Shown piece after piece: positions 1 to 63,036 of a stretch of DNA of 63,036 nt. The notes under the pieces are model-generated. The model was given only the letters and a program-made list of their open reading frames with translations, searched no databases and was not told where the DNA came from. This DNA comes from Flavobacteriaceae bacterium (lineage in GTDB: Bacteria > Bacteroidota > Bacteroidia > Flavobacteriales > Flavobacteriaceae), in contig JADHLZ010000006.1 in the NCBI GenBank assembly GCA_016780345.1, positions 1-63,036 of the forward strand, read 5' to 3'. The translations under genes were made by a program, and so were the position numbers. Numbering within the stretch: the first letter of the stretch is position 1; every line of letters starts with the position of its first letter.

Positions 1-722
1 ATGTTTAAACTTACTGATCCATTTAGTCCTGCCAATTTATTTTTTCTTAAAACAATATTTATTATACCAGCGGTCCCTTCTGCATTATATCTAGCTGATG
101 GTGAAGTAATTATTTCTACTTTTTCAACACTTTCAGAGGGGAATTGTTTGAGTGCGTCATTACTACTAATTCCAACTAATCCGGACGGTTTTCCATTAAT
201 AAGTATTCTAACACTTTGATTTCCTCTTAAAGATACATTTCCGTCAATGTCAACTTCCAAAGAAGGTAAGTTATCTAAAACGTCACTAACACTACTTCCT
301 TTAAGTGTTAAATCTTTTCCTATATTATAAACTGTTTTATCTAATTTAATTTCTATTTCAGTTTTTTCACCAATTAATTCAATTTCATTTAAAACGTTCT
401 CATTTATTGATAGACTAATTTTATTTAAATCGATAGAATTTTTAACTTCTATATTTTCTAAAACCCTGGGCTTAAAAGAAATGTATTCAAATTTTATATC
501 GTAAGTACCTTTTGGAACAGTTACTGAAAAAAAACCATTTTCATTTGAAATTGCCCCGTTTATTAAATTTTTACTTTCAGAATCTAAAATGCTAATTGTT
601 GCATATTCAAGTGATAGATTGCTATCAGAATCAGATACGAAACCGCTAATAGTAAAATTATTATTTTGTGAAAAAATTACATTACAAAATAAAATGTTGA
701 TTAAAAAAAAAATTTTTTTCAT
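1..722 (-). CDS. TonB-dependent outer-membrane receptor, N-terminal part (cut by window edge)
   Basis: Only the first 240 codons are present; the rest lies left of position 1. The start ATG is at 722-720 and is followed by a clear Sec signal (MKKIFFLINILFCNVIFSQ). Residues about 24-105 look like a CarboxypepD_reg-like (Ig-like) domain (SGFVSDSDSNLSLEYATISI). This is followed by a plug domain with the LKGSSVSDVLDNLPSLEVD and NGKPSGL motifs and EKVEIITSPSARYNAEGTAG near residues 200-225. This arrangement is typical of the OMP_b-brl_3 type of TonB-dependent outer-membrane proteins of Bacteroidota. The substrate cannot be told from this part. The downstream neighbours on the same strand are read towards it (ArsC-like, HAD, prfB), but a 73-base gap suggests it may have its own promoter. 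Confidence 0.85.
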   Translation of the reverse strand, partial: MKKIFFLINILFCNVIFSQNNNFTISGFVSDSDSNLSLEYATISILDSESKNLINGAISNENGFFSVTVPKGTYDIKFEYISFKPRVLENIEVKNSIDLNKISLSINENVLNEIELIGEKTEIEIKLDKTVYNIGKDLTLKGSSVSDVLDNLPSLEVDIDGNVSLRGNQSVRILINGKPSGLVGISSNDALKQFPSESVEKVEIITSPSARYNAEGTAGIINIVLRKNKLAGLNGSVSLN

Positions 723-795
723 ATCTAAAATTGAGCAAACATCTTGCCATTAAATTCTTAAATAAGACAATTAATAAAATAAAAGGTTTAATTGG

Positions 796-1155
796 TTATA
801 TAATTTTATCTATTTCAGTATGTGGAATGGCAATAACTCCTTTATTATTTTTGATAAAAACAGGTCTTTTCATCAGTTTAGGATGTTTTATTAGAATTTC
901 TAAAATTTGATTTCTATCAAGTTTTTTAGATTTGTATTCGTTTATCCAGATTTTTTCCTGAGTTCTAATCATGTCAATTGGATCAATATTAATTTTTTTT
1001 ATAATACTTTTTAAAAAATCTAATTTTAAATTCTCTTTCAAATACAAAATAATTTCAAAATCAATGTTTAAATTGTGCAAATAATTTAATGCTTCTCTTG
1101 ATTTTCTGCATCCAGGGTTGTGAAGTAAAAAACTTGATTTAAATTTTAATTCCAT
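796..1155 (-). CDS. ArsC/Spx-like family protein (arsenate reductase-like)
   Basis: A 119-residue protein of the ArsC/YffB thioredoxin-fold family. The N-terminal motif LHNPGCRKSREAL (Cys16) matches the family signature in which a single cysteine sits at the start of the first helix after NP. The later LMKRPVFIKNNKGVIA segment (about residues 94-109) matches the conserved RP motif after helix 4. Known members reduce arsenate with glutathione or thioredoxin, but many short flavobacterial relatives have no shown arsenate activity, so the substrate is uncertain. The start overlaps the end of the HAD gene by 17 bases, so the two are probably co-translated. No ars operon genes (arsB, arsR) lie nearby, which argues against calling it a dedicated arsenic-resistance gene. 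Confidence 0.75.
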   Translation of the reverse strand: MELKFKSSFLLHNPGCRKSREALNYLHNLNIDFEIILYLKENLKLDFLKSIIKKINIDPIDMIRTQEKIWINEYKSKKLDRNQILEILIKHPKLMKRPVFIKNNKGVIAIPHTEIDKII

Positions 1156-1741
1156 ATCTTTTTAGTTCCTGTGTTAATTTAGTCGGGGATTCATATAAGA
1201 TGCTTTTTATTCCACAATTAATTGCTCCTTCTACATTAGATAATCTGTCATCAATAAATAGAGTATCTTCAGGATTCAAATCATATTTGTTTAATGTGTA
1301 GAGATATATTTCTTTATTCGGTTTTAGCATTTTAATTATTCCTGAAACAACTATTCCATTAAATAGCTTTAGAAAATCAAATCTTTTAATAGCTATAGGA
1401 AATGTCTCTGCACTCCAATTTGTAAGAGCAATTAAATCATAATTTTCCTTCAATTTTTTTAAAATTTTAACAGTTTCTGGAATTTCTCCTTTTAACATTT
1501 CTTCCCATCTTCCGTAATACATTTCAATAAGTTTTCTATATTTTGGAAAAAGTTTAATCTTTTCTGCAGTAGCAATTTTAATTAATTTTCCTCCATCTTG
1601 TTCCTCATTCCAATTTGCTGTGCAAACATTTTCTAAAAACCAACTCATTTTTTTTCTATCTCCATTAAACTCTTTTAAGAAAATGTACTCTGGATTCCAA
1701 TCTACTAAAACTCCACCTAAATCAAATATTATTGTTTTCAT
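1139..1741 (-). CDS. HAD family hydrolase (HAD-IA, YihX-like phosphatase)
   Basis: A 200-residue haloacid dehalogenase superfamily protein. Motif I is IFDLGGVLVDW with nucleophile Asp7; the second Asp of the usual DxD is a Gly, as in the YihX/epoxide-hydrolase N-terminal subgroup (DLGGV or DLGNV). Motif II is ALTNWS (Thr107), motif III probably Lys140 in KMLKPNKE, and motif IV is FIDDRLSNVEGA (Asp164, Asp165). The cap is the small alpha-helical C1 type. Likely a small-molecule phosphatase acting on sugar phosphates or similar; the exact substrate is unknown. It lies one base downstream of the prfB stop and overlaps the ArsC-like gene, so prfB, HAD and ArsC-like form one transcription unit. 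Confidence 0.85.
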   Translation of the reverse strand: MKTIIFDLGGVLVDWNPEYIFLKEFNGDRKKMSWFLENVCTANWNEEQDGGKLIKIATAEKIKLFPKYRKLIEMYYGRWEEMLKGEIPETVKILKKLKENYDLIALTNWSAETFPIAIKRFDFLKLFNGIVVSGIIKMLKPNKEIYLYTLNKYDLNPEDTLFIDDRLSNVEGAINCGIKSILYESPTKLTQELKRYGIKI

Positions 1742-1742
1742 A

Positions 1743-2823
1743 TTATTTTGTCATTAAAAAAGATTTTAAAAAAGGGTTAATATCTCCATTTAATACATTT
1801 TCAACATTGTTAGTCTCATGATTGGTTCTAACATCCTTTATCAGTTTGTAAGGGTGAAGAACATAATTTCTAATTTGAGAACCCCACTCAATTTTCATTT
1901 TATTAGATTCGATTTCTTCTCTTTCTTTCATTCTTTCTTTTAATTCAATTTCATATAATTGAGATTTTAATAATTGCATTGCTTTAGCTTTGTTTTCAAG
2001 TTGAGATCTAGTTTCTGAATTTTCAATTAAAATTCCAGATGGAGCATGTCTTAATCTAACAGCAGTTTCTATTTTATTAACACTTTGGCCTCCAGCTCCA
2101 CTAGAACGCATAGTTTCCCAAGAAATATCAGATGGATTAATGTTTATTTCAATACTATCATCAACGAGAGGATAAACGTAAACTGAAGCAAACGAGGTAT
2201 GTCTTTTTGCATTACTATCAAATGGAGAAATCCTTACTAATCTATGAACTCCATTTTCTCCTTTCAGCCATCCAAATGCGTAGTCTCCTTCAATTTCAAT
2301 AGTAACAGATTTTATTCCAGCAACATCACCCTGTTGAATATCTAATTGTTTAATTTTAAATTTATTTTTTTCAGCCCACATTGTATACATTCTTGTAAGC
2401 ATTTGAGCCCAATCACAACTTTCCGTACCACCCGCACCTGCAGTAATTTGAATTACTGCACTCATTTCGTCACCCTCTTCAGAAAGCATATTTTTAAATT
2501 CTATATTTTCAATATGCTCTTTTGTGAGATAAAATTGATTTTTTAATTCATCTTCACTTACTTCTCCTTCCTTAAAATAGTCGTAAATAATTTCTAAATC
2601 TTCAATTAATAATTTTGCTTTTTCAAAATCTATAACCCATTGTTTCAGACTCTGAATTTCTTTCATTGTTTTTTGGGCATTTTTCGAATCGTTCCAAAAA
2701 TCAGGATCAAAGGTGACTTCTTCTTTGTTAGAAATTTCGATTTTTTTTGAATCTATGTCAAAGATAACTCCTCAACGATTTAGTTCGATTAAGGAGATTT
2801 TTAATTTGGTCTAATGTTATCAT
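1743..2823 (-). CDS. prfB: Peptide chain release factor 2, with programmed +1 frameshift
   Basis: RF2 reads UGA and UAA stop codons and releases the finished chain at the ribosome. The gene needs a +1 shift. The first frame starts at ATG 2823 and runs 21 codons (MITLDQIKNLLNRTKSLRSYL) to an in-frame TGA at 2760-2758. The slip site is CTT TGA C, preceded three bases upstream by an AGGAG internal Shine-Dalgarno. After skipping 2760, translation goes on with DIDSKKIEISNKEE and the rest, giving about 359 residues, close to the usual 365. The SPF codon-recognition tripeptide is near residues 199-201 and the GGQ catalytic motif (RSSGAGGQSVNK) near 244-246. A good promoter lies just upstream. Expression is autoregulated: low RF2 favours the shift. 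Annotating only from the internal ATG at 2666 would lose 52 residues. Confidence 0.97.
2757..2775 (-). promoter_or_regulatory. prfB programmed +1 frameshift element
   Basis: On the minus strand the sequence reads TTG AGG AGT TAT CTT TGA C. It has the three classic parts: a Shine-Dalgarno-like AGGAG at 2772-2768, the slippery CTT codon at 2763-2761, and the in-frame UGA followed by C at 2760-2757. The spacing is the same as in the well-known E. coli prfB site (AGGGGG TAT CTT TGA C). It lets the ribosome sense RF2 shortage. Confidence 0.95.
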
Positions 2824-2843
2824 TACATTAATTAAATTACTAT

Positions 2844-2878
2844 CAAAAATACATTTTATATAAATGAAAATCAATCAA
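2844..2878 (-). promoter_or_regulatory. Bacteroidota-type promoter of prfB
   Basis: On the minus strand TTG (in TTGATTGA, 2878-2872) is followed after 20 bases by TATTTTTG (2851-2844), which fits the Bacteroidota consensus TTTG-N19ish-TAnnTTTG. The predicted transcript would begin near 2837, leaving a leader of about 14 bases before the prfB ATG at 2823. Confidence 0.6.
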
Positions 2879-2908
2879 TAAATTTTATATTAGTTAAATC
2901 GATTTATT

Positions 2909-5317
2909 ATGAAAAAAATATTTTTTTTAATTATTCATTTAATTCTTCTTGAAAATTCAAATTCACAAGACAATTTCAACCGTGATATTGATTTTAATGG
3001 GTTTTTTAATTTTCAATATGAATTAAAATCTAATAAGATTTTTTTGGAGATAGATAAGTTAGATCACGACTTCTTATATGTAAATTCTTTGAAAACTGGG
3101 CTAGGTTCCAATGATATTGGCCTTGATAGAGGTAAATTAGGTAAACATAGAGTTGTAAGGTTTAAAAGATATGGTAATAAGATTTTATTAATTGAACCTA
3201 ATCTAAAATATAGAGCTAACTCAGATAATATTTTTGAAAGAAAAAGCGTTGAAGAGGCTTTTGCATTTTCTGTAATTTTTGGTTTTGAAATTTTAGAGAG
3301 CAATTCAAATAAATTTAAGATTGATATAACTCCTTTTTTATTACTTGACTCTAATGGGGTTTCTGATCAACTTAAAAATTTAAATCAGGGAAACTATGAT
3401 ATTGATTTATCTAAAAGCTCAATTGATCTTTCAAATACTAAAGCTTTTCCTAAGAATGTAGAATTTGAAACTTTATTAACTTTTAAAGGAATTGCAGCCG
3501 GATCTCTAATTAGAAGTGTTAGTCCAGACTCTAAGTTAGTAAGTATTATTCAACACCATTCTTTCATAGAACTCCCAGATAATAATTACATACCTAGAAA
3601 ATTTGATCCACGAATTGGAGCTATCATGACATCTTACATGGATTATGCTACAAGTATTGAAGAACCTATTTTAAAAAGAAATATAATAAGACATCGTTTA
3701 AACAAAAAAAATATTGAATCCACTTACAGTGAACCAATTGAACCGATAATTTATTACTTAGACCCTGGTACACCAGAACCAGTAAAATCTGCTCTTATTG
3801 AAGGAGCTTTATGGTGGAATGAAGCTTTTGAAAAAATAGGTTATAAAAATGCATTTCAAGTAAAAGTTTTACCAGAAAATGCTGATCCAATGGATTGTCG
3901 TTATAATATGATTCAATGGGTTCATAGATCAACTAGAGGATGGAGTTATGGAGCAAGTGTAGTTGATCCCAGAACAGGTGAAATTATTAAAGGTCATGTA
4001 AGTTTAGGAAGTTTAAGAATTAGACAAGATTATCTAATTGCTCAATCATTAATTAGTAAACCATATGAAAATGACATGAATAACAAATTAATGTTAGAGT
4101 TTGCGTTGGCAAGAATTAGACAACTTAGTGCCCATGAAATAGGTCATACGTTGGGGTTTGCTCACAATTTTGCATCAAGTTCGAATGATAGATCTTCAGT
4201 TATGGATTATCCTCATCCTTATTTAAATATTAAAAACAATAAAATTGATTTTTCGAAAGCATACAGCAAAGGTATTGGTGAATGGGATAAAGTTAGTGTG
4301 GCGTATAGTTATTCTGAGTTTGAAAACGTTAATGAAAATAGGTCACTTGACAGCATAATAGAATCTGCTTATAAAAGAGGATTGAGATTTATTACTGATT
4401 TTGATGCAAGATCTGTTTCTGGCGCACATGTTAATGCACACTTGTGGGATAATGGACAGGATATTATTAAAGAACTTAATAATATTTTTTCAATCCGAAA
4501 TTTAGCAATATCAAATTTCTCAAAATTTAATATCAAAAAAGGTGAACCTTTTTCACAATTAGAAGATGTTTTTGTCCCACTATATTTTATGCACAGATAC
4601 CAAACTGAAGCTGCTATTAAACTTATAGCAGGAATGAATTATAATTATTCAACCAGGGATGATAATCAATTGATTGTTGAGGATCTTAACTATAAAGTTC
4701 AAAAAAACGCTTTAAAATCAATTATGCAATCTTTAAACGCCAAACATTTAGCAATCCCTAGAAATATTTTACAATTATTTCCACCAAGAGCGTATGGATT
4801 TCCAAGGACTAGAGAATCTTTTCAAAGTAAAACTGGAGTTTCATTTGATCCTCTAAGTGCTGCAGAAACAGCGAGCGAAATGTCAACATCATTGTTATTT
4901 AATGTTGAAAGATTAAATAGACTTCATATTCAACACAAACTTGATAATACAAAAATGAGTGTGAGTGAATTTTTAGACAATTTATTATCGTTTTCTTTTG
5001 GATTAAATCATAAAGATGAATATTTAAATGAAGTTCAGCATGTAATAAATCTAAATATCTTAACATATCTTTTAAAAACTTCTATTGAAAAAAAATTATT
5101 CATTCAGAACAGAAACTTATTAGTGAATTATATTAATAAGATTAATAATAATCTATATGAAAATAAAAAGGAAATTCACGAAAACTATGTTTTTTTAATA
5201 AATGACTTTTCTGAAAATCAAACTTACTATATAGAAAAAACATCACTTAATATACCTGACGGATCTCCAATTGGAACTGAATCGTGTAGCTTAAATACTA
5301 TAAATAATGGAAATTAA
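2909..5317 (+). CDS. Secreted zinc-dependent metalloprotease (metzincin-like, DUF5117/DUF4953 family)
   Basis: An 802-residue protein with a short Sec signal (MKKIFFLIIHLILLENSNSQ). The zinc site HEIGHTLGFAH sits at residues 409-419, matching the extended HExxHxxGxxH motif of metzincins, followed by VMDYPHP, a candidate Met-turn. The N-terminal half with DIDFNGFFNFQYEL and GLGSNDIGLDRGKLGKHRVV is the DUF5117-type region found in large bacterial proteases of Bacteroidota and Planctomycetes; the part after the zinc site resembles the DUF4953 region. It is probably periplasmic or on the outer surface and degrades peptides or proteins. It overlaps the threonine aldolase gene by 11 bases. Upstream 85 bases separate it divergently from prfB. 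The substrate is unknown. Confidence 0.88.
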   Translation: MKKIFFLIIHLILLENSNSQDNFNRDIDFNGFFNFQYELKSNKIFLEIDKLDHDFLYVNSLKTGLGSNDIGLDRGKLGKHRVVRFKRYGNKILLIEPNLKYRANSDNIFERKSVEEAFAFSVIFGFEILESNSNKFKIDITPFLLLDSNGVSDQLKNLNQGNYDIDLSKSSIDLSNTKAFPKNVEFETLLTFKGIAAGSLIRSVSPDSKLVSIIQHHSFIELPDNNYIPRKFDPRIGAIMTSYMDYATSIEEPILKRNIIRHRLNKKNIESTYSEPIEPIIYYLDPGTPEPVKSALIEGALWWNEAFEKIGYKNAFQVKVLPENADPMDCRYNMIQWVHRSTRGWSYGASVVDPRTGEIIKGHVSLGSLRIRQDYLIAQSLISKPYENDMNNKLMLEFALARIRQLSAHEIGHTLGFAHNFASSSNDRSSVMDYPHPYLNIKNNKIDFSKAYSKGIGEWDKVSVAYSYSEFENVNENRSLDSIIESAYKRGLRFITDFDARSVSGAHVNAHLWDNGQDIIKELNNIFSIRNLAISNFSKFNIKKGEPFSQLEDVFVPLYFMHRYQTEAAIKLIAGMNYNYSTRDDNQLIVEDLNYKVQKNALKSIMQSLNAKHLAIPRNILQLFPPRAYGFPRTRESFQSKTGVSFDPLSAAETASEMSTSLLFNVERLNRLHIQHKLDNTKMSVSEFLDNLLSFSFGLNHKDEYLNEVQHVINLNILTYLLKTSIEKKLFIQNRNLLVNYINKINNNLYENKKEIHENYVFLINDFSENQTYYIEKTSLNIPDGSPIGTESCSLNTINNGN

Positions 5318-6332
5318 TTTAATTAGTGATACTGTTACAAAACCCTGCTCAAATATGTTGGATTTAATGATTGATTGTAAAGTAGGAGATGATGTTTTTA
5401 AAGAAGATCCAACAGTAAATAAATTAGAAAATTTGGTTGCTAATATGTTTGGAATGGAATCGTCTCTTTTTTTTCCATCTGGGACAATGGCAAATCAAAC
5501 AGCTATAAAAATTCATACAGAACCTGGAGATCAATTAATTTGTGATAAATATGCACATGTGTATAATTATGAGGGTGGAGGTGTTAGTTTTAATAGCGGA
5601 GTTTCATGTAAATTAATTGATGGTGAAAGAGGCATGTTTACTGCAGACCAAGTTTTATCCTCAATAAATCCACCTGATTTTTATCATAGTCCTAAAACAT
5701 CTTTGGTTTGTGTAGAAAACACAACCAATAAAGGTGGAGGAGCATGCTGGAATACAACCGAACTTAAAAAAATTAAGAAAATTTGTAAAGAAAATAAACT
5801 TAACTATCATCTTGATGGTGCCAGACTTTGGAATGCCATGGTTGAGTCTAATACAAAACCAAAAGATTATGGAAAAATTTTTGATTCGATTTCTGTATGT
5901 TTAAGTAAAGGATTGGGTTGTCCTGTAGGTTCATTATTAATAGGCTCCAAAGAATTTATAAATAAAGCGATGAGAATTAGAAAATTGTTAGGTGGTGGGA
6001 TGAGACAATCTGGTTTTTTAGCTGCATGTGGAATTTATGCGTTGCAAAATAATATTGACAGATTAAAAATAGATCATTTAAGAGCTAGAGAGATTGAATC
6101 AATTTTAATTAGATCTAGTTTTATTAAAAAAGTAGAAAAAGTAGAAACCAATATTTTGATTTTTCAGTTAAATCAAAATTTATCTGAAGAAAGTTTCTTA
6201 AAAAAAATGAGAGATAATAATGTTAAGCTTATTTCAATGGGCGATAATAAATTAAGATTGGTAACTCATAAAGATTATACTCAAGAAATGCATGAAAGAT
6301 TTTTAAATATTTTATCTTATTTTTCTATTTAA
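5307..6332 (+). CDS. ltaE: Low-specificity L-threonine aldolase
   Basis: A 341-residue PLP enzyme of fold type I that splits L-threonine or L-allo-threonine into glycine and acetaldehyde. The family hallmarks are all here: LISDTVTKPC at the start, VGDDVFKEDPTVNKLE around residue 27-42, FFPSGTMANQ near 56-64, LDGARLWNA near 169-177, and the PLP lysine Lys201 in SVCLSKGLGCPVGS. Length fits the family. The start ATG at 5307 lies inside the last codons of the metalloprotease gene (11-base overlap), so the two are translationally coupled. Its role is glycine supply or threonine breakdown, which would fit with peptide use by the flanking peptidases. Confidence 0.93.
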   Translation: MEINLISDTVTKPCSNMLDLMIDCKVGDDVFKEDPTVNKLENLVANMFGMESSLFFPSGTMANQTAIKIHTEPGDQLICDKYAHVYNYEGGGVSFNSGVSCKLIDGERGMFTADQVLSSINPPDFYHSPKTSLVCVENTTNKGGGACWNTTELKKIKKICKENKLNYHLDGARLWNAMVESNTKPKDYGKIFDSISVCLSKGLGCPVGSLLIGSKEFINKAMRIRKLLGGGMRQSGFLAACGIYALQNNIDRLKIDHLRAREIESILIRSSFIKKVEKVETNILIFQLNQNLSEESFLKKMRDNNVKLISMGDNKLRLVTHKDYTQEMHERFLNILSYFSI

Positions 6333-6395
6333 AATCAAAGTTTAGTTTTTAAATAATGTTTTAATTTTACTCATATAATTTATAATAAAAACTTA

Positions 6396-8453
6396 TTGGA
6401 AGAAAATAATCCACCTAAAGCTCAAAAAAAACCTTTTGAATTAAAAAAATTCAATAATGTAAGAATTGATAATTATCATTGGCTAAATGATAGAAATAAT
6501 CCAGATGTAATAAAATATTTAAACCAAGAAAATGAATATTATGAGAAAAGCACATCTCATACTATTAAATTCCAAAAAAAACTATTTAAGGAAATTAAAA
6601 ACAAAATTAAGGAAGATGATGAATCTGTTCCATATTTTCTAAACGGTTATTGGTATATTTCTAAATTCAAAGAAAAATTAAATTATCCAATTCATGTTAG
6701 ATTTAAAGAAACTTTAAAAGCTAAAGAGGAAATTCTTTTTGACTGTAATAAATTAGCTCAAGACTACAATTACTTTAATTTATCAAATTTTAAAGTTAGT
6801 CCTAATAACAAAATAGTTGCTTACAGTATAGATACTGTCTCTAGAAGACTTTACACTATTAAGTTCAAAAATTTAGAGACAGGGAAAATGTACAGTGAAG
6901 AAATAAAAAATACATCAGGAAATTTTGCTTGGGCTGAAGATAATTTAACTCTTTTTTATACTTCCAAAAATATTGATACACTTAGAAATGAAAAAATATT
7001 TAAACATAAATTAAATGATAATCCCGAAAATGATAAGTTGGTTTATTTTGAAAAGGACGATACTTTTTATACAAACGTTTTTAAATCAAAAACTAACAAA
7101 TTTATTTTTATTACAAGTTCAAGTACTTTAACATCAGAATACAGGTACTTGTCTAGTAATAATCCAGATAAAGATTTTAAATTATTTAACAAACGAAAAA
7201 AAGGAGTAGAATATAGTTTAAGTCACTTTGAGGATTATTTCTATATTCTAACAAATAAGGACAGGGCATATAATTATAAATTATTAAAAACGAGTGTCAA
7301 TAATACAACAGATGATTATTGGGAAAATGTTGTAGATCACAGAGAAGACGTATTAATTGAGGGAATTGATGTTTTTAAACATTTTCTAGTTATAAGTGAA
7401 AGACACAATGGTTTAAATAGGATTAATGTGTTAAATTGGAATACTAACGAAAATTTTTATATAAATTTTGATAGTGAGACCTTCAGTTGTTATACAACTG
7501 GAAATTTAGATTTTAACTCAACAAAATTGAGATACGCTTACAATTCACTAAATGAACCATATTCAATTGTAGAATATAATCTGATTTCAAAAAAGAAAAA
7601 AATATTAAAACAACAAATTGTTTTAGATGAAAAATTCAATCCCAATAATTATAAAACAGAAAGAGTTTGGGCTCAATCCAGAGATGGTAAAAAATTACCC
7701 ATTTCATTAATTTATAATAAAAGTTTAAAAAGAGAGACAGGTAATCCATTACTGATTTATGGGTATGGATCTTATGGAAGTACAATTGATCCTACATTCT
7801 CAATAAGTAGATTAAGTTTATTAGACAGGGGATTTATATTCGCAATTGCACATGTTAGAGGAAGTGAATACTTAGGAAGATCCTGGTATGAAAATGGAAA
7901 ATTATTAAAAAAGAAAAATACCTTTACAGACTTCATAGATTGTACAAAATTTTTAATTTCAAAAGGGTATTCATCATTAGGAAATGTTTATGCTTATGGC
8001 GGATCTGCTGGAGGTTTACTAATTGGAGCTGTAATAAATATGTCTCCTGATTTATATAACGGAGTGATAGCTGCGGTTCCCTTTGTTGATATTGTTACTA
8101 CTATGTTAGATGAAACAATTCCTCTAACGACAGGTGAATATGACGAGTGGGGAAATCCAAATAATGAAAAATTATATAACTATATGCTTTCATATTCTCC
8201 ATATGATAATGTTAAAAATTTAAAATATCCTAATATTCTTGTTATTACTGGATTACATGATTCTCAAGTACAGTATTGGGAACCTGCAAAGTGGGTGGCA
8301 AAATTAAGAGAGCTTAAAAAAGATAATAATAAATTATTTTTAAATACAAATATGGAGACTGGTCATGGAGGTTCCTCTGGTAGATTTGAAGCAATCAAAG
8401 ATTTAGTTAAAGAATATGCTTTTTTATTTGATTTAGAAAAGATTTATAAATAA
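6396..8453 (+). CDS. ptrB: Oligopeptidase B-like prolyl oligopeptidase family peptidase (S9A)
   Basis: A 685-residue serine peptidase. The N-terminal half forms the beta-propeller (starting NNPPKAQKKPFELKKFNNVR, then DNYHWLNDRNNPDV, a typical S9A start). The C-terminal alpha/beta-hydrolase domain carries Ser537 in YGGSAGGLLIG, Asp622 in TGLHDSQVQYWEPAKW and His657 in ETGHGGSSGR. The SQVQYWEPAKWVAKLR stretch is characteristic of oligopeptidase B, which cuts short peptides after Lys or Arg, rather than of prolyl oligopeptidase itself. It has no signal peptide, so it is probably cytoplasmic and finishes the breakdown of imported peptides. The start is TTG at 6396; no ATG in frame lies nearby upstream. 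The usual GGSAGG context is kept, so it should be active. Confidence 0.9.
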   Translation: MEENNPPKAQKKPFELKKFNNVRIDNYHWLNDRNNPDVIKYLNQENEYYEKSTSHTIKFQKKLFKEIKNKIKEDDESVPYFLNGYWYISKFKEKLNYPIHVRFKETLKAKEEILFDCNKLAQDYNYFNLSNFKVSPNNKIVAYSIDTVSRRLYTIKFKNLETGKMYSEEIKNTSGNFAWAEDNLTLFYTSKNIDTLRNEKIFKHKLNDNPENDKLVYFEKDDTFYTNVFKSKTNKFIFITSSSTLTSEYRYLSSNNPDKDFKLFNKRKKGVEYSLSHFEDYFYILTNKDRAYNYKLLKTSVNNTTDDYWENVVDHREDVLIEGIDVFKHFLVISERHNGLNRINVLNWNTNENFYINFDSETFSCYTTGNLDFNSTKLRYAYNSLNEPYSIVEYNLISKKKKILKQQIVLDEKFNPNNYKTERVWAQSRDGKKLPISLIYNKSLKRETGNPLLIYGYGSYGSTIDPTFSISRLSLLDRGFIFAIAHVRGSEYLGRSWYENGKLLKKKNTFTDFIDCTKFLISKGYSSLGNVYAYGGSAGGLLIGAVINMSPDLYNGVIAAVPFVDIVTTMLDETIPLTTGEYDEWGNPNNEKLYNYMLSYSPYDNVKNLKYPNILVITGLHDSQVQYWEPAKWVAKLRELKKDNNKLFLNTNMETGHGGSSGRFEAIKDLVKEYAFLFDLEKIYK

Positions 8454-8519
8454 TAACATTATTTTGTTCTAAAGTCTTTTTTAATTAATTTCCCCAAACA
8501 AATGCTACCAAAGCATATC

Positions 8520-9560
8520 ATGACAAAAAAAATTAAAGCCTACAATAATATTTTAGATTTAATTGGAAATACCCCTCTTTTAAAGTTAAATAAGATCACT
8601 AAAAATATTCCTGGAAATTTTTATGCAAAATTAGAGGCTTTCAATCCAGGCCATTCAAATAAAGATAGAATTGCTTTACACATAATTGAATCTGCTGAAA
8701 AAAAAGGTCTAATAAATCCTGGTTCAACTATTATTGAAACAACATCTGGAAATACAGGTTTTAGTCTTTCTATGGTAAGTATGATCAAAGGGTATAATTG
8801 TATTTTGGCTGTATCATCAAAGTCATCTTCTGATAAAATTGATATGTTAAAGTCAATGGGAGCTAAAGTTTATGTTTGTCCAGCTCATGTTTCTGCTGAT
8901 GATGAAAGATCTTACTATCAAGTTGCAAAAAGATTACATGAGGAAATCAAAGGTTCTTTTTACATAAATCAATATTTTAATAAATTAAATACTGAAGCAC
9001 ATTTTAAAACTACTGGCCCAGAAATATGGGATCAAACTGATGGGAAAATTACTCATTTAGTAGCAAGCAGCGGTACAGGGGGAACTATTTCAGGAATAGG
9101 TCAATTTTTAAAATCTAAAAACCCAAATATTAAAATCATAGGAGTTGATGCTTATGGTTCTGTTTTGAAAAAATATCATGAAACTAAAATTTTTGATGAA
9201 GAAGAAATTTATCCTTATCGAATAGAAGGTTTAGGTAAAAACTTAATTCCGACAGCTACTGATTTTGATATTATTGATTTTTTCGAAAAAGTTAATGATG
9301 AACAGAGTGCCCATTCCTCTAGAGAAATTGCATTAAAAGAAGGCATATTTGTTGGTTACACATCAGGTGCAGCCATTCAAGCAGTTAAACAGCTTTCTAA
9401 GGCTAATATTTTTAACAAAAAAAGTGTTGTAGTTATAATTTTTTGTGATCACGGCTCCAGGTACATGAGTAAAATTTATAGTGATAAATGGATGTCAGAT
9501 CAAGGTTTTTTTGATTCTCAAAAAACTCAACAGGAAAAACCTATTGAATACATAAAATAA
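8520..9560 (+). CDS. PLP-dependent cysteine synthase-like enzyme; candidate cysteate synthase for sulfonolipids (CapA-like)
   Basis: A fold-type II PLP enzyme of the CysK/CBS family, 346 residues from ATG 8520 (an in-frame ATG at 8502 would add six). It shows [16 protein letters not shown], the PLP lysine Lys48 in [14 protein letters not shown], the phosphate-side [10 protein letters not shown], and the glycine loop [12 protein letters not shown]. The lysine motif is NPGHSNKDR rather than the NPGGSVKDR usual in O-acetylserine sulfhydrylases, pointing to another substrate. Next to it is an alpha-oxoamine synthase. In Capnocytophaga a CBS-like enzyme making L-cysteate and an acyltransferase condensing it with a fatty acyl group start capnine synthesis. 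By context this is probably the same pair. Plain cysteine or cystathionine synthesis remains possible. Confidence 0.7.
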
Positions 9561-9564
9561 GTAT

Positions 9565-9572
9565 TATTTTTG
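9565..9572 (+). promoter_or_regulatory. Putative -7 promoter box for the alpha-oxoamine synthase gene
   Basis: TATTTTTG matches TAnnTTTG, and a TTG lies 18 bases upstream at 9544-9546, inside the end of the previous gene. Transcription would begin near 9579 and leave about 15 bases before ATG 9594. This suggests the gene can be expressed separately from the CysK-like gene. Confidence 0.5.
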
Positions 9573-9593
9573 TAGATAATCAATATTTAATTC

Positions 9594-10844
9594 ATGAATG
9601 ATTTATTTGATAAAATTATATCCAATAAAGGTCCATTGGGTAAATATGCTGAAATTGCTGAGGGTTACTTTGCATTTCCTAAATTAGAAGGCCCCATCAG
9701 TAATAGAATGATTTTTAATGGTAAAAAGGTAATTACGTGGAGTGTTAATGATTATTTAGGTTTAGCTAACCATCCTGAAATCAGAGAGTTTGATGTCCAA
9801 GCAGCAAAAAAATATGGATCAGCATATCCAATGGGTGCTAGATTAATGTCTGGTCATACTGACTTACATGAAAAATTAGAATCAGAACTAGCAGATTTTG
9901 TTTCAAAACAAAAAGCTTATGTTTTAAATTTTGGATATCAAGGAATATTATCAACAATAGACTCTTTGGTTTCTAAAAATGACGTTATTGTATATGATGT
10001 TGATTGTCATGCATGTATTGTCGATGGAGTTAGGTTACATGTTGGTAAACGATTTACTTTTCAACATAATGATATCAATAGTCTTGAAATTAACTTAGAT
10101 AGAGCTACTAAAATTGCAGAAAAAACAGGTGGAGGCATTTTAGTTATTTCTGAAGGTGTTTTTGGAATGAGAGGTGAGCAGGGAAAAATTAAAGAAATCG
10201 CTGAACTCAAAGACAAATATAAATTTAGACTACTTGTTGATGATGCACATGGATTTGGCACACTTGGTAATACTGGTGCAGGAGCTGGAGAAGAACAAGG
10301 TGTTCAAGATCAAATTGATGTATATTTTGCAACATTTGCCAAATCTATGGCAAGCACAGGGGCTTTTATTGCTGCAGATGCCATGATAATTGACTTTTTA
10401 AAGTATAATATGAGATCTCAAGTTTTTGCTAAATCTTTACAGATGCAGTTAGTTGCAGGTGTTCTTAAAAGACTTGAAATGTTGAAAACTAAACCTGAAA
10501 TTAGAACTAAGCTATGGCATAATGTTAATGCATTGCAAACAGGTTTAAAAAAGCAGAATTTTGATTTAGGAACCACTCAGAGTTGTGTAACTCCAGTTTT
10601 TTTAGAAGGTGATATTCACGAGGCTTTTGTAATGGTTAAAGAACTTAGAGAAAAATATCATATTTTTTGTAGTATTGTCGTATATCCAGTAATTCCTAAA
10701 GGTTTGATTTTACTTAGATTAATTCCTACATCCACTCATAATGATGATGATATAAAAGAAACATTATTAGCATTTTCCAAAATAAGATCAAAGCTTAAAG
10801 ATGGTATTTATAAAATGATAGCTTCGAAATTAAAAATGGCTTGA
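9594..10844 (+). CDS. Alpha-oxoamine synthase (serine palmitoyltransferase or cysteate acyltransferase type)
   Basis: A 416-residue PLP enzyme of the family that includes serine palmitoyltransferase (SPT), KBL and BioF, which condense an amino acid with an acyl-CoA or acyl-ACP and release CO2. Evidence: WSVNDYLGLANHPE near 49-62, GSAYPMGARLMSGHTDLHEKLE, VDDAHGFGTLG near 215-225, and the PLP lysine Lys250 in FATFAKSMASTGAF. The AKS(x)AS sequence and the YLGLANHP start resemble the Bacteroidota SPT-like subgroup more than BioF or KBL; biotin genes or a threonine dehydrogenase are absent. With the CysK-like neighbour the likely product is 3-ketocapnine (CapB/SulA role), the first long-chain base of sulfonolipids linked to gliding. 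SPT activity giving 3-ketosphinganine is the main alternative. Confidence 0.75.
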   Translation: MNDLFDKIISNKGPLGKYAEIAEGYFAFPKLEGPISNRMIFNGKKVITWSVNDYLGLANHPEIREFDVQAAKKYGSAYPMGARLMSGHTDLHEKLESELADFVSKQKAYVLNFGYQGILSTIDSLVSKNDVIVYDVDCHACIVDGVRLHVGKRFTFQHNDINSLEINLDRATKIAEKTGGGILVISEGVFGMRGEQGKIKEIAELKDKYKFRLLVDDAHGFGTLGNTGAGAGEEQGVQDQIDVYFATFAKSMASTGAFIAADAMIIDFLKYNMRSQVFAKSLQMQLVAGVLKRLEMLKTKPEIRTKLWHNVNALQTGLKKQNFDLGTTQSCVTPVFLEGDIHEAFVMVKELREKYHIFCSIVVYPVIPKGLILLRLIPTSTHNDDDIKETLLAFSKIRSKLKDGIYKMIASKLKMA

Positions 10845-10904
10845 TTTTTATTTGCATTTAAATTTGAATATTTTCTGTTAATTATTTATAACAAAAAAAA
10901 ACAC

Positions 10905-10912
10905 TAATTTTG
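10905..10912 (+). promoter_or_regulatory. Putative -7 box of the pyrR operon
   Basis: TAATTTTG fits TAnnTTTG, but no clear TTG lies at the right distance upstream. A transcript starting near 10919 would exclude the TTG at 10915 and point to the ATG at 10930 as the pyrR start. Confidence 0.4.
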
Positions 10913-10929
10913 ACTTGAATTTAGGTGAT

Positions 10930-11478
10930 ATGAAGCCAAAAAAAATTCTAGGATCTAATGAAATCGAAATTATTCTTAATAGGTTATCTTATCAATTAAT
11001 AGAAGATTTTAATTCATTTGAAGAAACTGTTTTAATTGGAATTCAGCCAAGAGGAGCCAATCTAGTTAAAAAAATTAGTGGACTTATTGATTTTTTAAAT
11101 CCGGATAATAATTTAAAATTAGGATTTTTAGATATAACTTTTTTTAGAGATGATTTTAGAAGATCAAAAAAAGTGTTAAATGCAAGTTCAACTCAGTTAG
11201 AATTTTCTGTAGAAAACAAAACAGTTGTATTAGTCGATGACGTGTTGTTTACTGGCAGAAGTGTTAATTCAGCATTAAATGCGATACAATCTTTTGGAAG
11301 ACCAAAAGCTATAAAATTACTTATATTAATAGACAGAAGATTTTCAAGGGAATTACCTATACAACCTGATTATTGTGGTCTTCAAGTTGATTCTAGATTA
11401 AATCAAAAAGTGATAGTTAACTGTAAGAAATACGATGTTTATGATTCTGTTTATTTAATTAATGATGATAATGGATGA
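10930..11478 (+). CDS. pyrR: PyrR: pyr operon regulator / uracil phosphoribosyltransferase
   Basis: A 182-residue type I phosphoribosyltransferase. The PRPP-binding motif VVLVDDVLFTGRSVNSAL sits near residue 98-115 and ILIDRRFSRELPIQPDYCG matches the PyrR-specific C-terminal part; LIGIQPRGANLVKKI is the usual PyrR N-terminal loop. In Bacillus, PyrR binds pyr mRNA and controls attenuation, and has weak UPRTase activity. Here pyrB follows directly, so control of pyrimidine synthesis is likely. No clear PyrR-binding hairpin was recognised in the short leader. ATG 10930 is preferred over the in-frame TTG at 10915 because of length and the promoter-like box just upstream. Confidence 0.92.
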   Translation: MKPKKILGSNEIEIILNRLSYQLIEDFNSFEETVLIGIQPRGANLVKKISGLIDFLNPDNNLKLGFLDITFFRDDFRRSKKVLNASSTQLEFSVENKTVVLVDDVLFTGRSVNSALNAIQSFGRPKAIKLLILIDRRFSRELPIQPDYCGLQVDSRLNQKVIVNCKKYDVYDSVYLINDDNG

Positions 11479-12397
11479 TTTAAGTGTAAATAATTTATTA
11501 GGTATTAAGTATTTAAATACTGATGATTTAAAATTAATTTTTAAAACTGCCGATAATTTTAAGGAAGTTATAAATCGAAAAATAAAGAAAGTTCCATCAT
11601 TAAGAGACATCACTATTGCAAATCTGTTTTTTGAAAATAGCACCAGAACAAAGCTTTCATTTGAATTAGCACAAAAAAGGCTTTCTGCTGATGTTCTTAA
11701 TTTCTCATCCTCTGGTTCATCGATTTCAAAAGGAGAAACTTTAATAGATACTGTTAATAATATTTTATCTATGAAAGTTGATATGATAGTTATGCGTCAC
11801 CCAAGCCCTGGGGCTAGTGTTTTTTTGTCAAAAAATATAGATTCATGTATTATAAATGCAGGAGATGGTACTCATGAACACCCAACACAAGCGTTACTTG
11901 ATGCATACTCTTTACAAGAAAAAATAGGTTATTTAGAAAATAAAAATATTTTGATTGTTGGAGATATAATGCATTCGAGAGTCGCTTTATCAAATATTTT
12001 TGCCTACCAAAAACTAGGGGCTAATGTTACGGTATGTGGACCTAAATCATTAATTCCAAATTATATTTCCTCATTAAATGTTAAAGTTGAAATTGATTTC
12101 AAAAAAGCTTTAAATAATTCAGATGCTGTTAATATGCTGAGAATTCAAAATGAAAGAATGTCAGAAACTTACTTTCCATCAATTCGTGAATACGTCCAGC
12201 AATATGGTTTAACAAAAGATATTTTAGATTCGATAGATAGGAAAATTATAGTTATGCACCCAGGTCCAATAAATAGAGGAGTTGAAATAACCAGTGAAGT
12301 TGCGGATTCAGAACAAGCTATTATTTTAGATCAAGTAGAGAACGGAGTTGCTATAAGAATGGCTGTAATGTATTTATTAGCATCTAAGCTTAAATAA
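11471..12397 (+). CDS. pyrB: Aspartate carbamoyltransferase catalytic subunit
   Basis: Joins carbamoyl phosphate and L-aspartate in the first committed step of pyrimidine synthesis. 308 residues from ATG 11471 (in-frame ATGs at 11462 and 11465 are possible). Motifs: FENSTRTKLSFELA near residue 54-67 (carbamoyl-phosphate binding), MRHPSPGAS near 106, DGTHEHPTQALLDAY near 132-146, GDIMHSRVALSN near 161-172, and MHPGPINRGVEI near 264-275. The gene overlaps the end of pyrR, so the two are translationally coupled. No pyrI regulatory chain is next to it, consistent with the unregulated trimeric or PyrB-only type in Bacteroidota and Bacillus. Confidence 0.95.
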   Translation: MDDLSVNNLLGIKYLNTDDLKLIFKTADNFKEVINRKIKKVPSLRDITIANLFFENSTRTKLSFELAQKRLSADVLNFSSSGSSISKGETLIDTVNNILSMKVDMIVMRHPSPGASVFLSKNIDSCIINAGDGTHEHPTQALLDAYSLQEKIGYLENKNILIVGDIMHSRVALSNIFAYQKLGANVTVCGPKSLIPNYISSLNVKVEIDFKKALNNSDAVNMLRIQNERMSETYFPSIREYVQQYGLTKDILDSIDRKIIVMHPGPINRGVEITSEVADSEQAIILDQVENGVAIRMAVMYLLASKLK

Positions 12398-12399
12398 AT

Positions 12400-12690
12400 A
12401 TGAATTCTATAAAGTCGTTTAATCCTAAAACTGATATTGAATTAAATGAACTTTTAGAAAAGTTATTGGTTAGTGAAATTGATTTTAATATTATAATAAA
12501 TATTGGAGATTTAAATTTAATTTTTTTTAAAGAAATTCAGAAGTTGTTGAATCTTTCAAAAAAAAATAAAAAGTCGCTGATTATTGTAAGTTCTAAATTA
12601 AGTGATGAAAAGTTAAATATTGTGCCAACTCTTTCTGAAGCATATGATATAATAGAACTTGAAGAAATTGAAAGAGATTTGTTGTCATGA
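12400..12690 (+). CDS. Small conserved-type protein between pyrB and rnz, possible STAS-like fold
   Basis: A 96-residue protein of no firmly recognised family. The layout is a short N-terminal part, a hydrophobic strand (FNIIINIGDLNLI), a helix (FFKEIQKLLNLSKKNKK), another strand (SLIIVSSKL) and a last helix with EAYDIIELEEIERDLL. This strand-helix-strand order and the final AYDIIELEE resemble STAS/anti-sigma antagonist domains, but no phosphorylatable serine in the usual place is obvious. It starts two bases after pyrB and its stop overlaps the rnz start by four bases (ATGA), so it is almost surely translated. Function unknown. Confidence 0.7.
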   Translation: MNSIKSFNPKTDIELNELLEKLLVSEIDFNIIINIGDLNLIFFKEIQKLLNLSKKNKKSLIIVSSKLSDEKLNIVPTLSEAYDIIELEEIERDLLS

Positions 12691-13595
12691 TGAAGCTAAC
12701 GATTTTAGGAACTAGCTCAGCATATCCAACCTTAGATCGTTTCACAGCCTCTCAAGTTTTACAAATAAATGGAAAATCATTTCTTATTGATTGTGGAGAG
12801 GGAATTCAAACACAATTAAGGAAAAATAAAATCAAATTTAATTCAATTGAAGATGTTCTAATATCTCATTTACATGGTGATCATTTTTTTGGATTGCCTG
12901 GATTAATTTTAACTTTTAATTTACTTGGCAGACAAAAACCTCTTAATATTTATGGTCCTAAAGGAATTAAAAATATTATAATTTCACTATTAAAAATTGG
13001 TAATACTTGGACAAATTATAAATTAAACTTCATAGAACTTGAAAATTCTAGTTCTGATATTATATATGAAAAAAATAATATTTCAATAACTACAATTCCA
13101 CTTTATCATGGAATTTACACTAATGGATTTTTATTTAGAAAAAAAATATTTACTCATAAATTATTAATTGAAAAAGCTTTAAGTTTTGGGATTGATAAAA
13201 CGCAATTTTCAGGAATTAAATCAGGAAAAGATGGTTTAAAAAGTGATGGATCGGTAATTAAAAATATTGAGTTAGTAGAACCTTTACCTCTTGATCTTAC
13301 TTTTGCATATTGTAGTGATACTCTTTTTAATGAAAAAACTATTCATCAAATCCAAGCATGTGATTTATTATATCATGAATCTACTTTTTTGAAAAAGCAC
13401 GAAAATTTTGCAAAAAAAACATTTCATTCAACTGCTGAACAAGCTGCACTGATAGCAAAAAAATCTAATGTAAAAAAATTGTTACTTGGACACTTTTCTG
13501 CTAGATACAAAGATTTAAATTTATTTCTAAAAGAATCAAAAGTTATTTTTCAAAATGTTGATTTAGCATTAGAAAATAAAATTTTTGTCATTTAA
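12687..13595 (+). CDS. rnz: Ribonuclease Z (tRNA 3' endonuclease)
   Basis: Cuts the 3' trailer from tRNA precursors, needed here since the tRNA genes in this window do not encode CCA. The protein has 302 residues and is a metallo-beta-lactamase fold enzyme: LTILGTSSAYPTLDRF at the start, the zinc motif SHLHGDHFFGLPG at residues 60-72, the YHGIYTNGFLF region near 140-150, FAYCSDTLF near 207-215 with a metal Asp, and HSTAEQAALIAK plus LLGHFSARYKD for the last histidines. Length fits the short-form (ElaC) type. The start overlaps the stop of the upstream small gene by ATGA. Confidence 0.95.
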   Translation: MMKLTILGTSSAYPTLDRFTASQVLQINGKSFLIDCGEGIQTQLRKNKIKFNSIEDVLISHLHGDHFFGLPGLILTFNLLGRQKPLNIYGPKGIKNIIISLLKIGNTWTNYKLNFIELENSSSDIIYEKNNISITTIPLYHGIYTNGFLFRKKIFTHKLLIEKALSFGIDKTQFSGIKSGKDGLKSDGSVIKNIELVEPLPLDLTFAYCSDTLFNEKTIHQIQACDLLYHESTFLKKHENFAKKTFHSTAEQAALIAKKSNVKKLLLGHFSARYKDLNLFLKESKVIFQNVDLALENKIFVI

Positions 13596-13611
13596 TTATT
13601 AATTTTAATCT

Positions 13612-14247
13612 ATGTATAAAGATTTAAGTAATTATAGAGATAAATACCTCAAGGGTATACTTATCGAAAAAAACTTATCAAAAAATCCTTTTGATTTGTT
13701 TACCAAATGGTTTGAAGATTTAGAAAAATATGGGAATGAAAGAGAAAATAATGCAATGTCTTTGTCAACTGTTAGTGAAAAAAATATTCCAACTACAAGG
13801 GTTGTTCTTCTAAAGCAATTTTCTGTAAATGGTTTTGTTTTTTATACTAATTATGATAGCAGAAAAGGCAAGCATATAAATAATAATCCTAACGTTTGTA
13901 TTTCATTTTATTGGTCTTCTATGGAGAGACAAGTCATAATAAATGGCAAGGTTAGTAAGATTAGTGAAATTGAATCTGATAAGTACTTTAACTCTAGACC
14001 TAAATCAAGTCAATTAGGAGCAATAATTTCCAATCAAAGTGAAATTATTCCATCAAGAAAATATCTAGAAAATAAGTTAAAAAAAATTAACATAAATAAT
14101 ATTTTAACTCGACCTAGCAACTGGGGAGGTTATATTCTTAAACCAGAATTATTTGAATTTTGGCAAGGAAGAGATAGTCGATTACACGATAGAATTATTT
14201 ATTCAAAATCAAAAACTCAGTGGATCAAAAAAAGACTATCCCCTTGA
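13612..14247 (+). CDS. pdxH: Pyridoxamine 5'-phosphate oxidase
   Basis: An FMN enzyme that oxidises pyridoxine or pyridoxamine 5'-phosphate to PLP, with O2. 211 residues. Family features: NPFDLFTKWFEDLEK near residue 24-38, NAMSLSTVSEKNIPTTRVVLLKQ (FMN and substrate binding), FYTNYDSRKGKHINNNP, WSSMERQVIINGKV near 101-114, SRPKSSQLGAIISNQS, and the C-terminal PELFEFWQGRDSRLHDR. It supplies PLP for the many PLP enzymes in this window (threonine aldolase, CysK-like, oxoamine synthase, kynureninase). The 16-base gap to rnz suggests one operon. Confidence 0.95.
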   Translation: MYKDLSNYRDKYLKGILIEKNLSKNPFDLFTKWFEDLEKYGNERENNAMSLSTVSEKNIPTTRVVLLKQFSVNGFVFYTNYDSRKGKHINNNPNVCISFYWSSMERQVIINGKVSKISEIESDKYFNSRPKSSQLGAIISNQSEIIPSRKYLENKLKKININNILTRPSNWGGYILKPELFEFWQGRDSRLHDRIIYSKSKTQWIKKRLSP

Positions 14248-14729
14248 AAAAATTAATTTTAATTAGACATGCAAAATCTTCATGGAAGTATAATGTTAGT
14301 GATATAGACCGACCTCTTTCTAATCAAGGATTTGATGATATTTTAATTATGTCAGAAATTTTAAGAAATCTAAAAATTAAAATTGATGTTTGTTTCTCTA
14401 GTCCTGCAAAAAGAGCTTTAGATACAGGAAAAAATATTCTTAAAAATTTACATATAAATAATGAGTTAATGTTAATTAAAAAGTCAGTTCTTTATGATTT
14501 TGAAGGAACTAATACTAAAAATTTTATAAAAAGTATTAAAAATGATTTTAGTTCTGCTCTTATTTTTTCTCACAATAATACGTGTTCAAATCTGTTGAAT
14601 CAGTTTTCAAAGTATTCAAATATTCATGTTCCAACATGTGGAATTATAATTTTTGAATTTGATGTATCTTTATGGAAAGAAATTAAAAAAGGAGAGTGTA
14701 AATATTTTTTTCCAAAAAATTTTAAATGA
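14244..14729 (+). CDS. SixA-like histidine phosphatase family protein
   Basis: A short (161-residue) histidine phosphatase with the RHG-type motif LILIRHAKSSWKYNVSDIDRPLSNQG at the start, a variant with RHAK typical of SixA. Other catalytic residues are in CFSSPAKRALDTGK and IFSHNNTCSNLLN (second His). SixA removes phosphate from His-containing phosphotransfer proteins in E. coli; in Flavobacteria the target is unknown. TTG 14244 overlaps the pdxH stop as TTGA and gives the expected family start; a GTG at 14220 would add eight residues. It lies directly before ppk1 and a Ppx-type phosphatase, so a link to phosphate or polyphosphate metabolism is possible. Confidence 0.8.
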   Translation: MKKLILIRHAKSSWKYNVSDIDRPLSNQGFDDILIMSEILRNLKIKIDVCFSSPAKRALDTGKNILKNLHINNELMLIKKSVLYDFEGTNTKNFIKSIKNDFSSALIFSHNNTCSNLLNQFSKYSNIHVPTCGIIIFEFDVSLWKEIKKGECKYFFPKNFK

Positions 14730-16780
14730 AATCTCAAAAAAACATTTTCATAAATAGAGAATTAAGTTGGCTTGAATTCAATGAAAGAGTATTGTCTGAA
14801 GCTAATGATTCAACTGTTCCTTTAATCGAAAGAATAAGGTTTTTGGGAATTTTTTCAAATAATTTGGATGAGTTTTTTAGAGTTAGATACGCGACTGTTA
14901 AAAGAATTGCTGTTAGTTACAATTCAGATAAAAAACTTTATAAAGATAAAACAGCTAAAGAATTACTTAATGAAATCACTTTAAAGTCTAGAAGTCTTCA
15001 AGAAAAAAGTTTTAAAATTCTTGATTCTATTATAAAGCTTTTAGAAAAGGAAAATATATTTTTTGTTGATGAAAATTCTGTAGAATCAATTCAAAAGAAT
15101 TTTATAAGTAATTATTTTTTTGAATATATAAGTCCTTCAATTGATGTTATTATTTTAAATTCAAATAAAAAGTTCCCAAAGTTTAAAGATGATTTGTCTT
15201 TTTTAATCATTAGAATGGAATTAGTTAACAATGAAATTCAACATGCCATTATAAGAATTCCAAAAACATTAAATAGGTTTGTTCAGTTGCCAAGTAAAAA
15301 ATCTTTAAATTATATAATTATTATTGATGATATTATTAGACTTCATTTAAAGGATATTTTTAAAATTTTTAATCCAACTAAGATTGAAGCCAATATGGTT
15401 AAAACGAGTCGAGACGCTGAACTTGATTTTGATGATGATATCTCAAAAAGTTTTTTGGAAAAAATTGCTAAAAGTGTTAAAGAAAGATCTAATGCTGATC
15501 CAGTAAGATTTGTTTATGACCGAAACATAAACGAAGATACTTTGATTTTTTTAACCAAAATAATGGGTATAGATAAAGAAATAGATAGTGTTGTTGCTAG
15601 TGGTAAATATCATAACAGAAGAGATTATATGGCATTCCCAGATATTAATTCAAAACTTTTATACAAATCGTTTAGACCAGTTAGTATTCCTAATTTTAGT
15701 CATGGTGACAATACTTTTGAAAAATTAAAAAATAGAGACTACCTTATACACACTCCTTATAATAAATTCTCCTACATAATTAGTTTGTTGATGAAATCAT
15801 CAATAGACCCTAAGGTTAAAAAAATTTCAATTACTATTTACAGATTATCAAAGTTTTCAAAAATTGCTAGTGCTTTAATAAATGCAGCTAGAAATGGAAA
15901 AAAAGTGAGAGTTCAAATAGAACTTCAAGCTAGATTTGATGAAACAGCCAATATTAAATATGCAAAAGAAATGCAGTCAAATGGAGTTAAGTTAATTTAT
16001 GGTCATCCCAATCTAAAAGTTCATTGTAAAATATGTCTTATAGAAAGATTAGAGGATGGAATAATTAAGAAATATGGATTCATAAGTACTGGTAATTTTA
16101 ACGAATCTACAGCAAAAATTTATACTGATTTAACTTTATTTACATCTAATGATAAGATTTTAAGTGAAGTTTCTAATGTTTTTAGATTTTGTACTGCTAA
16201 TTATAAAAAGTATAATTTCAAAAATCTATTTGTTTCACCAATAAATACTGAATCTAGGATAAAAAAATTAATTCAAAATGAAATATCAAATGCAAAAAAA
16301 GGTAAATCTTCATGGATAAAAATAAAAATTAACAATCTTACAAGTCAAAGTATTATTAAATCATTATATAATGCTAGTAGAAATGGTGTTAAAATACAAA
16401 TGATAATTAGAGGAATATGCTGTCTTGTTCCTGGGGTTAAAAATATGAGTGATAATATTCAAGTTATTAGTATTATCGATAGATTTTTAGAACATACAAG
16501 GTTTATGATTTTTAATAACAACAATAATAATAAGGTTTTTATTTCTTCAGCGGATTGGATGACTAGAAATTTTGATGATAGGGTAGAAGTTACATGTCCT
16601 ATATTACAGGATGATTTAAAAAAAGAAATAAATCAAATTTTTGATATATATTGGAAAGACAATAGAAAGTCAACATTTCTTAATTCAAATAGGCCTACAA
16701 AAAAAACTATATCTAAAATAGATTTTAGATCACAAGAAATGATGTATAATTACTATCTAAATAAACTTGAAATTAATTAA
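14726..16780 (+). CDS. ppk1: Polyphosphate kinase 1
   Basis: Makes inorganic polyphosphate from ATP, reversibly. 684 residues, the usual length. Features: the N-terminal NRELSWLEFNERVLSEA (residues 9-25), FFRVRYATVKR, middle-domain and C-domain motifs ITIYRLSKFSKIASALINAA, GKKVRVQIELQARFDE, the phosphorylated His433 in HPNLKVHCKICL, YGFISTGNFNESTAKIYTD, and second-site His590 in EHTRFMIF. All key residues are present. The gene starts within the last codon of the SixA-like gene (ATGA overlap) and its end overlaps the Ppx/GppA gene by 14 bases, making a polyphosphate synthesis/hydrolysis operon. Confidence 0.95.
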   Translation: MKSQKNIFINRELSWLEFNERVLSEANDSTVPLIERIRFLGIFSNNLDEFFRVRYATVKRIAVSYNSDKKLYKDKTAKELLNEITLKSRSLQEKSFKILDSIIKLLEKENIFFVDENSVESIQKNFISNYFFEYISPSIDVIILNSNKKFPKFKDDLSFLIIRMELVNNEIQHAIIRIPKTLNRFVQLPSKKSLNYIIIIDDIIRLHLKDIFKIFNPTKIEANMVKTSRDAELDFDDDISKSFLEKIAKSVKERSNADPVRFVYDRNINEDTLIFLTKIMGIDKEIDSVVASGKYHNRRDYMAFPDINSKLLYKSFRPVSIPNFSHGDNTFEKLKNRDYLIHTPYNKFSYIISLLMKSSIDPKVKKISITIYRLSKFSKIASALINAARNGKKVRVQIELQARFDETANIKYAKEMQSNGVKLIYGHPNLKVHCKICLIERLEDGIIKKYGFISTGNFNESTAKIYTDLTLFTSNDKILSEVSNVFRFCTANYKKYNFKNLFVSPINTESRIKKLIQNEISNAKKGKSSWIKIKINNLTSQSIIKSLYNASRNGVKIQMIIRGICCLVPGVKNMSDNIQVISIIDRFLEHTRFMIFNNNNNNKVFISSADWMTRNFDDRVEVTCPILQDDLKKEINQIFDIYWKDNRKSTFLNSNRPTKKTISKIDFRSQEMMYNYYLNKLEIN

Positions 16781-17645
16781 AAAATTTGCCACAATTGACA
16801 TTGGTTCAAACGCTATAAGATTACTTATATCTAATATTTATAAAAAAGATTTAAAGCTTTTCACTACTAAAAATTCTTTGATAAGAGTACCAGTAAGGTT
16901 AGGACAAGACGCGTTTAAAAATGGAAAAATATCTAAAATTAATATTACAAGATTAATTGATACCATGAAATCTTTTCAATTACTTATGAAAATTCATGAT
17001 GTTGAAAAATATTTAGCATATGGAACATCTGCATTACGAAGTTCATCAAATAGTGAACATATTATAAAAGAAATTTCAAAAAAAAGTGGAATTAATGTAG
17101 AAATTATTAGTGGATCAAAAGAAGCAAAAATTATTACTAACAATAATGAATTTTTAATAGCTAAAAAAACATATTGTTTTTTAGATGTGGGTGGTGGTAG
17201 TACAGAGTTGATACTATTTAAAAATAATAAACTTTTTGCTTCTAAATCATTTAAAATCGGAGGAGTTAGATTAATTAATGATTTAGTAAATAGTTCTGCT
17301 TGGGATAAACTAGAATTATGGATATCTGAAAATTTAAAAATTCATAAAAATATTAAACTTGTTGGTCTAGGTGGTAATATTAATAAAATCTTTAAAATTT
17401 CTGGAAACAATATTGGGTCTCCCCTAAAAAAAACTTTATTAGATATTACAATAGACAACTTGGTTCAAATGTCCGATTTTGATAAAATAATAAAACTAAA
17501 ATTAAATCCAGATCGTGTAGATGTTATAGTTCCAGCCGGAAAAATTTATCAATTTGTTATGAATAAATTAAATTCAAAGGAGATTTTAGTACCTAAAATT
17601 GGTTTAGCTGACGGGATGGTTTTTGAATTGTTAAAAAAATTATAG
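16767..17645 (+). CDS. Ppx/GppA family phosphatase (exopolyphosphatase-like)
   Basis: A 292-residue ASKHA-fold protein. It begins KFATIDIGSNAIRLLIS, the phosphate-1 motif of Ppx/GppA, followed by RVPVRLGQDAFKNGKIS, AYGTSALRSSSN near residues 90-101, EIISGSKEAKII, and the second phosphate loop FLDVGGGSTELILF near 138-151. It ends after PAGKIYQFVMN and KIGLADGMVFEL. It has only the core two-domain part (about 300 residues) and lacks the extra C-terminal domains of E. coli Ppx, as usual in Bacteroidota. It starts with TTG at 16767 inside ppk1 and is therefore coupled to it. It probably degrades polyphosphate or pppGpp. Confidence 0.9.
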   Translation: MKLIKKFATIDIGSNAIRLLISNIYKKDLKLFTTKNSLIRVPVRLGQDAFKNGKISKINITRLIDTMKSFQLLMKIHDVEKYLAYGTSALRSSSNSEHIIKEISKKSGINVEIISGSKEAKIITNNNEFLIAKKTYCFLDVGGGSTELILFKNNKLFASKSFKIGGVRLINDLVNSSAWDKLELWISENLKIHKNIKLVGLGGNINKIFKISGNNIGSPLKKTLLDITIDNLVQMSDFDKIIKLKLNPDRVDVIVPAGKIYQFVMNKLNSKEILVPKIGLADGMVFELLKKL

Positions 17646-19307
17646 ATTTAATTTAAACTCTTTTCTTAATATTTCAATGTTAGGATTTATGTTTTTTAAC
17701 TTTTCATATTTTTCGATAGGTGTATACAATAATTGTTTTTCTTTTAATTTATTAATCTTAATCTCAATTGAAATGTTATCGTTTGTTAAATCTTTTTTCA
17801 AAAAATCTATTAGCTCGATTATATTTTTGTTTAACTCAAGTCTACTGGTATTGTTAGTTAAGGTGTACTCTATTTTATTTTTTTCCTTAAGTTCAGGTTT
17901 ACTAATAGACAGAATGCTTGCTAAATTTTTTCTTCCTGAGTTGTTAATTTTTATTTGAAATTTATTCCAAGATTCTTCAAGTGATTTTTGATCAATTTTT
18001 GAATTTTTAATTTTACTACTTTTTTCTTCCTTTTTTTTCTCTAAAACTACACTCTGAATATATTTTTTTGCTTTTAGAGACGATAATGATAGTCCTGAAA
18101 TATCTGTTTTAGGAATAATATTTTTTTTGAAAGACGACTTTTTCTCAATTTCAATTGAGGCAGTGAGTTTACGATCATTAATTTCTACTTTGTTATATGG
18201 CTTTGATGGAATATTTGATATTTCTAATTTACTTAGAATTTTAATTTTTTTTTTTAATTCAATATTATTGATCGAACACAATTTCATTAAACAAATTTCT
18301 GTCAGAAGTCGTTGGTTTATACTGTTTTTATACCTGAAACTACAATCCTCGCTTAGGGTTATTGCAGACAATAAAAAATTATTATCAACTTTGTTAGATT
18401 GTTCTATGTATAGATTTTTAAGATTTATATTTTGTTCTAATAAATTTTGACTTTCAGAAGATTTAGAAATAAGTAAATCCCTAAAGTGCATACATAATCC
18501 ATCTATGAAATGTTGACCATTAAAACCTAAATTTATTATGTTATTAAATAGAACAAGGCAATTTGTTATATCATTTTTTAAAATTAAATCGGTAGCTTTA
18601 AAATAGGTATCATGATCTAAAATATTTAAGTTTTTATAGGCTAAATCCTTTGTTATATTACCATCAGTAAAATTTACTAATCTGTCAAATATTGATAAGG
18701 CATCTCTTAAGGCTCCATCACATTTGCTAGCTATTAAAAAAAGAGAATCTTCATCATAGGAGATGTTTTCTTTTTTGGCTATAGATTCTAAATGATTTTT
18801 AATATCAATTATATTTATTTTTTTAAAATCATAAATCTGACAACGTGACAAAATAGTTGGAATTACTTTGTGCTTTTCAGTGGTAGCAAGTATAAATATT
18901 GCGTAATTTGGTGGCTCTTCAAGTGTTTTTAAAAAAGCATTAAATGCTTGTCCTGAAAGCATATGCACTTCATCAATAATATATACTTTATAATGTCCTG
19001 TTTGAGGTGGGATTCTTACTTGGTCAATTAAATTTCTAATATCATCTACTCCATTATTTGATGCTGCATCTAGTTCAAAGATATTATAGGAATAATCTAG
19101 TATTTGATCAGAATTATTTATCTGTTTAGCAAGTATTCTAGCGCATGTTGTTTTTCCAACTCCTCTTGGTCCACAAAACAGCATTGCTTGAGGAAGTTGA
19201 TTGTTTTGGATAGCGTTTTCTAAGGTTTTAGTGATTGAACTTTGACCTATAACATTTTCAAAACTATTTGGTCTATATTTTAAGGCAGATACAGTAAAAT
19301 TTTCCAT
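17640..19307 (-). CDS. dnaX: DNA polymerase III subunit gamma/tau
   Basis: Clamp-loader ATPase of the replisome. 555 residues; starts with KYRPNSFENVIGQSSI, Walker A GPRGVGKTTCARILAKQ near residues 48-64, DEVHMLSGQAFNAFLKTLEEPP, and the sensor/SRC region ATTEKHKVIPTILSRCQIYDFK. The four cysteines of the zinc module usually between Walker A and the LDAASNNGVDDIR motif are missing; only a short loop is there. Residues after about 360 are charged, Lys-rich and poorly conserved, as in tau tails. It converges with the Ppx/GppA gene (six bases overlap). A candidate -7 box (TATATTTG, 19320-19313) sits right at the start, so the mRNA may be almost leaderless. Confidence 0.95.
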   Translation of the reverse strand: MENFTVSALKYRPNSFENVIGQSSITKTLENAIQNNQLPQAMLFCGPRGVGKTTCARILAKQINNSDQILDYSYNIFELDAASNNGVDDIRNLIDQVRIPPQTGHYKVYIIDEVHMLSGQAFNAFLKTLEEPPNYAIFILATTEKHKVIPTILSRCQIYDFKKINIIDIKNHLESIAKKENISYDEDSLFLIASKCDGALRDALSIFDRLVNFTDGNITKDLAYKNLNILDHDTYFKATDLILKNDITNCLVLFNNIINLGFNGQHFIDGLCMHFRDLLISKSSESQNLLEQNINLKNLYIEQSNKVDNNFLLSAITLSEDCSFRYKNSINQRLLTEICLMKLCSINNIELKKKIKILSKLEISNIPSKPYNKVEINDRKLTASIEIEKKSSFKKNIIPKTDISGLSLSSLKAKKYIQSVVLEKKKEEKSSKIKNSKIDQKSLEESWNKFQIKINNSGRKNLASILSISKPELKEKNKIEYTLTNNTSRLELNKNIIELIDFLKKDLTNDNISIEIKINKLKEKQLLYTPIEKYEKLKNINPNIEILRKEFKLNL

Positions 19308-19388
19308 TTGTACAAATATAAAAATACACGATTGATTTGTGATAATTTAAATATTAAATAATATTTTTTTATCAACATATTTTTAATC

Positions 19389-19396
19389 TATTTTTG
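19389..19396 (+). promoter_or_regulatory. -7 promoter box of rnpB
   Basis: TATTTTTG matches TAnnTTTG. A start six to seven bases downstream falls at about 19402, which agrees with the predicted 5' end of the RNase P RNA. The -33 element is weak (only a T run near 19362-19370). Confidence 0.55.
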
Positions 19397-19400
19397 TTTT

Positions 19401-19689
19401 AGCAGGCCTTCTTATCGCTTTTATTTTTTTAAAAGAGGAAAGTCCGGACACCGTAGAGCATTATAGCGGGTAACACCCGTCACTATTTTTTAATAGAGGA
19501 CAAGTGCAACAGAAAGAATGTACAGTTCGGCTGTAGTGAAATCATGTAAACTCTATAAGGTGAAACGTCACGTAAACCAACGCTTGAGAGCTGCTCGTTC
19601 GATGTTGGAGGGTAGACGGTTTGAACAAAATAGTAATATTTTGTCTAGATAAATGATAAGACACGACAGAATCCGGCTTATGGCCTGCT
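19401..19689 (+). ncRNA. rnpB: RNase P RNA (bacterial class A type)
   Basis: The catalytic RNA of RNase P, which removes 5' leaders from tRNA precursors. Recognised by the conserved GAGGAAAGTCCGGACACC (19435-19452) near the 5' end and CGACAGAATCCGGCTTAT near the 3' end (19664-19681), the two halves of the universally conserved core (P4). The ends pair as P1: AGCAGGCC at 19401-19408 with GGCCTGCT at 19682-19689. Also visible are GCGGGTAACACCCG (a hairpin) and ACAGAAAGAATGTACAGTTC. At about 289 bases it is slightly short for a class A RNA but plausible. Ends are estimates. It is transcribed towards wbqC, whose stop is only three bases beyond the 3' end. Confidence 0.95.
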
Positions 19690-19691
19690 TT

Positions 19692-20297
19692 TTATCTTAA
19701 AAAATTTAAACTATTCGGTCCTTCATTAAAAATTAAATCTATTATGCTTAAATTATTTATAAATCCATTTTTTTCTGAAAAAACTTGAATATATCTTTTA
19801 ATTATTTTTTTTCTTTCCAGTTTGTGATTTATTAAATGTCTTAGGTCTATATTATTACAATATTTTTCATTGTACATAGATGACATTTCATTATTTATTT
19901 TAACATTTAACCAACTACATACTATTTCAAAGGTTTTAATATTTAAGTCTAATAGATTATTAAATTTAGTATTGAATAATTCTTGTATGGAATCAATGTA
20001 GTATTCAAAATAAGGAGAAGAACTATAGGCTGTTTTAATGGATTTCCAATGATTAAGTTGCCATTTAGAAGAGTTGTCAATAATTGAATTTTTTAAAGAA
20101 AATTTATTTATCGAATGTTTGATAGGAACAGTTAGTTTAAGAATTCCGTTCGCTGAATGAATGAAAGTTCTATTTCTGTATGATTGTTTTTCATAATTTT
20201 GATGAATGTCCCATAAAATTATAGAATTATAAATTTCTATCCAATGTGAAATAGGACCAAAGTAGGGTGGTATTAGAATTTTCTTTTGAAGCACCAA
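19692..20297 (-). CDS. WbqC-like family protein
   Basis: A 201-residue protein with the WbqC family pattern: ILIPPYFGPISHWIEIYNS at the start, YEKQSYRNRTFIHSANGILKLTVPIKHS at about 35-62, SKWQLNHWKSIKTAYSSSPYFEYY near 76-99. The family is linked to surface polysaccharide loci in some bacteria but its reaction is not settled. In Flavobacteria it regularly follows lepB and dapB in one operon, as here. Start choice is between TTG 20297 and the next-codon GTG 20294; both give nearly the same protein. The stop lies three bases from the rnpB 3' end on the other strand. Confidence 0.85.
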   Translation of the reverse strand: MVLQKKILIPPYFGPISHWIEIYNSIILWDIHQNYEKQSYRNRTFIHSANGILKLTVPIKHSINKFSLKNSIIDNSSKWQLNHWKSIKTAYSSSPYFEYYIDSIQELFNTKFNNLLDLNIKTFEIVCSWLNVKINNEMSSMYNEKYCNNIDLRHLINHKLERKKIIKRYIQVFSEKNGFINNLSIIDLIFNEGPNSLNFLR

Positions 20298-20306
20298 AGC
20301 TTAAAC

Positions 20307-22004
20307 TTATTTTTTCTTTCTTTTTTTAATTTCAACAAAAATCAAATAAATTACTAATCCAATTAAAAAATGCCATCTATAAGATTTAGGTTCACCATCT
20401 AAATTGACTGTTGTAAATACACGATCCCATCTGATTTTCCAGTTTTTTAAACCATCATTAATACCTTCAATGCTAAACCAGATAAAAACTGGTTTACCAA
20501 CAATATGATCTTCTGGAACAAACCCCCAACTTCTGCTATCTTCAGATTTATATCTATTATCACCCATCATCCAATAATAGTCTAGTTTAAAAGTATATTC
20601 AGATGTTATTTCACCATTAATTATGATATTTTCATTGGAGTCAATTGCCAAACTGTTTTTTTCATAATCTCTTATTACTTTCTTGTATATAGGAAGATTG
20701 GATTTATTTAGTTTGATTGTTTGATTTTTTGAGGGTATTATAATTGGACCAAAATTATCTTCATTCCAGTTGAATTTAATATCGTTGGGAAAGAATGCAG
20801 TATTATATGAATTTATTGCTTTGAAATTTCTTTTTATACTGTCTACAACACTAGATGTTCTAATTAATTCTGCTTCTTTTTCTGTTAAAAACATATTTAA
20901 TTCATAGTCAGTTATTTCTACCATTGAAATTCTTGATTTTAATCTAACATCATACGGAATTCCTTCTGATTTAGTTAATACAAGAAAATTATTAGGGTTA
21001 TTGTCGATTAAAGAAATTAAATAGGGTCTTATAGCTTCAAATTTTGCTTGATTTATTTCATCAATTTTAAATTTTCTTTGTACATCACTTATGCCAATTT
21101 CTAATAATTTTGAAGTGGAAACACCTTTTTTATTATATACTGTATAATTAAAAATTGGCTTAGCCCTATATGGCATTTTACTTTTTTCACCATTAATATA
21201 TATTTTACCATTAATTATTTCAAGTGTATCAGATGGCATGCCAACACATCTTTTAACATAGTTAGATTTTTTATCAATTGGTTTTTTTACTCCTTTTTCT
21301 TTAACAAAAAATTTTCTTACAGTATCTGCAGGCCAGTTAAATGTTACAATTTCATTTCGTTTGATTTTTTGAAAGCCTGGTAATCTAAAATATGGTATTT
21401 GAGGTTTATTTAGATAGGATCTTATTCCAGTTCCTACAATAGTATCATGAACCATAGGAAAAGAGATCGCTGTTTGAGGAGTTCTTGCTCCATAATGAAA
21501 TTTACTAACAAACAAAAAATCTCCAATAAGTAAGGATTTTTCTAAAGAACCTGTAGGAATAATGTAGGGTTGAATAAAATATGTATGAACAAAAGTGGCC
21601 AATACAACAGCAAATATTATGGAACTAATCCAATCACCAAAAGCTGATTTAGGAATTAAACTTCTATCTTTTATATAATTTATTTTGGATGAATAATTTA
21701 TAGAATATAGAAACAGACCCAATGTAAATATTGTCAATAATGTGTCAGTAATAGAGTTTTTTCCAAAACTTCTAGCAATTTCAACCCATATAACAGGAAA
21801 AATAAGTAGGTTAATAATAGGAATAAATAATAAAACGACCCACCATTCAGGTCTTCTTATTATTTTCATAATCACAATAGCATTATAAATAGGAATAAAA
21901 GCCAAACTAGAATTAAATCCAGCAGACTTATAAAGTTTCCATGTTCCTAATCCATGAATAAATTGTATAATAACAAAAAATATTAGCCACTCAAAAATTG
22001 TCAT
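20307..22004 (-). CDS. lepB: Signal peptidase I, long Bacteroidota form
   Basis: Cleaves signal peptides of exported proteins at the inner membrane. 565 residues, about 1.7 to 2 times the usual size. The N-terminal 110 residues hold several membrane segments with the DUF5684-like WKLYKSAGFNSSLAFIPIYN motif. The S26 catalytic serine is Ser153 in IIPTGSLEKSLLIGDF (SL in place of the usual SM), the lysine is Lys251 in YVKRCVGMPSDTLEI, and a large insertion separates this from the C-terminal box MMGDNRYKSEDSRSWGFVP. The gene ends 10 bases before wbqC and overlaps dapB by four bases. It fits the signal-peptide-rich neighbourhood. Confidence 0.93.
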   Translation of the reverse strand: MTIFEWLIFFVIIQFIHGLGTWKLYKSAGFNSSLAFIPIYNAIVIMKIIRRPEWWVVLLFIPIINLLIFPVIWVEIARSFGKNSITDTLLTIFTLGLFLYSINYSSKINYIKDRSLIPKSAFGDWISSIIFAVVLATFVHTYFIQPYIIPTGSLEKSLLIGDFLFVSKFHYGARTPQTAISFPMVHDTIVGTGIRSYLNKPQIPYFRLPGFQKIKRNEIVTFNWPADTVRKFFVKEKGVKKPIDKKSNYVKRCVGMPSDTLEIINGKIYINGEKSKMPYRAKPIFNYTVYNKKGVSTSKLLEIGISDVQRKFKIDEINQAKFEAIRPYLISLIDNNPNNFLVLTKSEGIPYDVRLKSRISMVEITDYELNMFLTEKEAELIRTSSVVDSIKRNFKAINSYNTAFFPNDIKFNWNEDNFGPIIIPSKNQTIKLNKSNLPIYKKVIRDYEKNSLAIDSNENIIINGEITSEYTFKLDYYWMMGDNRYKSEDSRSWGFVPEDHIVGKPVFIWFSIEGINDGLKNWKIRWDRVFTTVNLDGEPKSYRWHFLIGLVIYLIFVEIKKRKKK

Positions 22005-22720
22005 ATTTGAAAATTAAGTTTAGAGTCTTTTATTACATCAGACATGTCAAAAACACCTTTTTTGTCAATAATCCATTCAGCTGCTACAACAGCTCCTACA
22101 GCAAAACCTTTTCTATTGTGAGCAATATGCTTTATTTCAATTGAATCTATTTCAGAGCTGTAGTTAACAATATGAGTTCCAGGAACGTTGGTTATTCTTA
22201 ACGATTCCATTTTTATTTCTGAACTATTATTTTTTTCAAATGCCCAACTTTGGTATTTTGAGTTATTGATAATATCTTCAGCAATAGTAATAGCAGTTCC
22301 ACTGGGTTTGTCTAATTTCTCTAAATGATGTGTTTCACTTATACTAACTTCATAATCATTATGATTAGAAATTAGTTTTGCTAATTTTTTATTTAATTCA
22401 AAAAATAAATTAACCCCAAGGCTATAGTTTGAAGAATATAAAAAAGAGGTATTAGTTTTTTTGGAAAATTCTACAATTTTATCATAATTCTTTAACCAAC
22501 CTGTTGTGCCAGATATAACCGGAACTGAAGAATTCAATGCAAGTTTTATATTATCATAAGCAGAATCTGGAGTGCTAAAATCAATAGCTACGTCTGTATT
22601 GTTAATTGATTCTACAAAATCATTTTTGTCTTTAATAAGAGATATGGTGTGTCCTCTTGTAATAGAAATTTTTTCAATTTCTTTACCCATTTTACCGTAA
22701 CCTAATAAAGCTATTTTCAT
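22001..22720 (-). CDS. dapB: 4-hydroxy-tetrahydrodipicolinate reductase
   Basis: NAD(P)H-dependent reductase of the lysine and diaminopimelate route, needed for peptidoglycan. 239 residues. Motifs: nucleotide-binding LLGYGKMGKEIEK at 5-17, IDFSTPDSAYDN near 46-57, VISGTTGWL near 68-76, and the catalytic block ETHHLEKLDKPSGTA at 129-143 with His131-His132, Lys138 and the substrate-binding SGT. HIAHNRKGFAVGAVVAAEWI closes the protein. It is translated with lepB downstream (four-base overlap) and DUF5683 upstream (three bases apart), the usual order in Flavobacteria. Confidence 0.95.
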   Translation of the reverse strand: MKIALLGYGKMGKEIEKISITRGHTISLIKDKNDFVESINNTDVAIDFSTPDSAYDNIKLALNSSVPVISGTTGWLKNYDKIVEFSKKTNTSFLYSSNYSLGVNLFFELNKKLAKLISNHNDYEVSISETHHLEKLDKPSGTAITIAEDIINNSKYQSWAFEKNNSSEIKMESLRITNVPGTHIVNYSSEIDSIEIKHIAHNRKGFAVGAVVAAEWIIDKKGVFDMSDVIKDSKLNFQI

Positions 22721-22723
22721 TTT

Positions 22724-23260
22724 TTAAAAATTCAAATTTAATGATATTCCAATTGAATATTCATGAAATTCAAGATCATTATTAATATATGGATTAATTG
22801 TTAAAGATTCATTTACATTATACTGTTTTAGATGGGAATCTATATTGGCATCCAAAATATTTAAAATGTAAAACCCAACAATAAAAACCATAGATAAATC
22901 TCTGTTTTTTTTATGAAATTTAGCTCCGTCTAAGAGTCGATTATCATCGATTATTAAATTTTGAAAAGGATCGTTTTCATAGCCAGCTTTTCTACTTTTA
23001 TAGGCATTCCTATAATCCCAATATTTTTTTTGATTAAAATCATAAGAATACACTGAAGTACCAATAGCAGCATAAACAACAGGTATTTTCCAATATTTTT
23101 TATTATATATTTGACCTAAACCTGGAAGAACAGCCGAGTAAAATGCAGCCTTTGATGGCGCTGCTGGATCTAAATCATCAAAATCAATTTCTTGATTCTG
23201 AGAATAGCTTTTAATTAAAATAAAAAAAATAATTATTGATATTATAAAATTAGTTTTCAC
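22724..23260 (-). CDS. DUF5683 domain-containing membrane protein
   Basis: A 178-residue protein with a signal-like N-terminus (MKTNFIISIIIFFILIKSYSQ) followed by the DUF5683 signature DPAAPSKAAFYSAVLPGLGQIYNKKYWKIPVVYAAIG (residues about 31-68) and YWDYRNAYKSRKAGYENDPF. The GLGQIYNKKYWK part is seen in a class of small envelope proteins of Bacteroidota. Two to three hydrophobic segments suggest membrane attachment. Its role is unknown. It always sits with parAB, dapB and lepB in flavobacterial genomes, and overlaps parB by 11 bases here, so it may take part in linking chromosome partition with the envelope; that is a guess from context. Confidence 0.85.
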   Translation of the reverse strand: MKTNFIISIIIFFILIKSYSQNQEIDFDDLDPAAPSKAAFYSAVLPGLGQIYNKKYWKIPVVYAAIGTSVYSYDFNQKKYWDYRNAYKSRKAGYENDPFQNLIIDDNRLLDGAKFHKKNRDLSMVFIVGFYILNILDANIDSHLKQYNVNESLTINPYINNDLEFHEYSIGISLNLNF

Positions 23261-24143
23261 CAGTTATAATCTTTATGATTCTTTTGTATTCATCAATATC
23301 ATGAAATGGAATTGAAACTGTACCCTTATTATTTGATTTTAACGATATTTTAACTTCAGTTTTTAATTTTTTATTTAGAAAATTCAAATCCTTTTGGATA
23401 CTTGAAGGAAGGTTTTGTTTTTTTGATGGAGATTTTTTTTGTTGATTGTTTGAAATTAGATTTTCTGTTTGTCTTACTGACAAAGAATTTGAAACAATTG
23501 TTTTGTAAATTTTTAATTGATTTTCAATATTTTCAACAGAAACTAATGCTCTTCCATGCCCCATTGAAATAAACCCATCCCTAATTCCAGTTTGTACAAT
23601 TGGATCTAATTTTAATAACCTTAAATAATTAGAAATTGTTGATCTTTTCTTTCCTACTCTTTTGCTTAATTCATCTTGTGAAAGCATAACTTCATCAATT
23701 AGTCTTTGGTAACAAAATGCTATTTCGATTGGATCTAAGTTTTTTCTTTGAATATTTTCTACCAAAGCCATTTCAAGCGACTGTTGGTCGTTAGCAATTC
23801 TTACATAAGCAGGAATAGTTTTTAACTTTAAAAATGATATTGCTCTAAATCTTCTCTCACCAGAAATTATTTCATAAGATTTATATCCTTTTTTCCTTAC
23901 AGTTATGGGTTGTATAATTCCTAATTCATTAATCGATTTTGATAGTTCACTTATTTTTTCTTCCTCAAAATTAGTTCTGGGCTGAAAAGGATTTACCTTA
24001 ATCTGATCTATTGGAAGTTCTATGATGTTTCCAATAAGTTTATCAGCATTTGTATCATCAATTGAGTTAATATCTTTATTAGGATCATTTAATAAAGCTG
24101 AAAGACCTCTTCCTAAAGATTGTTTTTTATACGCTTTTGCCAT
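23250..24143 (-). CDS. parB: ParB/Spo0J chromosome partition protein
   Basis: 297 residues. KAYKKQSLGRGLSALLND at the start matches the N-terminus that meets ParA. The ParB CTPase region has IKVNPFQPRTNFEEEKISELSKSI near 50-72, and the GERRFRAISFLKLKTIPAYV box near 115-134 with ENIQRKNLDPIEIAFCYQRL. The helix-turn-helix is DELSKRVGKKRSTISNYLRLL near 158-178, with a C-terminal dimer part. ParB binds parS sites near the origin and spreads by CTP switching. No parS-like palindrome (TGTTTCACGTGAAACA or near) was seen in this window. Confidence 0.95.
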   Translation of the reverse strand: MAKAYKKQSLGRGLSALLNDPNKDINSIDDTNADKLIGNIIELPIDQIKVNPFQPRTNFEEEKISELSKSINELGIIQPITVRKKGYKSYEIISGERRFRAISFLKLKTIPAYVRIANDQQSLEMALVENIQRKNLDPIEIAFCYQRLIDEVMLSQDELSKRVGKKRSTISNYLRLLKLDPIVQTGIRDGFISMGHGRALVSVENIENQLKIYKTIVSNSLSVRQTENLISNNQQKKSPSKKQNLPSSIQKDLNFLNKKLKTEVKISLKSNNKGTVSIPFHDIDEYKRIIKIITGEN

Positions 24144-24911
24144 TTATTTATTTTTATTTATAATCTCGTGTGCTAGTTTAATATAGTTTTTTGCTCCTTT
24201 ACTTGTGGAATCATAATCGATAATATTTTTACCATGACTTGGAGCTTCACCAAGAGTAACATTTCTTTGTATAATAGTTTTAAAAACCATGTTTTGAAAA
24301 TGTTTTCTAACCTCTTCAACAACTTGATTAGAAAGTCTAAGTCTTGAATCGTACATTGTTAGAAGTAAACCTTCAATATTTAAATTGGGATTATGGATTT
24401 TTTGGACACTTTTGATAGTGTTTAATAATTTCCCAAGACCCTCTAAAGCAAAATATTCACATTGAATAGGTATTAATACTGAATCAGATGCAGTTAAAGC
24501 ATTTAATGTAATTAAGCCTAACGATGGCGCACAATCAATTACTATAAAATCATAATTGTTTTTTACAGAATCAATGGCTTCTTTTAGCATAAATTCTCTA
24601 TTGTAATGATTTACCAATTCAATTTCTATAGCAACTAAATCTATATTAGAAGGAATAATGTCTAAGTTAGGGGTGGATGTGGGTTTAATTATTTCATCAA
24701 CTTTTTGAGTGTGTTCTAATAGATGGTATGATGAGAGTTCAACTTTATTAGTATCTATTCCTATTCCAGACGTAGCATTGGCTTGAGGATCTAAGTCAAT
24801 CAACAGAATTTTTTTTTCTAAAATACCAAGAGATGCAGAAAGATTTAAAGCTGTAGTTGTTTTTCCAACTCCACCCTTTTGATTTGAAACAGCTATTATT
24901 TTACTCATCAA
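24144..24911 (-). CDS. parA: ParA/Soj ATPase for chromosome partition
   Basis: 255 residues of the Walker-type ParA/MinD ATPase family. The deviant Walker A is NQKGGVGKTTTALNLS near 9-24 (signature lysine Lys12 plus Lys17), Walker B-type motifs are LLIDLDPQANATSGIG and FIVIDCAPSLGLITLNAL, and the C-terminal part has TVTLGEAPSHGKNIIDYD-like residues. It has no N-terminal DNA-binding domain, so it is the chromosomal Soj type. It is the first gene of the parA-parB-DUF5683-dapB-lepB-wbqC block; a 67-base gap separates it from the divIC-like gene upstream on the same strand. It moves ParB-bound origins apart. Confidence 0.95.
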   Translation of the reverse strand: MMSKIIAVSNQKGGVGKTTTALNLSASLGILEKKILLIDLDPQANATSGIGIDTNKVELSSYHLLEHTQKVDEIIKPTSTPNLDIIPSNIDLVAIEIELVNHYNREFMLKEAIDSVKNNYDFIVIDCAPSLGLITLNALTASDSVLIPIQCEYFALEGLGKLLNTIKSVQKIHNPNLNIEGLLLTMYDSRLRLSNQVVEEVRKHFQNMVFKTIIQRNVTLGEAPSHGKNIIDYDSTSKGAKNYIKLAHEIINKNK

Positions 24912-24978
24912 AAAATATTTATTTTAAAAATACAATTTTTTAATGTCAGAAAATTGAGTAGAATTCGGATTTTGTTAA

Positions 24979-25314
24979 CTAGTTTTTAATACTGTCTTTG
25001 AATTCTAAAATAAATATTTCTTCACTATCTTTTTTCATAAAAAATTTTTCTCTTGCAAAAGCTTCGTATTTATCTAAATCTTTCATGTCATCAATAAATT
25101 TTTGGTCTTTAATAATCTCTCTTTGTAAAGTCTCTTTTTTAATTTTCAGTTCTTCAATTTCAGAGTTTAATTTACTATGAAAAATATATGAGTTGGTGTC
25201 TATGAATAACATCCATATTATAAAAATTAAACTTATAATTATGTAAAAATTCATAAGTGCTTTTACGTATTTATTGGTTCTTATTTTATCTAAGTATGAA
25301 TTAAAGTAGTTCAT
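24979..25314 (-). CDS. Septum formation initiator family protein (FtsB/DivIC type)
   Basis: A 111-residue single-pass membrane protein: a short cytoplasmic N-terminus, one transmembrane segment (YIIISLIFIIWMLFI, about residues 28-42), then a periplasmic coiled coil rich in Lys and Glu (LNSEIEELKIKKETLQREI) and the family C-terminus LDKYEAFAREKFFMKKDSEEIFI. FtsB/DivIC joins FtsL and FtsQ to activate the septal wall synthase during cell division. It overlaps udk by 14 bases and sits one gene upstream of parA, consistent with cell-cycle gene grouping. Confidence 0.9.
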   Translation of the reverse strand: MNYFNSYLDKIRTNKYVKALMNFYIIISLIFIIWMLFIDTNSYIFHSKLNSEIEELKIKKETLQREIIKDQKFIDDMKDLDKYEAFAREKFFMKKDSEEIFILEFKDSIKN

Positions 25315-25897
25315 CTATTTTTTTAATAATTTTTTTTAAATTTAAATTATTTGCATTTATAATTAAATCAGATTTATTTTTTGATGGTAATATAAATTTT
25401 TCATACATGGGTTCAGTCATATCAAAATAACGTTTTTTTACCTCCTCAACAGATCTGTTTCTTTCTTTTACGTCTCTCTCAATTCTTCTTCTAAGTCTAG
25501 TTATCGAATCCAAATCTAAAAAAATTTTAAAATCTAATAATTCTAATAATTTATCATTGCAATAAATATGTAGACCTTCTACAATAACAATTTTTTGTGG
25601 TAACACTATATTAGTTTTTTTAAGTCTTTTATGAGTTTTGTATGAGTATATCGGTTCTTTGATTTTTTTGTTGTTTTTAATTTTTTTTAAATTCTTTATT
25701 ATAAGATCAAAATCAATTGAATTTGGATGATCAAAATTAATTTTTGAACGTTCCTTGAAATTTAATAAAGAATGATCTTTGTAGTAAGAGTCCGATACAA
25801 TACAAACCACACCGATTTTGGAGAAAGATGATTTGATTTTATTTGCAAGAGTACTTTTGCCAGATGCTGTTCCACCACAAATACCAATTAAAGGCAT
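25301..25897 (-). CDS. udk: Uridine kinase
   Basis: Phosphorylates uridine and cytidine for pyrimidine salvage. 198 residues; the Walker A is IGICGGTASGKSTLANKI at 4-21, SDSYYKDHSLLNFKERSKINFDHPNSID near 40-67 is the substrate region, IVIVEGLHIYC near 102-112 and the lid RLRRRIERDVKERNRSVEEV near 133-152. It has YDMTEPMYEKFILPSK-type residues near the end. Length is slightly shorter than E. coli Udk (213). Translationally coupled to the FtsB/DivIC gene. Located one base after the cytochrome c gene stops. Confidence 0.93.
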   Translation of the reverse strand: MPLIGICGGTASGKSTLANKIKSSFSKIGVVCIVSDSYYKDHSLLNFKERSKINFDHPNSIDFDLIIKNLKKIKNNKKIKEPIYSYKTHKRLKKTNIVLPQKIVIVEGLHIYCNDKLLELLDFKIFLDLDSITRLRRRIERDVKERNRSVEEVKKRYFDMTEPMYEKFILPSKNKSDLIINANNLNLKKIIKKIDELL

Positions 25898-25898
25898 A

Positions 25899-26294
25899 TT
25901 ATTTTTTTAAACTTTTAACGTATTTTTCATCAATTATTTTTTCATACTTATTTCCCCATGTATTTAAAGTGTAGTTCATTATATCAGCAATTTCATCGTC
26001 ATAGAGCCCCATTTTTTCCATTCTAGAATTGTATTTAACTCCATTCACAATTATTTCTCCGTCAATTCCCCCAAATTTTAAAGCTTTAATGCTTTCTTCC
26101 AAATGATTAAATAAAAAATCGGATTCAGCTATTGGTGGGATGATTCCTTTTTGACCTTTTCCGTCTGGCATGTGACATCGAACGCAGAAATCCTCATATA
26201 ATGACTTGCCTCTTTTTATAGATTCATTTAATTTAATGTCTTGAGAAAAGATTGCAAAAGGTAATAACAGGTAAACAAAATTTAAAATTTTCAT
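25899..26294 (-). CDS. Class I c-type cytochrome, periplasmic
   Basis: A 131-residue protein with a Sec signal (MKILNFVYLLLPFAIFSQ) and one heme c site CVRCHMPDGKG (Cys37, Cys40, His41). The likely axial Met is in YNSRMEKMGLYDDEIADIMNY, the conserved last motif of cytochrome c_6/cbb3-CcoP-like domains. It probably accepts electrons from the PQQ-type sugar dehydrogenase encoded just upstream: the two genes overlap by four bases, so the start of this gene is inside the previous stop. Together they form a small periplasmic oxidation pair. Confidence 0.9.
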   Translation of the reverse strand: MKILNFVYLLLPFAIFSQDIKLNESIKRGKSLYEDFCVRCHMPDGKGQKGIIPPIAESDFLFNHLEESIKALKFGGIDGEIIVNGVKYNSRMEKMGLYDDEIADIMNYTLNTWGNKYEKIIDEKYVKSLKK

Positions 26295-27430
26295 TTTCTT
26301 GGTAAAATTTTATAAACACCTTTGTTTTCAATTGAAACATAAATATATCCGTCTGGACCTTGTACAACATCTCTAGGTCTTCCAAGGCCCTCGGCAATTT
26401 TTGATCTTGATATAACTTTATTGTTTTCAATTTCAATTCTTTCAATATATTTAAAAACTAAGGCACCTGCTAATAAGCTGCCTTTCCATTTAGGGTAAAC
26501 TTCACTAGATATATATTCAAAGGAACTTGGAGCTATTGAAGGTAACCAGTAATAAAGTGGTTGTTCCATTCCAGGAAGACTTTTGTTTTTTGTAATAGTA
26601 GTTCCACTGTAGTTTATTCCAAAGGTTATTTTCGGCCAACCATAATTTTTTCCTTTTTCAATAATATTTATTTCATCACCTCCTTTAGGACCATGTTCAT
26701 TAGTCCATATTTTTCCAGTTTCAGGATGTTTAAATATCCCTTGAGGATTTCTATGTCCATAAGAATATATTGCCTTTTTTGCATTTGGAGTATAATAAAA
26801 AGGATTATCGCTAGGAACAGTTCCGTCATCTTTGATTCTATAAACTTTACCACCATCAACAGAAATATCTTGTGGGTTAACGTTTCTATCTCCTCTGTCA
26901 CCTATTGTAAAGTAAAGATATTTTTCATTATCAAATACCATCCTACTACCAAAATGTTGACCTTTTCTAGAAACAGGTGATCCTTCGTAAAGAACTTCTA
27001 AATTTTCTAAAGAATCATTTACCAATTTAGCTCTGGCTATTGCAGTATTTCCTCCATCGTCTTTATTTTTACTAAAAGCATATGATAAATAAACTAGTCT
27101 ATTCTTATTAAAATCAGGGTGTAGTTCTAAATCCAACAATCCACCTTGTCCCCTAAAATAAACTTCAGGTACACCTTTTATTTCTTTTTTAACTCCATCT
27201 TTATAATGAATTATTGAACCCGATTTTATTGAAGCTAAAATTGAGTTATCTTCTAAAATTTCTAACCCCCAAATTAAATTTTCATCTTCAAAAACAAGTT
27301 CCATTTCATAATTTTTTTCATCAACAACTTTAGAACTTCCTATATTATCTAAAGGTTTTATTTCTTGAGCACAAGAAAAATTCAAAAGAAAAAAAGTCAA
27401 GGAAAGATAGATTGATAGTATTTTTTTCAT
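26291..27430 (-). CDS. PQQ-dependent sugar dehydrogenase (soluble aldose type), lipoprotein
   Basis: 379 residues. The signal MKKILSIYLSLTFFLLNFSC ends in a lipobox cysteine, so it is anchored in a membrane facing the periplasm. The six-bladed propeller type is shown by GGLLDLELHPDFNKNRLVYLSYA near 95-117, TIGDRGDRNVNPQDIS near 176-191, YSYGHRNPQGIFKHPETGKIWTNEHGPKGGDEINII near 219-254 and the last blade EGLGRPRDVVQGPDGYIYV. These match soluble aldose sugar dehydrogenase (YliI-like). PQQ must come from elsewhere; no pqq genes are in the window, so PQQ may be taken up. Electrons likely go to the cytochrome c encoded next. Confidence 0.88.
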   Translation of the reverse strand: MKKILSIYLSLTFFLLNFSCAQEIKPLDNIGSSKVVDEKNYEMELVFEDENLIWGLEILEDNSILASIKSGSIIHYKDGVKKEIKGVPEVYFRGQGGLLDLELHPDFNKNRLVYLSYAFSKNKDDGGNTAIARAKLVNDSLENLEVLYEGSPVSRKGQHFGSRMVFDNEKYLYFTIGDRGDRNVNPQDISVDGGKVYRIKDDGTVPSDNPFYYTPNAKKAIYSYGHRNPQGIFKHPETGKIWTNEHGPKGGDEINIIEKGKNYGWPKITFGINYSGTTITKNKSLPGMEQPLYYWLPSIAPSSFEYISSEVYPKWKGSLLAGALVFKYIERIEIENNKVISRSKIAEGLGRPRDVVQGPDGYIYVSIENKGVYKILPRK

Positions 27431-27556
27431 AGATTTTAATTTTTAGTTTAAAAAAGCTTTTGTTTAAAATATAAATAACAACTAAAATTAGATTAATTAT
27501 GTCTAAACATAAATTTACAGCAAAAATATTTCATATATGTTTTAGATATTTTATTG

Positions 27557-27631
27557 TCGGGATGACAGGATTTGAACCTGCGACCCCACGGCCCCCAGCC
27601 GTGTGCGCTAACCGAACTGCGCTACATCCCG
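27557..27631 (-). tRNA. tRNA-Pro (anticodon GGG)
   Basis: Cloverleaf on the minus strand from CGGGATGTAGCGCAG to CATCCCG. The acceptor stem pairs CGGGATG with CATCCCG; the anticodon arm is CACGG-CTGGGGG-CCGTG, giving anticodon GGG, read for CCC and CCT. The T arm is GCAGGTTCAAATCCTGT. CCA is not encoded. A -7-type box (TATATTTG at 27645-27638) lies just upstream. Confidence 0.95.
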
Positions 27632-27637
27632 ATATTA

Positions 27638-27645
27638 CAAATATA
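27638..27645 (-). promoter_or_regulatory. -7 promoter box of tRNA-Pro(GGG)
   Basis: On the minus strand TATATTTG fits TAnnTTTG and sits seven bases before the mature tRNA 5' end; a TTG lies about 25 bases farther upstream at 27673-27671, a little too far for a typical -33. Confidence 0.45.
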
Positions 27646-27738
27646 GAATTATTGATATATAAGTAGATGACAACTTACTAAAAGAATAAAAATGAAAAAA
27701 ATACGTTAATGTCATTTAATTATTTAGATTCATTCAAC

Positions 27739-27774
27739 AAAAAAATCCTTGTAAATCATTGACTTACAAGGATT
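27739..27774 (-). terminator. Rho-independent terminator downstream of tRNA-Pro(UGG)
   Basis: On the minus strand an 11-base stem (27774-27764 with 27754-27744, core AATCCTTGTAA/TTACAAGGATT) with a nine-base loop is followed by a T run. It lies five bases after the tRNA-Pro(UGG) gene and separates it from tRNA-Pro(GGG). Confidence 0.75.
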
Positions 27775-27778
27775 GTTG

Positions 27779-27853
27779 TCGGGGTGGCAGGATTCGAACC
27801 TGCGACCTCCGCGTCCCAAACGCGGCGCGATAACCGGGCTACGCTACACCCCG
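27779..27853 (-). tRNA. tRNA-Pro (anticodon TGG)
   Basis: Minus-strand cloverleaf from CGGGGTGTAGCGTAG to CACCCCG. The anticodon arm CCGCG-TTTGGGA-CGCGG gives anticodon TGG, reading CCA and CCG-type codons. T arm GCAGGTTCGAATCCTGC. CCA is not encoded. It has a strong promoter upstream and a terminator downstream. Confidence 0.97.
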
Positions 27854-27865
27854 AAAATTAGCCAG

Positions 27866-27896
27866 CAAATATAGGATTATTTCAAAAATCATCAAA
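27866..27896 (-). promoter_or_regulatory. Bacteroidota-type promoter of tRNA-Pro(UGG)
   Basis: On the minus strand TTTG (27896-27893) is followed after exactly 19 bases by TATATTTG (27873-27866). This matches the TTTG-N19-TAnnTTTG consensus. The tRNA starts 13 bases further on. Confidence 0.7.
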
Positions 27897-27973
27897 TAAT
27901 AGTTGATATTATTCATAATAAATTTTGCTGATAACTTTTTAAAGATTTTTCAATATCTAACACTCAAAAAAAT

Positions 27974-27981
27974 TAAATTTG
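27974..27981 (+). promoter_or_regulatory. -7 promoter box of trxB
   Basis: TAAATTTG matches TAnnTTTG and lies 16 bases before the trxB ATG. The -33 region is only T-rich (27946-27950), with no clear TTG. Confidence 0.45.
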
Positions 27982-27997
27982 CTATTAAAATATTATA

Positions 27998-28939
27998 ATG
28001 TCAGTTGAAAAAATTAAAACTCTAATAATTGGTTCAGGACCAGCCGGTTATACAGCTGCAATTTATGCTTCTAGAGCTGATCTAAAACCAGTGCTTTATA
28101 CTGGTTTAGAGCCAGGTGGTCAATTAACAACTACAACAGAAGTAGATAATTTTCCAGGCTACCCTAATGGTGTAGACGGTCCAACTATGATGGTCGATTT
28201 ACAAAAGCAAGCTGAAAGATTTGGAACTGATGTTAGAATAGGAATGATATCTTCCGTCACTTTTAGTGACACGGTTGGAGGAGTTCATAAAATTATTGTT
28301 GACAATAATAAAGAAATTGAGGCAGAAAGTGTTATAATATCAACTGGAGCCACAGCAAAATATCTTGGATTACCATCAGAACAAAGGCTTAGGGGTGGAG
28401 GAGTGTCTGCTTGTGCTGTTTGTGATGGTTTTTTTTACAAAGGTCAAGATGTTGCAATAGTTGGTGGAGGTGATACTGCAGCTGAGGAAGCTACATACTT
28501 ATCCAACATTTGTACTAAAGTCACAATGATTGTTAGAAGGGAAGAGATGAGAGCTTCTAAAGCTATGCAACATAGAGTTAATTCTAAAGATAATATTGAA
28601 ATTTTGTATAATTCTGAAATTAAGGAAGTTTTAGGTAAAGATATTGTTGAAGGTGTAAGTATTATAAATAATCAAACTAACGAAATTAAAAATGTTAAAG
28701 TAACGGGATTGTTTATAGCAATAGGTCATAAGCCAAATACTGATATTTTTAAAAATCAACTGACTATGGATGATTCAGGATACATAATTACTAAAGGTAA
28801 ATCAACCCATACTAATAAACCTGGGGTTTTTGCTTCTGGAGATGTTCAAGATAAAGATTATCGTCAGGCAGTAACAGCTGCTGGAACTGGATGTATGGCT
28901 GCTCTTGACGCTGAAAGGTATTTGGCATCAATAAAATAA
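27998..28939 (+). CDS. trxB: Thioredoxin-disulfide reductase
   Basis: An NADPH flavoenzyme keeping thioredoxin reduced. 313 residues. FAD-binding LIIGSGPAGYTAAIYASRA at 10-28, EPGGQLTTTTEVDNFPGYP at 38-56, redox pair Cys139/Cys142 in SACAVCDGFF, NADPH-binding VAIVGGGDTAAEEATYL near 150-166, and the C-terminal FAD motif GVFASGDVQDKDYRQAVTAAGTGCMAALDAE. The motif CAVCDG is a common variant of CATCDG. It has its own promoter-like box. The next gene (DUF4442) is 31 bases away. Confidence 0.96.
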   Translation: MSVEKIKTLIIGSGPAGYTAAIYASRADLKPVLYTGLEPGGQLTTTTEVDNFPGYPNGVDGPTMMVDLQKQAERFGTDVRIGMISSVTFSDTVGGVHKIIVDNNKEIEAESVIISTGATAKYLGLPSEQRLRGGGVSACAVCDGFFYKGQDVAIVGGGDTAAEEATYLSNICTKVTMIVRREEMRASKAMQHRVNSKDNIEILYNSEIKEVLGKDIVEGVSIINNQTNEIKNVKVTGLFIAIGHKPNTDIFKNQLTMDDSGYIITKGKSTHTNKPGVFASGDVQDKDYRQAVTAAGTGCMAALDAERYLASIK

Positions 28940-28970
28940 ATAATTATTAGTATATTTATACTAGATTTTT

Positions 28971-29435
28971 ATGAGCAAATTCAAACTTTTTGTTAGAAAT
29001 CAAATGTCCTTTTTTTGGTTGCCATCTGCATGGTTTTGTGGAGTAAAAGTTGATAGTCTTAATTCTAATTCTTGTACAGTAGGTGTTAAACACAATTTTT
29101 TTAATAAAAATCCTTTTAATTCACTTTTTTGGGCAGTACAAGGGATGGCTGCGGAAATGCCCGGAGGTCTATTATTAATGAAAAAAATCAAAAGAAGTGG
29201 CCATAGCGTGGCCATGCTTTTAATTGGTTCTAACTCTAGTTTTAAAAAAAAAGCAGTTGGAAAAATTTTTTTCACCTTTGATAAAGGTAAAGATTTAGAT
29301 AAATTTTTAAATAATGCTATTATTACAAAAAAAGCACAAACAATTTCAATAAAAACTAATGGAATTGATGAAAATGGCGATGTTGTTTCTGAGTTCTCTT
29401 TTATGTGGAGTATAAAACTTCGATCAAAAAAATAA
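28971..29435 (+). CDS. DUF4442 hotdog-fold protein (possible thioesterase)
   Basis: A 154-residue protein. It shows the DUF4442 features MSFFWLPSAWFCGVKVDSLN near residue 12-31 and NPFNSLFWAVQGMAAEMPGGLLLMKKI near 45-71, like the central helix of the hotdog fold of thioesterases such as PaaI. A thioesterase role on acyl-CoA is suggested by the fold only; no activity is known for this subgroup. It follows trxB closely and probably shares its transcript. Residues such as VQGMAAEMPGG hold the possible catalytic Glu. Confidence 0.8.
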   Translation: MSKFKLFVRNQMSFFWLPSAWFCGVKVDSLNSNSCTVGVKHNFFNKNPFNSLFWAVQGMAAEMPGGLLLMKKIKRSGHSVAMLLIGSNSSFKKKAVGKIFFTFDKGKDLDKFLNNAIITKKAQTISIKTNGIDENGDVVSEFSFMWSIKLRSKK

Positions 29436-29500
29436 CTATTAACATTTTTTTTAGATTTTTTTTAAATATAATTTATACTTTAGATCTATATTGTAATTTA

Positions 29501-29686
29501 ATGTCAAGGTCTTTTTATAAATACACTATTTATATTTTAAAAAAAGTAAGTTTTAATCCAAAGCTGTTTAGAAAAGAATTATTAAAAGCTTCAAAAAGAT
29601 TGCTTCCACATGAATATAATGAGCTTATGATATGGGTTAAAAATTATACATTTCAAAACCCTCATCTTTATAATGCAATAATTTAG
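29501..29686 (+). CDS. Small protein of unknown function (61 residues)
   Basis: From ATG 29501 the protein reads MSRSFYKYTIYILKKVSF, followed by FRKELLKASKRLLPHEYNELMIW. The KVSF-x(2,3)-LF-x-KEL-x3-RLLPHE pattern is one I recall from other Flavobacteria as a short conserved hypothetical, but I cannot name a family. It is basic and mostly helical, with no signal or membrane segment. A longer reading frame from 29405 would put a hydrophobic leader overlapping the DUF4442 gene; this is less likely. Function unknown. Confidence 0.55.
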   Translation: MSRSFYKYTIYILKKVSFNPKLFRKELLKASKRLLPHEYNELMIWVKNYTFQNPHLYNAII

Positions 29687-29689
29687 TAT

Positions 29690-30592
29690 TCAAATTATTT
29701 TTACATCCGAAAAAAAATTTTCTTTTTTTAATTCATTTTTAATAATTTCTAAGATTTCTAAAATATAATCCTTTTTCAGATTGGTTTTTTTATAAACAAA
29801 ACATATTTCTCTGGCGGGATATGGTGATTTAAAATGATGTATATTTTTTTTTATCGAATCACTTAATTCTTGAACTTTTAAATAGGGGATAATGGATAAT
29901 CCCATTCCTCTGTCAGATAATTTTATTATAGTATCTAAATTGCTAGATATAATATTTTTTTTAAATTTTTTATTTCTAAAAATATTGTAAATACTTTTTG
30001 TTAAGTTGTTTGATTTTGCTTGAATTATCATATCCAATGGGGATATGTCATTTAAAGTTATTTTTTTATTGTAATTCTTTTTGAGTTTCTCAGGAATTAG
30101 AACCATTAACGGTTCATAATAAAAGGGTATTGAAATTAAGTCAATTGAATTTTTTGGTTTGTCAGTGATCAAAAAGTCTAGGTCTTCCTTTATTAAGTAA
30201 TTTAATAGCTTATTTTTTTTATCCTCAATTATTTTAATTGTATTATGATTATTTAATTTTTTTATAGGTAAATAATTTACAATTGACTCAAAACCAAGAG
30301 AAATTCCAATACTTAATTTTTTTGAAAACATGTCTATATAAAACTCCTTAGTTTTTTTGATTTTTGAGGTTTCAGTTATTACAAGTTTAATTTGATTGAT
30401 TAGTTTTTTTCCAATTTTTGTTTTTTTTAATGGTTTCGATTCTCTATTAAAAATTATTACTCCTAATTCCTTTTCTAATTTGTTGATTTGCATGCTTAAA
30501 GTTGGTTGTGCTACATTACATGCTTTGGCAGCTTTAGTAAAATTTTTAAACTTATCTAATGCTAATACATAGTTAAATTGCGTTATTGTCAT
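29690..30592 (-). CDS. LysR-type regulator, OxyR-like but without the redox cysteines
   Basis: A 300-residue LysR-family activator. The N-terminal winged helix is ITQFNYVLALDKFKNFTKAAKACNVAQPTLSMQINKLEKELG, with GVIIFNRESKPLKKTKIG, the form seen in flavobacterial OxyR. Where E. coli OxyR has the peroxide-sensing Cys199 and Cys208 (GHCLRDQ...C), this protein has MIIQAKSNNLTKSIYNIF (about residues 188-205), with no cysteine at all between residues 26 and 263. The only cysteines are Cys25 (in the DNA-binding domain) and Cys264. So either it senses something else or works without redox switching. It converges with the small gene at 29501; no catalase or Ahp gene is next to it, though trxB is nearby. 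Confidence 0.8.
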   Translation of the reverse strand: MTITQFNYVLALDKFKNFTKAAKACNVAQPTLSMQINKLEKELGVIIFNRESKPLKKTKIGKKLINQIKLVITETSKIKKTKEFYIDMFSKKLSIGISLGFESIVNYLPIKKLNNHNTIKIIEDKKNKLLNYLIKEDLDFLITDKPKNSIDLISIPFYYEPLMVLIPEKLKKNYNKKITLNDISPLDMIIQAKSNNLTKSIYNIFRNKKFKKNIISSNLDTIIKLSDRGMGLSIIPYLKVQELSDSIKKNIHHFKSPYPAREICFVYKKTNLKKDYILEILEIIKNELKKENFFSDVKII

Positions 30593-30634
30593 AATTCTTT
30601 ATATCTATAAAAATATGAATTTAATAAGAAAAAT

Positions 30635-31318
30635 CTATTCTATTATTTGAACATCAAATCTTACATCCTCTAGTGGCCATTCTCTTTTGTCGGTTTCTAA
30701 ATTTGAGATTTTATCGACAACATCCATTCCCTTAATTACTTTACCAAAAGCCGTATAATTTTTATCTAAGTGATATGCTCCATCAATTTTTTGAACAATA
30801 AAAAATTCATATGGAGATGCTAATTTATGTGGATTTTCAATTTCACTACTTGGCATTGAAATTGTTCCTCTGTGATGCTTATATCCTTTTTTTGTGTCTG
30901 TCGGTAACAAATACCTCCCAATTTTCCTTCTTTTTATTGATGTACTTATATTATCAGAATTTCCACCTTGAATGATAAAACCTTTGACAACTCTATGAAA
31001 AAATTCCCCATTGAAATATTTTTTTTTAGTTAAGTATATAAAATTAGATCGATGATAATGAGTGTTTTTGAATAATAAAATATCAATATTTCCATATGAT
31101 GTTGATATTCTTACTTTATTTTCTTTATTTTTTTTTCCATATTCAAACAAGAATGGAATTGCATTCTTATCATCAAGAACAAATTCTTTTTTTACTATTT
31201 TATTTTCAGTTTTTATAATTTTTTGAATTGGCTTAGGATTACTAACTTTTTCTTTATTACTTATATCTTTACATGAAACAGCTAAAAGAAAAATAAAAAG
31301 TATTTTAAAAAAGTGCAT
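30635..31318 (-). CDS. Cyclophilin-type peptidylprolyl isomerase, lipoprotein
   Basis: A 227-residue protein with a lipoprotein signal (MHFFKILFIFLLAVSC, lipobox LAVSC). The cyclophilin domain begins at about residue 68 with VRISTSYGNIDILLFKNTHYHRSNFIYL, and shows the active-site core NGEFFHRVVKGFIIQGGNSD near 104-123 and the HRGTISMPSS region; YTAFGKVIKGMDVVDKI closes the fold. It catalyses cis-trans isomerisation of prolyl bonds in periplasmic or outer-membrane folding. Its ATG (31318-31316) overlaps the GTG of the opposite Nudix gene, so the two genes are divergent with overlapping starts. Confidence 0.93.
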   Translation of the reverse strand: MHFFKILFIFLLAVSCKDISNKEKVSNPKPIQKIIKTENKIVKKEFVLDDKNAIPFLFEYGKKNKENKVRISTSYGNIDILLFKNTHYHRSNFIYLTKKKYFNGEFFHRVVKGFIIQGGNSDNISTSIKRRKIGRYLLPTDTKKGYKHHRGTISMPSSEIENPHKLASPYEFFIVQKIDGAYHLDKNYTAFGKVIKGMDVVDKISNLETDKREWPLEDVRFDVQIIE

Positions 31319-31951
31319 TTTAAGAATTTTAAAAAAATATTATTAAAAATAAGAGATTATGAACTTCCTGGTCATGATTATTTATTAAAAATTGCTCCAC
31401 CATCTAGAATTAAAACATTAAAGTCATTTAAAATACCAGATTCTGCCAAAACAGCTTCTGTTATTTTGTTATTTTATCCTGATCATAAAAATGAAACTAG
31501 GTTTGTATTGATTTTGAGAAATAGTTATAATGGAGTTCATTCTAATCAAATTGGATTTCCAGGAGGTAAAATTGAAAAGAAGGACAGATCATTATTTGAT
31601 ACTGCAGTTCGTGAATGTGAAGAGGAAATAGGTGTAATAAAAAATGATATTTTTCAAGTAGGAAAATTATCTCCTGTTTATATACCACCTAGTAATTTTA
31701 ATGTTTATCCTTTTATAGGTTGTATTGATTATGAGCCTATTTTTTTTCCAGATTCTAAAGAAGTTTCCAAAATAATTAATCCAACATTTGAAACATTATT
31801 GAATTTGAAAATTATCAAATCAAAAATTACATTAAAAAACGATGAGCAGTTGGTTCCTTCATATATAATTGATGATCATATAGTTTGGGGAGCTACCGCA
31901 ATTATGATTCATGAATTTAAACTATTGTTTAAACATGTTCTTAATTCTTAA
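31313..31951 (+). CDS. CoA pyrophosphatase-type Nudix hydrolase (NudL-like)
   Basis: A 212-residue Nudix protein. The Nudix box GGKIEKKDRSLFDTAVRE plus CEEEIG spans about residues 84-107. Upstream, NSYNGVHSNQIGFPGG is the CoAse (UPF0035) signature, and PVYIPPSNFNVYPFIG follows. Members hydrolyse CoA or oxidised CoA to phosphopantetheine and adenosine-3',5'-bisphosphate. The start is a GTG at 31313; the first residues FKNFKKILLKIRDYELPG and IAPPSR match the family start, so this unusual start is believable. It shares its start region with the cyclophilin gene on the other strand. Confidence 0.88.
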   Translation: MHFKNFKKILLKIRDYELPGHDYLLKIAPPSRIKTLKSFKIPDSAKTASVILLFYPDHKNETRFVLILRNSYNGVHSNQIGFPGGKIEKKDRSLFDTAVRECEEEIGVIKNDIFQVGKLSPVYIPPSNFNVYPFIGCIDYEPIFFPDSKEVSKIINPTFETLLNLKIIKSKITLKNDEQLVPSYIIDDHIVWGATAIMIHEFKLLFKHVLNS

Positions 31952-31977
31952 TACATTTGTCAAACCAAAAATAACAT

Positions 31978-32775
31978 GTGAATATTTTTAAACGTAATCC
32001 CTTTGGACATTACTTATTTATAAAGAAATGGTTAATACGTATTCTTGGCGTCTTAACTCATCAAAGATTTAATCGTTTTAATAAATTAAAAATTGAAGGA
32101 TCTGATGTTTTAAAATCTCTTCCAGACAATAATGTTTTGTTCGTTTCTAATCATCAAACTTATTTTGCTGATGTTGCAGCTATGTTTCATGTCTTTAATG
32201 CCAGTTTAAGTGGACGGGTTGATTCAATAAAAAATATGACATACTTATGGCAACCAAAATTAAATATATATTATGTTGCTGCTAAAGAAACAATGAAAGC
32301 AGGATTACTTCCAAGAATTTTAGCATATGTTGGATCTGTTTCAATTGAAAGAACTTGGCGATCAAAAGGTGAGGATATTAACAGACAAGTTAAAATGAGT
32401 GATATAAGTAATATTGGAACCGCTCTAAAAGATGGATGGGTTATTACCTTTCCTCAAGGAACAACAACTCCTTTTAAACCTATAAGAAAAGGGACAGCAC
32501 ATATAATTAAGAAATATAAACCAATTGTTATTCCCATAGTTATTGATGGTTTTAGAAGATCTTTTGATAAAAAAGGAATTAGAATAAAAAAAAGAGATAT
32601 TCTTCAATCTATGGAAATAAAAAAACCATTAGAAATAGATTATCATAACGAATCTGTTGAAAGTATTGTTGAAAAAATTGAATACGCAATAGAGCAACAC
32701 CCTTCTTTTTTAAAAGTTATTTCAGAAAAAGAGTTAATAGAATTAGAAAAGACTAACAAACAAAGAGAATGGTAA
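31978..32775 (+). CDS. 1-acyl-glycerol-3-phosphate acyltransferase family protein (PlsC-like)
   Basis: A 265-residue membrane-associated acyltransferase that probably adds the second acyl chain in phospholipid synthesis. The acceptor motif is FVSNHQTYFADVAAM at 55-69: His59 and Asp65 are five residues apart, one more than the usual HX4D. The second motif FPQGTTTPFKPIRKGTAHI (about 158-176) replaces the common FPEGT. Start is GTG 31978 because the ATG two bases earlier is followed by a stop. This HX5D form may belong to a flavobacterial subfamily, so its substrate could differ from E. coli PlsC. It is about 26 bases behind the Nudix gene. Confidence 0.85.
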   Translation: MNIFKRNPFGHYLFIKKWLIRILGVLTHQRFNRFNKLKIEGSDVLKSLPDNNVLFVSNHQTYFADVAAMFHVFNASLSGRVDSIKNMTYLWQPKLNIYYVAAKETMKAGLLPRILAYVGSVSIERTWRSKGEDINRQVKMSDISNIGTALKDGWVITFPQGTTTPFKPIRKGTAHIIKKYKPIVIPIVIDGFRRSFDKKGIRIKKRDILQSMEIKKPLEIDYHNESVESIVEKIEYAIEQHPSFLKVISEKELIELEKTNKQREW

Positions 32776-32783
32776 CTTATTTT

Positions 32784-33311
32784 TTAATCAATCAATGAGT
32801 TTTCTTCAATTATTCCTCCACATGCTATTCTTGAGCCAGCAGCTCCTGATGGTTGAGATTTAAAGTCATCAAAACCTTCATGAATTATAATTGATTTACC
32901 TAAAATATTTTTTGAAATATCATCACAATTCAAACACCACAAATCCGTTGTAAACGTAACAGCTCCATTACCCTCATTATCAACTGTAAAATTTCCTATA
33001 TCTCCTCTATGAAATCCAGTTGAATCGCCCCATTTTCCATGCGCTTCTAGTGTCGGATTCCAATGACCACCTGCTGATGAACCATCAGCTGATGAACAAT
33101 CTGATTTTTCATGAATATGGATTGCATGTTCACCAGGGTTTAAACCTTTGATTTGAGCTTTCATCGTTACTTTTGAATCTTTTTCAACAAAAACAATAAA
33201 TCCATTAGTTTCTGATGAGTTTTTAGATTCAAGTTCAACAACAACCATGTTGGGAACTGAACAGCTAAAAATTGTAAAGGATAAAAAAAATAATAATATA
33301 GACTTTGTCAT
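32784..33311 (-). CDS. Cu/Zn superoxide dismutase, lipoprotein
   Basis: A 175-residue protein that removes superoxide in the periplasm. Signal with lipobox SFTIFSC (Cys17). Metal ligands fit: His65 and His67 (HAIHIHEKSDC), bridging His83 (GGHWNP), His91, His101 and Asp104 (zinc side), and His144 (SIIIHEGFDD) for copper. The disulfide pair is probably Cys72 and Cys164 (SRIACGG). It uses copper, so it may profit from the copper-related cassette at 34432-37965. The gene is divergent from the DUF3089 gene with 43 bases between the starts. Confidence 0.94.
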   Translation of the reverse strand: MTKSILLFFLSFTIFSCSVPNMVVVELESKNSSETNGFIVFVEKDSKVTMKAQIKGLNPGEHAIHIHEKSDCSSADGSSAGGHWNPTLEAHGKWGDSTGFHRGDIGNFTVDNEGNGAVTFTTDLWCLNCDDISKNILGKSIIIHEGFDDFKSQPSGAAGSRIACGGIIEENSLID

Positions 33312-33322
33312 AGTTATTAATT

Positions 33323-33330
33323 TAGTTTTG
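33323..33330 (+). promoter_or_regulatory. -7 promoter box before the DUF3089 gene
   Basis: TAGTTTTG matches TAnnTTTG. TTTG at 33304-33307 lies upstream, but with a short spacer of 15 bases, so the call is tentative. It lies in the divergent region shared with the superoxide dismutase gene. Confidence 0.4.
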
Positions 33331-33354
33331 CATAATTTTTGTTATAGTGAATTT

Positions 33355-34413
33355 ATGAAAAAAAAACTAGCATTGTGTTTCTTTTTAACAAGTTTTATTT
33401 CATGTGGATTACTTTCTGAAAACACAATTCCTGTAGTTTACAATAGCGAATCTTTCACAGATTTTAAATTCAGCAAAGCACCTGATTATAAGAATATCTA
33501 TTCATGGGCAGTTCACCCTGATACTAATATTAATGTTTTTGATTGGCTTTCCCAAAAAAAAGAAAATTTACCAGTTGACACTTTTTTTATTTATCCAACT
33601 CTTTTAACTGATAAGAAGGATACTAGATGGAATGCTGATATTTTTAACGATGATACCAGAAAATATATTTTAAATTCTTCAGTTAAATTTCAAGCCTCAG
33701 CTTGGTATTCTACAGGTAATTTATATGTTCCTTATTATAGACAAGCTCATTTAAGAGTTTTTAAAGAACCTTTTTGGAATAACGGAGGAAAAGAGGCATA
33801 TGAAATGGCATACAATGATATAAAAGAAGCATTTGAAACTTATTTAAATGAATTTAATAACGGCAGACCAATAATTATAGCTGGTCATAGTCAAGGGGCT
33901 GGTCACGCTAAAAGATTGTTACAAGATTATTTTGATAACAAACCTTTAAAAAAAAAATTAATTGCAGCTTATTTAATTGGAACTAAAATCACTGATCAAG
34001 ATTTTAAAACTATACCAATAATGATAAATAAATACGAAACAGGAGGATTTGTTACATGGAATACTTATCGCTTAATGTCTGAAAGAAAAACAAATAAAAT
34101 TTCAACTACAATAAACAGAGAATGGATTACAGATGCTTTATGTTCCAATCCAATTACATGGGATTTAAACACTTCAACTCAATATGATGATCATAAAGGT
34201 TTTCTTTATATAAATAATAAATTATTCCCAAGATCTGTTAGAATTGAATCAATGGATAACAAAATACTTGTTAAACTTCCTAAAATGGATTTTTTTAAAA
34301 AGGTTTTGCTTTCCTCAGTTAAAGACTACCATAAGGCTGATGTTAATCTTTTTTGGGAGGATATTAGAATTAACAGTATAGACAGATCTAAAGCTTACTT
34401 AAATGAATTATAA
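33355..34413 (+). CDS. DUF3089 domain-containing alpha/beta hydrolase, lipoprotein
   Basis: A 352-residue protein starting at ATG 33355; the frame is open farther upstream but those residues do not look like a protein start. Signal MKKKLALCFFLTSFISC ends in a lipobox. The DUF3089 family is an alpha/beta hydrolase group; the nucleophile is Ser in IIIAGHSQGAGHAKRLL. The family pattern also includes NVFDWLSQKKENLPVDTFFIYPTLL near the start and ASAWYSTGNLYVPYYRQAH. The reaction is unknown: lipase or esterase-like. It precedes the TonB receptor with an 18-base gap, so it may be the first gene of that cassette. Confidence 0.85.
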   Translation: MKKKLALCFFLTSFISCGLLSENTIPVVYNSESFTDFKFSKAPDYKNIYSWAVHPDTNINVFDWLSQKKENLPVDTFFIYPTLLTDKKDTRWNADIFNDDTRKYILNSSVKFQASAWYSTGNLYVPYYRQAHLRVFKEPFWNNGGKEAYEMAYNDIKEAFETYLNEFNNGRPIIIAGHSQGAGHAKRLLQDYFDNKPLKKKLIAAYLIGTKITDQDFKTIPIMINKYETGGFVTWNTYRLMSERKTNKISTTINREWITDALCSNPITWDLNTSTQYDDHKGFLYINNKLFPRSVRIESMDNKILVKLPKMDFFKKVLLSSVKDYHKADVNLFWEDIRINSIDRSKAYLNEL

Positions 34414-34431
34414 AATCATTATTTTTACATA

Positions 34432-36675
34432 TTGAAAAAAACTGTCTTTTTGTCCTTGTTTTTTTGGTTACTTAGCTATAAATTAAGTTATTCTCAAAAT
34501 TTTATAATAGGAACAATTTACTATGAAGATAGTTTGGGTGAAAAACTTCCTCTTTCTGGAGTTTCTGTATTTTGGGAAAATACTACAATAGGAACTCTAT
34601 CAGATTTGGATGGTAATTATAAAGTTCCATTTTCTAATTCATCAAATAGATTATTATTTAAATATTTAGGTTTTAAGGATCAAATCATTCAATATAGCAA
34701 TCAATCCACTATAAATATTACAATGATTGAAGATGAAAATATTTTGGATGAGGTTATTTTAAATAAAAAACAAAAAACAATTCAAAAGTCATATTTTAAA
34801 ACCCAAAACATAATAAACGTTTCTAGTGAAGAACTTTTAAAAGCAGCTTGTTGTAATATTTCTGAAAGTTTTGAAACTAATCCATCTATTGATGTTAATT
34901 ATTCAAATTCAATTACAGGTACAAAACAGGTAAAAATGCTTGGACTAGAAAGTCCTTATTTACTCATAACAGAAGAGAATATTCCGATGATTAGAGGTGC
35001 TTCACAAGTTTATGGTTTATCGTTTATACCTGGAACATGGGTTGAATCTATGCAAATAACAAAAGGCTCTGGATCTGTTACTAACGGATTTGAAAGTATT
35101 TCAGGTCAAATTAATGTAGAACTAAATAAACCATTTTCAGACTCACCATTTTTTATAAATATTTATTCAAATAACATGGGTCGTAATGAAATTAATTTAC
35201 ACAGTAATAAAATAATAAATGATAAATTGAGTTCCGGATTATACATTCATGCAAACAAAAATGACCATATACTTGATAATAATAACGATGGTTTTCTTGA
35301 TCATCCAATTTCTGAGGCGTTAAATTTGTTCAACAGATGGCAATACATCAATCCATCAAAAGGAACAGTTATATTTCTTGGATACAGGTTTATGAGTGAT
35401 AAAAAAGAAATTGGAGAAAACACTAAGGATAAAGTTTTTATTCGTGAATCCTGGTTAGGGGAAATTAATACAAAAAGATTTGATTCAAATTTTAAAATTG
35501 GATATGTTAATCCCTCAATACCATATCAATCTTTAGGATTTCAAATGGCCTATTCATACCACGATCAAGATTCTTTTTTTGGTAAAAGAAATTATTTGAT
35601 CAATCAAAAAAGTTTTTACTCAAGTATAATGTATAATTCAATAATTGGAAGTACTTTAAATAAAATTAAGTTAGGACTAAACTATTCTTACGATGATTAC
35701 GATGAGCTTTTCAATCGAGTTTCAATTGACATGATTAGTAGTTCTCAAAGGATTGATAACTCTATTGGTGGTTTTTTTGAATATAGTTACGATAGTTTAG
35801 ATGAAATTAGTTTAGTAGCTGGAATTAGATATGATTTTCATAACAATCTTGGAAATTTTTTTACACCAAGACTTCACTTAAGATATCAACCATTTGAAAA
35901 ATCTGTTATAAGACTTTCTGCCGGAACTGGAAGAAAAGCATCTAACGTGATTTCTGAAAATCAAAATATCTTTGCTACTGGAAGAGAAATATTTTTACCA
36001 AAAAATGTTGGAAAATTCTATGGATTAGCACCAGAAAAAGCATTTAATTATGGGGTAAGTTTCAGACAGGGATTTGATATTAATAATAGGCAAGGTGATG
36101 TAACTATTGATTATTATGTGACAGATTTTGATAATCAAGTCGTAGTTGATTGGGAAGTGCAAGGGGAAGTTTCTTTTTATAACTTAAAGGGAAATAGTTA
36201 TGCGAAAAGTTTGCAAGTTGATCTTGAATACGAGTTTAATGATAATTTTTATTTAAAATCTACTTACAAAAACTACAATGTTAAGAAACAGTACAAAACA
36301 GGATTTTTCCAAAGTCCATTGACCCCAAAGAATAGATTTTTTACAAATATTGAAGCCTCAACAAACACAAAGAAAAATGGATCAAAATGGAAATTTGATT
36401 TAACTTACAATTGGATTGGTAAGCAAAGAATACCTAAACATAATTTAAGTTTAGTAAAAGGATTTTCAAATTCTTATTCTCTACTAAATAGTCAAATAAC
36501 CAAAGTTTTTTCTAAAAAATTTGAATTATATTTAGGAGGTGAAAATATCTCTAATTATAAACAAGATAAACCAGTTTTAGGAGGGTACCCGTTTGGAACA
36601 GATTTTGACACCTCCATTGTATATGCTCCATTACACGGGTCGCTTTTTTATATAGGATTAAGATTAAAAAGTTAA
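34432..36675 (+). CDS. TonB-dependent receptor of a predicted metal-acquisition cassette
   Basis: A 747-residue outer-membrane receptor. Start is TTG 34432, with signal MKKTVFLSLFFWLLSYKLSYSQ. Residues about 24-100 are a CarboxypepD_reg-like domain; the plug follows, with the unusual VSSEELLKAACCNISESFE near residue 130-148 (Cys140-Cys141) and TGTKQVKMLGLESPYLLI. Beta-barrel strands fill the rest, ending in the usual aromatic YIGLRLKS. The CC pair near the plug is shared with receptors I know next to heavy-metal-associated proteins. Here two HMA-type genes follow directly. Copper or another soft metal or its complex is the likely cargo; TonB, ExbB and ExbD are not in the window. The substrate is inferred from context only. 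Confidence 0.85.
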   Translation: MKKTVFLSLFFWLLSYKLSYSQNFIIGTIYYEDSLGEKLPLSGVSVFWENTTIGTLSDLDGNYKVPFSNSSNRLLFKYLGFKDQIIQYSNQSTINITMIEDENILDEVILNKKQKTIQKSYFKTQNIINVSSEELLKAACCNISESFETNPSIDVNYSNSITGTKQVKMLGLESPYLLITEENIPMIRGASQVYGLSFIPGTWVESMQITKGSGSVTNGFESISGQINVELNKPFSDSPFFINIYSNNMGRNEINLHSNKIINDKLSSGLYIHANKNDHILDNNNDGFLDHPISEALNLFNRWQYINPSKGTVIFLGYRFMSDKKEIGENTKDKVFIRESWLGEINTKRFDSNFKIGYVNPSIPYQSLGFQMAYSYHDQDSFFGKRNYLINQKSFYSSIMYNSIIGSTLNKIKLGLNYSYDDYDELFNRVSIDMISSSQRIDNSIGGFFEYSYDSLDEISLVAGIRYDFHNNLGNFFTPRLHLRYQPFEKSVIRLSAGTGRKASNVISENQNIFATGREIFLPKNVGKFYGLAPEKAFNYGVSFRQGFDINNRQGDVTIDYYVTDFDNQVVVDWEVQGEVSFYNLKGNSYAKSLQVDLEYEFNDNFYLKSTYKNYNVKKQYKTGFFQSPLTPKNRFFTNIEASTNTKKNGSKWKFDLTYNWIGKQRIPKHNLSLVKGFSNSYSLLNSQITKVFSKKFELYLGGENISNYKQDKPVLGGYPFGTDFDTSIVYAPLHGSLFYIGLRLKS

Positions 36676-36684
36676 CTTTATAAA

Positions 36685-37026
36685 ATGAAACAAATAGTAA
36701 TTTTTACTCTTTTATTTTCTTCAATATGCTATTCACAATCTAATTCTATTTCAGAAAAGGCTTCCTTTAAAGTTTTGGGAGTATGCGAAATGTGTGAAGA
36801 AAGAATTGAAAAAGAAACTATTAAGCTTAAGGGAGTTAAATATGCTGATTGGGATATTTTATCGAATAATATTTCTATAATATACAATTCAAAAAAAATT
36901 GATCTTGATAAGATTCACAGACATATATCTTTATTGGGTCATTCAACAGAAAAGTATAAGGCTCCACAAGAAACTTACAACTCTCTTCCTGATTGTTGTA
37001 GATATGAAACAATCGATCCACATTAA
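36685..37026 (+). CDS. Secreted heavy-metal-associated (HMA-like) domain protein 1
   Basis: A 113-residue periplasmic protein with signal MKQIVIFTLLFSSICYSQ. The domain starts SFKVLGVCEMCEERIEKE; Cys34 and Cys37 form the metal-binding CxxC, in the place of GMTCxxC of copper chaperones. The fold continues KLKGVKYADWDILSNNISIIYN and HRHISLLGHSTEKY, as in HMA/CopZ. After it comes a tail ETYNSLPDCCRYETIDPH with a Cys104-Cys105 pair. Nine bases behind the receptor. It may receive metal from the receptor in the periplasm. The Met of GMTC is replaced, so affinity may differ. Confidence 0.82.
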   Translation: MKQIVIFTLLFSSICYSQSNSISEKASFKVLGVCEMCEERIEKETIKLKGVKYADWDILSNNISIIYNSKKIDLDKIHRHISLLGHSTEKYKAPQETYNSLPDCCRYETIDPH

Positions 37027-37039
37027 ATAAAAAAAATCT

Positions 37040-37444
37040 ATGAAAACTAATACTAAAATATTTCTCGCTGCATCAATAGGATTACTTATTGGTTATTTTA
37101 TACCTAACTTTTTTTCTAACAAAAATTCTAAAATAGTTAATGAAGTAAAGTCAGAAAAAATTGTTGAGTTAATGGGTACTGAAACTTCTTTTGGAGTTAA
37201 AGGAAACTGTAAGATGTGTAAAAAAACTATTGAGACATCAGCACTTAATCTTGATGGAGTTCACAAAGCAGAATGGAATGTTCAATCTAAGCAAATTAAT
37301 CTTGTATATGATGATCAATTAGTTGAACTTATGACAATACATAATGCGATAGCTTCATCTGGTTATGCTACTGATTTAGTAGATTTAAATAAGGAAGCTT
37401 ATGATAATCTACCTCTTTGTTGTAAATATGACCCAGAAAATTAA
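37040..37444 (+). CDS. Membrane-anchored HMA-like domain protein 2
   Basis: A 134-residue protein with an N-terminal membrane segment (FLAASIGLLIGYFIPNFF, about residues 8-25) that looks uncleaved, so it is probably tethered to the inner membrane with its domain outside. The domain FGVKGNCKMCKKTIETSALNLDG has Cys57 and Cys60 as CxxC, then HKAEWNVQSKQINLVYDDQLVE, and the tail YDNLPLCCKYDPEN with Cys127-Cys128, the same LPxCC(K/R)Y motif as the previous gene. The two genes look like an old duplication, one secreted and one tethered. Likely metal relay or sensing. Function is inferred. Confidence 0.82.
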   Translation: MKTNTKIFLAASIGLLIGYFIPNFFSNKNSKIVNEVKSEKIVELMGTETSFGVKGNCKMCKKTIETSALNLDGVHKAEWNVQSKQINLVYDDQLVELMTIHNAIASSGYATDLVDLNKEAYDNLPLCCKYDPEN

Positions 37445-37482
37445 TTTTTTTTATTAAATTTATTTCAATTAAAAAATCTATC

Positions 37483-37965
37483 ATGAAAAAATATTTATTG
37501 TTAATAATTACATTTGTTTTTATCAGTTGTAATAATGAGGTTAAAACTGAAAATTTAAAATCAGATTTTTCTTCATTTTTTAAAAATGGAGATATTATGA
37601 CAAGTGCAACACAAGATCCCCTTGGAAATGTATTTTCATATCCAACAGGTGAAGCTTCAGTCACTAGTCAAGTTAAAGTTTGGGAGCCAGGCTTTAAATC
37701 TCCTTGGCATTACCATCCTTACACTGGAGTTGCATATGTGGTTCAAGGAGAGTTAACAGTGAACTACGATACTGAAACTTCCCTTGATGCTAAGGGAGAT
37801 GAAAAAACAATTATTCTTTCTGAAACATATAAAGCAGGTGATAAAGCATTTTTAGGTGTGGCAAACACATGGCACCTTTCTGAAAATAAGGGTTCTGAAG
37901 ATCTTATTTTTATTGTATCGTGGCTTGGAGAAAAAGATAAACCTATAGCTGTTTTATCTGAGTAA
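37483..37965 (+). CDS. Cupin domain lipoprotein
   Basis: A 160-residue protein with lipoprotein signal MKKYLLLIITFVFISC. The cupin core has WEPGFKSPWHYHPYTGVAYVVQGELTVNY near residue 66-94; the HYHP with later Glu and His (NTWHLSEN) would bind a metal. Cupins of this kind are often dioxygenases or binding proteins, but no activity can be given. It lies 38 bases downstream of the second HMA gene and just before a strong terminator, so it is probably the last gene of the metal cassette. A role in metal or ligand binding is possible. Confidence 0.82.
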   Translation: MKKYLLLIITFVFISCNNEVKTENLKSDFSSFFKNGDIMTSATQDPLGNVFSYPTGEASVTSQVKVWEPGFKSPWHYHPYTGVAYVVQGELTVNYDTETSLDAKGDEKTIILSETYKAGDKAFLGVANTWHLSENKGSEDLIFIVSWLGEKDKPIAVLSE

Positions 37966-37982
37966 TTTTCTTAAAAATTTAT

Positions 37983-38012
37983 AAAAAAAAGCTCCCAAAA
38001 GGAGCTTTTTTT
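37983..38012. terminator. Bidirectional Rho-independent terminator
   Basis: A run of A, then AGCTCC at 37990-37995, loop CAAAA, GGAGCT at 38001-38006 and a run of T. Including the A/T flanks the stem is over ten base pairs. It ends the cupin gene from the left and the ALDH7 gene from the right. Confidence 0.85.
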
Positions 38013-39549
38013 ATAGATCAAAATTTATCCCTTGAGCTAAGGCTAGTTCACCTGAATAATTAATAGTATTGGTTTGTCTTCTCATATATACTTTCCAAGC
38101 ATCAGATCCACTTTCTCTACCACCTCCTGTTTCTTTTTCACCTCCAAATGCACCTCCGATTTCAGCTCCTGATGTTCCAATATTTACATTTGCAATTCCA
38201 CAATCGCTTCCCGATGCTGATAAAAATATTTCAGATTCTTTAAGGTTTTTTGTCATAATTGCTGACGATAGTCCCTGTTTTACATCGTTCATAATTTTAA
38301 TACCATTCTCAACTTCACCATCATATTTAATTAAATATAATATAGGAGCAAATGTTTCTGTTTGAACTATTGAAGCCTCGTTTTTTATTACTGCTATTGC
38401 AGGTTTAACATAACAACCACTTTCATATCCTTTTCCTTCTAAAACTCCTCCCGTTACAATAAATTTTCCTCCTTGTTTTATAACCTTTTCTAATGCTTTA
38501 TTATAATGATTAACAGCATCTATGTCAATTAAAGGCCCAACATGATTTCTTTCATCTAAAGGGTTTCCAATTTTTAGTTGAGAATAAGCTTTTATTAATT
38601 CTTTCTTTATTACAGAAACTATTGATTCATGCACAATGATTCTTCTGGTTGTTGTACACCTTTGTCCGCAAGTTCCAACAGCTCCAAAAACAATATTAAT
38701 AACTGCTTGTTTGATATCAACACTTGGTGTAACAATTATTGCATTATTTCCTCCCAGTTCAAGTAAAGATTTTCCAAGTCTTGCACCAACTTTTTGAGCT
38801 ACATCTTTACCCATTCTAGTTGATCCTGTAGCTGAAAGTAGATTTATTCTTTTGTCTTCTGACATCCATTTACCAACTTTACTGTCTCCATTAATTAAAC
38901 AAGAAACTCCATTACTTATATTATTTTCTTTTAAAACATCAGCTATAAGTTTTTGACATACAATACTACATACTGGAGTTTTTTCTGATGGTTTCCATAT
39001 GCATACATTTCCACATACCCAAGCTAGTGCAACATTCCAGCTCCATACAGCAACTGGAAAATTGAATGCTGAAATAATGCCAATTATACCAAGGGGATGA
39101 TACTGTTCGTACATCCTATGATTTGGTCTTTCAGAGTGCATTGTTAGACCATATAATTGTCTTGATAGTCCAACTGCAAAATCACAGATATCAATCATTT
39201 CTTGAACTTCTCCTAATCCTTCTTGTAAAGATTTTCCCATCTCAAGTGAAACTAATTCACCAAGTTCTTCTTTATTATCTCTAATTTTATTACCTAATTG
39301 TCTAACAAGTTCACCTCTTTTTGGTGCCGGTATTTTTCTAAATGATACGAATGCTTTTTGGGCATCATCAATTAATTTATCATAATCTTCTTTATTTCCA
39401 GTACTTACTTTTCCTAATTTTGATCCGTCTACTGGACTATATGAGTAAATAGAATCACCTGATCCAAACCACTCTGAACCATTTGAACATCCTTGCTGGT
39501 TTGTCTTTATTTCTAGTTTATTTAATATTTCTAATATGTTGTTTTTCAT
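38011..39549 (-). CDS. Aldehyde dehydrogenase, ALDH7/antiquitin type (aminoadipic semialdehyde dehydrogenase)
   Basis: A 512-residue NAD-dependent enzyme. Start ATG 39549 (MKNNILEILNKLEIK) is preferred over the frame start at 39573 because a -7-type box (TAAGTTTG, 39578-39571) overlaps the latter. Motifs: EMGKSLQEGLGEVQEMIDICDF, IISAFNFPVAVWSWN, LSATGSTRMGKDVA, catalytic ELGGNNAI (Glu) and the nucleophile Cys in FGAVGTCGQRCTTTRR, then NIGTSGAEIGGAFGGEKETGGGRESGSD, which is characteristic of ALDH7. The family oxidises piperideine-6-carboxylate/aminoadipate semialdehyde in lysine breakdown, or similar aldehydes. Divergent from the Rieske oxygenase gene. Confidence 0.88.
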   Translation of the reverse strand: MKNNILEILNKLEIKTNQQGCSNGSEWFGSGDSIYSYSPVDGSKLGKVSTGNKEDYDKLIDDAQKAFVSFRKIPAPKRGELVRQLGNKIRDNKEELGELVSLEMGKSLQEGLGEVQEMIDICDFAVGLSRQLYGLTMHSERPNHRMYEQYHPLGIIGIISAFNFPVAVWSWNVALAWVCGNVCIWKPSEKTPVCSIVCQKLIADVLKENNISNGVSCLINGDSKVGKWMSEDKRINLLSATGSTRMGKDVAQKVGARLGKSLLELGGNNAIIVTPSVDIKQAVINIVFGAVGTCGQRCTTTRRIIVHESIVSVIKKELIKAYSQLKIGNPLDERNHVGPLIDIDAVNHYNKALEKVIKQGGKFIVTGGVLEGKGYESGCYVKPAIAVIKNEASIVQTETFAPILYLIKYDGEVENGIKIMNDVKQGLSSAIMTKNLKESEIFLSASGSDCGIANVNIGTSGAEIGGAFGGEKETGGGRESGSDAWKVYMRRQTNTINYSGELALAQGINFDL

Positions 39550-39633
39550 TCCTTTATTTATTGAGTTTAACAAACTTAATCAAATTTGTAATGTTTGTTT
39601 TTTAAATTAACTTGTAATTAGGAAATACTCATA

Positions 39634-40722
39634 ATGAAAAAGAAATTTATAATTGATTCAGATATTTCAAAAGCTGAAACTTTACCTTCAATTTTTTATA
39701 AAAATTTAGAAATATTTGAAGATTTAAAATCAAAAATTTTTTTGAAATCATGGCAATATATTGGAAGCGATGATTTAATAAAAGATAAAAATTCTGTTTT
39801 TCCTCTCACTATTTTAGAGAATTATTTAAATGAACCCATTGTTCTTACTAAAGATGAGGATAATAATATTCATTGCATGACCAATGTTTGTACTCATAGA
39901 GGTAATATTTTGGTTTTTGAGCCTGGTAAATCCAAAAAACTTATCTGTATGTATCATGGAAGAAGGTTTAACAATAAAGGTGAATTTGAGTACATGCCTG
40001 AATTTGATCAAACAAAAAATTTCCCCAGATCTTGTGATCATCTACATAAATTTCCTGTAGTTAAATGGGGGAAATTACTTTTTGCAGGATTAAATCCTTC
40101 TTTTGATTTTCAGTCAATAATTGATAAAATGAATGAAAGAATTGGTTTTTTACCAATTGATCAATTTATGCCTGATAAAACTCTTTCTAAGGACTATAAT
40201 GTTAATGCACATTGGGCATTGTATTGTGATAATTATTTAGAAGGCTTTCATATTCCATTTGTTCACAAAGATTTAAACGAAGTCTTAGATTACAATAATT
40301 ACTTAACTGAGATTTACGATCATTGTAATTTACAAATTGGGTACAGTGAAAGTGATTCAGATGTTTTTAATTTTCCAGAAAATCATCCTGATTATGGAAA
40401 AAATGTTGCAGCTTACTACTACTGGGTTTTTCCTAATATGATGTTTAATTTTTACCCATGGGGATTGTCATTAAATATTGTTAAACCAATTTCACAATCG
40501 TTGACAAAAATTTCATTTAGATCTTATGTCTATGATGAGTCCAAATTAAATAGGGGGGCAGGAAATCAACTACAGAAAGTAGAGGAGGAAGATGAATTTG
40601 TTGTTGAGAATGTTCATAACGGCTTAAGATCAGTTTTTTATAAAACTGGAAGATTTTCTCCAACTAGAGAACAAGGTGTTCATCATTTTCATAAACTAAT
40701 TTCTGACTTTATGAATCAATGA
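39634..40722 (+). CDS. Rieske non-heme iron oxygenase, alpha subunit-like
   Basis: A 362-residue enzyme with a Rieske [2Fe-2S] centre (Cys86-x-His88 in CTHRGNILVFEPGKS and Cys105-xx-His108 in CMYHGRRF) and a mononuclear iron site (Asp199 region with His206 and His211 in YCDNYLEGFHIPFVHKDL). Such proteins hydroxylate or demethylate substrates (choline/carnitine-type monooxygenases and aromatic dioxygenases). The reductase partner is not next to it. It is divergent from the ALDH7 gene; a paired role is possible (as with choline monooxygenase and an aldehyde dehydrogenase), but the ALDH is not of the betaine aldehyde type. The substrate is unknown. Confidence 0.85.
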   Translation: MKKKFIIDSDISKAETLPSIFYKNLEIFEDLKSKIFLKSWQYIGSDDLIKDKNSVFPLTILENYLNEPIVLTKDEDNNIHCMTNVCTHRGNILVFEPGKSKKLICMYHGRRFNNKGEFEYMPEFDQTKNFPRSCDHLHKFPVVKWGKLLFAGLNPSFDFQSIIDKMNERIGFLPIDQFMPDKTLSKDYNVNAHWALYCDNYLEGFHIPFVHKDLNEVLDYNNYLTEIYDHCNLQIGYSESDSDVFNFPENHPDYGKNVAAYYYWVFPNMMFNFYPWGLSLNIVKPISQSLTKISFRSYVYDESKLNRGAGNQLQKVEEEDEFVVENVHNGLRSVFYKTGRFSPTREQGVHHFHKLISDFMNQ

Positions 40723-40770
40723 TTAAAAAAACCTTGTGCTTATTTTTAATATAGTTCCATTAAATAAAAT

Positions 40771-40802
40771 AAAAAAACCTCACTACTTAAATGAGGTTTT
40801 TT
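40771..40802. terminator. Bidirectional terminator between the Rieske gene and tRNA-Arg
   Basis: CCTCA at 40778-40782 pairs with TGAGG at 40792-40796, with A and T flanks extending the stem to about 11 base pairs, and T tracts in both directions. It ends the Rieske gene transcript and the tRNA-Arg transcript. Confidence 0.8.
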
Positions 40803-40804
40803 AG

Positions 40805-40878
40805 TGATCGCGAGAGGATTCGAACCTCTGACCGTCTGCTTAGAAGGCAGATGCTCTATCCAGCTGAGCTACGCGACC
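40805..40878 (-). tRNA. tRNA-Arg (anticodon TCT)
   Basis: Minus-strand cloverleaf GGTCGCGTAGCTCAGCTGGA to CGCGATCA. Anticodon arm TCTGC-CTTCTAA-GCAGA gives TCT, which reads AGA and AGG, the most used Arg codons in such an AT-rich genome. CCA is not encoded. A -7-type box (TACATTTG at 40901-40894) is upstream. Confidence 0.97.
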
Positions 40879-40893
40879 CTTTTTTGACGAATG

Positions 40894-40901
40894 CAAATGT
40901 A
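40894..40901 (-). promoter_or_regulatory. -7 promoter box of tRNA-Arg
   Basis: On the minus strand TACATTTG fits TAnnTTTG, about 16 bases before the mature 5' end. The nearest TTG upstream is 27 bases away, which is too far for a standard -33. Confidence 0.45.
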
Positions 40902-40955
40902 AAAAAATATGTTTAAATTTAAAGATATCAATATGTTTTTATTTATTTAAAAATT

Positions 40956-42215
40956 ATGGACTCATATGCTTCAATTTTACTTTGGGTAATTCCAGGTTTT
41001 ATGTTAATGATGACTTTTGAAATCTTATATGGTCACTTTAACAATAAACAAACCTATAGTTTTATGGATACTCTTTCTAGCCTGAGTTCTGGAATAACAA
41101 ATATTTTGAAAGATTCGTTAGGGCTTGTAGTTGTTATACTATCATATCCATATATATTAGATTCAATTGCATTTTTTGATTTAGAGTCTAGTATACTTTT
41201 ATATGTTGTAGCTTTTATATGTATTGATTTTGCTAGCTATTGGAATCATAGATTAAATCACAAAATAAATATTTTTTGGAATAGACATGTTATTCACCAT
41301 AGTAGTGAAGAATTTAATCTAGCATGTGCTTTGAGACAAAGTATTTCAGCATGGATTGGATTTGGTGCATTATTTTTAATTCCAGCAGCTTTTTTTGGCG
41401 TTCCACCTGACATTATTACTATTTTAGCTCCTTTACATTTATTTGCTCAGTTTTGGTACCATACTCAACATATTGGAAAGCTTGGTTTTTTGGAATATAT
41501 AATAGTTACTCCCTCTCAGCATCGTGTTCATCATGCTATAAATCCTATATATATAGACAAAAATCTTTCTGCAATTTTTTGTATTTGGGACAGAGCTTTT
41601 GGTACTTTTCAAGAAGAATTGGATGATGAACCTCCAGTTTATGGAGTTTTAAAACCTGTTAATACATGGAATCCTTTGATAATAAACTTTCAACATGCTT
41701 ATAATGTCATTGCAGATGCATATAATACTTCAAGCTTAAAAGATAAGTTAAGAATATGGTTTATGCCAACTGGATGGAGACCGAAAGATGTAATCGAAAA
41801 ATTCCCAAGAAATGTAATTAAAGATCCACATAATAGATCTAAATACAGACCTAATTATTCAATTTTTCTAAAGTTTGTAGCTGTATTTCATTTTGTTTCG
41901 ATAAACTTTTTAGTTTATTTTTTTTTAAGCAATTTTTCATTAATAGTTGATGATTTAAAATTTTTGATTGGAGTATTAATTTTTGTTGCTATTTTTGGAT
42001 TTACATCTCTATTAGATTTGTATAAATGGGCTCCTTGTTTTGAAATAATTAGATCAATTTTGTCAATTGTAGCATTATATTATATAAATAATCAATTATT
42101 ACTAACAAATTATAATTTAGAATTTTCTATAATGACAATTTATTTTACATTATCAATTATTATATCAGCAATTTTAATTTTTTACAAAGATCATGTTTTG
42201 ATAAGATTTAAATAA
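40956..42215 (+). CDS. Sterol desaturase / fatty acid hydroxylase superfamily membrane protein
   Basis: A 419-residue integral membrane di-iron enzyme. The histidine boxes are HRLNH in YWNHRLNHKINIFWNRHVIHHSSEE (HxxxH and HxxHH) and later SQHRVHHAINPIYID (HxxHH). About six to eight hydrophobic segments, including four after residue 295. Members hydroxylate or desaturate sterols, fatty acids, carotenoids or ether lipids. The long C-terminal membrane part (after about residue 295) is not in the catalytic core and is seen in the larger bacterial subgroup. Its lipid substrate is unknown. It has no close neighbour on the same strand. Confidence 0.88.
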   Translation: MDSYASILLWVIPGFMLMMTFEILYGHFNNKQTYSFMDTLSSLSSGITNILKDSLGLVVVILSYPYILDSIAFFDLESSILLYVVAFICIDFASYWNHRLNHKINIFWNRHVIHHSSEEFNLACALRQSISAWIGFGALFLIPAAFFGVPPDIITILAPLHLFAQFWYHTQHIGKLGFLEYIIVTPSQHRVHHAINPIYIDKNLSAIFCIWDRAFGTFQEELDDEPPVYGVLKPVNTWNPLIINFQHAYNVIADAYNTSSLKDKLRIWFMPTGWRPKDVIEKFPRNVIKDPHNRSKYRPNYSIFLKFVAVFHFVSINFLVYFFLSNFSLIVDDLKFLIGVLIFVAIFGFTSLLDLYKWAPCFEIIRSILSIVALYYINNQLLLTNYNLEFSIMTIYFTLSIIISAILIFYKDHVLIRFK

Positions 42216-42223
42216 CTAGTAGA

Positions 42224-43615
42224 TTAATTTTGTCTAATTTTTTTTGAATATTTTTTAGGAACACCTGATAAAAATTTCTCAAATTTTTTCATAACTAATA
42301 AATGTAGTTTAGCTTGTGTATATTTATAAATATACCATGGTAGACTGGGAACATATTCATGAATTCCAGCTATCATATACTTATCGTTAAGTACTGATCT
42401 AAATTCTAGCCATCCTAATGATGTTCTTTTTACCAACCATCCCCCAGTTATATAAAATAATTTTCTTTTATCATCACTTCTCAATTTGATTACTTTTAGT
42501 TCCAATAATAAGATCGAAAAAAAATTAAATTTTATAAATTCACCATCAAAATTTGCTTTAATAAGGTTTGCAAATTTTTTTGTCAACCAAATCGGATATA
42601 TTCTAGCAATAAAATCAGTAGATCTATTACTCGGATTATAAATTCTTTGTATGCTTCTAACTGTATTTTCTTTTCTTTTTCTTGGAAAAAATTCTGGGTT
42701 TTCAGGTACTTTTTCTTTAGGGTAAAGAGCCTTTTCTACGCTGTCTTCAACAGTAATATAGTCTATGGGTAGGCTAATACTGTTTTCCGGATTTAGTGTC
42801 ATTTTATGTTTTAAACTTTCAACTAATGGGGAAACTAAAAATTTACTAGTTCCAGTAATTACACTGACCCATAATTTTGATAATCCAATTGTAATAAATG
42901 ATAGTGAAAAAATAAGCCTTCTTTTTTTCATTTTTTTTGCAGTAATCTTTAGCAAATCCATATAAGAGATGATTTGATTTCCTCCAATTTCTAATGGCTT
43001 ATTGAATGTTGTTTCATTACCAATGGACCATTTAATTATTTTTAATGCATCTAAAATATCTATCGGTTGATTCAATGATTTTGTCCACTCAGGACATGCC
43101 ATTAAAGGAAGATTTTTTACTAATTTTTGAACTATTTTAAATGAAGATCCATTAGGTCCAATAATTATTCCAGCTCTAATTGAAGTTAACGGAGTTTCTC
43201 TTGATCCTAAAGTTTTTTCGACTTCATATCTAGATTTTAAATGCTTAGAAATACTTTGCTCATCTTTTGGTAAGATTCCTCCAACGTAAATTATTTGTTT
43301 AACGTTGCACTCTTGAGACGCTCTTGAAAAATTATCTGCCAATAAAATATCTGTATCCTCAAATTCTCCTTGATTAAGCCTTGTTGATGGCATCATTGAG
43401 TGAACTAAATAAATTCCAATATCAGCTCCTCTTAATGCTTCTTTAGTACTAGAAATTGAATATAGATCAACTTGTTTCCATTCAACTTTTTCAAAGTCAG
43501 AATTTTTTACTTTATTTCTACTTAAAGCAACAATTTTATATTCGTGTTTATATTTAGCTATAAACCATTTTCCAATAAACCCTGTTGCACCTGCAATTAC
43601 TATCTTTTTTTTCAA
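42224..43615 (-). CDS. NAD(P)-binding Rossmann protein with C-terminal DUF2867 region
   Basis: A 463-residue protein. The first 300 residues are an atypical SDR: KIVIAGATGFIGKWFIAKY at the start (glycine-rich NAD(P) site), GADIGIYLVHSMMP, QIIYVGGILPK and TSIRAGIIIGPNGSSF. The last 150 residues show IYPIWLTKKF and GGWLVKRTSLGWLEFRSVLNDKYMIAGIHEYVPSLPWYIYKYTQAKLH, matching DUF2867. This fusion is common in Bacteroidota and its reaction is unknown. Its start overlaps the DoxX-like gene by four bases, so both are co-translated. Confidence 0.85.
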   Translation of the reverse strand: MKKKIVIAGATGFIGKWFIAKYKHEYKIVALSRNKVKNSDFEKVEWKQVDLYSISSTKEALRGADIGIYLVHSMMPSTRLNQGEFEDTDILLADNFSRASQECNVKQIIYVGGILPKDEQSISKHLKSRYEVEKTLGSRETPLTSIRAGIIIGPNGSSFKIVQKLVKNLPLMACPEWTKSLNQPIDILDALKIIKWSIGNETTFNKPLEIGGNQIISYMDLLKITAKKMKKRRLIFSLSFITIGLSKLWVSVITGTSKFLVSPLVESLKHKMTLNPENSISLPIDYITVEDSVEKALYPKEKVPENPEFFPRKRKENTVRSIQRIYNPSNRSTDFIARIYPIWLTKKFANLIKANFDGEFIKFNFFSILLLELKVIKLRSDDKRKLFYITGGWLVKRTSLGWLEFRSVLNDKYMIAGIHEYVPSLPWYIYKYTQAKLHLLVMKKFEKFLSGVPKKYSKKIRQN

Positions 43616-43965
43616 TAATTAAGATTTAAATTATTTATAAAAATGAAAACATTTACAATAAAATATAAAAATGCAGGAAAGGACTTAATAAGACCATCTT
43701 TAACTATTAATCTTAAGCCAAAACCCAGAGACATTAGTAAAGCTAATCCAAATGATGATATTAGTGTCATGACTGGAAAAAAGTTTCCAAATAATAGACC
43801 AAATCCACCTGTTAGTTGAGCGCAACCAACTGTAGATCTAAATTTTGATATTCCCCATCTTTTAAACTCAGATTTCATTATATTAGATGTAAACGAAAGG
43901 ATTCCATAAATAACGAAAGAAATTGCTGAAAAAAATTCTAATATTTCTGGAATTAATGTTTTCAT
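43612..43965 (-). CDS. DoxX-like family small membrane protein
   Basis: A 117-residue protein with about four hydrophobic segments: the start FFSAISFVIYGILSF, KFRSTVGCAQLTGGFGLLFGNFFPV, LISSFGLALLMSLGFGLRLIV and FPAFLYFIVNVFIFI. This is the topology of DoxX-like proteins, which in various bacteria join oxidoreductases in the membrane. It is coupled to the NAD(P)-binding SDR gene (overlap ATGA type), suggesting a membrane partner for that oxidoreductase. Function unclear. Confidence 0.8.
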   Translation of the reverse strand: MKTLIPEILEFFSAISFVIYGILSFTSNIMKSEFKRWGISKFRSTVGCAQLTGGFGLLFGNFFPVMTLISSFGLALLMSLGFGLRLIVKDGLIKSFPAFLYFIVNVFIFINNLNLNY

Positions 43966-44001
43966 TTAAAATTGTTTTAATAAATTTTATACTCTTAAGA
44001 T

Positions 44002-45894
44002 ATGAAGTATTTATATAAAATTCTCGTTTTACTTTTATTTATTCCTCAAATATCAAATTCACAGGACGATATACTGACAAAGATAAATGAAATCGCAACT
44101 CTTGAGCAGAAAGTTATGATGCCCATGCGAGATGGTGTAAGACTAGCTACAGATATTTATTTACCAAAAACTGATAAAAAAGTTCCAATTATTTTTTCAA
44201 GAACGCCTTATAATTTTAATTCTTGGGGTGATGGAGAACAAAAAAACAGAACTCACCAAAGAGCCTATGAAGCTTTAAAAAGAGGATATGCATATGTTGT
44301 ACAAAACGAGCGAGGAAGATATTATAGCGAAGGAGAATGGGATATTTTAGGAATCCCTTTAACAGACGGTTATGACGCTTTTTCTTGGATGAGTAAACAA
44401 CCTTGGTCTAATGGTAAAATAGGAACACTTGGATGTTCTTCAACTGCAGAGTGGCAAATGGCAGTTGCTGCACTTGACCACCCATCTCACGCGGCAATGG
44501 TTCCACAAGCCTTTGGAGCTGGAGTAGGAAGAGTCGGAGATTTTTACGAGCAAGGTAATTGGTATCGTGGAGGTGTTGAACAACTTTTATTTGCTACTTG
44601 GTTATATGGCGTAGAACACGACAAATTTAAACCTAGAATCCCAGATGGTGCTACTCAAGAAGATTTAATTAGAATTTCTAGATTTTATGATTTAGCTCCT
44701 GAGAATCCGCTTATTGATTGGTCTGAAAAAATAAAACATTTACCTCTTCAAGATTTATTAAAAAATGTTGGAGGAAAAAAGGAGATTTTTGATAAGATGA
44801 TTAGAAGAAAACCTAACGATTCAGATTGGTACAAAGGTGGATTGTATCACGATAATATGGATTTTGGTGTTCCTAGCTTTTGGTTTGTGTCTTGGTACGA
44901 TGTTGCTACAACTCCAAATATTGCTTTATTTAATCACGTTAGAGAGAATTCGGTAGACGATTATGTAAATGAGAATCAATATTTAATTATCTCTCCAACA
45001 TTACATTGCGGTTTTAATCGTGCAACCGAAAATACTGTGGTTGGAGATTTGAGTGTAGGAGATGCAAGATTAAATTACGATGAGCAAATTTATGATTGGT
45101 TTGATTTTATGTTAAAAGGAAAAGACAACAACTTTAAAGAGAATACACCAAGAGTTCAATATTATACAATGGGTTCAAATGAGTGGCAAAGTTCTGATGT
45201 TTGGCCTCCAGAAAATACTGAAATGACCAAATTTTACCTTAGTAGTAATGGTAATGCAAATACTTTAAATGGTGATGGGAAACTAACTACTTTAAAAAGA
45301 AAAATTCAAGATAAGCCGGATTCATTTATTTATGATCCAGAAAATCCTGTTGATTCATACGGAGGTGGAGTTTGTTGTATGGGAAATGCCGTTAAAGGGG
45401 GTGCATTCGATCAAAGAGAAATTGAAAAAAGAAAGGATGTTTTGGTTTATACATCAGAACCCTTAAAAAATGGTTTTGAAGTAACAGGATTTATTGAATC
45501 AACTATTTATATTTCATCGGATGTAAAAGATACTGATATTACTATTAAATTAATTGACGTTCACCCTGATGGTAGTGCCTATAATATAGATGAGACTATA
45601 CAAAGAGTTAGATTTAGAGAAGGATATGATAAAGAAGTTTTTATGGAAAAAGGAAACATTTATAAGGTAGATCTATCAAAAATGTCAACCAGTAATTATT
45701 TTAAAAGAGATCACAGAATTAGAATAGAAGTTTCTAGTAGCAACTTCCCAAGATTTGCCAGAAATTTAAATACTGGTGGAAATAATTACGATGAGTCTAA
45801 GGGAATAAAAGCAAATAATGTTATTTATCATTCAAAAAAGTATCCCTCTAATATTACACTTCCAATTGTATTACAAAATAAACAGAAATTTTAG
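44002..45894 (+). CDS. CocE/NonD family hydrolase (X-Pro dipeptidyl-peptidase S15-like)
   Basis: A 630-residue secreted hydrolase with signal [21 protein letters not shown]. The N-terminal alpha/beta-hydrolase has [21 protein letters not shown] near 34-54 (the CocE start pattern), the nucleophile Ser146 in [26 protein letters not shown] and a His in [11 protein letters not shown]. The C-terminal half is the jelly-roll X-Pro_dipeptidyl-peptidase C-terminal domain ([34 protein letters not shown]). Substrates of the family are esters such as cocaine, cephalosporin or peptides. Immediately followed (no gap) by a GMC oxidoreductase, so it may release the substrate that the flavoenzyme oxidises. 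Confidence 0.9.
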
Positions 45895-47586
45895 ATGGAA
45901 AGAAATTATGATGCCATTGTAATTGGCACTGGAGTTAGTGGAGGATGGGCAGCTAAGGAATTATCTGAAAAAGGTTTAAAAACTTTGGTCTTAGAAAGGG
46001 GAAGAATGATTAAGCATATTGAAGATTATAAAACTGCAAATAAAGAAGACTGGGACTATCCATCCGGAGATGTTATAACTCAAGAAATAAAAAAAAATCA
46101 ACCAATCCAATCAAGAACTGGATATGTAAATACAGAATCAACAAAGGATTTTTTTGTTAATGACCTAGAGCATCCCTACAATGAAAAGAAAAGATTTGAT
46201 TGGATAAGAGGATACCATGTAGGAGGAAGATCATTATTATGGGCAAGACAAAGTTATAGAATGACACCGTTTGATTTTGTTGCAAATAAACAGGACGGCT
46301 ATGGAGTAGATTGGCCTATCAGATACAAAGACTTAGAACCTTGGTATGATTATGTTGAAAATTATATTGGGGTTAGTGGAGAAAATTTAAATCTTGATCA
46401 ATTCCCTAACCAAAAGCTTTTAAAGCCAATGGAACTCAATTGTGTTGAGAAAGTCTTACAAAAATCAATTTCTAAAAATTACCAAAATAGACATATGACT
46501 ATCGGAAGAGTAGCTCATATAACTGAAGGAACAAAACCTGGTATGGGTAGATCTAATTGTCATTATAGAAATAGATGCCGAAGAGGATGTCCTTTTGGGG
46601 CTTATTTTAGTAGTAATTCATCTACTTTACCGGCTGCTGATGCAACAGGTAATATGACTTTAAGACCAAACTCCATAGTATATGAAATAGTTTATGATGA
46701 GTTCAAAAATAAAGCTACTGGAGTCAAGATTATAGACTCTGAAACTAATTTGACTTACGAGTTTAATTCAAAAATTATTTTTCTATGTGCATCAACAGTT
46801 CCTTCGACATCCATTTTAATGCAATCTAAATCAAAAAGATTTCCAAATGGCCTAGGAAATGATTCTGGGGAATTAGGTCACAATATAATGGATCATCATT
46901 TTCAGATTGGGGCTGATGGATCGTTTGATGGATTTCATGATAAATATTATACCGGAAGACGTCCCAATGGAATTTATATTCCAAGGTTTCAAAATATTGG
47001 GGGTAAAACAAATACCAAGGACTTTTTAAGAGGATATGGCTATCAAGGAGGAGCAAGTAGAACAGATTGGTCAGAGTATGTTAAAGAAGCATCTTATGGT
47101 GAAAAACTAAAAAAAGCTATCACTGAACCTGGTGACTGGACTATGGGTCTCAATGGTTTCGGAGAGGTATTACCTTATCATGAAAATAAAATGTATTTGA
47201 ACTATGAAAAAACAGATAAATGGGGGCTTCCTACAGTAACATTCGATGCAAGTATTAGAGAAAATGAACTTAATATGAGAAAAGACATGCAAAAACAAGC
47301 AATGGAAATGTTAGACAAAGCAGGATTTAAAGATATTAAACCAATGGAGCGTTCATACGGACTTGGATTAGGTATTCATGAAATGGGGACTGCAAGAATG
47401 GGAAGAGATCCTAAAACTTCAGTTTTAAATGCTTTTAACCAAATGCATTCAGTCAATAATCTATTTATAACTGATGGTTCATGTATGACATCCTCTGGAA
47501 ATGTCAATCCATCTCTAACATACATGGCAATTACAGCAAGAGCTGTTAACTACGCAGTAAAAGAATTAAAGAATAATAAAATTTAA
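45895..47586 (+). CDS. GMC family FAD oxidoreductase
   Basis: A 563-residue flavoprotein: FAD-binding DAIVIGTGVSGGWAAKELSEKG at residues 5-26, LVLERGRMIKH near 31, HVGGRSLLWARQSYRM, CHYRNRCRRGCPFGAYFSSNSSTLPA near 222-247, and the C-terminal MGTARMGRDPKTSVLNAF and NLFITDGSCMTSSGNVNPSLTYMAITARA with the active-site His/Asn region. The CRRGCP stretch resembles the Cys-rich motif of some gluconate/choline-type dehydrogenases. It lacks a signal peptide of its own and is followed by a subunit with a twin-arginine-like start, so it may be carried across the membrane with it. The substrate is an alcohol, sugar or sugar acid. Confidence 0.88.
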   Translation: MERNYDAIVIGTGVSGGWAAKELSEKGLKTLVLERGRMIKHIEDYKTANKEDWDYPSGDVITQEIKKNQPIQSRTGYVNTESTKDFFVNDLEHPYNEKKRFDWIRGYHVGGRSLLWARQSYRMTPFDFVANKQDGYGVDWPIRYKDLEPWYDYVENYIGVSGENLNLDQFPNQKLLKPMELNCVEKVLQKSISKNYQNRHMTIGRVAHITEGTKPGMGRSNCHYRNRCRRGCPFGAYFSSNSSTLPAADATGNMTLRPNSIVYEIVYDEFKNKATGVKIIDSETNLTYEFNSKIIFLCASTVPSTSILMQSKSKRFPNGLGNDSGELGHNIMDHHFQIGADGSFDGFHDKYYTGRRPNGIYIPRFQNIGGKTNTKDFLRGYGYQGGASRTDWSEYVKEASYGEKLKKAITEPGDWTMGLNGFGEVLPYHENKMYLNYEKTDKWGLPTVTFDASIRENELNMRKDMQKQAMEMLDKAGFKDIKPMERSYGLGLGIHEMGTARMGRDPKTSVLNAFNQMHSVNNLFITDGSCMTSSGNVNPSLTYMAITARAVNYAVKELKNNKI

Positions 47587-47588
47587 AA

Positions 47589-48197
47589 ATGGACAGAAGA
47601 GAATTGTTGAAAAAGTTAGGTTTAGGTACTGGAATTGTTACTTTAAATCCAGTTACATTATCTCTTTTTCAGTCATGTCAAAATAATCTGGATTGGAATC
47701 CTGTTTTTTTTAATAAAGACGAAATTGATTTTTTAGAAACATTGTGTGAATTAATTTTACCATCATCTGATATCCTTCCTGGTTCAAAAGACCTAGATCT
47801 AGTTAGATTTATAGATTTGTATGCGTTTAACGTCCTTGAGTATGGTTCTAAGAGTTTTTTAACAAAGACATTCAAGTCCTTTAAAAACGAATATTTTGAG
47901 GAATCTGATAATTCAAACATTAATAGAATTGATAAAAATTCTATTTCCAAACTATTAAATTTTTATTTGGAAGAAAATAAAGTTAAGCATGATATTTGGA
48001 TGAATGATTATATGGGATCTTCGAAATCATTATCATATATGTTTCTTTATTCTATCAGGGAACTGCTTATTAATGCTTTTAGAACTAATCAGTATATTGC
48101 AACTAATATACTTGTTTATAAACCAATTCCAATGGAACAAAAAGGTTGTGTAGATTTAAAATCTGCTACTAACGGAAAAGCATGGGCAATTGATTAA
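47589..48197 (+). CDS. Gluconate 2-dehydrogenase subunit 3-like protein
   Basis: A 202-residue partner subunit. The start MDRRELLKKLGLGTG resembles a twin-arginine signal (DRRELLKKLG), and TLSLFQSC could be a lipobox-like cysteine. The body matches the gluconate 2-dehydrogenase subunit 3 family: FFNKDEIDFLETLCELILPSSDILPGSKDLDLVRFID near residues 40-75. In known GADH complexes this small subunit carries the flavoprotein through Tat export. It starts two bases after the GMC gene, in fixed order. It supports the view that the GMC enzyme works outside the cytoplasm. Confidence 0.85.
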   Translation: MDRRELLKKLGLGTGIVTLNPVTLSLFQSCQNNLDWNPVFFNKDEIDFLETLCELILPSSDILPGSKDLDLVRFIDLYAFNVLEYGSKSFLTKTFKSFKNEYFEESDNSNINRIDKNSISKLLNFYLEENKVKHDIWMNDYMGSSKSLSYMFLYSIRELLINAFRTNQYIATNILVYKPIPMEQKGCVDLKSATNGKAWAID

Positions 48198-48202
48198 AGA
48201 TT

Positions 48203-48802
48203 ATGAAAATTAAATTTCTTTTTTTTGGACTTTTTTTGGTTTCTGTTTTATGTTACGGACAAGAAAAAGAAGATTTATTTAGTTTAATTGATGAGGAAAA
48301 AAAGATTGAATTATTGCCTGAAAAAATGATTTTCACGCAAAGTTTATTATGGGGAAAAAACGGTTTATTACGAAAAACTAACATATCACCCTTAAATCTT
48401 GAGAACAGAGAAAAAGAACTTAAGTTAAGAAAAACCATGTTGACAGCTCATCAAACTATTGGTTACATTACTTTGGCATCTATGTTGGCACAAGGTATAA
48501 TTGGTGGAAAATTATATAATGGCCAGGATGATTTATATGAGACACATAAAACCATGGGTAAAATTGTGAACATCGGATATTTTACTGGTGCTGGATTATC
48601 ATTGTTTTCACCTCCTCCTTTGATTAATAAGAAAGTAAAAGGGTTTAATTCAATCAAAGCACACAAAATGCTTGCAACAGTTCATTTTTCAGCTATGGTA
48701 GCAACTAATTATTATAATGATAAAAATAAGGCTAACCACAAAGCTGCAGCATACACAGCTTTTGCTAGTTATGCTACAGCTGTTTTGGTAATTAAATTTT
48801 AG
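48203..48802 (+). CDS. Four-helix cytochrome-b561-like membrane protein
   Basis: A 199-residue protein with a signal (MKIKFLFFGLFLVSVLCYGQ) and four hydrophobic helices after about residue 70. Each has a histidine in a heme-like position: MLTAHQTIGYITLASMLAQG, ETHKTMGKIVNIGYFTG, IKAHKMLATVHFSAMVATNYY, and NHKAAAYTAFASYATAVLV. This fits b-type cytochromes that accept electrons from periplasmic enzymes. I do not recognise a named family with certainty. It sits in the GMC/YceI operon, which suggests that it passes electrons from the dehydrogenase to quinone. Confidence 0.7.
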   Translation: MKIKFLFFGLFLVSVLCYGQEKEDLFSLIDEEKKIELLPEKMIFTQSLLWGKNGLLRKTNISPLNLENREKELKLRKTMLTAHQTIGYITLASMLAQGIIGGKLYNGQDDLYETHKTMGKIVNIGYFTGAGLSLFSPPPLINKKVKGFNSIKAHKMLATVHFSAMVATNYYNDKNKANHKAAAYTAFASYATAVLVIKF

Positions 48803-48805
48803 TTT

Positions 48806-49339
48806 ATGAGGAATATTATTATTGTTTTACTGATTTTTCCTTTTTTGTCTTTTGCTCAAATTGAAAATTCATGGATTTTGAATTCAGAACAATCTGTGAT
48901 TGAGTATACTGCTAAACATGTTCTTCATCAATGGAAGGGTATTAACAAAAATGTTAAAGGAATATTTATCAAAGAAGAAAATAGTCAAATTGCAGTTTCT
49001 GCTAATATTTCTGATTTTGATAGTGGTATTAGTAATAGAGATTCCAATGCGATTAGAGTTTTAAATGCATTAAATTACCCACAAGTAAAATTTTACTCCA
49101 ACAACATAACAATCTTTTCAGATAAAATAAAATTTGAAGGGGAACTAGATTTTCATGGAAAGAAAATTAATAAAACAATTGAGAGTAATTTTACTCAGGA
49201 TGAGAACAGTATCAAAATAGAAGGTATGTTTTCAATAGTTCTTACAGATTTTGATATAAAATTACCTTCCTTGATGTTGGTTAAAATGGAAGATTTTGCT
49301 GATTTAAATTTCAAATTAATTTTTGAGAAATCTAAATAA
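48806..49339 (+). CDS. YceI family protein
   Basis: A 177-residue secreted lipocalin-like protein, signal MRNIIIVLLIFPFLSFAQ. Family features: ENSWILNSEQSVIEYTAKHVLHQWKG near residues 19-44, ISDFDSGISNRDSNAIRVLNALNYPQVKF near 73-101, and DFHGKKINKTIESNF near 117. YceI-like proteins bind polyisoprenoids or amphiphilic compounds and in some operons carry quinone. As the last gene of the GMC operon (four bases after the b561-like gene), a role as a hydrophobic carrier or quinone partner is likely but unproven. Confidence 0.88.
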   Translation: MRNIIIVLLIFPFLSFAQIENSWILNSEQSVIEYTAKHVLHQWKGINKNVKGIFIKEENSQIAVSANISDFDSGISNRDSNAIRVLNALNYPQVKFYSNNITIFSDKIKFEGELDFHGKKINKTIESNFTQDENSIKIEGMFSIVLTDFDIKLPSLMLVKMEDFADLNFKLIFEKSK

Positions 49340-49397
49340 TCTTTCTTTTTAAATTAAAAATTTAAATTAAAATAGTTTTCTTAACTTTTACTATAAA

Positions 49398-51578
49398 ATG
49401 AGAAAACTCTTTTTATTTATATTATTTGTATTTAATTCATGCGATCAAAATACGATCACTTTAGACAAAGAAATTCTTTCAAATTACAATATTGTATCAA
49501 AGCACAAAGACATTTCGGATACTCTTAATATTTATTTAAATAAAACACTTGGAACTAAATTATCTCTATCAGATCAAATTCAAAGTAAATCCATTGTAAT
49601 TGAAGAAAATAAAAAAAACAAAGACTTTATCTCTATAAAGCTGACGGATTCATTAATTACTATTTCAGCAGATGATAAGGAAAATTTGTTTTATGCTACT
49701 TATGATTTTATTGAAAAATTTTTAAATGTTAGATGGCTCTCATCAGATTATACTCATTACGAAAATTTAAATTCTATAAAAATACCTAAAGACTTTTCTT
49801 ACTATTATGAACCTCCAGTACTTACAAGAACAGTTCACTCAAAACTTTTTTATGAAAATTCAAATTTTGCCAACAAACTAAGAGTTACCGATGAAGCTTT
49901 TCCAAGATATGTACCTACAGCAAGAGTTCATACTTTCCATCTTTTTTTACCATACGATAAATTTTATGATAAAAATCCTGAATTTTATGCATTAAGAAAT
50001 GGTAAAAGATTACCAACTCAACTTTGTTTATCCAATGAAACTGTATTGAATATTGTTAAGGATAGTGTTCGATCTTTTTTCGATAGATTTCCCAGTTCTG
50101 ATGTAATTTCAGTAAGTCAAGACGACAATACTCAATATTGTCAGTGCAATAAATGTTCTAAAATTGATAAAAGTGAGGGGAGTCCTGCAGGTTCAATGAT
50201 TCATTTTGTTAATAATATTGCTAAAGATTTTGATGATAAAACTATTTCAACATTAGCCTATCAGTACACAAGAACTCCACCAAAAATTAAACCACTAGAA
50301 AATGTTTTAATAACTCTTTGTTCAATTGAATGTGATAGAAATCTTCCAATTGAGAATGGATGCAAAGATTTTGCGTCTGATCTGGATGGATGGTCAAAAC
50401 TTACAGATAATATTAGAATATGGGATTATACTACTCAGTTTACTAATTTTTTAGCACCTTTTCCTAATTGGGGTACATTAAAACCTAATGTTAATCTTTT
50501 TGTTAATAATAATGCCAATTGGATTTTTGAACAACATTCTAATAATAATAGTGAATTATTTGAGCTTAGAAGTTATGTAATGGCTAAGTTACTATGGAAT
50601 CCAAATTTAAATTTCAATTTACTTATTAAAGAGTTCAATGATAAATACTATGGCTCAGGTGGTAAATATATTACTGAGTACATAAATACAATTCAAAGTG
50701 AGATTGAAAAAACGTCTTTTTTTCTTTTTTTATATGGAGACCCCTCACAAGGTTTTGACTCTTTTTTAAGCCCAGATAATCTTATTAAATACGATAAAAT
50801 GTTCATTAATGCTTTAAAAGCTGTTGACTATAATTCCGGTTTTTATAAACGCATTCTAAGATCAAAGACTTCAATTGACTATGCAATTTTAGAGCTTTAC
50901 AGAAAAAATTTCTCTGAATTATATAAGTTAACAAATTATGAAAATGGTAAAAAAAGTATTAATTCAGAATTAATTGAAAGACTTAAAGTTTTTGATCAGG
51001 TTACTTCAGAAAATGATATAACTTATATGAATGAAATGGGTTTTACTGTTAATGACTATGTTTCAAATTATCAAAAAGCACTTGTTTTAGCAATTAAAGA
51101 AAATAAAGCAAGTGGTAAAAGAGTTACTCTAATAACCAAGCCAAAAAAATATGCAAATGAAGATCCACAAGTTCTAACTGATGGTGCTCTTGGGGGAAAT
51201 AGCTTTTATTCAAATTGGTTAGGCTTTGAAGGAAACGACTTAAATGCTATTATTGATTTAAACGAAAATAAATTTATAAATTCTTTAAGTATTAATTTTC
51301 TTCAAGTTACTAATCATATTGTTTTTTTTCCTTTACAAGTTGAGTTTTTATATTCTGAAAATAGTAGTGAATGGAAGACATTAGGGACTATTAAAAATAG
51401 ATTTAAATTGAACCCAAAGTCAAAGGTTAATGATATTCAAACTTTTTCAATTGATACTGATGGAATTAATGCAAGATATGTGAAAGTTATTGCTAAAAAT
51501 TTGAGTAAAGCTCCAATATGGCATCATGGAGCTGATTTGCCTTCTTGGATTTTTGCTGACGAACTAATAATTGAATAA
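49398..51578 (+). CDS. DUF4838 domain-containing glycosidase-like lipoprotein
   Basis: A 726-residue lipoprotein (MRKLFLFILFVFNSC, lipobox Cys). N-terminal residues about 20-130 look like the small domain of GH20/GH67-type enzymes; the DUF4838 part follows (YDKNPEFYALRNGKRLPTQLCLSNETVLNIV near 194-224, SVSQDDNTQYCQCNKCSKIDKSEGSPAGSMIHFVN near 236-270). The C-terminal 130 residues resemble a carbohydrate-binding jelly roll (F5/8 type C). The pair DDN plus CxCxxC may bind a metal. Members are thought to act on glycans; the substrate is unknown. Nine bases before glpK. Confidence 0.85.
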   Translation: MRKLFLFILFVFNSCDQNTITLDKEILSNYNIVSKHKDISDTLNIYLNKTLGTKLSLSDQIQSKSIVIEENKKNKDFISIKLTDSLITISADDKENLFYATYDFIEKFLNVRWLSSDYTHYENLNSIKIPKDFSYYYEPPVLTRTVHSKLFYENSNFANKLRVTDEAFPRYVPTARVHTFHLFLPYDKFYDKNPEFYALRNGKRLPTQLCLSNETVLNIVKDSVRSFFDRFPSSDVISVSQDDNTQYCQCNKCSKIDKSEGSPAGSMIHFVNNIAKDFDDKTISTLAYQYTRTPPKIKPLENVLITLCSIECDRNLPIENGCKDFASDLDGWSKLTDNIRIWDYTTQFTNFLAPFPNWGTLKPNVNLFVNNNANWIFEQHSNNNSELFELRSYVMAKLLWNPNLNFNLLIKEFNDKYYGSGGKYITEYINTIQSEIEKTSFFLFLYGDPSQGFDSFLSPDNLIKYDKMFINALKAVDYNSGFYKRILRSKTSIDYAILELYRKNFSELYKLTNYENGKKSINSELIERLKVFDQVTSENDITYMNEMGFTVNDYVSNYQKALVLAIKENKASGKRVTLITKPKKYANEDPQVLTDGALGGNSFYSNWLGFEGNDLNAIIDLNENKFINSLSINFLQVTNHIVFFPLQVEFLYSENSSEWKTLGTIKNRFKLNPKSKVNDIQTFSIDTDGINARYVKVIAKNLSKAPIWHHGADLPSWIFADELIIE

Positions 51579-51587
51579 ATTAATATT

Positions 51588-53072
51588 ATGAAAAAATATA
51601 TATTGTCAATAGATGCTGGAACAACAAGTTCTAGAGCTATACTTTTTGATAAAAATGGAAAACAAATTTCAATTTCTCAATTTGAGTTTACTCAGATTTT
51701 TCCAAAAGAATCATGGGTTGAACATGATCCTGTGGAAATTTGGGAAACTCAATTAAGAGCCATCAAAGATGTAGTTAGTAAATCATCAATAAATGTTGAG
51801 GAAATAGACTCTGTTGGCATTACAAATCAAAGAGAAACAACAGTAATTTGGAATAAGAAAACTGGAAGGCCTGTTTATAATGCGATTGTTTGGCAGGACA
51901 GAAGAACTGCTTTTATTTGTGATGAATTAGAAAGAAAAGGATTAGAAAAACTGTTTTATGAAAAAACAGGTTTAGTTCTTGATGCATATTTTTCAGGAAC
52001 CAAGATAAAATGGATATTAGATTCAGATCAGAAAGTTAAAGAAATGGCCTTAAATGGTGAATTATTATTTGGGACTATTGATACATGGTTAATTTGGAAT
52101 TTAACAAAAGGAAAGTGCCATGTAACTGATTACACTAATGCAAGTAGGACTTTGCTTTTAAATATACATACTTTAGAATGGGATAAAGAATTATTAGATA
52201 TCTTAAATGTTCCAAAATCTATTTTACCCAAGCTCGTTGATAGTTCTCAAAAAATTGGCTCCATTGACCCAAGTATAATTGGGTCATCAGGAATTGAAAT
52301 TTGTGGAATAGCAGGTGATCAACAAGCTGCTTTATTTGGTCAAATGTGCGTTAATCCTGGAGATGTAAAAAACACATATGGAACTGGTTGTTTTTGCATG
52401 ATGAATACGGGGTCTATTGCTGTTAAATCAAATAATAAAATGTTGACTACAATAGGATGGAAGATAGGTGACAAAACTACTTATGCTTTAGAAGGAAGTG
52501 TATTTATTGCTGGCGCTGTTGTTCAATGGCTAAGAGACCAATTAAATATAATAGAAAACGCTGCTGAAATTGAAAATCTCGCTGGTTTGGTTGAAAATAG
52601 TGGAGGAGTAACTTTTATTTCTGCTTTGTCTGGTTTAGGCGCGCCATATTGGAATCCTGATGCAACTGGATCAATTATGGGAATAACAAGAGGAACAAAT
52701 AAGTCTCATATTGCCAGAGCTGCACTTGAAGCCATTGCTCTAAGATCAAGAGAAATTATTGTTGAAATGGAAAAAGATTCCGGAAATAAATTTAAAATTC
52801 TTAAAGTGGACGGTGGAGCAAGTAACAATAACCTATTAATGCAAATACAATCAAACTTTCTTAATACGAATGTTATTAGACCAAAGGTTACAGAAACTAC
52901 AGCACTAGGAGTTGCTTTCTTTTCAGGTTTGGCTACTGGTTTTTGGTCTTCTATTGATGATTTAAGTAAAATCTGGGAAATTGATAAGGAATTTATTCCT
53001 AAACCCACTAAAAATGATATCTATGTAATAAAAAACTGGGAAAACAGAATTAAAATAATCACTGAAATATAA
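51588..53072 (+). CDS. glpK: Glycerol kinase
   Basis: ATP-dependent phosphorylation of glycerol, 494 residues. Features: LSIDAGTTSSRAILFDKNG near residues 6-24, ESWVEHDPVEIWETQ near 47-61, GITNQRETTVIWNKKTGRPVYNAIVWQDRRT near 79-109, GTIDTWLIWNLTKG near 161-174, YTNASRTLLLNIHTLEWD, GIAGDQQAALFGQMC and the C-terminal DGGASNNNLLMQIQSNFLN. All GlpK signatures are present. It is followed by a glycerol facilitator after a 251-base gap. A glycerol-3-phosphate dehydrogenase gene is not in the window. Confidence 0.96.
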   Translation: MKKYILSIDAGTTSSRAILFDKNGKQISISQFEFTQIFPKESWVEHDPVEIWETQLRAIKDVVSKSSINVEEIDSVGITNQRETTVIWNKKTGRPVYNAIVWQDRRTAFICDELERKGLEKLFYEKTGLVLDAYFSGTKIKWILDSDQKVKEMALNGELLFGTIDTWLIWNLTKGKCHVTDYTNASRTLLLNIHTLEWDKELLDILNVPKSILPKLVDSSQKIGSIDPSIIGSSGIEICGIAGDQQAALFGQMCVNPGDVKNTYGTGCFCMMNTGSIAVKSNNKMLTTIGWKIGDKTTYALEGSVFIAGAVVQWLRDQLNIIENAAEIENLAGLVENSGGVTFISALSGLGAPYWNPDATGSIMGITRGTNKSHIARAALEAIALRSREIIVEMEKDSGNKFKILKVDGGASNNNLLMQIQSNFLNTNVIRPKVTETTALGVAFFSGLATGFWSSIDDLSKIWEIDKEFIPKPTKNDIYVIKNWENRIKIITEI

Positions 53073-53323
53073 AATTTAAAGAATTCTTAAATAAGAAAAT
53101 AACATTATGATTCTTTAGACAATTCATTTATATGAAATAAAATTGCAATTAATTTTAACGATATTATGTTAATATGTTCCAGATGTTTATTTTTAAATCT
53201 TGAATAAAAAATTAAATTTCTGTAGAGGTTGTAAAATTATGTCAAAATGAAAATTTATTGAATGAACAACGATAAAAAATAAAATTCTTTTCAAAACATT
53301 TAAACTTTTTTTAAAATATAATC
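53073..53323. other. 251-base intergenic region between glpK and the facilitator gene
   Basis: No clear gene, tRNA or hairpin terminator is seen here. Reading frames are short and AT-rich. Weak -7-like sequences exist but none fits TAnnTTTG with a proper -33. It may hold the promoter of the glpF-like gene. AAAGAAT at about 53081 and ATTCTTT at about 53110 are complementary, but the loop is long. Confidence 0.5.
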
Positions 53324-54058
53324 ATGGACTCAATTTTAGCTGAATTTATTGGAACAACAATTTTAATGCTTTTAGGTATTGGTGTGAATGCAAATACAAG
53401 TTTAAAAAATACAATTGGTGGTGAAAACTCAAATTGGATTTTAACAAGTATGGCTTGGGGTTTATCTGTTTTTGTAGCTGTTTTCATAACTGGTCAATAT
53501 AGTGGTGCTCATTTAAATCCTGCAGTTACTATTGGACTTGCAGTAGCTGGAAAATTTTCATGGTCTTTAGTATTAGGATATGTTATAAGTCAGTTGATTG
53601 GAGCTATGTTTGGGAGTTGGCTTGCTTATATAGTTTATATAGATCATTATCGTCTAACCAAAGATGAGGATAAAGTTAGAGGCTCTTTTTGTACTGGTCC
53701 TGCAATTAAAAATTATAAAAACAATTTTTTTAGCGAAACTATTGCAACTTTTATTTTAGTTTTTGCTATTTTTTTTATTGTTGAACCTAATTTGGAAATT
53801 GAAGGTGAAGTAGTAAATTTTGGTTTAGGTGCACTTGATGCTTTACCTGTTGGTATTTTAGTTTGGGTTATTGGTATGACTCTTGGGGGAACTACTGGGT
53901 TCGCAATTAATCCTGCACGTGATTTTGGTCCAAGATTAATTTATTCATTACTTCCAAGAAAAAATAAAAATGCCAACTGGTCATATAGCTGGATCCCAGT
54001 TTTTGGTCCACTATTTGGATCAATGTGTGCTGGTTTTTTATATATTTTTTTAATTTAA
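53324..54058 (+). CDS. glpF: Aquaglyceroporin (MIP family, glycerol facilitator type)
   Basis: A 244-residue channel with six membrane spans and both NPA boxes: GAHLNPAVTIGLAVAG near residues 63-78 and FAINPARDFGPRLIYSLLP near 193-211. The Asp after the second NPAR (NPARD) is the residue typical of glycerol-transporting GlpF, whereas pure water channels have other residues. It has about 40 residues fewer than E. coli GlpF and begins MDSILAEFIGTTILMLLGIGVNA, a usual start. It works with the upstream glycerol kinase, which traps glycerol as glycerol-3-phosphate. Confidence 0.93.
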   Translation: MDSILAEFIGTTILMLLGIGVNANTSLKNTIGGENSNWILTSMAWGLSVFVAVFITGQYSGAHLNPAVTIGLAVAGKFSWSLVLGYVISQLIGAMFGSWLAYIVYIDHYRLTKDEDKVRGSFCTGPAIKNYKNNFFSETIATFILVFAIFFIVEPNLEIEGEVVNFGLGALDALPVGILVWVIGMTLGGTTGFAINPARDFGPRLIYSLLPRKNKNANWSYSWIPVFGPLFGSMCAGFLYIFLI

Positions 54059-54059
54059 T

Positions 54060-54752
54060 ATGATAGATAGATCTGATATTCCATGTGTTGCAGGTTCAAC
54101 AGGACTAGTGGGCTCTTTTTTAATAAAAAATTTATCAAAAATATATCCGATAGTTATTTCTATTTCGAGAAGAAAATATGATTTTCAGTGTGATAATGTT
54201 GAAAACATCATTGTTGATTTTGATGAAATTCAAGAAGAATCTTTTCTTAAAAAAATTGATCACTTGTATATTGCTTTAGGAACAACAATTAAAAACGCAG
54301 GCTCTAAAGAAAAATTTGAACTTGTTGATTATCATTATTGCTATAATCTGGCTATTGCTGCAAAAAGGCATGGAGTTAAAAGAATTTCTATAGTATCATC
54401 AGTAGGATCAAACCCAAAATCAAAAATATTATATCCTAGAGTTAAAGGGTTAATAGAAAGGGATATTAAAGCTTTATCTTTTGATCATTTATCCATTTTA
54501 AAGCCAGGAGTAATTTTAGGTAAAAGAAATGAAACTAGGATTGGAGAAAAAATAGTAAAATTTATATTTTTTTTGATAGATAAAATACTTTTTGGCCCTT
54601 TTAGAAAATATAAAAGTATTTCTGCTGATGATATATCCAAAGCGATGATTTTCCAAGTTATTAACTCAAAAAATAAATTAAATATTTTGCATTACGATGA
54701 ATTGAAGTTTTCTTCTAATAGTTTTTCAAATCATTTAAATTATGATAATTGA
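54060..54752 (+). CDS. NAD(P)-binding Rossmann oxidoreductase (HTATIP2-like)
   Basis: A 230-residue protein with DIPCVAGSTGLVGSFLIKNLS (glycine-rich site near residues 6-26), DHLYIALGTTIKNAGSKEKFELVDYHYCYNLAIAAKRHGVKRISIVSSVG and LSFDHLSILKPGVILGKR. It belongs to the atypical SDR group with YbjT/HTATIP2-like members; the GTTIKNAGSKEKF region is characteristic. Its substrate is unknown. It is one base after the facilitator stop, so it is probably co-transcribed with glpF. Confidence 0.85.
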   Translation: MIDRSDIPCVAGSTGLVGSFLIKNLSKIYPIVISISRRKYDFQCDNVENIIVDFDEIQEESFLKKIDHLYIALGTTIKNAGSKEKFELVDYHYCYNLAIAAKRHGVKRISIVSSVGSNPKSKILYPRVKGLIERDIKALSFDHLSILKPGVILGKRNETRIGEKIVKFIFFLIDKILFGPFRKYKSISADDISKAMIFQVINSKNKLNILHYDELKFSSNSFSNHLNYDN

Positions 54753-54781
54753 ATTATTTACTTTTGATGGAAATTTAATTA

Positions 54782-56659
54782 ATGCTAAATATACACAACC
54801 TTTCAGTTTCATTTTTAGGAGAGTATTTGTTTAAAGAAATATCTTTTAAATTAATTTCAGGAGACAGAGTTGGTTTAATTGGAAAAAATGGTGCTGGAAA
54901 GTCAACCTTGTTGAAGCTTTTGTCAAAACAAGCTGAATACGATTCAGGATCTATTGCTTATGAAAAAGATTTAAAAATTGGATTTCTTAAACAGGATATT
55001 GATTTTGAAAAAGGAAGAACAGTTTTGGATGAAGCCTATCAAGCATTTTCAGAAATTAAGACTTTAGAAGAAAAACAGAATCAAATCAATACTGAATTAA
55101 GTGAAAGAATTGATTATGAAAACAGTTCTTATTTGTCATTAATTGATGAACTTTCTGAAGTTAATGAACGGTATGATTTAATAGGAGGTTATAGTTATCA
55201 AGGACAAACAGAAAAAATTTTAAATGGTTTAGGGTTTGAAAAAACAGATTTTTTAAAAAAAACAGATTCCTTTTCAGGTGGTTGGAGGATGAGAATAGAA
55301 TTAGCAAAATTGCTTCTTCAAAATAACGATATACTTCTTTTAGACGAACCAACCAATCATTTGGACATAGAATCTATTATATGGTTTGAAACCTTTTTAA
55401 AATCTTTTTCTGGTGCAGTAGTTATTGTATCACATGATAAAATGTTTCTTGATAATATAACCAACAGAACTATTGATATTTCCCTAGGAAGAATATACGA
55501 TTTCAATAAACCTTATTCAAAATATTTACTGTTGAGAGAAGAAATTAAGGCTCAACAGATCAGTGCGCAAAAAAATCAAAACAAACACATTGAACATACA
55601 GAAAAGTTAATTGAAAAGTTTAGAGCAAAGGCTTCTAAGGCATCTATGGCTCAATCTCTTATAAAAAAAATTGAAAAGATTGACAGAATCGAGGTAGATA
55701 AGGATGATAATAGTGTAATGAAATTAAGTTTCAATATTTCAATTAATCCAGGAAAAGTTGTTGCAGAAATTGAAAATTTATCAAAAAATTTTGGAGAAAA
55801 CTTTGTTCTATCAAATGTAAATTTATTAATTGAAAGAAAAAGTAAAATTGCTTTTGTTGGTCAAAATGGCCAGGGTAAGTCTACTTTAGCAAAAATTATT
55901 GTTGGAGAATTAAATCCATCTTATGGAATTTTGAAACTTGGTCATAATGTTCAAATTGGATATTTTGCTCAAAATCAGGCAGAATATTTGGATGGTTCTA
56001 AAACAGTTTTGCAAACTATGATTGATTCAGCAAATGAAAGTAATAGATCAAAAGTTAGAGATATTTTAGGTTCTTTTTTATTTCAGGGGGATGACGTTGA
56101 AAAGTATGTTAGAGTTTTATCTGGTGGAGAACGCAATAGATTAGCATTAGCAAAGTTATTATTGCAACCATTTAATTTATTGGTTATGGATGAGCCAACA
56201 AATCATTTAGATATAAAATCAAAAAATGTTTTAAAACAAGCTCTAATAAAATTTGATGGAACTTTGATTTTAGTCTCACATGATAGAGATTTTCTTCAAA
56301 ATTTAACCAATAAAGTATATGAGTTTAAAAATAAAGACATTAAAGAGTACTTAGGAGATATTGATTTTTATTTAGATCAACGAAAGGTTGAAAACTTTAG
56401 AGAAATTGAAAAAAAAGAAAAAGTAATTTCTGAGAAAAAAAATAAAAAATTTAACAATGGTATTTCCCTAAAGAATCAAATCAACAAGGTAGAAAGTAAA
56501 ATTTCAAATCTTGAAAAGGAAATATCTTTAATAGATGAGAATCTTATAAATGATTATGAAAACACTATTTCATCTCCAAATTTTTTCGAAAACTACAATA
56601 TTAAAAAGACTGAACTGGATTCATTAATGAAAAAATGGGAGGATTTGAATCTGTCTTAA
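54782..56659 (+). CDS. ABC-F family ATPase (Uup-like)
   Basis: A 625-residue protein with two ABC ATPase domains in one chain and no membrane part: first Walker A GKNGAGKSTLLKLL near residues 35-48 with SFSGGWRMRIELAKLLL and LLLDEPTNHLDIES; second Walker A GQNGQGKSTLAKI near 360-372 with VLSGGERNRLALAKLLL and VMDEPTNHLDIKS. The linker between is charged and the C-terminal 100 residues form a coiled coil (KNQINKVESKISNLEKEISLI). ABC-F proteins act on the ribosome or with DNA; this Uup-like type is common in Bacteroidota. 29 bases after the SDR gene. Confidence 0.93.
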   Translation: MLNIHNLSVSFLGEYLFKEISFKLISGDRVGLIGKNGAGKSTLLKLLSKQAEYDSGSIAYEKDLKIGFLKQDIDFEKGRTVLDEAYQAFSEIKTLEEKQNQINTELSERIDYENSSYLSLIDELSEVNERYDLIGGYSYQGQTEKILNGLGFEKTDFLKKTDSFSGGWRMRIELAKLLLQNNDILLLDEPTNHLDIESIIWFETFLKSFSGAVVIVSHDKMFLDNITNRTIDISLGRIYDFNKPYSKYLLLREEIKAQQISAQKNQNKHIEHTEKLIEKFRAKASKASMAQSLIKKIEKIDRIEVDKDDNSVMKLSFNISINPGKVVAEIENLSKNFGENFVLSNVNLLIERKSKIAFVGQNGQGKSTLAKIIVGELNPSYGILKLGHNVQIGYFAQNQAEYLDGSKTVLQTMIDSANESNRSKVRDILGSFLFQGDDVEKYVRVLSGGERNRLALAKLLLQPFNLLVMDEPTNHLDIKSKNVLKQALIKFDGTLILVSHDRDFLQNLTNKVYEFKNKDIKEYLGDIDFYLDQRKVENFREIEKKEKVISEKKNKKFNNGISLKNQINKVESKISNLEKEISLIDENLINDYENTISSPNFFENYNIKKTELDSLMKKWEDLNLS

Positions 56660-56710
56660 AATATTTTCGATTTAATTTGAAAATAAAAAATTTATGTTTT
56701 GACAATTAAT

Positions 56711-57976
56711 TTAGGTTACCAAATTTTTTGTTTTATCTATTAATAAAAACTCTTTGTTTTTTAGTATCGATTTTATTGTAATAACAGTTTCATAAAGGTC
56801 TGTATAGCTTGTATACAAAGGAGCAAATCCTAATCTAATATTGCTATCTGGTCTAAAATCTGGTATTATTTTTTTTCGATTTTTATTACCTTTTATTAAA
56901 ATTTTACAAATTCTCCATGCTTCATCATGTTTAATAGTTATATGTGATCCTCTCATTTTCGATTTTTCTGGAGATGCTATTTCAACATTGAAACAAAATA
57001 GTTCTTCTTTAATAAGTTTTATTAAATATTCACCCATTTCAATACTTTTGTATCTAATATTAGTAATTCCAGCTTCTAAGGTAATGTCTAAACCGTGTTT
57101 TATAGGCAGTAATGATAATATTGAAGGAGTGCCTGCGTTAAATTTACTTATATTTTTTGATGGAATGTATTTGTGATCAAAATTGAAAGGGTTTTGATGT
57201 CCAAACCATCCTTGTATTGGATTATTAATTTGATGTATTATTTTTTTAGAAATAAATAAAAAAGAGGGTGAACCTGGGCCACCATTTAAAAATTTATAAG
57301 TACAACCTAAGGCAATTTTTATTTTTGATTTTTTAACATCAATTTCTGTAACTCCAATTGCATGACTACAATCCCATACTATAATACTTTGATATTTATC
57401 AGCTATTTCATTCAATTCTTTCATAGAATATAAAAACGAACTCTTGTAACTCACTAAGCTTAAACAATAAATCCCGGGGTTATTTCTAATTGATTTTTTT
57501 AATATTTCATAATTACAATTGATCTCATCTGCATAATCAAGTATTGTAAGTTTATTTTCATCCGTTAGATGTTTTAACCCATCCAGTACATAAATATCAC
57601 TGGGAAAGTTTAAACAGTCAGTAACTAGATTTTTTTTGAACTGGTTTGATTCAAGTAAAGCATAAATAATTTTATACAGATTAACTGAAGTTGATTCACC
57701 AACCAAAACCTCCTCTGGTTTTGAATTAATAAGATTAGACATTTTTAAACTAATATCTTCTGAAAGTTTTAGCCAGTGATCGTTCCAGCTTGATATTAAC
57801 TTAGATCCCCATTGATTTTTAACTAGTTCTGAAATTTCTGCATTTGATATTTTAGGTAATTTACCTAGTGAATTTCCATCAAGATAAATTTCATTAGGGT
57901 TGTTTACAAACCTAGATTTAAATGATTTTAAGACATCATTTTTATCTTTTTCAATCCCAAATTCTTTTAAATTCAT
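56711..57976 (-). CDS. kynU: Kynureninase
   Basis: PLP enzyme that cuts L-kynurenine or 3-hydroxykynurenine to alanine and (hydroxy)anthranilate in tryptophan breakdown or NAD synthesis. 421 residues. Features: IYLDGNSLGKLPK near residues 30-42, VLVGESTSVNLYK, LNFPSDIYVLDG, VWDCSHAIGVTEIDV near 200-214, the PLP Lys228 in LGCTYKFLNGGPGSPSFLF, then IQGWFGHQNPF and GTPSILSLLPIKHGLD. All key motifs are present. No kynurenine monooxygenase or haoA gene is nearby. It overlaps the SGNH hydrolase gene by four bases. Confidence 0.95.
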   Translation of the reverse strand: MNLKEFGIEKDKNDVLKSFKSRFVNNPNEIYLDGNSLGKLPKISNAEISELVKNQWGSKLISSWNDHWLKLSEDISLKMSNLINSKPEEVLVGESTSVNLYKIIYALLESNQFKKNLVTDCLNFPSDIYVLDGLKHLTDENKLTILDYADEINCNYEILKKSIRNNPGIYCLSLVSYKSSFLYSMKELNEIADKYQSIIVWDCSHAIGVTEIDVKKSKIKIALGCTYKFLNGGPGSPSFLFISKKIIHQINNPIQGWFGHQNPFNFDHKYIPSKNISKFNAGTPSILSLLPIKHGLDITLEAGITNIRYKSIEMGEYLIKLIKEELFCFNVEIASPEKSKMRGSHITIKHDEAWRICKILIKGNKNRKKIIPDFRPDSNIRLGFAPLYTSYTDLYETVITIKSILKNKEFLLIDKTKNLVT

Positions 57977-58626
57977 TCAAAGTTTTTAAAATGTGGTTTT
58001 ATTATTTCAACCCACTGTTTATACATTTTTTTACTAGGGTGTAATCCGTCTTTTGCAATTAATGATATGTCAAATAAAGCTTTTCTGGATATTTCTGTAA
58101 CATTAAAAAATTTAATATCATGTTTCAAACATTCTTTAAAAATTACTTTATTAAACCTATTTATTTCTCTTTCAATAACATTTCTATTTTTATTATCTGC
58201 AAAAGGAGTAACTCCCCAATCAGGAATAGAAACTACAAAAACTCTTTCTTTTTTTCCACCAGAGTATGTAATTGATCTATTAAGAAGCTCAATGAAATCT
58301 TTTTTAAATTTTTTTAAACTTTTTCCTCTATATTGGTCATTTACCCCTATTAAAAGGGATACAAAATCGTGTTTTTTAATTTTTGTTTTATTAAGCGTAT
58401 CCAACAATTCATCAGTAGTCCAACCAGACTTGGCTATGATTTTAGGATAACTAAGCTTGCCATTTAAAGATTTATACAATTGAACAGGCCATCTATTGGA
58501 TTCTTTTTCACTTTCACCAATTGTGTAACTATCTCCAAGTGCTAAATAAGTGAACCCTTTAGAAATTTTGTTCTGTGTTAAAGCAAAATAAGGAACCAAT
58601 AAAATTATAAGAAATGACTTTCTCAT
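57973..58626 (-). CDS. SGNH/GDSL hydrolase, secreted
   Basis: A 217-residue protein with signal MRKSFLIILLVPYFALTQ. Block I is YLALGDSYTIGESEKE (Ser33), block III is LLIGVNDQYRGKS (the Asn), and block V is KDGLHPSKKMYKQW (Asp and His). It is an esterase or lipase-like family member with acyl or acetyl ester substrates; deacetylation of glycans is possible given the CBM9-like and GHL10-like genes upstream. It follows the GHL10-like gene with no gap and overlaps kynU. Confidence 0.88.
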   Translation of the reverse strand: MRKSFLIILLVPYFALTQNKISKGFTYLALGDSYTIGESEKESNRWPVQLYKSLNGKLSYPKIIAKSGWTTDELLDTLNKTKIKKHDFVSLLIGVNDQYRGKSLKKFKKDFIELLNRSITYSGGKKERVFVVSIPDWGVTPFADNKNRNVIEREINRFNKVIFKECLKHDIKFFNVTEISRKALFDISLIAKDGLHPSKKMYKQWVEIIKPHFKNFE

Positions 58627-59688
58627 TTAATTTCTTCTTTTTTTCATATTTACTAAAACAGATTTTTGTTCGTCATTTAATCCATCAGCTGTAAAAATTG
58701 ATACACCACTTGCTCCATTTTTTTTTGAAATATCAATTGCTTTTTCAAAATCTCCTGGATTTTTTAATGCTCCAGCATATAGTCCAGAAAAAATTGGAAA
58801 ATCAACATCGCTAACTCCTTGTTTAGTGGCAAACCCAATCCAATTTATATTTTCTCTGTAAAAATTATTGTAAAGCATAGGATAAGCTGAATCTAAATTC
58901 CAATCGTTCCATGCTTGTCTAACCATTTGCCTTGACATTTCAGGAAATGGAAAAACAGCTGCAGTAACCTTTTTGTTTTTTGAATGGGCTATTTCAACAA
59001 TCTCGTTCACTAAACTTGTAATGGCATTTAGTCTAAATTGTCTCCATTCAGTTGAGAGATGGGGGTTTCTCATGGTCAATGGATCTTTATTGAATAATTC
59101 TTTAAACTTTTTTATAGCCATTGGGTGATAGTCGTAATCGTATTCAGGTAATTCAGTGTCTTGAACAATATTGTATTTAGGTTGTAAATCTTCCCCTAAA
59201 ATTACATCCGGGTATCTTACGTAGTCTAAATGAACTGATTCCAATCCATCAACTTCCATTAAATTTTTAGCATTATTAATAATATGATTTCTGGCCTCTG
59301 GATGAAATGGACTCAACCATTGATAATAATTAACATATGCTCTATATTCAAGAGAATTTTGTCCATTTCTGTTAACTGCATACCATTCTGGATTTTTGTT
59401 AGCTATTGTATCACCTGGTCTATTAACAGTCCACATCCATCCATGGACTTTTATATTTTTTTTATTGGCAATTGGAATTATTTTTCTTAAAACATCAGGT
59501 GAACCTCCAATCAAAACTTCACTTATCCCAAGCGAATCATAAAAATTAATTTTTTTAATCCATTTTTCTTCATCAAAATTATTACCAGCACCGGTCCAAG
59601 TACTAATTATAAAGTCTTTTTCCTTATTGTTATTGCTACAGCTAATGATAGTAAGAGTGATAAAAATTATTAATATTTTTTTAATCAT
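58627..59688 (-). CDS. GHL10-like glycoside hydrolase family lipoprotein
   Basis: A 353-residue lipoprotein (MIKKILIIFITLTIISC). The TIM-barrel-like core shows GAGNNFDEEKWIKKINFYDSLGISEVLIG near 33-61, IKVHGWMWTVNRPGDTI, HPEARNHIINNAKNLMEVDGLESVHLDYVRYPD near 129-161 (the conserved DYVRYP of the GHL10 family), TAAVFPFPEMSRQM and LDSAYPMLYNNFY. The family is predicted to be glycoside hydrolases; no substrate is known. Its neighbours are a CBM9-like lipoprotein and an SGNH hydrolase, which together suggest a glycan uptake or degradation unit. Confidence 0.82.
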   Translation of the reverse strand: MIKKILIIFITLTIISCSNNNKEKDFIISTWTGAGNNFDEEKWIKKINFYDSLGISEVLIGGSPDVLRKIIPIANKKNIKVHGWMWTVNRPGDTIANKNPEWYAVNRNGQNSLEYRAYVNYYQWLSPFHPEARNHIINNAKNLMEVDGLESVHLDYVRYPDVILGEDLQPKYNIVQDTELPEYDYDYHPMAIKKFKELFNKDPLTMRNPHLSTEWRQFRLNAITSLVNEIVEIAHSKNKKVTAAVFPFPEMSRQMVRQAWNDWNLDSAYPMLYNNFYRENINWIGFATKQGVSDVDFPIFSGLYAGALKNPGDFEKAIDISKKNGASGVSIFTADGLNDEQKSVLVNMKKRRN

Positions 59689-59691
59689 AAC

Positions 59692-60756
59692 CTAATTTTT
59701 AATTTTTCCAGTTTCATCAATGGATATAATAGAATTTTCATCATAAAGATCTATTTTATAACCTCTATTAGTTTTTAGAAAATTACATGAAATTTTTCTG
59801 TTTAGAAATTCAATATCTTTAAATTTAACTTGATAATTTAATTTAGAGTTTTTTAAATATTTATATTCACCAAAAGCAACTTCACGAAAAACAGCATAAA
59901 GTATCTGTTCGTTTATTAGTTTATCACTTAAATTGAAAATACCACCATTTTCAGAAAAAACTAAATATCCCCAATTTTCAGGTAAATGCATATTAATAAT
60001 TCCTTGAGGAGACCACACCCAATTGTATTCAGGAAGCAATTTTCCATTTTCTTTTTTTCTTGAATAAACTCCCTCATTTAATTCATAGTCCCAATTAACT
60101 CTAGAAAAATTAATACGCCACATATCACCAGAAACAACTTTATTACTATTATTATTTTGTTTTAATGATAAGATTTCTTTTAACGGAATAGCCATTTCAA
60201 CAGTCCAATAATTGTCAACATCGTTAGGGTTGTTAATTGTTCCGTCTATAAAAACACTAGACTCTAAACCTTCAATATTCCAAGAACTGTCTGCTTTTCC
60301 TTTTAATCTATATGGCTTATTTAGAAATAAATCCCATTCTGTTCCTAAAGCATTAATTTCAATTTCTCCATAATTAAAAACGTTTTTATTTGGATTAATG
60401 AATACTTCAAAATCATTATTATGATAGATTACTTTATCCCTTTCAGTAATATCTCCCCATATATGAGTTTCATATAGTTTGGCAAATACGTAGAGAAAGT
60501 TATTGTCCCAAAGCATTTTAACATTTGTTTTTTGTTTAGGCACTTTAGTTCCCTCTATATCTATAAAATTATCTGTATAATTAGCTTTTTTCCAAGAAGT
60601 TTCATTTTCAATTCCGTCAATTTCAATTATCTCAATTGTTTTACTAACAACATAATGTTTAGGAATTATAATTTTATCCTTTAAATTAAGTTCTATTGTT
60701 TCAATGTTTTTACATCCAAATAAAACCACAACAATAACCGAAAAAAATATTCTCAT
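59692..60756 (-). CDS. CBM9-like carbohydrate-binding lipoprotein
   Basis: A 354-residue lipoprotein (signal MRIFFSVIVVVLFGC). The CBM9-like domain covers about residues 40-250: ENETSWKKANYTDNFIDIEGTK, MLWDNNFLYVFAKLYETHIWGDITERDKVIYHNNDFEVFINPN, YGEIEINALGTEWDLFLNKPY and MAIPLKEI. These match the family-9-like carbohydrate-binding proteins of Bacteroidota. The C-terminal 100 residues are of no recognised family. It is the first gene of the minus-strand unit CBM9-GHL10-SGNH-kynU and probably sits on the cell surface or in the periplasm to bind glycan. Confidence 0.82.
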   Translation of the reverse strand: MRIFFSVIVVVLFGCKNIETIELNLKDKIIIPKHYVVSKTIEIIEIDGIENETSWKKANYTDNFIDIEGTKVPKQKTNVKMLWDNNFLYVFAKLYETHIWGDITERDKVIYHNNDFEVFINPNKNVFNYGEIEINALGTEWDLFLNKPYRLKGKADSSWNIEGLESSVFIDGTINNPNDVDNYWTVEMAIPLKEILSLKQNNNSNKVVSGDMWRINFSRVNWDYELNEGVYSRKKENGKLLPEYNWVWSPQGIINMHLPENWGYLVFSENGGIFNLSDKLINEQILYAVFREVAFGEYKYLKNSKLNYQVKFKDIEFLNRKISCNFLKTNRGYKIDLYDENSIISIDETGKIKN

Positions 60757-60820
60757 TATGTAAGTATATAAATAACTATTAGTAATTTAAAGTTATTAAT
60801 TAATACTAATTAAATAGTAC

Positions 60821-61639
60821 ATGAGATTTCTTTTAATTTTTTTAATTATACTGACGTTTGACAATACTTATGATATTAAAGTTATTTCCTATAATATCCG
60901 ATATAATAATCCAAACGATGGAAAAGATATATGGGAAAACAGAAGATCATCAATAGTCGATTATGTAATTGATGAAAATCCAGATTTCATTGGTTTTCAA
61001 GAAGTTACATTTTCTCAGCTTAATTATTTGAACTTAAATCTATCAGATTACAATTATGTTGGAGTGGGTCGTGATGATGGAAAAAACAAAGGAGAGTTTA
61101 GCCCTATATATTTTAAAAAATCAAACTTTAAATTAATGAATTCTAGTACGTTTTGGCTATCTACTAGTCCTGAAATAATCTCAGTTGGATGGGATGCTTC
61201 TATGGAAAGAATTTGTACTTATGGGTTATTTAAACATAAAAAATCAAATAAAGAAATTTGGGTTTTTAATACACATTTCGATCATATTGGAGACATTGCA
61301 AGAATAGAGTCATCAAGACTAATTGTAAAAAAAATAAAAGAATTAACAAAAGAAGACGATTATGTCATCCTTACTGGAGATTTTAATGCAGTTGAAAATT
61401 CAAAACCTATTTCTATTCTAAATAATTTTTTAATGGATACTAACAATAATTTAAATAAAATCAATTCTAATTATGGAACCTACAATGGATTTAAATTAAA
61501 TGAACCTGCAATTAATAGAATTGATTATGTTTTTGAAAAAAACTTTAATCTCATAAAATCAGGTCACCATCATGTTAAAACAAATCTAAAAAGATGGGCA
61601 TCTGATCATAATCCGGTTTATGCAAACCTTAAATTTTAA
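60821..61639 (+). CDS. Endonuclease/exonuclease/phosphatase family protein
   Basis: A 272-residue protein with a hydrophobic start (MRFLLIFLIILTFDNTY) and the EEP fold: KVISYNIRYNNPNDGKDIWENRR near residues 20-42, PDFIGFQEVTFSQL (metal Glu) near 55-68, WVFNTHFDHIGDIARIESS, ILTGDFNAVENSKPI near 185-199 and the last motif RIDYVFEKN plus ASDHNPVYANL with the catalytic His. Known members include nucleases, sphingomyelinase and inositol phosphatases; secretion suggests an extracellular phosphodiesterase. Divergent from the CBM9-like gene with 64 bases between the starts. Confidence 0.88.
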   Translation: MRFLLIFLIILTFDNTYDIKVISYNIRYNNPNDGKDIWENRRSSIVDYVIDENPDFIGFQEVTFSQLNYLNLNLSDYNYVGVGRDDGKNKGEFSPIYFKKSNFKLMNSSTFWLSTSPEIISVGWDASMERICTYGLFKHKKSNKEIWVFNTHFDHIGDIARIESSRLIVKKIKELTKEDDYVILTGDFNAVENSKPISILNNFLMDTNNNLNKINSNYGTYNGFKLNEPAINRIDYVFEKNFNLIKSGHHHVKTNLKRWASDHNPVYANLKF

Positions 61640-61642
61640 TAA

Positions 61643-62635
61643 ATGAAATACATTTATATTTTACTCTTCTTTTTCATAGGTTGTTCAACTAAGACAAATA
61701 AACATGAATTTGGAATAGTTATCCATGGAGGAGCAGGTACAATTTCAAAAGAAAACATGTCCGAAGACCTAGAAAAAGCATATAAGAATGCCTTAAAGGA
61801 ATCTGTAATGATTGGTTATAAGATTTTAAAAAATGGAGGAACTAGTCAAGATGCAGTAGAAAAGACTATAAATTTTCTTGAAGATTCTCCATTGTTTAAT
61901 GCTGGTAAAGGTGCAGTATTAAACTATGATAGAGAGGTAGAACTTGATGCTTCATTTATGGAGGGAAAAAATCTAAATGCAGGGGCTATTTCTGGATCAA
62001 AACGAATTAAAAACCCTATATCAGCAGCTATAAAAGTTATGAACTCATCACAACACGTTATGCTTTCAGGAAATGGAGCTGATAGTTTTGCTGAAGAACT
62101 TGGGATGGAACTTGTAGATCAAGAATACTTTAAAACCGAAAGAAGAGTTAAAAGTTTAAATAGAACAAAAACTATTGAATCTAATAAAACATCTTCTGTT
62201 ATAGAACAAAACTATTTGTCTGAAAAATATGGAACTGTAGGATGTGTCGCTTTAGATCAGTATGGAAATTTATCTGCTGGAACTTCAACTGGCGGAATGA
62301 CCAACAAAAAATGGAATAGGATAGGAGATGCTCCAATTATTGGAGCTGGAACTTATGCCAATAATAATAATTGTGCAGTTTCATCTACTGGTTGGGGAGA
62401 ATACTTTATTAGAGGGGTTGTTGCCTATGATATCGCAGCACTTGTAGAGTATAAAAATTATTCAATAAAAAAGGCTGCAAGAACTGTTATTAATAAAATT
62501 GAATCAATGGGAGGAAACGGTGGAGTAATTGCAATAGATAATAAAGGTAATGTAGCTATGGAAATGAATACATCTGGAATGTATAGAGCTCATGTTAATT
62601 CTAATGGAGAAATTGATATTAAAATTTACAATTAA
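61643..62635 (+). CDS. Isoaspartyl peptidase/L-asparaginase (Ntn hydrolase), lipoprotein
   Basis: A 330-residue protein with lipoprotein signal (YILLFFFIGC). It has GIVIHGGAGTISKENM near residues 24-39, LEDSPLFNAGKGAVLN near 74-89, DASFMEG, and the autocleavage site before Thr198 in EKYGTVGCVALDQYGNLSAGTSTGGM, the nucleophile of this group of plant-type asparaginases. Cleavage would give alpha and beta chains. It hydrolyses isoaspartyl dipeptides or asparagine, here outside the cytoplasm. Starts three bases after the EEP gene, so the two are co-transcribed. Confidence 0.93.
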   Translation: MKYIYILLFFFIGCSTKTNKHEFGIVIHGGAGTISKENMSEDLEKAYKNALKESVMIGYKILKNGGTSQDAVEKTINFLEDSPLFNAGKGAVLNYDREVELDASFMEGKNLNAGAISGSKRIKNPISAAIKVMNSSQHVMLSGNGADSFAEELGMELVDQEYFKTERRVKSLNRTKTIESNKTSSVIEQNYLSEKYGTVGCVALDQYGNLSAGTSTGGMTNKKWNRIGDAPIIGAGTYANNNNCAVSSTGWGEYFIRGVVAYDIAALVEYKNYSIKKAARTVINKIESMGGNGGVIAIDNKGNVAMEMNTSGMYRAHVNSNGEIDIKIYN

Positions 62636-62728
62636 TAAATAGCTTTCACATACATTATTTCAAGATTAAAATCCCCCTTTTTGTTTATTAGAAATTTTAA
62701 ACTATGTATAAATTTTTTTGATTTTATC

Positions 62729-63036
62729 TTAGTTAGCTTCAATAGCACCATTATCGTTTTTGTACAATTTTATAGGCTTATCAAAAATTACTGCAACAAC
62801 TGTATAATAAGGGTCGTTCGTGTTTTCTGGAATTTCTATATATGTAATACCTGGATACTCATTCCAATATACTTTACAAAATGTTTGTTTTTTTAAAATA
62901 GTCCCATTACCAACAACATAAGCTCTATTAATTTTGTTTGAAATTCCTTTTAATACTATTTGATTATTTTTTGGTAAATCTCTAATAAATAAATACAAAG
63001 TTTTCTTGTCTTTACTCAATGTAGTTGGTCCATAAA
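62729..63036 (-). CDS. C-terminal part of a probable GH29 alpha-L-fucosidase (cut by window edge)
   Basis: The frame is open to the right edge of the window, so the start lies beyond 63036. The visible part is about 102 residues: YGPTTLSKDKKTLYLFIRDL at the start is the typical link between the GH29 catalytic domain and its C-terminal beta-sandwich, then NNQIVLKGISNKINRAYVVGNGT and a short end NDPYYTVVAVIFDKPIKLY. The catalytic barrel is not in the window, so the call rests on the C-terminal domain alone. A fucosidase would agree with other glycan-active genes nearby. Confidence 0.7.
   Translation of the reverse strand, partial: YGPTTLSKDKKTLYLFIRDLPKNNQIVLKGISNKINRAYVVGNGTILKKQTFCKVYWNEYPGITYIEIPENTNDPYYTVVAVIFDKPIKLYKNDNGAIEAN

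Follow-up and report, generated by a model that had tools for sequence, protein, structure and literature searches.

A widespread Bacteroidota family of TonB-dependent receptors with a plug cysteine pair and linked HMA proteins: a candidate copper-import relay

According to the abstracts on CrtA and OprC, little is known of how copper passes the Gram-negative outer membrane and moves onward. OprC and NosA, which share with the receptor described here the fold of TonB-dependent transporters (TBDTs), are reported to be TonB-dependent importers that bring copper ions across the outer membrane, the metal being bound in OprC by a CxxxM-HxM site that includes the plug residue Cys143 (PMC8610252). 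CrtA (BfrG) of Bordetella is a copper TBDT tied to respiratory oxidases; unlike the present receptor, it is reported to have no conserved Cys, and PepSY_TM genes come after more than 75% of crtA copper-importer genes (PMC12914433, the main text of which does not contain the term HMA). Here we describe, in a window of 63,036 nucleotides (the whole stretch of DNA analysed, contig JADHLZ010000006.1 of a Flavobacteriaceae bacterium), a TonB-dependent receptor gene followed by genes for two small HMA proteins with CC tails (HMA-CC), and propose with a probability of roughly 0.6 that the receptor imports copper across the outer membrane and is served by periplasmic carriers of its own. Receptors with this CC-bearing plug form a family widespread in Bacteroidota, and no description of the receptor-HMA pair was found in the open-licence literature.

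CusF and CusB illustrate how a copper transporter can be served by a small carrier in the periplasm; CusF lacks the HMA fold and serves export. The likeness to this pair lies in locus L115, where an HMA-CC domain and a CusB-type adaptor bearing an HMBD domain are joined in one protein. A further parallel is offered by the Mer system, whose membrane protein MerT has a Cys pair. MerT receives a soft metal from the periplasmic HMA protein MerP (PMC3466566), and a Cys pair is also reported for MerE (PMC5715351). Mer differs in acting at the inner membrane, importing Hg for detoxification, whereas the partner in the window is an outer-membrane receptor.

The receptor gene (34432..36675, forward strand) is an open reading frame with a TTG start, and its product of 747 residues comprises a signal peptide, a CarboxypepD_reg-like domain (residues 37-109), a plug (residues 124-225) and a barrel; Pfam matches are to CarbopepD_reg_2, Plug and the barrel, the latter two above cut-off. 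The plug plus beta-barrel that marks TBDTs was recovered both by Pfam and from the AF2 model of a homolog, the fused receptor L158 (pLDDT 89), whose Foldseek matches are TBDTs including BtuB and OprC. A candidate Ton box, LDEVIL (34744..34761, forward strand; residues 105-110), was recognized by eye from its position and the consensus LDEV. The sole cysteines of the receptor are the vicinal Cys140-Cys141 (34849..34854, forward strand) of the motif KAACCN (residues 137-142); an earlier note on this DNA had placed them between the N-terminal domain and the plug, but they fall within the Pfam plug match itself. Unlike those of OprC, they are vicinal, lie about 30 residues past the candidate Ton box and are accompanied by dedicated HMA partners; an OprC-like copper site was rejected, as the receptor has neither C...M nor H.M. 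The closest solved chain by profile, over the N-terminal domain and plug, is the Bacteroides TBDT XusA (9gbc), in which a gap and a Gln align with the two Cys positions and whose partner, according to the entry title, is the surface lipoprotein XusB. Assignment to SusC/RagA (TIGR04056) was also rejected, the match reaching 70.9 bits against a cut-off of 368.25 and covering residues 38-150 only.

Downstream on the forward strand lie HMA1 (36685..37026; 113 residues) and HMA2 (37040..37444; 134 residues). The translations confirm in both the previously noted combination of CxxC and an LPxCC(R/K)Y tail: C34 and C37 (36784..36795) with C104 and C105 of LPDCCRY (36994..36999) in HMA1, and C57 and C60 (37208..37219) with C127 and C128 of LPLCCKY (37418..37423) in HMA2. 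That HMA1 is secreted and HMA2 membrane-tethered fits their N-termini as judged by eye, a plain signal peptide in the former and a hydrophobic, apparently uncleaved anchor without a lipobox in the latter, as read in 11 inspected of the 15 two-HMA relatives. Against the PF00403 cut-off of 24.8 bits HMA2 scores 31.6 and HMA1 23.7, just under it, or 24.8 when run with its neighbors. The ferredoxin-like fold and CxxC in loop 1 that characterize HMA domains were found, and the AF2 model of HMA1 (pLDDT 88) matches CopZ in fold and has an ordered CC tail. The CopZ and MerP equivalogs were rejected; the best scores, both from HMA2, were 42.7 against 91 for CopZ_Bs and 27.8 against 92.55 for MerP. Among 183 HMA matches adjacent or fused to CC receptors, taken unfiltered, 173 combine CxxC with a later CC; the tail CC occurs in 178, five of them with C-rich variants replacing CxxC, while four have CxxC without the tail and one has neither. 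The invariance of these motifs in our alignment A1 is partly by choice, because its rows were pre-filtered for CxxC and CC.Y, and the profiles A2 and A3 likewise consist of CC-bearing rows. In solved HMA chains, the segments that match best stop at or before position 97 of the 114 in the HMA-CC profile.

The plug CC is kept in all 94 loci of the order sample (94 of 139 Flavobacteriales genomes with a receptor match), in one of which, L166, it lies upstream of the called start, and in 58 of 59 named loci, the remaining one (L084) starting past the site at a contig edge. Beyond the order it is present in 40 of 40 orthologs, sampled from the 48 upper-tier genomes listed, and in none of 20 paralogs sampled among the lower-tier matches listed (Fisher 2e-16). 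The two score tiers, 530 versus 425 bits, are probably separated by more than two cysteine columns alone would give. Co-occurrence of receptor and HMA genes in other genomes had been set beforehand as a test, and was borne out: counting matches on the same strand, with adjacency defined as less than 400 nt, HMA-CC is adjacent (62) or fused (13) to the CC-plug receptor in 75 of the 94 order genomes, adjacent in 54 of the 59 named loci (four of the other five end at a contig edge), and adjacent or fused in 22 of the 40 further Bacteroidota orthologs. A second HMA-CC gene occurs in 15 of the 59 named loci. Any same-strand HMA match in the locus was found for 25 of the 40 orthologs versus 0 of the 20 paralogs (Fisher 8e-7). 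In 16 of 124 tree rows HMA-CC forms the N-terminus of the receptor itself, as one or two domains, which requires a minimum of three changes on the tree; the fusions stand in at least three places, unless a single gain was lost twice.

That the genes are chance neighbors within one lineage is extremely improbable: the variable position of the HMA gene, upstream, downstream or fused, is all that speaks for it, and both the fusions and the paralog control refute it, together with adjacency or fusion in many families. The upper-tier receptors are spread over many families of the phylum sample, including many uncultured Flavobacteriales. The cysteine motifs, taken at first to be unusual, mark a Bacteroidota-wide family, which excludes chance. 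A linked HMA-CC is nevertheless not obligatory, since no HMA match was found in the examined stretch of 18 of the 94 order genomes and 15 of the 40 phylum orthologs, some of these stretches being contig ends, and in L138 and L238 the adjacent HMA-like protein has no CC tail. Some genomes without an HMA match at the receptor locus, such as G008, G011 and G034, encode HMA-CC elsewhere, and the receptors of L247 and L256 have a YHS protein next to them in place of HMA. Many CC receptors are also preceded by a small Cys-rich protein (a 58-locus cluster) comparable to the NCBIfam family HYC_CC_PP (NF047658): of nine such upstream proteins compared with that profile, three score above the cut-off, two just below it and four have no match. 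A profile search found no HYC_CC_PP match in the genome of the window, and no description of it was found in the open-licence literature.

The company that HMA-CC keeps, both with and apart from the receptor, points to copper. Besides the fusion in L115 (the second site of genome G015), it lies beside CusB-type adaptors in L152 and L153 and, in L177, beside one that comes after a P-type ATPase; in L175 it is fused to DUF3347. The 24 non-receptor HMA-CC loci were picked and include L115 as well as three (L152, L153 and L154) whose genomes gave no receptor match at E 1e-40. Of these 24, 13 show a CusB/HMBD, P-type ATPase or NMVCxxC AraC signature, and none of the 20 paralog loci does; an AraC-type profile also matched one of the 20. 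At the receptor, each copper-type signature accompanies a minority of the 172 loci (related loci are included unthinned, and L040 and L089 come from separate contigs of the same assembly): PepSY_TM, the neighbor shared with crtA, in 10, HMA-MauE membrane proteins in 18 and NMVCxxC proteins in 10, each in 0 of 20 paralog loci. Cus-type and P-type ATPase signatures hardly ever accompany receptors, occurring at 1 and 2 of the 172 loci. The earlier proposal of a metal relay of receptor and HMA proteins gains from the co-occurrence and from fusions with CC on both sides. Copper as the metal has only indirect support, from the neighbors and the CusB-type fusions.

Import of zinc, or of a zinc or cobalt chelate, with HMA-CC as zinc carriers, appears unlikely. 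Zn(II) is as well served by four thiolates as Cu(I), both the profile and the fold searches returned HMA domains of ZiaA, a zinc ATPase, and the zinc TBDT ZnuD is among the structural matches of the receptor; nonetheless, HMA-CC is fused to or found beside CusB/HMBD-type efflux parts, a DUF326 protein (L236) and the PepSY_TM neighbors suit copper better, and, of 34 solved sequences that the HMA profile matched, 30 bear the name of a copper protein, a share inflated because copper HMAs dominate the PDB. Its presence in efflux operons shows that HMA-CC does not by itself dictate which way the metal moves, and HMA-CC within runs of CusB-type and P-type ATPase genes would also suit copper defence. 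In that case these proteins would be periplasmic sponges binding incoming copper or silver for its export, and the receptor would share their regulation in order to scavenge or sense. We hold such a defence role to be quite unlikely, as TonB-dependent transporters are importers, fusion of HMA to the receptor itself suits uptake, and the genus of the window keeps both HMA genes in 13 of 16 genomes, yet a P-type ATPase was found in none of the 16. Very unlikely is a thiol-redox role, in which the cysteine pairs, as disulfides, would control opening of the plug or signal the redox state of the periplasm, with metal binding a secondary matter. Vicinal cysteines are able to form disulfides, and thioredoxin-like or DsrE-like genes, recognized by eye, flank L105, L169 and L102, but the receptor is partnered by an HMA domain whose CxxC is CopZ-like rather than by a thioredoxin fold, and the neighbors are of copper type.

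Returning to copper import, an importer and carriers with matched cysteine pairs suggest a hand-to-hand route for a metal, probably copper, into the cell envelope. We infer the metal, the import direction, the role of the plug CC, the order of hand-off and the relay itself as follows. The receptor would import copper, free or chelated; remodeling of the plug by TonB would let its cysteine pair offer Cu(I) at the periplasmic side, from which a CopZ-like HMA domain would take it by thiolate exchange through its CxxC and ordered CC tail. This acceptor could be free in the periplasm, like HMA1, or joined to the N-terminus of the receptor, as it is in other species; as fused receptors name the periplasmic acceptor, the TonB-dependent exit step is testable with two purified parts. 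In the genus of the window, the inner-membrane-anchored HMA2 might bring copper to the membrane for Sco and a haem-copper oxidase. All 16 genomes examined from the genus encode Sco, and 13 of the 16 encode COX1 of the oxidase, although COX1 was not found in the genome of the window, which is 78% complete and in which HMA1 and HMA2 are the only HMA proteins found. With an oxidase and Sco but no P-type ATPase found, the genus may handle copper wholly outside the cytoplasm. The fullest form of the proposal, a complete inward thiol relay in which the plug pair docks the HMA chaperone, in some cases linked covalently to the transporter, and the free and anchored copies supply the oxidase, copper never being cytoplasmic, is tentative and falls short of even odds. 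The genus has a small genome and is probably marine.

The open reading frames of the four-gene run were found where they had been described, with intergenic gaps of 9, 13 and 38 nt from receptor through HMA1 and HMA2 to a cupin lipoprotein (37483..37965, forward strand; 160 residues, Cupin_2 by Pfam) at its end. Shared cysteine motifs had been attributed to all four; they hold for the receptor, HMA1 and HMA2 but not for the cupin, whose one cysteine is that of the lipobox. With a cupin match at only two of the 15 two-HMA loci, this protein probably stands outside the system rather than closing the unit. The nearby SodC is real, as a Sod_Cu Pfam match on the opposite strand, but its link is weak, and it was rejected as a part of the system, being matched in six of the 15 two-HMA loci. 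A DUF3089 lipoprotein gene (33355..34413, forward strand; Pfam) ends 18 nt upstream of the receptor and possibly shares its transcript; found in 14 of the 15 two-HMA relatives and two others of the 59 named loci, it is a lineage-specific neighbor and no core part. The terminator noted after the unit is present as an intrinsic-terminator-like hairpin (37984..38012, no strand assigned; z -4.9) that is flanked on either side by A and T runs and separates the cupin gene from a convergent gene named by eye as aldehyde dehydrogenase-like; the scan of 5.6 kb gave three such sites versus 1.9 expected, and a promoter scan gave 32 versus 34.5 expected.

The genes of interest show a compact arrangement on the forward strand: a TonB-dependent receptor (34432-36675) with an N-terminal CarboxypepD_reg-like domain, plug and barrel is followed by two small HMA-domain proteins with a CxxC motif and a C-terminal CC tail (HMA-CC), namely HMA1 (36685-37026) and HMA2 (37040-37444), and by a cupin lipoprotein (37483-37965), after which come a terminator-like hairpin and a convergent gene. 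A Cu/Zn superoxide dismutase is encoded on the reverse strand at 32784-33311, with a match in 6 of the 15 relatives possessing a second HMA-CC gene. The window makes up contig C33 of a 78% complete genome of 1.39 Mb, and its receptor is closest among the named loci to those of L033 (87% identity) and L044 (78%; L numbers denote fetched gene loci). C140 and C141, the sole cysteines of this receptor (motif KAACCN), both lie within the plug match, correcting the earlier note, which had placed the pair outside the plug. A candidate Ton box, recognized by eye, precedes them by about 30 residues, and in the model of a fused homolog (L158) the pair occupies a short loop between plug helices 228-234 and 239-245. 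HMA1 opens with an ordinary signal peptide, while the hydrophobic N-terminus of HMA2 resembles, by eye, an uncleaved anchor; visual inspection of HMA2-type N-termini in 11 two-HMA relatives revealed no lipobox.

Order genomes and named loci were gathered by receptor sequence, with no filter on the cysteine pair or HMA genes. Out of 139 Flavobacteriales genomes with a receptor match, 94 were fetched, with one locus each. The plug pair is found in all 94 (in one, upstream of the called start), and an HMA-CC is adjacent (within 400 nt of the receptor) in 62 and fused to the receptor in 13; in one more the adjacent HMA-like protein lacks the tail, and in 18 the stretch seen contains no HMA. Among the 59 named loci, 58 contain the plug pair, the remaining one starting past the site at a contig edge, and 54 show an adjacent HMA-CC. 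Of the others, L052 has a truncated receptor ORF with the HMA at a greater distance, and in four a contig edge lies at most 178 nt from the receptor. Some genomes without a linked copy encode an unlinked HMA-CC elsewhere (e.g. genomes G008, G011 and G034; loci L186 and L190).

In a phylum-wide profile search the receptors fall into two score tiers. From the upper tier (530-969 bits), 40 of the 48 genomes from outside the order were fetched among the matches listed: all 40 receptors have the plug CC, and an HMA-CC is adjacent or fused in 22, further off in 2, replaced by an adjacent tail-less HMA in 1 and absent in 15. The 20 loci sampled among the listed matches of the lower tier (269-425 bits) showed neither plug CC nor HMA match (0/20 for either; Fisher test 8e-7 for the HMA match and 2e-16 for the CC). 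Thus, the cysteine pair and the HMA association are properties of one subfamily and not general to these receptors. The idea of a receptor-HMA relay, as put forward in the earlier note, is accordingly retained, with an HMA-CC adjacent or fused in 75/94 order genomes, 22/40 orthologs and 0/20 paralogs; the cupin is dropped as a relay member.

The HMA-CC domain forms the N-terminus of the receptor itself, in one or two copies, in 16 of the 124 receptor rows of our tree, and these fused domains keep both CxxC and CC tail. The N-terminus of such receptors faces the periplasm. Elsewhere on the tree the HMA is upstream (39 rows), downstream (35) or absent (28), and the 6 paralog rows form a single clade. 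The fusion state needs three changes, forced by well-supported branches and compatible with one gain and two losses. The partnership is kept whether the HMA is upstream, downstream or fused.

Both CxxC and a CC after it are present in 173 of the 183 HMA matches adjacent or fused to CC receptors; 5 others pair the tail with a C-rich variant in place of CxxC, 4 carry CxxC but lack the tail, and a single one is missing both. The tail is ordered in the AlphaFold model of HMA1 (pLDDT 88), where residues 95-99 form a short helix and the CC sits in a helical turn, and the model of the fused homolog L158 agrees (97-101 and 105-107). Solved HMA proteins align to the core only, the best stretch in each of the 34 profile matches ending no later than position 97 of 114; by name, these comprise 30 copper proteins, 2 zinc proteins and 2 MerPs. 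A CopZ structure containing a Cu(I) cluster is the top fold match of the HMA1 model, and the window's HMA proteins score below the CopZ and MerP equivalog cut-offs. In a divergent variant beside the receptor, a C-rich site ending in CC replaces CxxC while an LPxCCQ tail is retained (L105:4357-4701, L169:3848-4192, L170:310-657, L028:1101-1472, L030:3728-4099). Separately, HMA-like proteins lacking CxxC adjoin receptors with the motif xxACCD (L136:4046-4393, L138:6938-7291, L239:4192-4539) and may represent a sub-branch with a different ligand.

P-type ATPase domains were searched for in 16 genomes of the window's genus, its own included, and found in none; the same search detected one in 7 of the 9 genomes from elsewhere in the order and in 14 of 14 control genomes. 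Lack of a P-type ATPase is unusual for bacteria. Were the gene universal in the genus and missed only through incompleteness, the chance of 0/16 would be ~9e-12, treating completeness as an independent per-gene chance. The genus has Sco in 16/16 genomes, both HMA proteins in 13/16 and haem-copper oxidase subunit I in 13/16, the window's own genome not being among the last; HMA1 and HMA2 are the only HMA domains found in that genome. With no copper ATPase but with the receptor and both a free and an anchored HMA protein, a genus would have a plausible copper route outside the cytoplasm. In the most likely scheme the receptor would be the entry route of copper; TonB would remodel the plug, Cu(I) would be handed from the plug cysteine pair to the HMA carrier, and from HMA1 it would go on to HMA2, at the inner membrane and close to Sco and the oxidase. 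Precedents for such steps are the HMA-to-cysteine-pair hand-over of MerP-MerT and the carrier-to-transporter delivery of CusF-CusB in the periplasm. The copper receptors OprC and CrtA would work alike, although the window's receptor fails the OprC motif test. Uptake via an OprC-like receptor with CxxxM-HxM was proposed in a Flavobacteriaceae copper study, the accessible part of which does not describe the CC receptor family (PMC11213822). Searches of open-licence papers gave no description of the receptor together with its HMA partner.

Copper is indicated as the metal indirectly, by the company that these domains keep. In L115 a CusB-type adaptor that also bears a heavy-metal-binding HMBD ends in two HMA-CC copies; HMA-CC adjoins CusB-type/HMBD adaptors in L152 and L153, follows an adaptor that itself follows a P-type ATPase in L177, and is fused to DUF3347 (Pfam) in L175, with similar proteins recognized by eye elsewhere among L171-L185. 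Of the non-receptor HMA-CC loci, 13/24 show one or more of the CusB/HMBD, P-ATPase and NMVCxxC signatures, against 0/20 paralog loci. Beside receptors, Cus-type and P-ATPase signatures are rare (1/172 and 2/172 loci), and PepSY_TM proteins occur in 10/172. A PepSY_TM gene follows more than 75% of copies of crtA, which encodes a copper TonB-dependent receptor (PMC12914433), and PA3789, a neighbor of oprC, was proposed as a Cu(II) reductase (PMC8610252). Membrane proteins in which a CopZ-like HMA is fused to MauE lie near receptors in 18/172 loci (L045, L046, L048-L054, L062, L082 and others) and could provide the inner-membrane step in other lineages. YHS proteins stand in place of the HMA in L247 and L256, and a DUF326 protein lies near the receptor in a single locus, L236.

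A small Cys-rich protein is encoded upstream of the receptor in 119/167 evaluable loci versus 1/20 paralog loci, a count that is the same after leaving out HMA matches. It often belongs to the NCBIfam family HYC_CC_PP (NF047658; e.g. L024:965-1366, L046:4605-5093, L221:3442-3849), with looser Cys-rich proteins in further families, and HYC_CC_PP might belong to the receptor-HMA system as its third component. Short AraC-type regulators with an HMA-like NMVCxRC start adjoin both receptor and CusB-type loci (L071:3156-3719, L044:5376-5936, L236:3718-4284, L153:6996-7568); by motif they are found beside receptors in 10/172 loci and are likely metal-sensing. Three loci of family f8 (L096, L102 and L113) encode, besides the CC receptor, another receptor without the CC at a distance of ~5-6 kb.
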